Part shown: in pieces, positions 1-22,598 of the stretch
How positions within the stretch are numbered: position 1 is the stretch's first letter
Layout of the letters: each line of letters begins with the position of its first letter
Virus record (IMG/VR): IMGVR_UViG_3300042907_002520
Span: 1 to 22,598 of that record
Origin: a virus
Strand: one strand, 5' to 3'
Length of the DNA: 22,598 nt
Position numbers and translations under genes: made by a program
The notes under the pieces: generated by a model
Database searches by the model: none
What the model saw: only the letters and a program-made list of their open reading frames with translations
What the model was told of the DNA's origin: nothing

Positions 1-629
1 TCTTTCACATAAGTTACAAATTCATCCATAGCCATAACCTTTAACTCCTCGGGACTTTGTGCCCCTGATTCACTTGCAAAGGATACTGGATAATATCTGT
101 TCATATCTAAGTATGACTGAATAAGTTCTTCATCAGACATCATTTCTTCATCAGTAAAATTTCTATATTTTCTTAAATTCTTAATTAATTGTTCTTTATC
201 TATACCCCCAAAACCGTCAACAATATAATTGTAAACCGCTTCTCTCAGAACCTTTGGATTGTGACCTCTAGCGGTGATTATGGAAAAAATGGAACCGTTT
301 TCCACCGCTTCTTTAAAATCTTGGAAAGCCGGTCCTTGTTTTGCTTTCATTGCATCTCTAAGGAATTGAGTATCTCCAGGTCCTCTGAAATTTCTGAATG
401 GGTCATTTGCAAAATTAACAATAGTTTCTCCTTTGTATTCGAATGGTTCTTTACCCACCTTCTCTCTAAAATGAGCAAAATCATCAGTTGACATACCTAC
501 TTCTTCCCCCTCATCGTTTTTTAACATAATCTTTGTGGGCATATGAACTATGTTGTCATCCCAATCAAACGCGTAATACTTCATATCGGGAGTACTTTCA
601 TCAACAAAACCTTCAGTAATATTTCTCAT
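1..629 (-). CDS. HAD-superfamily phosphohydrolase, C-terminus beyond left edge
   Basis: The open frame starts at the ATG at 629 and runs without a stop to the left edge, giving at least 209 residues. The N-terminus carries a HAD motif I, FDWDDNIVHM (about residues 21-30), with the nucleophile and acid/base aspartates at D22 and D24. Motif II follows as IITARG (117-122) with T119. A cap-like stretch of about 90 residues separates the two motifs. The Lys of motif III and the acidic motif IV would lie near or past the window edge. HAD enzymes with this DxD start normally hydrolyse phosphate esters; the substrate (nucleotide, DNA end or sugar phosphate) cannot be read from the sequence. The gene follows the sheath gene on the same strand behind a strong terminator, so it probably has its own transcript. 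There is no Shine-Dalgarno sequence; the leader is A/T-rich. The family call is firm, the function open. Confidence 0.8.
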   Translation of the reverse strand, partial: MRNITEGFVDESTPDMKYYAFDWDDNIVHMPTKIMLKNDEGEEVGMSTDDFAHFREKVGKEPFEYKGETIVNFANDPFRNFRGPGDTQFLRDAMKAKQGPAFQDFKEAVENGSIFSIITARGHNPKVLREAVYNYIVDGFGGIDKEQLIKNLRKYRNFTDEEMMSDEELIQSYLDMNRYYPVSFASESGAQSPEELKVMAMDEFVTYVK

Positions 630-641
630 AATTTATTGGCT

Positions 642-666
642 AAAAAAAAGGGGGGAGAAACCCCCC
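642..666 (-). terminator. Rho-independent terminator after tail sheath gene
   Basis: Read on the minus strand, six G, a TTTCT loop and six C form a perfect 6-bp all-GC stem, followed directly by eight T. It lies 10 bases past the sheath stop codon and 12 bases before the HAD gene start. The opposite direction has no T-run of note, so it acts on minus-strand transcription. Confidence 0.9.
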
Positions 667-675
667 TTCTTGTTA

Positions 676-3600
676 CTATATATTTTCGAACGATGCACCT
701 GTAGGTGTGATAAAAAATTCAATATCAATAAATTCAAGTGCTTTCGTTGGTTTAAGGTAAATTTTACCTGTAAGTGTGTTTCTATCTAAATCCTCAGGAG
801 AAGAGGAAACTGTTACTCTGAAATCGTATAGACCTCTGTCTCTTCTGATACCATCTAAAATTGGGTTAACAGAATCTAAGAACTGTTGTCTTACGATTTG
901 GTCGTTCTGTTCAAACAACAATCTAACTGCAACCGCAGAAATCAACTTACGAGCTTGTAACAACAATCTTCTAACATTCAATCTGTTAAGTGCTGTGTCA
1001 GCAATCTGAAGAGTTTTGTTACCCCAAATTACAGTTCCAACATCTGAGAAAGTTGCGATTGGGTTGATTCTACCTTGATAAAGTGTGTCTCTATCTTCTT
1101 GAGTTAGTTTCTGCCTAGCTTTGATTGAATTAACAAGACCTCTTGTGTAACCCGCCGAAGCGAACCATGGGAAAGCAATGTTATCTGTCAAAGCCAAGTT
1201 TCTACAAACCTCACCTGTTGGTGGTAAGTAGATTTGTGTGTTATTAACAGTATCTCTTGTTAAAATCCAAGGATAGTAAGTTGCGGTGTAGTTAGAATCA
1301 ATTCCTGTGTTATCCAAATTATCTACAGCTTCTTGAGAATAAATCACATCGAATTGATTAGATGAATCAGGAGTGTACATCTGATAGTCAGGAGTTGTAA
1401 CAATATAAACCGAATCCGCTCTTTGATATTGAATCATATCGATAGCTTCTTCACAAAGATTGGAATTGTTTACATAATCGATACTACCGGTTGCAAAAAC
1501 ATTTATGTTTGTTGCCTCAGGATTTTGATAAGTCAAAATACCAAGTAAGTAAGCATAATAGTCAGTATTAGCAAAATCAGTAGTATTATTTTGTACTGTA
1601 ATTCTCTTGAATAGACCCTCACCTGTTGCGGTAGGATATCTTGAAGAAGGTGAAGCACCCGCTAAATAACCAGACGCACCTAATTGGAATCTATCTTGGT
1701 TAGTTCTGAACTCTCTATATATATCCCAACCATCAAATCCACCTGCAAAACATACTGTATATTTTCTTGAGTAAATGAAATAATATGGATTTTCTTGAGT
1801 TTCAGGGTCTGCTCTGAATTCTGCAGAACCACATTCGAAAGCTGTTTGACCTGAAGTTAAAGATGAATTTGATATTGTTACAACAGTCGCACCTGAGTCC
1901 ATATGGAATCCTTTACTTAAGTAATTCCACTTTTGTCCTTCAACCTCTGTTGCACTTAACACCCAACTTGAAGGGGTTTGTCTTCCTTTGTAACTTAAGA
2001 AAGATTCATCAATTCCAAATTGAGATGAAAAACCTAAATAACTTCTTCTAATTATATCTCCGCTTGATTCAACCGTATTCGAACCGCCTGCGGCAGCACC
2101 GAAAGGAGGGTTTGCAATAGTTTCACCAGGATAATAATACTTAGTTTTATATTTTATCATCGGAGAAGGATTAAGAACATTTGCATACTCTCTTTGAGTG
2201 TATCCGTAGAATCCACAAGGAAGAGCATCTATCGGTGCTCCGTCCGCCATCTCAACCATGATATATTTTGAAATTAATGCATATTCACCGTTTGAAGAAC
2301 CTATCTTCTTTGCAACGAAATTGTTAGAAGCCGGGTCCATATTACAGTTAGTGAACTTTTCAATTACTACAGGATTAGCATCTGTATCAAAGAAATTTCT
2401 AACTAAAACATCAAATGTCATATTATTGAAAGACAAGTTTGCAATTGAAACTTTAACTTCAACGTTTGCAGAATCTCCGTCTGATATTGAAATAAATTTG
2501 AAAAGATTATAAACCTTATTACCTCTTAATTCAGAAACTAAGAACGGTGTTTCAGGTGCTTGATATCTTTGTACATTATATGCAATTGAACTCGAATCTT
2601 GAGAACGAGCTCCTGGTAAAGCGATTAATTCACAACTAACACCACGGATAAGACCTTGATTATATGCCTCATTCAGTGAAGTTGCGTAGATTTCCTCAAC
2701 AAACAAAGGTACTTCATTTCTTGATTTACCAAAATTATCAACACCTAATACTTTGGTTATGAATTTAGATGAGGATGCCAAAAGATTTACTTCAAATGAG
2801 AAGGTATCTGAATCTTTGGTAACACCTGAAAGTAAGAAAGTACCATAAGGGTTATTTGTAACACCAGAATATTGTTCAGTACAAACGAGTGTAACCCCTG
2901 TTGTTGCACTTACTTCATAAACTGGTCCGTGATTTACACTTGTTGAACTGTTCGTAAATAAAGAGATACCTCTTGAACGAAGAGTTGCTACAACCATGTT
3001 GTTAAACTCAGGGTAAGCAGTACCTGAGAAAGTATATGAAGCACCTGAAATAGTCCCTGAAAAGGATTCAGAGGCCCCTGTTGAAAAGTTTGATACTACA
3101 AAGAAAAATGAATAACCTGAATAACTGTTATCATTATAATTTGTGAAGTTTGCGTAATACCAAGAATCGTTGTCTCCTGCTGATAAATCATTGTAAGCCA
3201 AGTTTGTGTTATCTACACTATATGGATTAGTAACCGCACTGTAAGTTAACTCTACCGCTAAAGCGTCTGCGTTTGGTATTGCACCGAAAATATTAACGGT
3301 AACTGCAGAAGAAGATGGTGTATCATATACACTTTGAATATAAGCATTAATCTGTGATTGAAGTGTTGATGTACTTCCGTCGGACAATCTATATTGTGTG
3401 TTCAATGCTGATTGAACAGGTAAAGGTAAATCTGTCGGGTCAATAAATGAAGTTGTATTACCTGAAGACGAACCACTGAAGTCCGCAGTAAAGCTAGCTC
3501 CTGCCGATGGATTTAAACCAATTGTAAGTGGGTCTACATTAGATGTAACCTTGATACTCCAAGAAGGACCTGCATCATATCCCGATAATCCCAAAATTCT

Positions 3601-3891
3601 AGTTACAAACAATTGATTGGATTGTTGTAAATAAGATTTTGCGATATACGCAGCTTCATATTTAGGGATTTGAGTGTTAACAAACTTTGTAGGTTCAGTA
3701 CCTCCAAAATACGCCTGAAACTCATCGTAATTAGTGATGAAAATAGGTTCAAAAGCTGGACCTTTTAGGGTTTCTCCAACTAAACCTAGAGTAGTTACAC
3801 CCACACTCTGTGCCACGAATGATAAATCCGTCTCGGATGTATATACACCGGGTGAAACGTAAACTTTTTGATTTGCTTGTGCTGTTGCCAT
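676..3891 (-). CDS. Contractile tail sheath protein (T4 gp18-like, enlarged)
   Basis: This is the polymerising outer sheath of a contractile tail, which shortens to drive the tube through the host envelope. The N-terminus has the usual sheath opening: VSPGVYTSETD, then a repeat-interface strand, then a GPAFEPIFITNYDEFQAYFG segment at about residues 44-63. The C-terminal 150 or so residues match the conserved sheath core: an LNRLNVRRLLLQARKLI helix, LFEQND, a GLYDFRV strand, and an LTGKIYLKPTKALEFIDIEF beta pair near the end. At 1071 residues it is far longer than T4 gp18 (about 660). The extra length is a Ser/Thr/Gly/Asn-rich middle (roughly residues 110-480) that probably forms surface domains. 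The leader is AATTAATTAATA with no Shine-Dalgarno sequence; a TATTTATG motif lies 32 bases upstream of the ATG. A terminator follows, so it is probably transcribed alone as a highly expressed late gene. Confidence 0.93.
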   Translation of the reverse strand: MATAQANQKVYVSPGVYTSETDLSFVAQSVGVTTLGLVGETLKGPAFEPIFITNYDEFQAYFGGTEPTKFVNTQIPKYEAAYIAKSYLQQSNQLFVTRILGLSGYDAGPSWSIKVTSNVDPLTIGLNPSAGASFTADFSGSSSGNTTSFIDPTDLPLPVQSALNTQYRLSDGSTSTLQSQINAYIQSVYDTPSSSAVTVNIFGAIPNADALAVELTYSAVTNPYSVDNTNLAYNDLSAGDNDSWYYANFTNYNDNSYSGYSFFFVVSNFSTGASESFSGTISGASYTFSGTAYPEFNNMVVATLRSRGISLFTNSSTSVNHGPVYEVSATTGVTLVCTEQYSGVTNNPYGTFLLSGVTKDSDTFSFEVNLLASSSKFITKVLGVDNFGKSRNEVPLFVEEIYATSLNEAYNQGLIRGVSCELIALPGARSQDSSSIAYNVQRYQAPETPFLVSELRGNKVYNLFKFISISDGDSANVEVKVSIANLSFNNMTFDVLVRNFFDTDANPVVIEKFTNCNMDPASNNFVAKKIGSSNGEYALISKYIMVEMADGAPIDALPCGFYGYTQREYANVLNPSPMIKYKTKYYYPGETIANPPFGAAAGGSNTVESSGDIIRRSYLGFSSQFGIDESFLSYKGRQTPSSWVLSATEVEGQKWNYLSKGFHMDSGATVVTISNSSLTSGQTAFECGSAEFRADPETQENPYYFIYSRKYTVCFAGGFDGWDIYREFRTNQDRFQLGASGYLAGASPSSRYPTATGEGLFKRITVQNNTTDFANTDYYAYLLGILTYQNPEATNINVFATGSIDYVNNSNLCEEAIDMIQYQRADSVYIVTTPDYQMYTPDSSNQFDVIYSQEAVDNLDNTGIDSNYTATYYPWILTRDTVNNTQIYLPPTGEVCRNLALTDNIAFPWFASAGYTRGLVNSIKARQKLTQEDRDTLYQGRINPIATFSDVGTVIWGNKTLQIADTALNRLNVRRLLLQARKLISAVAVRLLFEQNDQIVRQQFLDSVNPILDGIRRDRGLYDFRVTVSSSPEDLDRNTLTGKIYLKPTKALEFIDIEFFITPTGASFENI

Positions 3892-3923
3892 TATTAATTA
3901 ATTCTTTGCAGATTTATTTTATT

Positions 3924-3931
3924 CATAAATA
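3924..3931 (-). promoter_or_regulatory. TATTTAT-type motif upstream of tail sheath
   Basis: The minus strand reads TATTTATG, 32 bases before the sheath ATG, in a 118-base divergent spacer (3892-4009) that otherwise holds only A/T-rich sequence. It matches motifs in front of seven other genes or operons here. It resembles the reverse complement of the T4 late promoter TATAAATA, so it is a candidate late-expression signal, not a proven promoter. Confidence 0.35.
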
Positions 3932-4009
3932 TTCTTATCTGAATGAAAAAACTTGACTTTTACATATGTATTTGTAAACGGTGAGAATTAATTCTGCCTT
4001 TTTTCTACC

Positions 4010-4171
4010 ATGAAAACCAAGAAAGAAATCAAAAACATAAAAATTGACCCTGCAGTACATGATATACTGAAAAAATATTGTGATAAGAGAGGTATAAAAA
4101 TATATAAATTTTTAGAAAATCTTATCTTGGAAAAATGTAAAGAAAAGAAGGATATCTACGGTGAGGATTAA
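4010..4171 (+). CDS. Small ribbon-helix-helix-like protein, 53 aa
   Basis: The short frame begins ATG AAA ACC and ends with TAA at 4169-4171. The product is basic and fits the ribbon-helix-helix (Arc/MetJ-type) plan: an N-terminal strand KNIKI (8-12), a first helix beginning DPAVHDILKKYCDKRG (13-28), and a second helix IYKFLENLILEKCKEK (31-46). Proteins of this fold dimerise and insert the paired strand into the DNA major groove, so it is probably a small phage regulator. It is the only plus-strand gene between the minus-strand sheath and neck operons. Its stop codon overlaps the stop codon of the gp15-like gene on the other strand by three bases. There is no Shine-Dalgarno sequence. The coding character (Lys-rich, regular codons, coherent fold) supports a real gene; the fold is inferred by eye. 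Confidence 0.65.
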   Translation: MKTKKEIKNIKIDPAVHDILKKYCDKRGIKIYKFLENLILEKCKEKKDIYGED

Positions 4172-5208
4172 ATTAACTTATTAAGAAATAACAAACTTGC
4201 TTCTTTAGTATTATCTTGTTTTGTAATTTCAATCCTTAATTCATCATTAGTTGTAATTTGAATTGTTTGAACATCACTACCATAAAAATCATTATTGATA
4301 TAAACGTCCCAACCTGAAACGTTGGTCGGTGACAACAAAGTCATATTTGCAGTATATTCAATAAACTCAGAAAGAACTGTATTACCTGTTACAAATAACC
4401 AATTCATTTCAAACTCATTCGGATTCGGAGGAGTTTTGTCTCTTTTCTGTTTAAAGGTACTTGTATCCAATTCCATTATTTGAACCATTCTTTGAATTGC
4501 GGGTTTAATCTCAAATTCCTCTTCGTCGATGAGGTAACCCAACATAGTAAAATCATAAGATTGAACATAATATTTTCTGGCGTCCATATTCATCTGTGAT
4601 TCATCTCCAACATTATTCAAAATAATCGGAACATACTGACCCTTTATGAAAGTATAAGCCTGTCTCGATGAAAAAGTTTGCATTACAATTTTATTTAATT
4701 GATTCAGCTCTCTCATTCTGTTACAAATAATTTTTACACTGTAATTAATATCTACAGGTACAGGTTGAGGTATTGTATATATATCCATTCCTTGTTCGTT
4801 ACCATTCCATGTTGGTACCGAAGCGTAATAGAATTGTTTTCTATTTGGTATTGTATACTGTAAAGACGGATTGGTACCATACTTCACTTCAGGTACTCTT
4901 ACAACAGTCATAAATGGAGGACTTGGGTTATAGTCCAAATCAACAAAAGACCAAGTTTCCAAATATTGAGACCAATTCTGAGTAGTTATAATTCTATCTA
5001 GAAGTGGCACTATTTGACCCGCGGTAACAACTTGTAACTCTTCCTTAGTAAAATCTAACATACCTCTATCTAAATCCGCATGAAGAACAGATTTTGGCAA
5101 ATATGTACCATCTTCATTAATATATTGTAGTAGTTGTTCACGTCTAGCGGACAACTCCTTTTTAGGTACTAATGGTAATGTCTTTTTTATTTGTTTCGGA
5201 AACGGCAT
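4168..5208 (-). CDS. Tail completion / sheath stabiliser protein, T4 gp15-like
   Basis: The middle of this 346-residue protein follows the layout of T4 gp15, the tail terminator that caps tube and sheath and joins tail to head. A segment PVPVDINYSVKIICNRMREL (about 149-168) leads into a helix ending in VMQTF. Then come a polar loop (FIKGQYVPIIL) and a segment ARKYYVQSYDFTMLGYLIDE (about 210-229). This corresponds to the gp15 pattern of Y-x-L-S-I-F, VEQILPYF and R-x-x-EWSLTFEVNGWM. The N-terminal 100 and C-terminal 80 residues are not recognised; the last part looks beta-rich. It is the last gene of a three-gene operon with a gp14-like protein and a phosphatase; its ATG overlaps the upstream stop as TAATG, implying translational coupling. 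The structural role is likely, the exact gp15 assignment moderate; it rests on pattern and neighbourhood only. Confidence 0.55.
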   Translation of the reverse strand: MPFPKQIKKTLPLVPKKELSARREQLLQYINEDGTYLPKSVLHADLDRGMLDFTKEELQVVTAGQIVPLLDRIITTQNWSQYLETWSFVDLDYNPSPPFMTVVRVPEVKYGTNPSLQYTIPNRKQFYYASVPTWNGNEQGMDIYTIPQPVPVDINYSVKIICNRMRELNQLNKIVMQTFSSRQAYTFIKGQYVPIILNNVGDESQMNMDARKYYVQSYDFTMLGYLIDEEEFEIKPAIQRMVQIMELDTSTFKQKRDKTPPNPNEFEMNWLFVTGNTVLSEFIEYTANMTLLSPTNVSGWDVYINNDFYGSDVQTIQITTNDELRIEITKQDNTKEASLLFLNKLI

Positions 5209-5918
5209 TATTTACTAAACTTTTCAATCATTTTATCCATTGGATAGAACGTATCTGCATATTTGTCATACCCGCTTCCGAAGAATCTGCCAGAATCAAT
5301 CATTCTTTTCCAACCATTATATTTTGTAGTGTAATTCCATAAGTCGTCCAAATCAGTCATTTTACCTGTCTTTTTCAAATACCCACCAACCAAACCACCA
5401 GTTCTATCTGCACCGTGAGCACAGTGTATTAATGTATTACCTTCAGATAAAATAGGGATTATTTTTCTCAAAGACCCTACATACCCTTCACCTTCTTTAT
5501 AACCTTCATGAGAACTTATTTTATGAAATTTACAACCCAAACTTTCACAAATTTTTTTCTCGTCGGAAATAGAAAGAGGTTCATGTGAACTTCTATGCTT
5601 CGCATCAACCCCATCACCATTCAAACGTATAATATTTTTGATTCCAAATTTTTTGATAACTGCAGGAAGAACTGACCCTTCGATTTGAGCCGACCTAAAA
5701 TTATTTTTACCGTCAGGAATTGAATGAAAATTATACTTTGTTTTCAAATCCTGAGGTACTTCTACTTCTAAATCTTTATCTTCTAACCCCAATTGGGACT
5801 TTAACTTTTCCAAAGATTCGGGACCCAACAAATCTTTCAATTTATCCATCAAAAAATCTGCAAGCCCTTCAGTTATAACAACCGCTTTATCTCCTTGCTT
5901 GTTAAAAATAAGTTTCAT
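5208..5918 (-). CDS. Cys-based tyrosine/dual-specificity protein phosphatase
   Basis: The active-site P-loop HCAHGADRTG is intact (residues 165-174), with catalytic Cys166 and phosphate-binding Arg172 in the HCX5R spacing of protein tyrosine and dual-specificity phosphatases. Upstream, FRSAQIEG (74-81) and IKNIIRLNGDG (93-103) match the early strand elements of the DSP/PTP fold. The first 60 residues are an extra charged, partly helical segment not needed for catalysis. These enzymes remove phosphate from Tyr/Ser/Thr of proteins, or from nucleotides or RNA 5' ends in some relatives. The gene sits between gp14- and gp15-like structural genes, joined to both by one-base TAATG overlaps, so it would be made late at similar levels to virion parts. 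It could act on host signalling, on a phosphorylated virion protein, or be packaged. The fold is clear; the target is unknown. Confidence 0.85.
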   Translation of the reverse strand: MKLIFNKQGDKAVVITEGLADFLMDKLKDLLGPESLEKLKSQLGLEDKDLEVEVPQDLKTKYNFHSIPDGKNNFRSAQIEGSVLPAVIKKFGIKNIIRLNGDGVDAKHRSSHEPLSISDEKKICESLGCKFHKISSHEGYKEGEGYVGSLRKIIPILSEGNTLIHCAHGADRTGGLVGGYLKKTGKMTDLDDLWNYTTKYNGWKRMIDSGRFFGSGYDKYADTFYPMDKMIEKFSK

Positions 5919-6433
5919 TATATTCCTTTGAATTCGTTTTCACTCACATAAGTGGCAACCACAGTTCTATAGAACGGTTTGTACCCTCCGTAAGTATGTT
6001 TATTATCGGACCTAACATAACCGTCATCACTCACAACATAATATCTTACCCTATCCTCAGTTTCATAATATCCCAAATAATCACCCATGAATATTTCTAC
6101 ACCCATATCTTCTAAAGTTTTTTGGTAGATACTGAATCTCATATTACCAGGTTCCTGTTGTTCCACTCTTGAATTGCCCAAAAATTTATTTGTTGGTGCC
6201 ATAACTTGAACGTATCCCTTGAGTTCAACCGGTGCAAGAAATTGCACACCATCTTCGAGCACTTCCCCATAAACATCATCGGTTTTTGTTTTATACCTAT
6301 CAATTCGATATAAAATAACCGTGAAGTTCATATCACCTAAAAGCCATTCTTCCCCCATACTTATGTCCAACGCATAATCTTCTCCTCCGAAGAATTTCCC
6401 TAATCTTGTTATTGGTACTAAATTTTCTGGCAT
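5918..6433 (-). CDS. Neck protein, T4 gp14-like
   Basis: The 171-residue product shows the order of elements seen in T4 gp14, a head-to-tail neck protein. It has a DDVYGEVLEDGVQFLAPVEL segment (about 52-71) followed by a strand, a central FSIYQKTLEDMGVEIFMGDYL segment (99-119) that states a rigid-body position, a YYVVSDDG strand (131-138), and a C-terminal PFYRTVVATYVSENEFKGI (153-171). gp14 proteins end in a similar strand after a proline-phenylalanine-tyrosine turn. It is shorter than T4 gp14 (about 256). It is the first gene of the operon with the phosphatase and the gp15-like gene. A TATTTATC motif ends only three bases before the ATG, and there is no Shine-Dalgarno sequence. It diverges from the SET-domain gene across 43 bases. 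The assignment is moderate and based on pattern. Confidence 0.55.
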   Translation of the reverse strand: MPENLVPITRLGKFFGGEDYALDISMGEEWLLGDMNFTVILYRIDRYKTKTDDVYGEVLEDGVQFLAPVELKGYVQVMAPTNKFLGNSRVEQQEPGNMRFSIYQKTLEDMGVEIFMGDYLGYYETEDRVRYYVVSDDGYVRSDNKHTYGGYKPFYRTVVATYVSENEFKGI

Positions 6434-6436
6434 ATT

Positions 6437-6444
6437 GATAAATA
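6437..6444 (-). promoter_or_regulatory. TATTTAT-type motif at gp14-like operon
   Basis: The minus strand reads TATTTATC, ending three bases before the ATG at 6433. If it is a -10-like promoter element, the transcript would have almost no leader. Same motif family as at 3924, 8626, 10189, 14503, 14920, 19771 and 21373. Confidence 0.35.
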
Positions 6445-6476
6445 CTTTACAGTTGATTATATTTAATCCAAAAATT

Positions 6477-6863
6477 ATGGTAATATATCCACCAACTAAA
6501 ATAAAACTTCAAAAAAGTAACACTCACGGGATTGGTGTTTTTTGTTCTAAACAAATATCGAGAGGTGAGATTATTGAACAATGTTCATTTTTGGTAATTC
6601 AAAATCACAGAAATAAACCACTTCACGTTTTCATTGACCATGCATATGTTTGGCCAAAATCTGTCAATTGGAGAGAATATGTGTTAGTTATGGGATATGG
6701 TTCATTTTATAATCATTCTTCTGAACCTAATGTCGATTGGGTAACAAAAGAAAACGAAAATATTTTCGAATATTTTGCAATAAAAGATATCAAAGAAGGA
6801 GAAGAACTTTTTATTAATTATGGAATGGAGATAAATTTTCCAATCAAAAAACCGAATGGATAA
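6477..6863 (+). CDS. SET-domain protein methyltransferase, 128 aa
   Basis: This is a compact SET domain, which transfers methyl from S-adenosylmethionine to a protein lysine. The three signature blocks are present: HGIGVF (17-22) for cofactor binding; GYGSFYNHSSEPN (73-85), the NHS-PN pseudoknot block; and GEELFINYG (108-116) with the catalytic-site Tyr115. There is no pre-SET or post-SET region, as usual for stand-alone bacterial and viral forms. I chose ATG 6477; the frame extends to a TTG at 6435, but the extra 14 residues are not SET-like and would start inside the divergent spacer. The last eight bases overlap the helicase start (ATGGATAA), so the two are translationally coupled. The substrate is unknown; phage, host ribosomal or nucleoid proteins are possible. 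No TATTTAT motif precedes it, suggesting different timing from virion genes. Confidence 0.87.
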   Translation: MVIYPPTKIKLQKSNTHGIGVFCSKQISRGEIIEQCSFLVIQNHRNKPLHVFIDHAYVWPKSVNWREYVLVMGYGSFYNHSSEPNVDWVTKENENIFEYFAIKDIKEGEELFINYGMEINFPIKKPNG

Positions 6864-8613
6864 AATAAGTTTAGAATCCAAAGCACTAATATTGTTGGAG
6901 TCCTATGATGGACCTAACAATTATTTGCTTGAACTAAAAAGAAAGTCACAAGTAAATAAAAAGTTTTACCCAACTAGGAGTCAATCTGAATATATAATTA
7001 ACAACCACGATAAAACCCCTAAGGTTGCCAAAAAGTGGATTATATTAGATTCATACTTTGCTCAAAAATTGGCAGATGACAAACTATACACGAACGTTCC
7101 CGAAAAAGTTTGGGTTGAAAAGTTATTAGCAGAAAAAGACAAGGCCTATCATATTTGGGGTAAAGTTTTTGAAACCGAACAACTCCACGACTTTTGGTTA
7201 CCCAAAGCATCAATAATAAAAGACAATACAGTAAAAGATGTTGTAATTGATTATGAAAAATATTCAAAAAGACCTCCGTTAACTCATCAGAGAGAAGCTA
7301 TCCAAAAATTAGTTGAAAATAAAAAATACATCTTGGCAGATGATATGGGTTTGGGAAAAACCACTTCAACAATAATTGCGGCTCTTGAATCTGGTGCAAA
7401 AAAAGTTTTAATCATTTGTCCGGCAACACTCAAAATAAATTGGAAGAGAGAGATTGAAAACTATTCTAACAAGTCAATTTATATTTGTGAAGGTAAAAAT
7501 TTTGAAGGGAACCATGATTTTGTAATAATAAACTATGATATAATAAAGAATTTTCATGACACTAAAAAGAAAGATGATTCGCAAATTCTTAGGGCCAATT
7601 TTGATTTGGTGGTTATTGATGAAGCACACTATATCAAAAATGCTCAAGCTCAGAGAACCAAACTCATAAATGATATTGTAAAAAAAGTTGACAGGTTGTG
7701 GTTATTAACCGGTACACCAATGACATCAAGACCTATAGATTACTTCAACTTGTTGAGTTTGATTGATTCTCCTGTTGCTAAAAATTGGATGGCTTATGTG
7801 ATTAGATATTGTTCGGGTTATCAATTTAGAGTTGGTCCAAGAAAAGTTTGGAATGTAATGGGGGCCTCAAATTTAGAAGAATTAAGAGATAGAACATCGA
7901 ACCTTACCTTGAGAAGATTAAAAGAAGATGTTTTAGATTTACCTGATAAAATTATTACACCCGTATATCTGAGATTAAAATCTAAAGAATACGAAGAGGT
8001 TATGGGCGAGTATTATAATTGGTATGAAAAAAACCCTGAAGAATCTAAATCATTGACGGTACAATTTACCAAACTAACCAAGGTTAGGCAAATAATTGCA
8101 GACGAAAAAATAAGTCAAACAATTGAATTGGCCGAAAATATTTTAGAACAAGATAAAAAGGTTATTATTTTTTGTAATTTCACAAACTCACTCAATAAAA
8201 TTACAGAGCACTTTGGAAAAACCGCAGTAAAACTTGATGGGTCTATGTCCAAACAAGAAAGACAATTTGCGGTAGACCAATTCCAAGAAAATGAAAAAGT
8301 TAAAGTTTTTGTTGGTAATATTAAAGCTGCTGGCGTGGGGATTACCTTAACATCTGCAGAAGCGGTTATCATGAACGACCTTTCATTTTTACCCTCAGAC
8401 CACTCTCAAGCAGAAGACAGAGCATATAGATATGGTCAAAAAAATAATGTACTTGTATATTACCCAATTTTTGAAAATACAATCGAAGGAATAATTTACG
8501 ACATATTAAATAACAAAAAACAAGTAATAGCAACCGTTATGGGTGACGTGTCAAATTCATCTGCCGATTACGTTGAAGAAATATTACAAAAAATAAATGA
8601 AATGCGACATTAA
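6856..8613 (+). CDS. SNF2-type DEAH-box helicase/translocase
   Basis: This is a two-lobed superfamily 2 ATPase of the SNF2 type, which moves along duplex DNA and remodels forks or branched DNA. Motifs are complete: Q-like THQREA (143-148), Walker A DDMGLGKT (162-169), Ia PATLKINW (189-196), DEAH (255-258), LTGTP (284-288), IV IIFCNF (437-442), V AAGVGITLTSA (491-501) and VI QAEDRAYRYGQ (518-528). Motif VI with its arginine finger and the RYGQ ending is characteristic of SNF2 proteins such as SMARCAL1. The first 130 residues are unrecognised and lack a zinc-binding pattern. The length of 585 is close to that of minimal phage SNF2 proteins. The likely role is replication or recombination of phage DNA (compare T4 UvsW, another SF2 helicase, as an analogue only). 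The start overlaps the SET gene by eight bases. No Shine-Dalgarno sequence. Confidence 0.93.
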   Translation: MDKISLESKALILLESYDGPNNYLLELKRKSQVNKKFYPTRSQSEYIINNHDKTPKVAKKWIILDSYFAQKLADDKLYTNVPEKVWVEKLLAEKDKAYHIWGKVFETEQLHDFWLPKASIIKDNTVKDVVIDYEKYSKRPPLTHQREAIQKLVENKKYILADDMGLGKTTSTIIAALESGAKKVLIICPATLKINWKREIENYSNKSIYICEGKNFEGNHDFVIINYDIIKNFHDTKKKDDSQILRANFDLVVIDEAHYIKNAQAQRTKLINDIVKKVDRLWLLTGTPMTSRPIDYFNLLSLIDSPVAKNWMAYVIRYCSGYQFRVGPRKVWNVMGASNLEELRDRTSNLTLRRLKEDVLDLPDKIITPVYLRLKSKEYEEVMGEYYNWYEKNPEESKSLTVQFTKLTKVRQIIADEKISQTIELAENILEQDKKVIIFCNFTNSLNKITEHFGKTAVKLDGSMSKQERQFAVDQFQENEKVKVFVGNIKAAGVGITLTSAEAVIMNDLSFLPSDHSQAEDRAYRYGQKNNVLVYYPIFENTIEGIIYDILNNKKQVIATVMGDVSNSSADYVEEILQKINEMRH

Positions 8614-8623
8614 CGAACTTCGG

Positions 8624-8641
8624 GTTATTTATAGAAATAAC
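8624..8641 (+). promoter_or_regulatory. Hairpin containing TATTTAT motif before SOD-fusion gene
   Basis: GTTATTT and AAATAAC form a perfect 7-bp inverted repeat with an ATAG loop, nine bases before the ATG at 8650. The left arm and loop contain TATTTATA (8626-8633). It could be a promoter element, or an mRNA hairpin near the start. There is no T-run after it, so it is not a classical terminator for the helicase gene. Confidence 0.35.
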
Positions 8642-8649
8642 TCAGTTAA

Positions 8650-10182
8650 ATGAAAAAAGTAGAAGAAAAAATTATACAACTCCAAAGCCAAATACTTGAA
8701 AGTAGAATTGAAACCGAAAAAGAGTTGTTACTAACAGAAATGAAAAAAATTGGAATAGAAAAACTTCCATATTCCTATTCAGCCTTGAAACCATTTATCG
8801 ATTCAGAGACAATGGATTTCCATTATAACAAACATTATAAAGGTTATGTAGATAAGTTGAACGACGCTTTATCTAAAAAGAAATATGGTGACTTAGAATT
8901 AGAACAAATTATTAAAAACATAAGTCGTTACGATAAATCAATAAGAAACAATGCGGGTGGGGCCTTCAACCACGCACTTTTTTGGAATATGCTTTCACCC
9001 AAAACACAAAAGTTGACAGGTGAACTTTATAAAAAAATAACAAAGAAGTGGGGAACGTTTACCAACTTTAAAAAAGAATTTGAAACCGCAGCTAAAGACC
9101 GATTTGGTTCAGGATGGGTATGGTTAGTTTTAACCGCTAAGAACCAATTGAAAATTATGACTACTCCGAACCAAGACAATCCATTAATGAATATTATTGA
9201 TGGTGGTGGTTTTCCACTACTCGGTCTAGATTTATGGGAACATGCTTATTATCTGAAATACAGAAACAAGAGAGATGAATATATTTTAAATTTTTGGAAA
9301 GTAGTTAATTGGGATTTTGTTACCAAAATGTATGAATTAAGAACCCAAACGAAATTATTAGAATCCACAGAGTTTAGGAATGTTATTTCAGAACAAAAGA
9401 CCGCAAATTTTTGTGACGCCAAAGAGATTGTATATTACAAAGAACTTTTGAATCCATATAAAAATAAAAAATTTTATGAAGAAGAGGTTAGAAAAACATT
9501 GAAATCTGTATTTGGACAATTTTGGGTTGAGGAAACTAAAGATGAGATGTCCGGATTTTATGGAATAGAATCACCTGAAGGTAGGTCAATACTTAATAAC
9601 CTAAACAGCAATATTAATACTTTCTGTCTACTTGTTAAAGCCGTAAACAAAGAAATTGATAAAATCGGAAAATCAGATAAAAAGTTCGATTTCACGAAAA
9701 AAGAAAAGTCGAACATGAAAGAATTATCAAGATTTTTGAATGCTTTAGATTATTTCAAAACAAACATTTACACGAAAAAGAATCCTGATTTTGTAAATAT
9801 TGTAAACGTTCTTTTGATTTTGTGGGAAAGAGGGCAAAAAAGTGAAAGAAAAGTTGAAGAAAAACTACAAAATTATTTTGGCGAATCATCCAAAGTAACC
9901 AGATTTGGTAAACATGGGTCGAAAAAAGATGCTTTTGGCGGTGTAGATATTGTTATAAATTTAGATGGTGTTGATTACACCGGACAAATTAAACCTTTCA
10001 ACACCACAAAAACTGATGGTGATGAAATTGCTGTATTAGGTAATGCAAACTACGCAGATTACAAAACTGATTGGTTATTGTTTCATAATACCAAAACAGA
10101 CCAGATACTTATATTTGAAAATAAACCTATAGGTAGAAAGTACGTTTTTAAATTAAACTCGTTACTCCACGAAATAGAATAA
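8650..10182 (+). CDS. Mn/Fe superoxide dismutase fused to PD-(D/E)XK nuclease-like domain
   Basis: Residues 35-232 are a full Mn/Fe superoxide dismutase, which converts superoxide to oxygen and hydrogen peroxide. All four metal ligands can be placed: H58 (FHYNKHYKGY), H108 (FNHALFWNML), D194 and H198 (LDLWEHAYY); gateway Tyr66 is also present. NNAGG (100-104) and Q175 in NQDNPL match the Mn type rather than the Fe type. The first 34 residues form a coiled-coil-like helix. The remaining 280 residues are not part of any SOD. Their end looks like a PD-(D/E)XK nuclease core: a helix with SERKVEEKL (398-406), then FGGVDIVINL (429-438) with D433, then YTGQIK (443-448) with the Q-x-K variant and K448. 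One uninterrupted frame, so a real fusion. It lies between the helicase and the gp13-like gene; function could be DNA processing or a virion-packaged protective enzyme. The SOD call is strong, the nuclease call moderate. Confidence 0.85.
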   Translation: MKKVEEKIIQLQSQILESRIETEKELLLTEMKKIGIEKLPYSYSALKPFIDSETMDFHYNKHYKGYVDKLNDALSKKKYGDLELEQIIKNISRYDKSIRNNAGGAFNHALFWNMLSPKTQKLTGELYKKITKKWGTFTNFKKEFETAAKDRFGSGWVWLVLTAKNQLKIMTTPNQDNPLMNIIDGGGFPLLGLDLWEHAYYLKYRNKRDEYILNFWKVVNWDFVTKMYELRTQTKLLESTEFRNVISEQKTANFCDAKEIVYYKELLNPYKNKKFYEEEVRKTLKSVFGQFWVEETKDEMSGFYGIESPEGRSILNNLNSNINTFCLLVKAVNKEIDKIGKSDKKFDFTKKEKSNMKELSRFLNALDYFKTNIYTKKNPDFVNIVNVLLILWERGQKSERKVEEKLQNYFGESSKVTRFGKHGSKKDAFGGVDIVINLDGVDYTGQIKPFNTTKTDGDEIAVLGNANYADYKTDWLLFHNTKTDQILIFENKPIGRKYVFKLNSLLHEIE

Positions 10183-10188
10183 TAAGAA

Positions 10189-10196
10189 TATTTATT
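10189..10196 (+). promoter_or_regulatory. TATTTAT-type motif before gp13-like gene
   Basis: TATTTATT lies in the 18-base gap after the SOD-fusion gene and ends four bases before the ATG at 10201. It is in the gene's own direction, as with the other copies. Confidence 0.35.
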
Positions 10197-10200
10197 TGAT

Positions 10201-11328
10201 ATGGCAGTAATACCGGAACCAGAAAGAAGTAGAATATATACAAGAATTAAACATCTATTAGGTGCACCGCTCAGAAGTGTTGAGCTCACAGATGAAATGA
10301 TGGATTCACTAATGGAGTTATCTTTAGGTGATTATGAGGAATATGTTTTACAATGGTTAATTGATAGTCAATGGGTTAATTTGGTTAACCTAAATATGAG
10401 TGAAAAATCTGTAGCAAGAGCACTTGTGACAAGGACTATGGATTTTGAACAACAATTTGCATATTCATATTCAAAAATTGTAGGACTACAAACTATGGGT
10501 CCGTGGGTACTTAAAAAAGATTATTTTATTCTGAGTGCTAATACCCAGAATTATGAGATACCTGCTGGTAGAGAGGTAAACGAACTTTTATGGTTCTCTA
10601 ACCAACCATGGACAGCCTTTGGATTAGGTGGAATTGGTGGGTTCGGATTTGGTGGAATTGGTTTAGGTGCGACTGAAGCCGGTTACGCTCAAATGGGATA
10701 TCAAGGTTCTTATTTCATGATGTCAGGTTTTGACTATTTGATTAGAATGCAAGAAGCAAACATTTTGAATAGAATACTTGGTGGTTCGCTTACATATAGA
10801 ATTACAGGTTTACCTGACGGTAAGAAAAACATCTTTCTATACAACACACCAGGAGGAAGATTTGATTGGATGAATTACAGTCAATATGTTGGTAGAGCAG
10901 TATGGTATTGGTATTATGATGTAGGGCCTGACGACAGAGCTTCATGTTTAAAGGCAAACCCTGACATTATCAAGTTACCAACGGACGTACCTATCGAAGA
11001 TTTAAGTTGGGAGGATTTAAACGTTCCAGGACAACAATGGGTTAGGAGATGGTTCACCGCTTATTGTAAAGAAACATTATCAAGAGTACGTGGTAAGTTT
11101 TCAGGTAATTTGAAGACACCTGACTCCGAATTGCAGATGGATTATCAGAGTTTATCAACTGAAGCAAAAGACGAAAAAACAAAACTAATAGAAGAACTTA
11201 CCGGTGCTGAAGGATGGTTAACAAGATTGAGACCTGAAAAAGTAATGGAGAGGGAAGCTTTGATTGCAGAAAATCTGAACAAACAAATGAAATTCAGAGC
11301 AATGCCGAGACAAATTTATGTAATTTAA
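10201..11328 (+). CDS. Neck protein, T4 gp13-like (head completion)
   Basis: The C-terminal third matches the conserved block of T4 gp13, the ring that seals the filled head and docks the tail. It has QQWVRRWFTAYCKETLSRVR (279-298), GKFSG, a loop with the LQMDYQSLSTEAKDEK segment, and LIEELTGAEG, followed by a charged helix. The N-terminus has a helical DEMMDSLMELSLGDYEEYV segment, typical of connector adaptors that pack against the portal. The middle carries a Gly-rich loop (about residues 140-160, repeats of GGIGGFGFGG type), an insertion likely to be flexible. The length is 375 against about 309 in T4. A TATTTATT motif is four bases before the ATG. The next gene starts one base after its stop. 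Its T4 partners gp14 and gp15 are encoded on the opposite strand, 4-6 kb away. Confidence 0.8.
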   Translation: MAVIPEPERSRIYTRIKHLLGAPLRSVELTDEMMDSLMELSLGDYEEYVLQWLIDSQWVNLVNLNMSEKSVARALVTRTMDFEQQFAYSYSKIVGLQTMGPWVLKKDYFILSANTQNYEIPAGREVNELLWFSNQPWTAFGLGGIGGFGFGGIGLGATEAGYAQMGYQGSYFMMSGFDYLIRMQEANILNRILGGSLTYRITGLPDGKKNIFLYNTPGGRFDWMNYSQYVGRAVWYWYYDVGPDDRASCLKANPDIIKLPTDVPIEDLSWEDLNVPGQQWVRRWFTAYCKETLSRVRGKFSGNLKTPDSELQMDYQSLSTEAKDEKTKLIEELTGAEGWLTRLRPEKVMEREALIAENLNKQMKFRAMPRQIYVI

Positions 11329-11329
11329 T

Positions 11330-11665
11330 ATGGGAATAGTTAAATCAATACCTTCAAGAAGAATTATAAACGGAATACAGATTAATACATCTGAGATTTC
11401 CGTCGTATCGGAAAAAGAATACCGTACAAGCGGTGAAGCCTGTATTGTGGTAAGAGGAGTTGCCAGTTCAAAGGTTACTTTGGATTCATCAACCTCAGAC
11501 CACATTGTAGTAAAATCAATGACTCGTCTGACTATTGTACCTGATGCAGGTTTAATAGATGAAGAATACGATGAAATAGAAATGGATAAATTTGCCTGTG
11601 TTGAGTTTAGATACGTTGGGGGTAACTGGTATATCCTTTCATCAGACGGACTTAAACAATCCTAA
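11330..11665 (+). CDS. Small beta-rich protein, probably virion-associated
   Basis: I do not recognise the family. The 111-residue product is acidic, has no transmembrane segment or signal peptide, and alternates short hydrophobic strands (ISVVSEKEY, CIVVRGVASSKVTL, HIVVKSMTRLTIVPD, CVEFRYVGGNWYIL), suggesting a small beta barrel or sandwich. The ending FRYVGGNWYILSSDG is a pattern often seen at the end of small phage structural domains. It begins one base after the gp13-like gene, so it is co-transcribed with a neck gene and probably has a head or neck decoration role. Its 3' end overlaps the DNA polymerase 3' end by 24 bases on the opposite strand, with no visible terminator between them. 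Confidence 0.7.
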   Translation: MGIVKSIPSRRIINGIQINTSEISVVSEKEYRTSGEACIVVRGVASSKVTLDSSTSDHIVVKSMTRLTIVPDAGLIDEEYDEIEMDKFACVEFRYVGGNWYILSSDGLKQS

Positions 11666-14440
11666 TTTTTCTTCCCACCCTTCTTCCGCCAACTGATACA
11701 TGTAATCAGGACTTAGACCTCTTTTTTTCCAATACTCAAGTTCTAATTCTGTTATATCTAACACATCCTCTTGCAACTTGTCTTGGTCACCTTCTTCAAA
11801 AGGCATACCATTAATTAACTCACATTGTTCATTAGTGAATATTCCTCTTTCTGCCGGGTCTGATACTAACAACAAGTCACGTACATCTTGTTTGAACACG
11901 ACTAACAAAGGCTCAATTCTTTTGTTAAACGTAACAATTGCTCTCGGTACGTTATATTCACCTGTCATGTTGGGATTGGTTTCCAATATATTAGCATCCA
12001 ACATATAACAGTTTACAACAACTCCTTCATTAATTTCTTTCGCCTTTGGATTATCAAACTTTTGTAATTGATTATAATCTTTTATTTGCTTAGCAGTCAT
12101 TTTCTGTACGTCACCTTGAGAAGCCTTTTTACCGTTATTTACGTACATAATAACATCACCTAAGTTAACACTTAAGTTTTGTTGAATTGCAAGTTCCATG
12201 TGTGCCATACGAGACATAGAATTACCTGCCTTGGTTTTTTGGGTTAACCTTTTTTTATAGTCATCCAAGGTGAGTTTTACTTTCGCCCTTTGTGCAATCT
12301 GTGATAAAGGTATTTGTTGGTCGAATATTTTTTGAAGGTACTCGTAATAATATTCTATGAATTCCTTACCCTCTCCTTTCAATAAAAGTTTAATTCCCTT
12401 ATCTAAAAAAGTTTCAATATATAATGGAAGTTTCTTAGATTTTATAGAATTGCCAGTCAATTTTATCTTTCCTTTAGCGTCCATAACCGCGTAATTTTTT
12501 CTGGCAAGATTTATACATGATGGCCAAACACCATCAGTGTCAAGCGCCATTTCACCTCTCATGAATATATCATTGTACTCTGCAACATCAGCATCAGGTC
12601 CTGTATATTCTTTACCCACCTTAACTTTCCAGTTCAAACCACGACCAACATATTTTCTTTCATCAACACCTTCTGGACTTGAGAAGTTCACGCCATCCGT
12701 ATCCATAACCAAAGGAGTATAACCCTTACTCATAAAGTACTTAATCATCTGACGTAGGTATTGACGACCAGTACATGTAATTTGCTCACCCATGTACATG
12801 TCCCCCCACGCATAGACCTGAGGTGCCGACAACGCACCGAACATTGAGTTAATAAAAATCTTAATCGGTAATTGTTTATTGGAGTATGATGATGAAAGGG
12901 ATGGGTCTGTCTTTTCGTACTGCTCCGCCAACTGTTTATATTTAATACGAGTATCACGGAAATATTTTAACATTCCTTTCATTGCTCCAGTCACATCACA
13001 ATCAGGAAAAACATCATGTACAAGTTGAATAGAGGGGTATAGAGACGAGAAGTCGAGTTTAAGTACATTCTTACTATAACCTACCTTTAGTAGTCGAGAA
13101 AGACCTCCTACGAAGTCAGTTTTGTCTTGTTTAGCTGGAATGGCAAGTCCGTGTTTGTATGACCATGCAAGCATCAACATCTTCCAAAGAGTTGCAGTAC
13201 CCATAGTGGAAACTCTCTCATAAGTTGTAGGAATCATTGCTGCTAGCAAAAATGAACCCTGATTAAACTCCTTATCGACAGCTAAAGTTTCCTCCAAGTC
13301 ATCGTCAAGATATCTCTCAACTAAGTTATCACCAGTTGTTTTTATATAGACATCATCCCTTTTTTCGCAAACCAAATCCACTTTTGAATCCTGTCCAACC
13401 TTTTTATATTTTCCATTTTGTATATTCAACCAATATTCTTCTTTGTTTGCATACATCTTACCAATGTCTGTATGGTCGATGTATACACGGTCAGGTGCTT
13501 CTTTACCTATAAAAGTGGTGATATATTTAAGACCCGCAGATTTAATGTTGGAATTAATTGCTTGAGCCCTACGAACCGCATGAATAATATCGATAGTATT
13601 ATACCCCCAAATAGAGGTTTGTGTAAATTCTTCAACTTCGTTGGCAAGTTTTAGAATGGTTTCTTTTCTTGTATATGAATGTTGTGGATGTAAGGATTTT
13701 ACAGTTTTTCTCATATCAATACCCAATCGTTGAGCACGTTCAAAAATCCAATGCCAGTCGAAGTTCGCTGAGTTATAACCACCGATAATTGATGGTTTGA
13801 GTTGGTCAATCACATTAAGGAATTCTATGATGGCACCTTTTTCTTGGTCCTCATTCAAACACTCAATAACTCTATGATATCCTTTATTTGTCTTAATTCC
13901 AATCATAAAGATTCTACCATCTTTGGGGTCAAGAGCATTTGTTTCCAAGTCAAATACTAATCTTGTGACATCATCATAATCAGTAAATCCTTTGAATAAT
14001 CTTTTCTCCTTTGCAATAAGATATTGTTCTACGGGCGGAAGAATTGAAATCTTGTCTTTCATTTTATCCCCCCATGGGTCACAGCCACCGTCTCTGAAAA
14101 ATTGGATTAATTCTCTGTACCCTTTTAAGGATTTAACCATGAAAGTTAAACCTTTCTGTAATCTCTCGTTACCCTTGGTTTCCAATTTCTCGATAACAAT
14201 TCCATACTTTGTCATGGCCTCTTTTTGAGCCATCTTAGAATCATTGTAGAAATTAAGACCCCTTAGGTCACCAACCCAAGCAAATGGGATAAATGTATCT
14301 TTTCTTATTTCTTTACCCTTACCAGGTATTTCTTTGATTTTGTAAATTGAGTTTGATACGTAGTCAAATTCGATTGCAACTATAAACTCTTCAGGGTCGT
14401 TTCCATGAAGAAACGATTCGATTTCTTGATAACTATTCAT
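11642..14440 (-). CDS. Family B DNA polymerase with 3'-5' exonuclease
   Basis: This is the replicative polymerase of the phage. Exonuclease motifs: Exo I FDLET (D164, E166), Exo II NSANFD (N223-D228), Exo III YLDDD (Y377-D381). Polymerase motifs: A LDFSSLYPS (D463), B KIFINSMFG (K527, N531), and C MDTDG (D580, D582). All catalytic carboxylates for both activities are present. Motif B has F where Y is usual (NSMFG for NSxYG), and motif C has Gly where most have Ser (DTDG for DTDS); both are tolerated in phage polymerases. The 932 residues compare with 898 in T4 gp43. The C-terminal tail (YQLAEEGWEEKLGLF) is a plausible sliding-clamp peptide. The leader of 95 bases carries a TATTTATT motif and a palindrome. 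The gene lies between fibre genes and a convergent neck block, not in an obvious replication cluster. Confidence 0.96.
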   Translation of the reverse strand: MNSYQEIESFLHGNDPEEFIVAIEFDYVSNSIYKIKEIPGKGKEIRKDTFIPFAWVGDLRGLNFYNDSKMAQKEAMTKYGIVIEKLETKGNERLQKGLTFMVKSLKGYRELIQFFRDGGCDPWGDKMKDKISILPPVEQYLIAKEKRLFKGFTDYDDVTRLVFDLETNALDPKDGRIFMIGIKTNKGYHRVIECLNEDQEKGAIIEFLNVIDQLKPSIIGGYNSANFDWHWIFERAQRLGIDMRKTVKSLHPQHSYTRKETILKLANEVEEFTQTSIWGYNTIDIIHAVRRAQAINSNIKSAGLKYITTFIGKEAPDRVYIDHTDIGKMYANKEEYWLNIQNGKYKKVGQDSKVDLVCEKRDDVYIKTTGDNLVERYLDDDLEETLAVDKEFNQGSFLLAAMIPTTYERVSTMGTATLWKMLMLAWSYKHGLAIPAKQDKTDFVGGLSRLLKVGYSKNVLKLDFSSLYPSIQLVHDVFPDCDVTGAMKGMLKYFRDTRIKYKQLAEQYEKTDPSLSSSYSNKQLPIKIFINSMFGALSAPQVYAWGDMYMGEQITCTGRQYLRQMIKYFMSKGYTPLVMDTDGVNFSSPEGVDERKYVGRGLNWKVKVGKEYTGPDADVAEYNDIFMRGEMALDTDGVWPSCINLARKNYAVMDAKGKIKLTGNSIKSKKLPLYIETFLDKGIKLLLKGEGKEFIEYYYEYLQKIFDQQIPLSQIAQRAKVKLTLDDYKKRLTQKTKAGNSMSRMAHMELAIQQNLSVNLGDVIMYVNNGKKASQGDVQKMTAKQIKDYNQLQKFDNPKAKEINEGVVVNCYMLDANILETNPNMTGEYNVPRAIVTFNKRIEPLLVVFKQDVRDLLLVSDPAERGIFTNEQCELINGMPFEEGDQDKLQEDVLDITELELEYWKKRGLSPDYMYQLAEEGWEEKLGLFKSV

Positions 14441-14470
14441 ATGTATTTCCGAGTGGTTGATTGGCTTTCA

Positions 14471-14480
14471 CACAATTGTG
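14471..14480. promoter_or_regulatory. Palindrome upstream of DNA polymerase
   Basis: CACAATTGTG is a perfect 10-bp palindrome, 30 bases before the polymerase ATG at 14440. Shifted two bases, TTCACA and TGTGAA also pair around an ATTG loop on the minus strand. It could be a repressor operator or a leader hairpin; no regulator is known. Confidence 0.3.
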
Positions 14481-14502
14481 AAGTTTACCTTACTCATTCG
14501 TA

Positions 14503-14510
14503 AATAAATA
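14503..14510 (-). promoter_or_regulatory. TATTTAT-type motif upstream of DNA polymerase
   Basis: The minus strand reads TATTTATT, preceded by a T-run, 62 bases before the polymerase ATG and between the BppU-like gene and the polymerase gene. The distance would leave room for a leader containing the palindrome at 14471. Confidence 0.3.
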
Positions 14511-14535
14511 TAAAAAAAGCCGACGTATAATCAAA

Positions 14536-14916
14536 TTAGCAACAAGCAGTTTCAGAAATAAAACTATCTTGGACATTAATATAAAGTTCTTCACGGATTG
14601 GTAGAATCAAGTTTCCTTCATCATTCTTGATTAAAAATTGTCCTTGGTATCTACCTACAGTATCGGTATTCCTCGAAGTAAATTTATAGTAAATATAGTA
14701 CTCAGTGGGAGCACCTAGTTCAAGATTTGTTAGTGCAACTATTTCACAAGGTGCAGAAACAATTTTCGGAACACCGGTATAATAATCAACCATAGTAAAA
14801 TATATTGTCGATACTTCGAGTGATTCCATGAATGCAATATAGTCGGACCTACCATCCTGTACCACTTGCATTTTTAATATTGGTAACGTAGCATTCTTTT
14901 TGATGAAAAATTCCAT
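14536..14916 (-). CDS. BppU N-terminal-like baseplate/fibre protein, 126 aa
   Basis: The sequence follows the pattern of the BppU N-terminal domain, an Ig-like fold that docks receptor-binding parts onto phage baseplates. A start of FFIKKNATLPILKMQVV (3-19), a strand VSTIYFTMVD (35-44), a central YYIYYKF strand (73-79), DTVGRYQGQFLI (84-95), then GNLILPIREELYINVQDSF (101-119). In known members the same order is xTLPxLxxxLxDxxG, VxFxM, the DTxxxGxYxxxF block and a terminal proline-rich strand. The protein ends in two cysteines. It is the last gene of the right-hand minus-strand run, 16 bases after the stop of the fusion glycosyltransferase, with its own TATTTATT motif and a perfect inverted repeat over the start. 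Baseplate or fibre attachment is likely. Confidence 0.65.
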   Translation of the reverse strand: MEFFIKKNATLPILKMQVVQDGRSDYIAFMESLEVSTIYFTMVDYYTGVPKIVSAPCEIVALTNLELGAPTEYYIYYKFTSRNTDTVGRYQGQFLIKNDEGNLILPIREELYINVQDSFISETACC

Positions 14917-14937
14917 AACAATAAATATATTGTTATG
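14914..14937 (-). promoter_or_regulatory. Perfect 10-bp inverted repeat over BppU-like start codon
   Basis: CATAACAATA and TATTGTTATG are exact reverse complements around a four-base AATA spacer. The repeat spans the ATG at 14916-14914, the upstream stop codon at 14933-14935, and contains TATTTATT on the minus strand at 14927-14920. It may be an operator, or an RNA hairpin that hides the start codon. Confidence 0.45.
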
Positions 14938-16603
14938 ACTCTTTACGAAGCGACCTATCGTAATGTTCGAATCTATCGTGTTCGGTAGGGGTAATTAAAA
15001 GTAAACCAGAAAATAATTCTCCCTTTTTAACGAGTTGGTACATATAACTCATCCAAGTTTGTTCAAACGGATGTGCCCAAGTTGTATCCAAAAACATTTT
15101 CTTACTTCCTGGTTTGGTTACAACTTGTGGCCAGTTACAATAATAAACCTCACCTGTTGCATAAGGTATTTGTTTGTGAGACAAAATCTTATTGAACTCT
15201 GTTTTAGGAGCGTTCGGGTCTAACCCAATTTGAGGTAATCTAGGTTTACCTGGCCAAAACTTAGACCTTACATCTTGTGGTACATTATACCAAGACCATT
15301 GAGTCCCATTATCACCGAAAAATTCTGAGTAGTTTAATTTTAAAAAATCAAAATTTTCTTTTTTACTGATTTCCAAAGATTTTTGATATATGTTTTTGAC
15401 ATACCTATTGAATCCGTTTCTACAAATGGTTTCTTTTCCGTTATAAAAAAACATATCGTCTTCGAAAAAGAACATAAAATCATGCCCTGTGTTTTCAAAA
15501 TGTTCGGCAATCCACTGTCTTCCCCCACAAATCCCTAAATTATCTTTTTTAATATGTTCAAAACCATGTTCATCACAAAGTTTCTGATATTCATCGAAAG
15601 TTGAATCATCAGTTGAATTATTTAAAAGATATTTTTTTGGTTTATTTAGAAAATCTGAATCATAATCTTGCATTGATTGAATCAAGGTACGGAATTGATT
15701 TGGACTGTTAAAAGTTATTACGTAAACACCGACGTTGTTTAAATCCAAGTTATTGTTCGAATTTACAACCGTCTCTGATTTAGTAATCAAATTATCATTT
15801 TTCAAATCTTCGAAAAACTTTCCTATTAAACCATTACCCTCAATTTCAAAGTAATTTATAATGTCAGAATGTTTATAACACATTATTGAAAATATAGATT
15901 CTTCAGTTCCCATATAACCCTCGTCCAAAGTTGTTTTCAAAAGGCCGTAATAGATTCCATTTATCTCACCAATAGTATCTTTTGGCCCTCCAAAAAAACC
16001 CCCACGAGCAACTTTATTTACTTTTGCTCCCGCTAGTTCATTTAACCTATTATATTCAAAACCGTGAATTTCCTTTTCTGCACCATATGGGAAACAAATA
16101 AACGAAAACTTGGAGATATATTTTTCTAATTTATCTAAAACTTTATCATGAGTAAAATAACCAGGGTGTACTGTATTTGTTAAACCACCATCAATCCAAA
16201 ACATGTATTGTGAATTGAATTTGTCCATAATCTTAGCGTCGTGAAGTAAAAAAACTTTAGACATTACTAAGGGGTTATACATCTCTAGTTTCGCTTGTGT
16301 AGAATCCTTTAACCACCCAACTTGATTGGTCCACTCTGTATCAGTTCTTATTTTTTGAATTTGATTATAAAATTCATTTTTGAACCACGACAAAGGACGA
16401 TTAATGAACTGAGTGTTTGATTTACTTCTTTTTTTAAAAACAAACTCTTCGAGTTCTTCTTCTCCAAAAATTATCAAATTAGCATCAACGTCTAATAGCT
16501 TATCAAACTTTTCTAAATAATGAGAAAATGGTCTTGCCCATCCTTCAGACAATCCATCCCTCCCTATATTCCAAATTCCCGTAACTAAAGTTATATTACT
16601 CAT
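14933..16603 (-). CDS. Two-domain glycosyltransferase: HtrL/YibB-like plus GT2-like
   Basis: The first 265 residues are of the HtrL/YibB (WlaTC) type: ITLVTGIWNIGR near the start, YNPLVMSKVFLL (109-120), FWIDGGL (135-141), GGFFGGPKD (201-209) and GTEESIFSIM (232-241). After a linker (roughly 270-290, SNNNLDLNN) a second domain begins with VGVYVITFNSPNQFRTLIQS (291-310), KYLLNNSTDDSTF (324-336), a DNLGICGGRQW segment (354-364) and the acidic metal site FFFEDDM (378-384). That is a GT-A fold of the GT2 kind. The enzyme would transfer sugars from nucleotide donors; donor and acceptor are unknown. It is the last of four overlapping glycosyltransferase-type genes; its start overlaps the previous gene by eight bases. 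Its N-terminal half is a paralogue of the upstream gene. Confidence 0.8.
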   Translation of the reverse strand: MSNITLVTGIWNIGRDGLSEGWARPFSHYLEKFDKLLDVDANLIIFGEEELEEFVFKKRSKSNTQFINRPLSWFKNEFYNQIQKIRTDTEWTNQVGWLKDSTQAKLEMYNPLVMSKVFLLHDAKIMDKFNSQYMFWIDGGLTNTVHPGYFTHDKVLDKLEKYISKFSFICFPYGAEKEIHGFEYNRLNELAGAKVNKVARGGFFGGPKDTIGEINGIYYGLLKTTLDEGYMGTEESIFSIMCYKHSDIINYFEIEGNGLIGKFFEDLKNDNLITKSETVVNSNNNLDLNNVGVYVITFNSPNQFRTLIQSMQDYDSDFLNKPKKYLLNNSTDDSTFDEYQKLCDEHGFEHIKKDNLGICGGRQWIAEHFENTGHDFMFFFEDDMFFYNGKETICRNGFNRYVKNIYQKSLEISKKENFDFLKLNYSEFFGDNGTQWSWYNVPQDVRSKFWPGKPRLPQIGLDPNAPKTEFNKILSHKQIPYATGEVYYCNWPQVVTKPGSKKMFLDTTWAHPFEQTWMSYMYQLVKKGELFSGLLLITPTEHDRFEHYDRSLRKES

Positions 16604-17477
16604 ATATTCTATTGAATTCTTCTAATATTCTATAAAAACTTTTATTTTCTTCAAACAATTTAGGATTTGTTCCTGGCGGACAATTGTCAGGACACCACCA
16701 AATGTCAAAATGTTTTCTAACAAAAAGGTCTGGGTCGTTATGCCACATTACAGTCATGAGAACTTCTTCGTGATGTACCCTTTCTTCAGGAGTAATCTTG
16801 TACGCATAATCTTCGAATAAAGTTACAACATCATCCCACAAATCTTTATGACCACCAAAGAGACCACCTATAACATGAATCTTTCTTTGATAATTTTTAT
16901 ACCATTTTGGGTTAACTGTACCTGACCAATAATTTCTATCGTTATCCTTTCCTAATATAAGAAACTTTCCTTCAGTGTCTTCGACTAAATTTTTAAGAAA
17001 ATCATTGTTGAATAAATTACTTTCGTAGTATTTTCCTTGTGGATGGTCACTTCCTACTAAGTACTTATTAGGTATAAGTCCGCAATGTGATAAACCAGCA
17101 TCAATCCAAAAATAATAATCGTAGGATTTATCCTCTAACCACCACCAACCAAACTTGGACCATTGAATTTCAATACATCTGTCCCCTGTTTTTGCGCTTT
17201 CATAATCTTTATATTTCAATAATAATTCTTGATATTTTGTTTGACGTAAATCAAAAACTTTGAATTCTAATTTTTGTGGTGAAACTCCGTGAGATTCATA
17301 AAAAAACCTTTGTAATCTTTCTATTTCTCTGTCAGAAGTATAACAAAGAAAATCTGCGTCGGTCATTTTCAAAAGTGATAATAAACTGTATTGATAATGG
17401 CCTCCTCTTGATGGTCTTCCTCCAATTTCAGTCCCCGATAAATCACTATAAATGCAAGTAATAAATTTAACTTTCAT
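16596..17477 (-). CDS. HtrL/YibB-like putative glycosyltransferase
   Basis: A 293-residue cytoplasmic-type protein sharing the core of the HtrL/YibB family: KVKFITCIYSDL at the start, YYFWIDAGLSHCG (121-133), a GGLFGGHKDLW block (204-214) and HHEEVLMTVMWHNDPDLF (235-252). These align one for one with FWIDGGL, GGFFGGPKD and GTEESIFSIMCYKHSDI in the next gene. The family is placed among glycosyltransferases of surface polysaccharides (the Campylobacter WlaTC proteins are in such loci), but activity of most members is inferred. The WID element is the likely metal/donor site. It overlaps the GT25 gene by 11 bases and the fusion gene by eight, so all are read from one transcript. Confidence 0.75.
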   Translation of the reverse strand: MKVKFITCIYSDLSGTEIGGRPSRGGHYQYSLLSLLKMTDADFLCYTSDREIERLQRFFYESHGVSPQKLEFKVFDLRQTKYQELLLKYKDYESAKTGDRCIEIQWSKFGWWWLEDKSYDYYFWIDAGLSHCGLIPNKYLVGSDHPQGKYYESNLFNNDFLKNLVEDTEGKFLILGKDNDRNYWSGTVNPKWYKNYQRKIHVIGGLFGGHKDLWDDVVTLFEDYAYKITPEERVHHEEVLMTVMWHNDPDLFVRKHFDIWWCPDNCPPGTNPKLFEENKSFYRILEEFNRIYE

Positions 17478-18198
17478 ATGTGTATTCTATATGTTGATTT
17501 GATTTTTTTAATTGAGACATACTGTTAAAATCATAACAATTATTTGGAACTTTAACTGGTGAATACAAATTCCAATTATATGTCTGTGCATAGTAATTAT
17601 TATAGTTACCACCTGAAACATCAGACCAACCTGATTGTTGTGGTCCAATTGGTAGTATTGGACAATAACTTTGATGCTTTGACATTATTTCTCTATAAAT
17701 GTAATCATCGATGGCATAATAACCTTCTTTCCAAGGTTCGGTCATTTCCAGAACTCTATCATAGATTGAATGATGGTACATAATCATATTTGTGGCAAAA
17801 ATACCACGTTCATGTTCTTTAGCGGGTGGTAAATTTGTTAGGTCTATCAATAAAGGATATTTTTCACTTCTGTTGACAGGTCTAGCAAGTGTTGGAGCAA
17901 GGTTAAAAACACCCCACTCAAATTCACCGATTTCTTCGATTTGTTTAATCAAAGATTTGGCATAAGGCATTATCACACAATCGTCTTCTATTACTAAAAT
18001 ACTTTCATACCCTTTTTCTTTTGCTTCTTTGATTAATGTGGTGTGTGAACGAGTACACCCAACATGACTGTTTGTATCGACCGCTTTAAAATGTTCGTAA
18101 TCCCAACCAATGTATTCCATTTCTTTAACAATGGATTCTAATCTGTCGGGTCTTCTTTCAAGATTTACTACGAACTTTGGTATTGAATTAAATTTCAT
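17467..18198 (-). CDS. Glycosyltransferase family 25 (LPS-type)
   Basis: The 243-residue protein has the GT25 hallmark order: VNLERRPDRLESI (11-23), a helix, AVDTNSHVGCTRSHTTLIKE (39-58) where GCxxSH is the family block, and ILVIEDDC (67-74), the acidic metal motif. Members add galactose or related sugars to lipooligosaccharide in bacteria, and animal relatives modify hydroxylysine of collagen. The size is that of a complete single domain. The C-terminal 40 residues are Tyr/Asn-rich. The start overlaps the stop of the GT60-like gene as TAATG. In this setting it most likely extends a glycan begun by the upstream enzyme, though modification of host LPS cannot be excluded. Confidence 0.88.
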   Translation of the reverse strand: MKFNSIPKFVVNLERRPDRLESIVKEMEYIGWDYEHFKAVDTNSHVGCTRSHTTLIKEAKEKGYESILVIEDDCVIMPYAKSLIKQIEEIGEFEWGVFNLAPTLARPVNRSEKYPLLIDLTNLPPAKEHERGIFATNMIMYHHSIYDRVLEMTEPWKEGYYAIDDYIYREIMSKHQSYCPILPIGPQQSGWSDVSGGNYNNYYAQTYNWNLYSPVKVPNNCYDFNSMSQLKKSNQHIEYTYES

Positions 18199-19463
18199 TA
18201 ACTTACGTGATTGTGGTTTAGTTGTCCTGTAATTCTATCACACCACCCTTTAGATTCGGAGTGTGGCCAAACCACCCAATACTTCGGTAAAACATCCGTT
18301 TGAAACTCTCTCCATATTTTACAATATTTGTCAGGGTCTCTGAAGTATCCCGCAATTTCATTTTTATCAGAATCTCTTCTATATATAGTTTCATCATTTG
18401 GACCATGGAATGCTACCACCCAAAAGTCATAGTCCTTTTCAGGTACTTGAGAATATCCAATATCTATACAATGTTTGTAAACGGAAGCAAAATCTTTTTT
18501 CCAATCTTCTTCTGTTTCGTAATTGTAAGGGTTAGGAGGATAATTTTTATCCAAAGTATATTTTTGAACCGCTCTTTTTTCAAATAATAACCCAGAGTAT
18601 TTTTCATAATCTCTTAAAGTTCTTACAGAACCAAACCCATATGGACCGTCATGGCCTTCTTGAGTTTCGCCATCCATACCAAAGAGTTTTCTATTTGTTA
18701 AATGTGAGTGTTTGTTTTTGTCGCCCCAAGTTCTATCATCGTCCCACTGTTTTGTTCTACCCTTACGTGTATACTCATGATATACCACAGGTATGTGTGG
18801 ATGGAATAAATCATATCCCCAAGTGTAAGCCCTTGCCGCAATTGATATTTCTTCACCGTGGAAATAATATTCAGGATTGTGTTGAACTTCTTTTGAAAAC
18901 TCTCCCAAGGTAAAACAGAAGTGTGCGGAATAAAACCTAGCAGTAACAGGTTTTGTCATTTCTCTCCAGCCTGGAATTGTTTCAGGTAAGAAAAACACTG
19001 CACCTTCAGGAATAAATCTATCAAAAACCATCCTCCACGCATCCTGTGCTCTTCCCGCAGGGTCATTATCAGGGTCAAAGGAGGGTACATAACCCGTAAG
19101 TAGAGGTTTTTTATACCCATCCTTTTGAAGACCCTTTATCATTTTGATTAGGATGTCGTCCCAATCTTTTACAAATCTCATATGTGAATCAATTTGTAGT
19201 GTATAACTTTCACCACTATATAGTTGTTGAACTTGATGTCTCGCCCAACAAACTCCTTTGGCTTCCTGATATGGTATATCTAAAATTTTAAATCTTTTAT
19301 CTTTTCTGAACTCGTCTAAATTATCAAAACCGTCGGTTTCGGAATATTGTCTTGCAATACCTAAAACCAAGTTTTTTGGTTTTTTTGCATTTTCCAACAT
19401 ATTTTTTATGGTTGTTAGAAGTTGTGGGTCACGATAAGATGCAATCTGAACAAATATTTTCAT
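18198..19463 (-). CDS. GT60-like polypeptide GlcNAc-transferase (Skp1-GlcNAcT family)
   Basis: The N-terminus IFVQIASYRDPQLLTTIKNM (3-22) is the signature of the GlcNAc-transferase family that includes Dictyostelium Skp1 GlcNAc-transferase and Trypanosoma mucin O-GlcNAc-transferases (CAZy GT60). Further family elements are KGVCWARHQVQQLY (69-82), YTLQIDSHMRFVKDWDD (87-103) with the D-x-H metal motif at 92-94, an HGEE block (about 222-225), and a WGYD/H-E-Y region near 235-252. In known members the acceptor is Ser, Thr or hydroxyproline of a protein, with alpha-GlcNAc as the first sugar. The C-terminal 90 residues (FHGPNDETIYRRDSD onward) are an extra domain I do not recognise. It is the first gene of the glycosyltransferase operon, directly after a terminator and next to a Thr-rich mucin-like protein, the obvious candidate substrate. 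Confidence 0.87.
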   Translation of the reverse strand: MKIFVQIASYRDPQLLTTIKNMLENAKKPKNLVLGIARQYSETDGFDNLDEFRKDKRFKILDIPYQEAKGVCWARHQVQQLYSGESYTLQIDSHMRFVKDWDDILIKMIKGLQKDGYKKPLLTGYVPSFDPDNDPAGRAQDAWRMVFDRFIPEGAVFFLPETIPGWREMTKPVTARFYSAHFCFTLGEFSKEVQHNPEYYFHGEEISIAARAYTWGYDLFHPHIPVVYHEYTRKGRTKQWDDDRTWGDKNKHSHLTNRKLFGMDGETQEGHDGPYGFGSVRTLRDYEKYSGLLFEKRAVQKYTLDKNYPPNPYNYETEEDWKKDFASVYKHCIDIGYSQVPEKDYDFWVVAFHGPNDETIYRRDSDKNEIAGYFRDPDKYCKIWREFQTDVLPKYWVVWPHSESKGWCDRITGQLNHNHVS

Positions 19464-19480
19464 TGAATGTATTTTGTATG

Positions 19481-19514
19481 AAAAATAAAAAACCCTCCAC
19501 GAAAGTAGAGGGTT
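19481..19514 (-). terminator. Rho-independent terminator between fibre genes and glycosyltransferase operon
   Basis: On the minus strand AACCCTC and GAGGGTT pair, extended by an inner AC/GT pair after one mismatch, with a TTTC loop, then TTTTTTATTTTT. It lies 26 bases past the stop of the 71-residue protein and 17 bases before the GT60-like start, so the glycosyltransferases need a promoter of their own in 19464-19480 or read-through. I see no clear promoter there. Confidence 0.85.
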
Positions 19515-19540
19515 ATTAATTTTATTGATAAAAGTTTTTT

Positions 19541-19756
19541 TTATGATTCGGGCGGAAAAACTCCTTCGTCTGTTAATACTATGGATGTATCAAAAGCTTC
19601 TGCCACTGTGTAAGTACCATCTATTAACCAAATTGTTTTAGTTTGGTCTGAAGATAAGGGCACTTGATATTCCCAAAGAGCATCATCACATCTTTGATAA
19701 CTGAAATTAACTTCAGTTTCTCCTGTGTTCGTTAAAATATATTTACTACATGCCAT
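19541..19756 (-). CDS. Stand-alone copy of mucin-like fibre N-terminal domain, 71 aa
   Basis: The whole protein matches residues 1-71 of the mucin-like protein encoded just upstream: 49 of 71 positions are identical by hand count, including MxCSK, ILTNTG, YQRC, YQVPL, QTKTIW, IDGTY and DEG-FPP. It stops exactly where the neighbour's Thr/Pro linker begins. It is probably a small beta domain (alternating strands, two conserved Cys) that attaches to the virion. It may occupy the same docking sites without a repeat arm, as a cap or as a length or valency control, or be the remains of a duplicated fibre gene that lost its arm. Its own TATTTATT motif lies 14 bases before the ATG, and a strong terminator follows. 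No recognised family. Confidence 0.8.
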   Translation of the reverse strand: MACSKYILTNTGETEVNFSYQRCDDALWEYQVPLSSDQTKTIWLIDGTYTVAEAFDTSIVLTDEGVFPPES

Positions 19757-19770
19757 AATTTGTGTTTTTT

Positions 19771-19778
19771 AATAAATA
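19771..19778 (-). promoter_or_regulatory. TATTTAT-type motif before 71-aa protein
   Basis: The minus strand reads TATTTATT, 14 bases before the ATG at 19756, in the 40-base gap after the mucin-like gene. Confidence 0.35.
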
Positions 19779-19796
19779 GTTGTTTGTCATAAAAAA

Positions 19797-21359
19797 TTAT
19801 GATGGTGTTGGTGTAGAAGTTGGTGTTTCAGTAGGAGTAGATGTTAAAGTTTCAGTTGGTGTGGAAGTTGGTGTTTCAGTAGGAGTTGGTGTCTCAGTTT
19901 CAGTAGGAGTAGATGTTAAAGTTTCGGTAGGTGTAGAAGTTGGTGTTTCAGTAGGAGTAGATGTTAAAGTTTCGGTAGGTGTAGAAGTTGGTGTTTCAGT
20001 AGGAGTGGATGTTAAAGTTTCAGTTGGGGTAGGAGTTGGTGTCTCAGTTTCAGTAGGAGTAGATGTTAAAGTTTCAGTAGGTGTAGAAGTTGGTGTTTCA
20101 GTAGGAGTTGTGGTTGGTGTAGAAGTCGGCGTTGGAGTCACCTCACATAACTCAATTGAATCGATATATCCTGTTCCTCCTGTTATCACATATACATTTG
20201 TTCCATCTGAATAATATCCATCTGATGCATAAAACGCAGGGTCTGCAGCATAATCAGTGTAAATATGGTCTCCAACTATCAAAGATTCGCCAGGTATTTG
20301 ATAATAATCAGTTGCGATATTAGTACAAGCCTCGTTAGGGTCTGTAAAACTATAACCCAAAGGTACTATTGTTGGATTGTGTAACGATGGGTCTGTGCAA
20401 GTCCCTATATAGCTTATAGAACCGTCACCTGAAAGTACAATTGCGCTATCGTAGTTACCACAATAGATTGCACTCCAAGATGGAACACCATTCATTTGAA
20501 TTGTGTTACCCGAACAATCTAAAAATTCAAATAAAGGTGCTGCTGGTCCATTATATGAAAAAGATATTTCCGAACAACTCTCAACTATATCTGTTGGAGT
20601 AGGTGTATTTGTTGGGGTTTGTGTTGCAGTTTCAGAAGGTGTAACCGTTGGTGTTGATGTAGGTGTTTCAGTTGGTGTTGATGTAGGTGTTTCTGTCATT
20701 GTTGGTGTTGGAGTTGGTGTAGGTCCACAATTTCCATAAGTAACAATTGTTGCTCCTGTGACACAACCAACTCCACATCCACCGTTCAAATAATATATAA
20801 CATTATCTTCTACATAATAACCAATTGGGTCACCTGTGTTAGGCCCAACTAGGTCAGTCCATGCTAATGTAGAATTTGCAAAACTTGTTCCATTAACAAA
20901 TATTGACGCCACTTGTTGACAATCACAGGCTTCTTGAGCTGTATTTTCGTTATGACAAATATTAAACAATTGTGTTCTCACAACATTTGTTGGTGTTGGA
21001 GTTTGTGTGGGAGTGGAAGTTGGAGTTTCAGTGTTAGTTGGTGTTGATGTAATTGTCGGAGTTTGGGTATTACTTGGAGTTATAGAAGGGGTTGGGGTGT
21101 TAGATGGTGTTGGAGTTGGGGTGACAGAAGACGGTGTTGGTGATGGTTCTGCCGGTGGAAACTCACCTTCGTCAACCAACGAAACTGAAAATTCAAATGA
21201 TTCTGAAATTTGATACGTACCATCAATAACCCATATTGTTTTAGTTTGTCCTATAGATAGTGGTACCTGATATACCCAAAGAGCGTCAGAACACCTTTGA
21301 TAATTAAAATTAATTTCTGTACTACCGGTATTTGTTAAAATGAATTTACTACAAGACAT
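19797..21359 (-). CDS. Mucin-like Thr/Pro-repeat fibre protein, 520 aa
   Basis: Domains in order: an N-terminal domain (1-69) shared with the 71-residue neighbour; a Ser/Thr/Pro linker (71-125); a Cys-containing domain (126-212); a second Thr/Pro linker (213-257); a Cys-rich domain (258-325) and a domain (about 340-407) related to 126-212; and a 113-residue C-terminal tail (408-520). In the tail every second residue is Thr, alternating with Pro, Glu, Ser or Leu. The tail has ten octapeptide units TETPTSTP or TETLTSTP in near-perfect tandem. Such sequences are extended, disordered and classic targets for O-glycosylation. There is no signal peptide or membrane segment, which fits a virion protein. 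I start at ATG 21359, because MSCSK aligns with the neighbour's MACSK; a TTG at 21383 would add eight unrelated residues. TATTTATT lies 13 bases upstream. Likely a flexible, glycosylated host- or mucus-contact fibre. Confidence 0.85.
19800..20138. repeat. Coding tandem repeat, 24-base units (Thr/Pro tail)
   Basis: Ten 24-base units encode TETPTSTP or TETLTSTP, often alternating as a 48-base unit. They are broken twice by a TETETPTP-type spacer. Units differ only by a few silent or Pro/Leu changes, so copy number could shift by slippage or recombination. Shorter, less regular Thr/Pro-coding tracts lie at 20589-20723 and 20985-21149. Confidence 0.9.
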
Positions 21360-21372
21360 CCTTTTTTTTATT

Positions 21373-21380
21373 AATAAATA
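21373..21380 (-). promoter_or_regulatory. TATTTAT-type motif before mucin-like gene
   Basis: The minus strand reads TATTTATT, part of a 12-base palindrome TTTATTAATAAA, 13 bases before the ATG at 21359, in the 54-base gap after the repeat fibre gene. The gap has no GC stem, so no terminator. Confidence 0.35.
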
Positions 21381-21413
21381 CAATCAAAAACAAAAAAAAG
21401 TTTACTAAATATA

Positions 21414-22598
21414 TTAAATTATGAAAGGATGCCCTATTGTGCCCTGCATAGGTAATTTTGTACTTCCAAATGCTAAATAACCCATCCATTCGTTTTCAGG
21501 ACCACCAGAATCAATTTCAACTATGGCTGTAAAGTTATTATATCCAAAAACACTTAAATCTTGTCTTGCTTGTTCTGTACCTGTTGTACTCGGATATGAA
21601 GATATACTATCATAAGATAGTGCTAAATCTATTTCTGATGTTGCAGTACCATTCTCATCTAAAACACCTTGGGATTTTCTTGCCAATAAACCAGATGCAC
21701 TACCTAAACCAATCCTATCTTGAACTGTTGATGTACCTGCAGCTGATTGGGTCTTCATTGAACCCATAAATGATATACCTTTAAGATTGAAAGGAAGTCC
21801 AGTCACTGCTGCCGTTCTACCAGAATCTTGACGTATCGTATATGACCCTGCTTGCCAACCTCCACCTTTAATAGCCATGTAAATATATCTTCTATTTGTT
21901 GTACCTCTATTAGTCCAGTTAAGTGTAAAAGTATCTGTACTGAAAGCTGATAATACAGCTCTTGCATTTGGGTTACCTCCTGCTACAACTATCATGGCTA
22001 AACATTCAGTAGCACGGGCATAAGATACGGTGTCCATAGTAGCTGACCCATCATCAGAATTACCTACAACCACAATATTTTGTGCTGTCGCGGTCGATGT
22101 TGCGGCTCCTATACAAAAACCTGAATCGTTAGCCTGACCTGTATTTAATGCCGCTGTTGATTGTACACCAGCAAACATAACGACTTGATTATCCCCACGA
22201 GCATTGAACCCGTTTGCTGTGTACACTTGAGTTCCTGTTGCTGCAGGTTCTGCTATATCACCTATTGTTACTTGTTGTATATCATCTAAACCCCAAGCCT
22301 CATAAAAAACACTTAGGTTGGCAGGAGTTACGTCATCTACAATTAGAGTAAATCCATCTGTATCCATACTACTAATATCTAATTTCCCATCTATAGTTCC
22401 AGCGCCATTAACTGTAATACAAACACAATCGTCAGCAGCAACAGAACCACAATCTGAATCTGCTACGTTATCTGCACTAAATGTTCCAACAGCTCTTCTG
22501 GTTGTTGCATTACTACAAAATCCAATACCTCTTCTTTCAGAAACAGTTTGACTAAAGGCATCCGTAGCAGATTGTAAACCCATCCAATAAAATCTTAT
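21414..22598 (-). CDS. Repeat-domain tail fibre/structural protein, N-terminus beyond right edge
   Basis: 394 residues are visible, and the frame stays open to the right edge. The first ATG in the frame (22583) is unlikely to be the start: IRFYWMG before and over it is a strand of a repeated domain. Three related repeats can be aligned: RFYWMGLQSATD, then GIGFCSNAT, then FYEAWG; VVMFAGVQSTAA, then GFCIGAAT, then YIYMAIKGG; and ISFMGSMKTQSAA, then RIGLGSAS, then MGYLAFG. Each has a strand ending xTLxW or xTAIV-like before the third element (DTDGFTLIV, STDTFTLNW, YNNFTAIV). The repeats are 110-135 residues long and beta-rich, as in phage fibre and virion-surface proteins. It is the upstream gene to the mucin-like protein on the same strand. 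A structural or fibre role is probable; the exact role is not readable. Confidence 0.75.
   Translation of the reverse strand: MRFYWMGLQSATDAFSQTVSERRGIGFCSNATTRRAVGTFSADNVADSDCGSVAADDCVCITVNGAGTIDGKLDISSMDTDGFTLIVDDVTPANLSVFYEAWGLDDIQQVTIGDIAEPAATGTQVYTANGFNARGDNQVVMFAGVQSTAALNTGQANDSGFCIGAATSTATAQNIVVVGNSDDGSATMDTVSYARATECLAMIVVAGGNPNARAVLSAFSTDTFTLNWTNRGTTNRRYIYMAIKGGGWQAGSYTIRQDSGRTAAVTGLPFNLKGISFMGSMKTQSAAGTSTVQDRIGLGSASGLLARKSQGVLDENGTATSEIDLALSYDSISSYPSTTGTEQARQDLSVFGYNNFTAIVEIDSGGPENEWMGYLAFGSTKLPMQGTIGHPFII

Follow-up and report, generated by a model that had tools for sequence, protein, structure and literature searches.

A superoxide dismutase fused to an exchangeable, predicted PD-(D/E)XK nuclease module in giant freshwater phages

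In giant freshwater phages, a Mn-type superoxide dismutase (SOD) is encoded in one frame with a domain of ~270 residues that lies outside known families and is predicted to fold as a PD-(D/E)XK nuclease. Comparison of close relatives shows that they exchange this C-terminal module, an allelic cassette, and that the SOD and the downstream neck gene stay constant. Our highest-rated reading, which we hold tentatively, is that the 510-aa product is a late nuclease whose tips are interchangeable and whose carrier is an active SOD, probably for conflict between phages or with the host. Both parts are of known kinds; the fusion architecture, with exact cassette exchange at the tip in what appears to be a hairpin-controlled late gene, was not found described.

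An intact fusion gene of giant freshwater phages

The window (the whole stretch of DNA that was analyzed, 22,598 nt) is a fragment, a 22.6-kb virus record that also encodes a tail sheath, a neck protein, and a B-family DNA polymerase. The fusion gene and the features around it are listed in Table 1. Beside the polymerase gene there is a run of glycosyltransferase-like genes (HtrL/YibB, GT25, and GlcNAc transferase; 14933 to 19463, minus strand), and the region from 19797 to 21383 (minus strand) encodes a long PTPT/TSTPTET repeat protein, an unusual low-complexity coding region.

Table 1. Features of the SOD-nuclease locus in the window
Feature	Coordinates	Strand	Basis or remarks
SNF2-family helicase, constant left flank	6856..8613	+	Pfam E 1e-29; synteny
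Hairpin GGGTTATTT-ATAG-AAATAACTC	8622..8643	+	Encloses TATTTAT (8626-8632), 24 nt before ATG; covariation
SOD-nuclease fusion gene	8650..10182	+	ATG start, 510 aa, without internal stop
N-terminal extension, residues 1-35	8650..8754	+	Predicted helix; conserved TEMKKIGIE at end; alignment
Mn-type SOD domain, residues 36-232	8755..9345	+	Pfam, invariance, dN/dS, Foldseek
Junction, residues 233-252, with TKLLESTEFRNVISEQ	9346..9405	+	Exchange breakpoint
Exchangeable cassette, ~residue 238 to stop codon	9361..10182	+	Sharp DNA-identity loss at both points, four relative pairs
Helical part of exchangeable C-terminal module, residues 253-377	9406..9780	+	AlphaFold2
Predicted PD-(D/E)XK nuclease core, residues 378-510	9781..10179	+	E399, D433, Q446, K448; predicted structure
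Neck / head-tail adaptor gene, constant right flank	10201..11328	+	PHROG 211 E 1e-9; synteny

An earlier, sequence-only reading of this DNA had described an SOD that continues in a single frame into an extra C terminus, and it had named a join or frameshift at about position 9340 as what would refute it. The frame proved intact, and no join was found. Two contigs that are nearly identical to the window (L001 and L002; 13 to 21 differences per ~17 kb) span position 9340, and the open frame runs through in 80 other contigs. When IMG/VR was searched with the protein, 80 loci were recovered, every one of them with the complete in-frame fusion. Anchoring on the neck protein gave 73 further loci (some on contigs already found), and the fusion was directly upstream in all but one. 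Pooling both sets of loci yielded 97 distinct protein sequences on viral contigs, and at all 21 loci examined for gene order, the fusion gene lay between the SNF2 helicase gene and the neck gene. Since so many distinct sequences recur just upstream of the neck gene, the fusion is no assembly join. The possibility that two genes were joined artifactually by assembly or frameshift is negligible, and we reject it: independent contigs from many samples carry the identical intact frame, and nothing was found in favor of an artifact.

The genomes of four relatives measured 317 to 326 kb, and the fusion is a core gene in a widespread and abundant group of giant freshwater phages. Among 50,697 phage records, 29 matched SOD, and the names of some of these mark them as records of bacterial genomes, so that the earlier remark that complete SODs are rare in phages was broadly right; none of the 29 SOD-matching records covered the C-terminal domain. 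The other phage SODs that we found (in PA5oct-like phages and Vibrio phage 2.275) are unfused. In a viral library, the whole module was matched (E = 2.5e-16) by A0A6J5L953, a 501-aa “superoxide dismutase [uncultured Caudovirales phage]”; this is the same fusion, already deposited under an annotation that names SOD only. Part of a 1113-aa marine phage protein likewise matched the module in this library. To our knowledge, no SOD-nuclease fusion had been known beforehand. A search of the openly licensed literature turned up no description of an SOD-nuclease fusion or of phage SOD fusions.

The SOD domain and the C-terminal module

The SOD domain matched PF00081 (E = 1.1e-24) and PF02777 (E = 1.7e-39) over residues 37 to 226, with Pfam scores (134 and 87 bits) far over the cutoffs (20.9 and 27). 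Counts of residue invariance rest on 55 non-redundant relatives, in all of which the metal ligands H58, H108, D194, and H198 and the Mn-type Q175 were invariant, as were the second-shell residues H62, Y66, W158, E197, and Y201; the SOD is thus as intact as had been claimed from the four ligands and the Gln. Using Foldseek, we matched the domain to MnSOD (E = 1e-14), and the bacterial SODs of solved structure among the matches listed were about 41 to 51% identical to it. The phage protein has all ligands, the Mn-type Gln, and the second shell of the Mn type of the Fe/Mn SOD family (PF00081/PF02777) but differs from that family in its C-terminal nuclease module and its N-terminal extension. The closest cellular SODs (about 44 to 56% identity) were mostly from Bacteroidota, which points to Bacteroidota as the probable host or SOD donor. 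Median dN/dS was 0.04 for the SOD compared with 0.17 to 0.21 for the module, values that are rough because synonymous sites are near saturation. The alternative suggested earlier, that the SOD fold is a mere metal-binding module for the nuclease, is disfavored by the invariant catalytic shell, by the low dN/dS, and by one relative that has an SOD without the nuclease.

By sequence, the module gave no convincing match in Pfam, PHROGs, or the PDB (weak, scattered matches were ignored). It was modeled alone by AlphaFold2 on the 55-sequence alignment, and the model (pLDDT 86, pTM 0.76) consists of a helical part followed by a helix (residues 379 to 410) and three strands (415 to 418, 434 to 438, and 441 to 449), i.e., the alpha-beta-beta-beta core on which the sequence-only reading had staked its nuclease assignment. 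In Foldseek searches of the PDB, the model matched the archaeal Hjc resolvase 1gef (E = 1.3e-3, probability 1.00) and the homing endonuclease I-Ssp6803I (probability 1.00); as no match passes an E value of 0.001, the assignment to PD-(D/E)XK rests on several concordant nuclease matches together with the placement of the conserved residues. Those residues, E399 (the helix Glu), D433, Q446, and K448, were invariant in 55 of 55 relatives and in all three module types described below. These results support a PD-(D/E)XK fold for the module, nearest to Hjc Holliday junction resolvases and I-Ssp6803I, and bear out the claim of a fused, nuclease-like domain. The module shares the core fold and the E..D..xxK arrangement with these enzymes; it differs from them in an extra helical subdomain and in a Gln that stands, in the motif D433..Q446-x-K448, where D..(D/E)xK has Glu. 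A model of the whole protein was poor (pLDDT 69, pTM 0.49) and, for that reason, gave SODs alone among the Foldseek matches listed.

Relatives of the module also occur by themselves. The 735-kb phage LR756501.1 encodes a 290-aa relative without SOD (HMM E = 8e-24; tblastn with type B, 3e-6) that adjoins PhoH-like and SET-domain genes and has no close relatives in IMG/VR. Genome G001 carries a distant, fast-diverging family member of 455 aa without SOD (L238:18484-19848, minus strand), which is also present in G004, and G002 has a divergent stand-alone copy. Thus, the module exists apart from SOD; a pattern search found none in cellular genomes. A phage SET-domain protein is encoded near the nuclease gene both in the window (6435 to 6863, plus strand) and in the 735-kb phage (L150:5242-5679, minus strand).

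The Gln in place of the motif Glu and the position beside the neck gene would suit a catalytically dead C terminus that serves as a head-completion or DNA-end-binding part, leaving SOD as the sole enzyme. We consider this quite improbable, given the invariance of the four motif residues across 55 relatives and three module types and the retention of D..QxK even in the distant relatives that stand alone, in the 735-kb phage and in G001. Instead, both halves look like active enzymes, with good support from their conserved residues.

Exchange of the module at a conserved junction

Identity to the window across the 55 relatives was 75 to 85% in the SOD and ranged from 56% down to 24% in the C-terminal part. 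Three module types were present among the 97 unique sequences: type A, to which the window belongs, accounts for 68 of them, type B for 19, and type C for 10. The extreme is illustrated by the pair L029 and L188, with SODs that are 98% identical and modules that are 35% identical. At the DNA level, identity was mostly 80 to 95% over the SOD and the neck gene and 42 to 66% over the module, and in four pairs of relatives, it dropped at residues 238 to 244 and recovered at the stop codon. The left breakpoint falls directly after TKLLES (a near-invariant TKL-x-E), and the right one falls directly after the stop codon. Placing types A, B, and C on the SOD tree required 7 changes, where 2 would be the fewest possible; the branches with strong support, taken by themselves, nevertheless force no more than one origin per type. 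One relative, L192, carries an allele without the module: its SOD gene (L192:4657-5475) ends exactly at the junction, and what by eye is a cytidylyltransferase-like gene stands between it and the neck gene.

This organization recalls that of the CdiA-CT polymorphic toxins (PMC3150448), which likewise have a constant N-terminal part, a short conserved junction motif, and an exchangeable tip. In contrast with those toxins, the protein described here is phage encoded, its constant part is an enzyme, and it has no cognate immunity gene: none accompanied the cassette, the neck gene starting about 20 to 35 nt past the stop codon in all types. Module dN/dS was below 1 and, hence, gave no direct sign of positive selection.

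Probable late expression, possible packaging, and proposed functions

The hairpin upstream of the fusion gene is supported by covariation. Across an alignment of 29 sequences, 94.4% of cells were paired and 19 cells carried compensatory double changes (e.g., arms GGATTAT..ATAATCC, GAGTTAT..ATAACTC, and GGGTTAT..ATAACCC), compared with no more than 51% paired in slid controls. Most relatives have it; roughly a dozen of the 55, including type C, lacked a clear one. The enclosed TATTTAT recurs before the neck gene (10189 to 10195). In the 40 nt before start codons of G001, this element was enriched 27-fold; it preceded 100 of 354 ORFs, peaking at 11 to 13 and 19 to 24 nt before the start codon. 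It stood before the prohead protease, portal, and neck genes of G001 and was missing before the polymerase, SNF2, and PhoH genes; the major head protein gene also lacked it in that stretch. We read TATTTAT as the probable late promoter of these phages. Hairpins in T4 silence read-through transcripts of e, soc, 49, I-TevI, and segB until late in infection (PMC3014915, PMC2988022), and by analogy, read-through transcripts of the SOD-nuclease gene may be silenced in the same way. A late-type promoter inside an RNA hairpin would probably limit expression to late infection.

The module could instead be a late Holliday junction or branch resolvase for DNA packaging. Such an enzyme would replace T4 endonuclease VII (gp49), with the SOD supplying the dimer that resolvases of this kind require and the module types being diverged equivalents. 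T4 gene 49 is itself hairpin silenced until late (PMC3014915), the nearest solved folds are those of Hjc resolvases, and the fusion gene adjoins the neck gene. Moreover, no endonuclease VII (PF02945) over the cutoff (T4 control, E = 4e-23) and no RuvC were found in the four related genomes of 317 to 326 kb. However, a housekeeping enzyme would be expected to be conserved like its neighbors, whereas module identity fell to 24 to 37% beside a neck protein at 85 to 94%, and one relative has no module at all. We rate this explanation second and regard it as possible but doubtful.

The protein may also be packaged, as the sequence-only reading had proposed; the late-type promoter, a prohead protease in relatives, and a leader-like junction suggest as much by resemblance. 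The T4/gp21-type prohead protease (PF03420; E, about 1e-22) was present in all four large relatives. The major head protein has LINE-A near its N terminus, and the junction, L-[IL]-[TS]-E-[SGA], is similar to it as well as to prohead protease cleavage sites and to leaders found on other proteins in these phages; L236 and E238 were invariant in 55 of 55 relatives, and E248 was found in 53 of 55. G001 encodes ~23 otherwise different proteins with leader-like N termini (e.g., MSKIVRLTESDLIRLVKRVLKEQ) compared with 4 expected. The stand-alone module protein of G001 has a leader-like N terminus, beginning MRDLIKKLLREE. TATTTAT preceded 20 of 27 leader-bearing proteins compared with 80 of 327 others. 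The shared leaders probably target these proteins to the head and are then cleaved off by the prohead protease, in keeping with the targeting propeptides and their cleavage described for SPN3US (PMC5694885). Within G001 (L230 to L246), the leaders read LTESDL..LVK.V..EQ or MKYIITESQ...EQ, as in the ORFs at 202592 to 203474, 206724 to 207713, and 214554 to 216007. Two window proteins, both on the minus strand, may have cleavable leaders as well: a dual-specificity-phosphatase-like protein with VVITEG near its N terminus (5208 to 5918) and a protein starting MRNITEG that by eye resembles a HAD phosphatase and has no Pfam match (3 to 629).

The SOD-nuclease could be an internal head protein like those of T4: the chain would enter the prohead, the gp21-type protease would separate its parts at the junction, and both would be injected with the DNA, the nuclease attacking the DNA of the host or of a rival and the SOD countering a superoxide burst. 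We place this explanation third and think it rather unlikely. The protease, the junction, and the excess of leaders in G001 argue for it, but the SOD-nuclease has no clear N-terminal leader of its own, and the leader pattern was defined after the leaders had been viewed. The pattern has 36 internal matches in G001, that at the junction being one of them; a single internal match is at chance level, so the case for the junction rests on the conservation of E238 and E248. The N-terminal extension is possibly a degenerate head-targeting leader, and the N terminus of L192 is leader-like.

The internal head protein and the conflict nuclease overlap as explanations, and we tentatively prefer the latter. 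On this reading, the gene product is a phage protein that is made late and has two functions, its Mn-type SOD being joined by the short conserved junction to a predicted, Hjc-like PD-(D/E)XK nuclease. The nuclease might cut DNA that is absent from or protected in its own phage, i.e., that of a co-infecting relative or of the host, and such targeting would favor diversity of the tips. The SOD might act as an active dimeric carrier that pairs two nuclease domains and might also remove superoxide in the infected cell or the particle; the protein may also be taken into the head, where the gp21-type prohead protease would cleave it at the junction. A more complete conflict system, with an active SOD as constant carrier and dimerizing platform that also handles the oxidative response and with late, possibly packaged nuclease tips that hit competitor or host DNA, is conceivable, though we have considerable doubt about it as a whole. 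Endonuclease-based interference between phages is known (PMC11620839). The T4 homing endonucleases segB, mobE, and I-TevI are expressed late under a hairpin, and PhiPA3 gp210 is a nuclease used in the contest with related phages, both as proposed here; those enzymes are of the GIY-YIG or HNH type, whereas here a PD-(D/E)XK module is swapped at the C terminus of a fixed core gene.

If conflict drives diversification, exchange of the nuclease tip alone, at a sharp and conserved junction, is what one would expect to see. The module types are ready-made natural variants with which to test which DNA each tip would cut, and with the fusion one can also test what a virus gains from retaining a superoxide dismutase.

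Follow-up and report, generated by a model that had tools for sequence, protein, structure and literature searches.

In the streptococcal serine-rich repeat glycoproteins, such as the bacterial adhesin Fap1, glycosylation is initiated by GtfA/GtfB and the product is exported via SecA2. In this system, dedicated glycosyltransferases O-glycosylate a repeat protein sequentially in the cytoplasm (PMC5063993). Among eukaryotes, the polypeptide alpha-GlcNAc-transferase of Trypanosoma cruzi, an initiating enzyme of the PF11397/GT60 type, modifies the Thr-dense Tc-mucins and acts on KPPTTTTTTTTKPP, a Thr-run peptide (PMC3769586), with later glycosyltransferases elongating the glycan, whereas in animals mucin-type O-glycosylation involves the Golgi-located ppGalNAc-transferases of family GT27, which have a DxH motif in common with GT60 (PMC7185993). 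Glycosylation of virion proteins by virus-encoded enzymes is on record as well, namely in the capsid of the Chlorella virus PBCV-1 (as cited in PMC5852040) and in mycobacteriophages, where the sites described lie at the C-terminal ends of proteins of the capsid and the tail tube (Freeman 2023, as summarized in PMC12619734). Furthermore, at least two glycoproteins were reported from the proteomic analysis of the virions of phage XacN1, and the phage glycosyltransferases ORF328 and ORF334, of which ORF334 is a GT60 relative, were proposed as a possible cause in that report (PMC5852040).

The locus analyzed here shares features with each of these systems and differs from each of them. It belongs to a 22.6-kb IMG/VR fragment (the window, that is, the whole stretch of DNA that was analyzed) of a T4-like jumbo-phage myovirus, a large freshwater phage, in which tail sheath, head-tail adaptor, SNF2-type helicase and family B DNA polymerase are encoded. 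The order of transcription on the minus strand begins with a 389-aa protein, to which no function was assigned, and the Thr/Pro protein of 520 aa, followed by a 71-aa protein that duplicates the N-domain of the latter. Next come the GT60-type enzyme, the GT25 protein, a 293-aa protein and a 556-aa protein containing an HtrL_YibB domain, and the series ends with a protein of 126 aa and the DNA polymerase (Table 1). The initial annotation, which was made from the sequence alone, had described a Thr-repeat protein beside four overlapping genes of the glycosyltransferase type, and the open reading frames are indeed where it had placed them, with overlaps of 1, 11 and 8 bases among the four genes downstream of the Thr protein. 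The observed gene content, synteny, co-occurrence, fold and motif make it likely that this locus is a phage-encoded mucin-type O-glycosylation module.

Unlike the T. cruzi system, which operates in the secretory pathway of a eukaryote and yields GPI-anchored cell-surface mucins, this putative module is encoded by a phage and would presumably function in the cytoplasm. The model fold of the GT60-type enzyme, its DxH motif and the PTS-type composition of its presumed acceptor are all reminiscent of the GT27 system, but GT27 is a different CAZy family, with ~10-17% identity to the phage enzyme in structural alignments, and the phage enzyme has no lectin domain. The initiator of Fap1 glycosylation is unrelated to GT60, and its product is a SecA2-exported adhesin of bacteria, whereas PBCV-1 is a eukaryotic algal virus in which the glycosylated protein is a folded capsid protein, not a mucin-like one. 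The capsid and tail-tube C-termini given as the mycobacteriophage sites in the summary of that work (PMC12619734) differ from the long Thr repeats seen here. Searches of the literature for phage mucins, TP repeats and GT60 in phages returned no description of this system. The statement in the initial annotation that no described phage system of this kind was known to it holds for the mucin-type design, which is absent from the literature found, but it has to be narrowed in view of the XacN1 glycoproteins, with the suggested involvement of ORF334, and of mycobacteriophage glycosylation.

Table 1. Features of the locus, with positions in the window
Feature	Position	Strand	Evidence
Mucin-like Thr/Pro-repeat protein, 520 aa, presumed acceptor	19797..21359	-	ORF and repeat analysis, synteny
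N-terminal ~75-aa domain (N-domain) of the Thr protein, predicted mostly-beta module, common to many Thr-tract proteins of the clade	21135..21359	-	alignment, model
Alternating Thr/Ser-Pro tract 1, residues 78-125	20985..21128	-	
Alternating Thr/Ser-Pro tract 2, residues 214-257	20589..20720	-	
Tract 3, residues 408-519, 56 consecutive every-second-residue Thr	19803..20138	-	
Separate 71-aa protein paralogous to the N-domain, encoded between the Thr protein and GT60	19541..19756	-	sequence alignment
GT60-type putative polypeptide O-glycosyltransferase (PF11397), DxH = D92-S93-H94	18198..19463	-	Pfam, alignment, model
GT25-family glycosyltransferase, putative elongation; variable across relatives	17467..18198	-	Pfam, locus comparison
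293-aa putative glycosyltransferase, weakly HtrL-like (YxFWIDxGL, GGxFGGxKD motifs)	16596..17477	-	motif matches
HtrL_YibB domain and C-terminal glycosyltransferase-like half; near GT60 in most relatives	14933..16603	-	Pfam, locus comparison
126-aa conserved protein, between the HtrL gene and the DNA polymerase; candidate module member	14536..14916	-	locus comparison

The start of the Thr protein at the ATG in position 21359, which gives 520 aa, is supported by homologues that begin with MSCSK or MACSK. The tail of 113 residues in which every second residue was claimed to be Thr is evident: within the last 113 residues, 56 Thr follow one another at alternate positions, whereas the longest alternating run in 10,000 shuffled versions of this protein was 14. 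Mucin PTS domains are defined as regions of at least 100 aa with more than 40% Ser/Thr and more than 5% Pro; the best 100-aa window of the Thr protein contains 61% Ser+Thr and 21% Pro and accordingly has the composition of such a domain. An origin of the tract as an artefact of an opposite V/G frame was considered and is ruled out by the strand, the codon mix and the conserved N-domain, given that the 161 Thr-rich ORFs counted in 80 related loci lie on the GT60 strand without exception and that the Thr codons are mixed (ACT 43%, ACA 42%, ACC 9%, ACG 6%). Thr or Ser makes up 97% of one parity in the tracts, a parity that is partly imposed by the tract definition, and the other parity holds Pro (the commonest, at 41%), Asn (14%), Gln (9%), Glu (8%) and others, so that the residues in between vary freely whereas Thr/Ser is kept. 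This freedom, together with the use of all four Thr codons, fits an array of acceptors maintained for its hydroxyls rather than a slipping DNA repeat.

The N-domain, of which 47 distinct versions are left by clustering at 85%, is modelled as a confident fold (pLDDT 89). In comparisons with structures, its matches were to unnamed or uncharacterized phage proteins only (E > 0.001), with no characterized fold among them, and searches with the N-domain and the inter-tract modules against isolate phages and structures yielded nothing informative. The Thr protein had no match in Pfam or NCBIfam, and no similarity to a known fibre or virion attachment domain was found. Because the N-domain folds confidently yet resembles no characterized domain, 'fibre' stays a candidate label.

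The GT60 family that had been named for the first enzyme is corroborated by the match to the PF11397 profile (GlcNAc, the GT60-type family), with a score of 224.6 bits (E = 3.3e-66) against a cut-off of 21, and by the D92-S93-H94 motif, DxH in place of DxD, which is invariant in an alignment of 21 sequences. The AlphaFold model of this protein (pLDDT 88, pTM 0.82) is a GT-A fold near GT27: in a Foldseek search of the PDB, ranks 1-34 are all mucin-type ppGalNAc-transferases, the best match being 6e4r (E = 1.6e-10, TM ~0.5). Sequence searches of the PDB with the GT60, HtrL and GT25 proteins gave no useful match.

LPS clusters are the setting from which GT25 and HtrL_YibB are chiefly known. The match of the GT25 protein to its Pfam family is at 2e-11, and that of the 556-aa protein to PF09612 (HtrL_YibB; 2.6e-17) covers the N-terminus, whereas the C-terminal half shows only weak glycosyltransferase matches, among them TAGT and beta-glucosyl-HMC-alpha-glucosyltransferase; because this protein falls below the TIGR02192 equivalog cut-off, it is a relative and not YibB itself. 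For the 293-aa protein, no family match was found in Pfam, and two weak motif matches link it to the HtrL protein (E = 0.006). When loci are compared with the polymerase as anchor, TP is followed by GT60, the variable genes, HtrL, P126 and finally the polymerase itself. The genes between GT60 and HtrL differ among relatives, where they encode fucosyltransferases of families GT10 and GT11, polysaccharide pyruvyltransferase, sulfotransferase, FkbM and other methyltransferases and, in XacN1-type phages, a carbamoyltransferase. Judging by these gene contents, this slot looks like a swappable glycan-decorating cassette.

A first scan recovered relatives of the GT60 gene on 366 IMG/VR contigs, and one based on alignment recovered them in no fewer than 592 stretches; among isolate phages, only three (XacN1, RAS14 and CM1) have one. 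In the 80 closest loci, GT60 identity is 85-100%, whereas the Thr tracts vary in sequence and length. All 69 of these loci with at least 1 kb upstream have a co-directional Thr-rich ORF upstream within 1.5 kb of GT60, and in 64 of the 69 the distance is no more than 300 bp; the gap has a median of 81 bp. The 161 Thr-rich ORFs of the 80 loci include none on the other strand or downstream of GT60.

Divergent relatives were represented by 71 loci for which GT60 similarity was the sole basis of selection, each with 3 kb or more of upstream sequence and most of them with ~53-75% identity to the window GT60. A strict alternating Thr/Ser-Pro tract is present within 10 kb in 39 of these loci compared with 0 of 80 random viral loci, a control that, like those below, is unmatched for lineage except for the isolate comparison, which is essentially of one clade with its relatives. 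After clustering of GT60 at 75% identity, 16 of the 32 clusters have a tract within this distance, and HtrL is found in 55 of the 71 loci. Of the 32 loci in which a strict tract is missing over this distance, some eight carry Thr-rich ORFs of other kinds (TTTTT, GTNGTSG or TATPTSTP types), whereas about 24, a third of the total, have no Thr-rich ORF of any type within 10 kb. The initial annotation had named GT60 phages without a Thr-repeat protein as an observation that would refute it; at the level of whole records it withstood this test, with alternating Thr/Ser-Pro proteins in all 12 large GT60-positive viral records examined, whereas co-occurrence in the divergent neighbourhoods is partial. 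XacN1 has some 15-18 Thr-rich ORFs, and ORF369, 370, 372 and 384 are examples of those with Thr tracts; Lys and Arg are scarce in such tracts. In the isolates, where the evidence comes from the single clade of XacN1, RAS14 and CM1, a pattern search of 13 jumbo phages that lack GT60 (RaK2, CBB, Atu_ph07, SCTP-2 and others) gave no matches in 10 and 2-3 matches in three, compared with 97-284 matches in nine of 10 GT60-positive records; the tenth, G004, has Ser-rich tracts that the pattern misses. RAS14 and G004 were considered as GT60-positive exceptions without tracts and rejected, as both have Ser-substituted tracts.

The reverse test started from a (Thr-x)10 DNA pattern, by which alone 31 contigs of 50 kb or more were identified and which did not occur in any of 26 random contigs. 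PF11397 proteins, 32-86% identical to the window GT60, are encoded in 10 of the 31 compared with 0 of the 26 random contigs; the other 21 have no GT60, though these contigs are fragments. HtrL follows the same distribution, being present in seven of the 10 contigs with GT60, in none of the 21 without it and in none of 16 random contigs. In one viral contig (L550), a Thr/Ser-Pro ORF is followed by a single ORF with two GT60 domains and then by HtrL.

Adjoining GT60-HtrL pairs beside Thr/Ser-Pro proteins are found also on bacterial MAG contigs (Saprospiraceae, Gemmatimonadota). On L203, a chromosomal contig (UvrB, NAD kinase, Omp85, OmpA) that L204 resembles, GT60 and a Thr/Ser-Pro repeat protein are encoded back to back, the latter bearing a T9SS sorting domain and a twin-arginine-like signal (read by eye), with a sulfotransferase beyond. 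On L207 (Gemmatimonadota, with tRNA-synthetase and peroxidase neighbours), a PqqD-like protein, the tail of which is of the SP/TP type, terminates shortly ahead of GT60. No tract neighbour accompanies the distant double-GT60 proteins of two other Saprospiraceae genomes, and the pairing therefore belongs to this branch of GT60 and not to all PF11397 proteins. PF11397 above the cut-off is rare in Bacteroidia (four of 395 class genomes) and in the family of the L203 genome (five of 398), several of these cases being borderline. A bolder reading, to which we give about even chances, is a widespread prokaryotic mucin-type system in which a GT60 initiator with a ppGalNAcT-like fold, HtrL_YibB and a swappable cassette act on Thr/Ser-Pro proteins, yielding glycan-coated virion appendages in jumbo phages, with the type of sugar varying among relatives like a phage serotype, and exported surface proteins in a few bacteria.

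The mechanism that we infer, from acceptor and donor to order of action, virion location and role, runs as follows. The GT60-type enzyme would act in the cytoplasm of the infected cell, with the host supplying UDP-GlcNAc, and would attach a sugar, most likely GlcNAc, at many Thr/Ser positions along the alternating tracts; the glycan would then be extended or decorated by the HtrL_YibB-type enzyme together with the variable ones (here, the GT25 and 293-aa proteins; elsewhere, the fucosyl-, sulfo-, pyruvyl-, carbamoyl- or methyltransferases of relatives). The product would be an extended, stiff, hydrophilic, sugar-clad protein, probably part of the virion and most likely located in the tail region or on the surface; shielding from proteases, surface variation and adhesion are speculative roles. 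That GT60 glycosylates the Thr/Ser tracts appears quite likely. Of the earlier proposal, which we find supported in part, the core, namely that GT60 starts the glycan on the Thr tail, is backed by synteny, the likeness to the ppGalNAc-T fold and the bacterial loci; the acceptor may be Thr/Ser instead of Thr alone, and the suggested roles as a shield, as a mucus mimic or in lectin binding are likewise conjectural.

The principal alternative is that this island of glycosyltransferases modifies phage DNA (hypermodified bases) or glycolipids of the host envelope, and that the Thr-rich proteins are unmodified spacers that adjoin it by chance. Most characterized phage glycosyltransferases do target DNA or host surface glycans, and the LPS loci with GT25 and HtrL_YibB, the weak matches in the C-terminal half of the HtrL protein and the carbamoyltransferase of the XacN1-type phages are all in line with such targets, but the adjacency to Thr tracts is kept across viral lineages and bacterial contigs, and polypeptide O-GalNAc transferases are the structures nearest to the GT60 model. 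In addition, Tet_JBP was not detected in 11 GT60-positive records, a weak argument given that no control scored either. We consider the alternative unlikely.

If the Thr proteins are glycosylated, they could still be secreted or intracellular decoys, with a glycan active in the infected cell. Such a role, to which the N-domain without a characterized structural relative and the exported bacterial counterpart with its T9SS sorting domain would lend themselves, seems improbable given that the Thr-tract genes of the window phage sit amid tail and neck genes, that the Thr-rich ORF369-372 of XacN1 directly follow the tail sheath and sheath-stabilizer genes, and that XacN1 virions were reported to contain glycoproteins. 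On balance, we favour the Thr-tract protein being a virion component as well. Very improbable is a third alternative, that GT60 targets hydroxyproline in the Pro-Thr tracts after the action of a phage prolyl hydroxylase, similarly to Skp1 GnT1: Skp1 hydroxyproline is what the founding GT60 members modify, Pro is the commonest in-between residue and 2OG-Fe(II) oxygenases are encoded in the three window-clade genomes examined, but these do not adjoin GT60, PF13640 is absent from six of the nine GT60-positive records tested (XacN1, RAS14 and G001-G004), leaving hydroxyproline unsupported as the general acceptor, and the constant residue is Thr/Ser, not Pro, in tracts such as TNTQTQT.

Should the reading of the locus as a mucin-type module be correct, mucin-like, densely O-glycosylated proteins would not be limited to eukaryotes and their viruses, with the scaffold as well as its enzymes encoded by phages. 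Hundreds of phage GT60 genes that are now filed as moron or auxiliary would gain a likely substrate, and the HtrL_YibB family of 'unknown function' a testable role. Phage glycosyltransferases that are usually presumed to target DNA would be seen in a new light, and mucin-type glycoproteins could be produced in bacteria with a compact enzyme-substrate pair that works in the cytoplasm. The module reading can be put to the test at once with the XacN1 virion proteomics data, the raw files of which are deposited as PXD008065.

The gene starts between positions 14900 and 21400 of the window lie in AT-rich regions and carry no clear Shine-Dalgarno motifs, and the nearest cellular relatives of the GT60 glycosyltransferase come from Bacteroidota; on both counts, the phage host may be a bacterium of this phylum. 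On a Saprospiraceae chromosome, at locus L203, a Thr/Ser-Pro protein with a twin-arginine-like signal and a T9SS tail adjoins GT60, HtrL and sulfotransferase genes, possibly a bacterial system for an O-glycosylated surface protein. Large repeat ORFs at three other GT60-bearing loci could possibly represent additional acceptors, these lacking proline.

The viral contig L550 encodes a tandem GT60 duplication, with a Thr/Ser-Pro ORF immediately upstream. Genomes of the L203 family carry two proteins of ~1,530 aa (G551:C13 and G665:C20; loci L554 and L555), each with two distant GT60-like domains (~30% identity); neither has a Thr/Ser-Pro neighbour, and their function probably differs.

Features of the window and of GT60-bearing loci
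Feature	Location	Strand	Remarks
Dual-specificity-phosphatase-like gene	5208-5918	-	insertion among tail/neck genes
SET-domain protein, 142 aa	6435-6863	+	PF00856, 2.5e-16
Fe/Mn superoxide dismutase domain + C-terminal extension	8650-10182	+	PF00081/PF02777
Thr/Ser-Pro protein, GT60, HtrL, sulfotransferase	L203 8507-13089		Saprospiraceae chromosome
Large repeat ORF	L003 3-3680	same as GT60	upstream; GTTGTSG/GTNGTSG repeats
Large repeat ORFs	L632 and L633, both 2-3418	same as GT60	upstream; GTTGTSG/GTNGTSG repeats
Two GT60 in tandem, single 871-aa ORF	L550 9986-12598		

Among the 80 related loci aligned on the family B DNA polymerase, the phosphatase-like gene is rare (only two loci), the SET-domain protein, a candidate phage lysine methyltransferase, has relatives at 48, and the superoxide dismutase part is present in 65, with a median identity of 81%. 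In the phage gene, this domain is fused to a C-terminal part of ~280 aa that has no assigned family.
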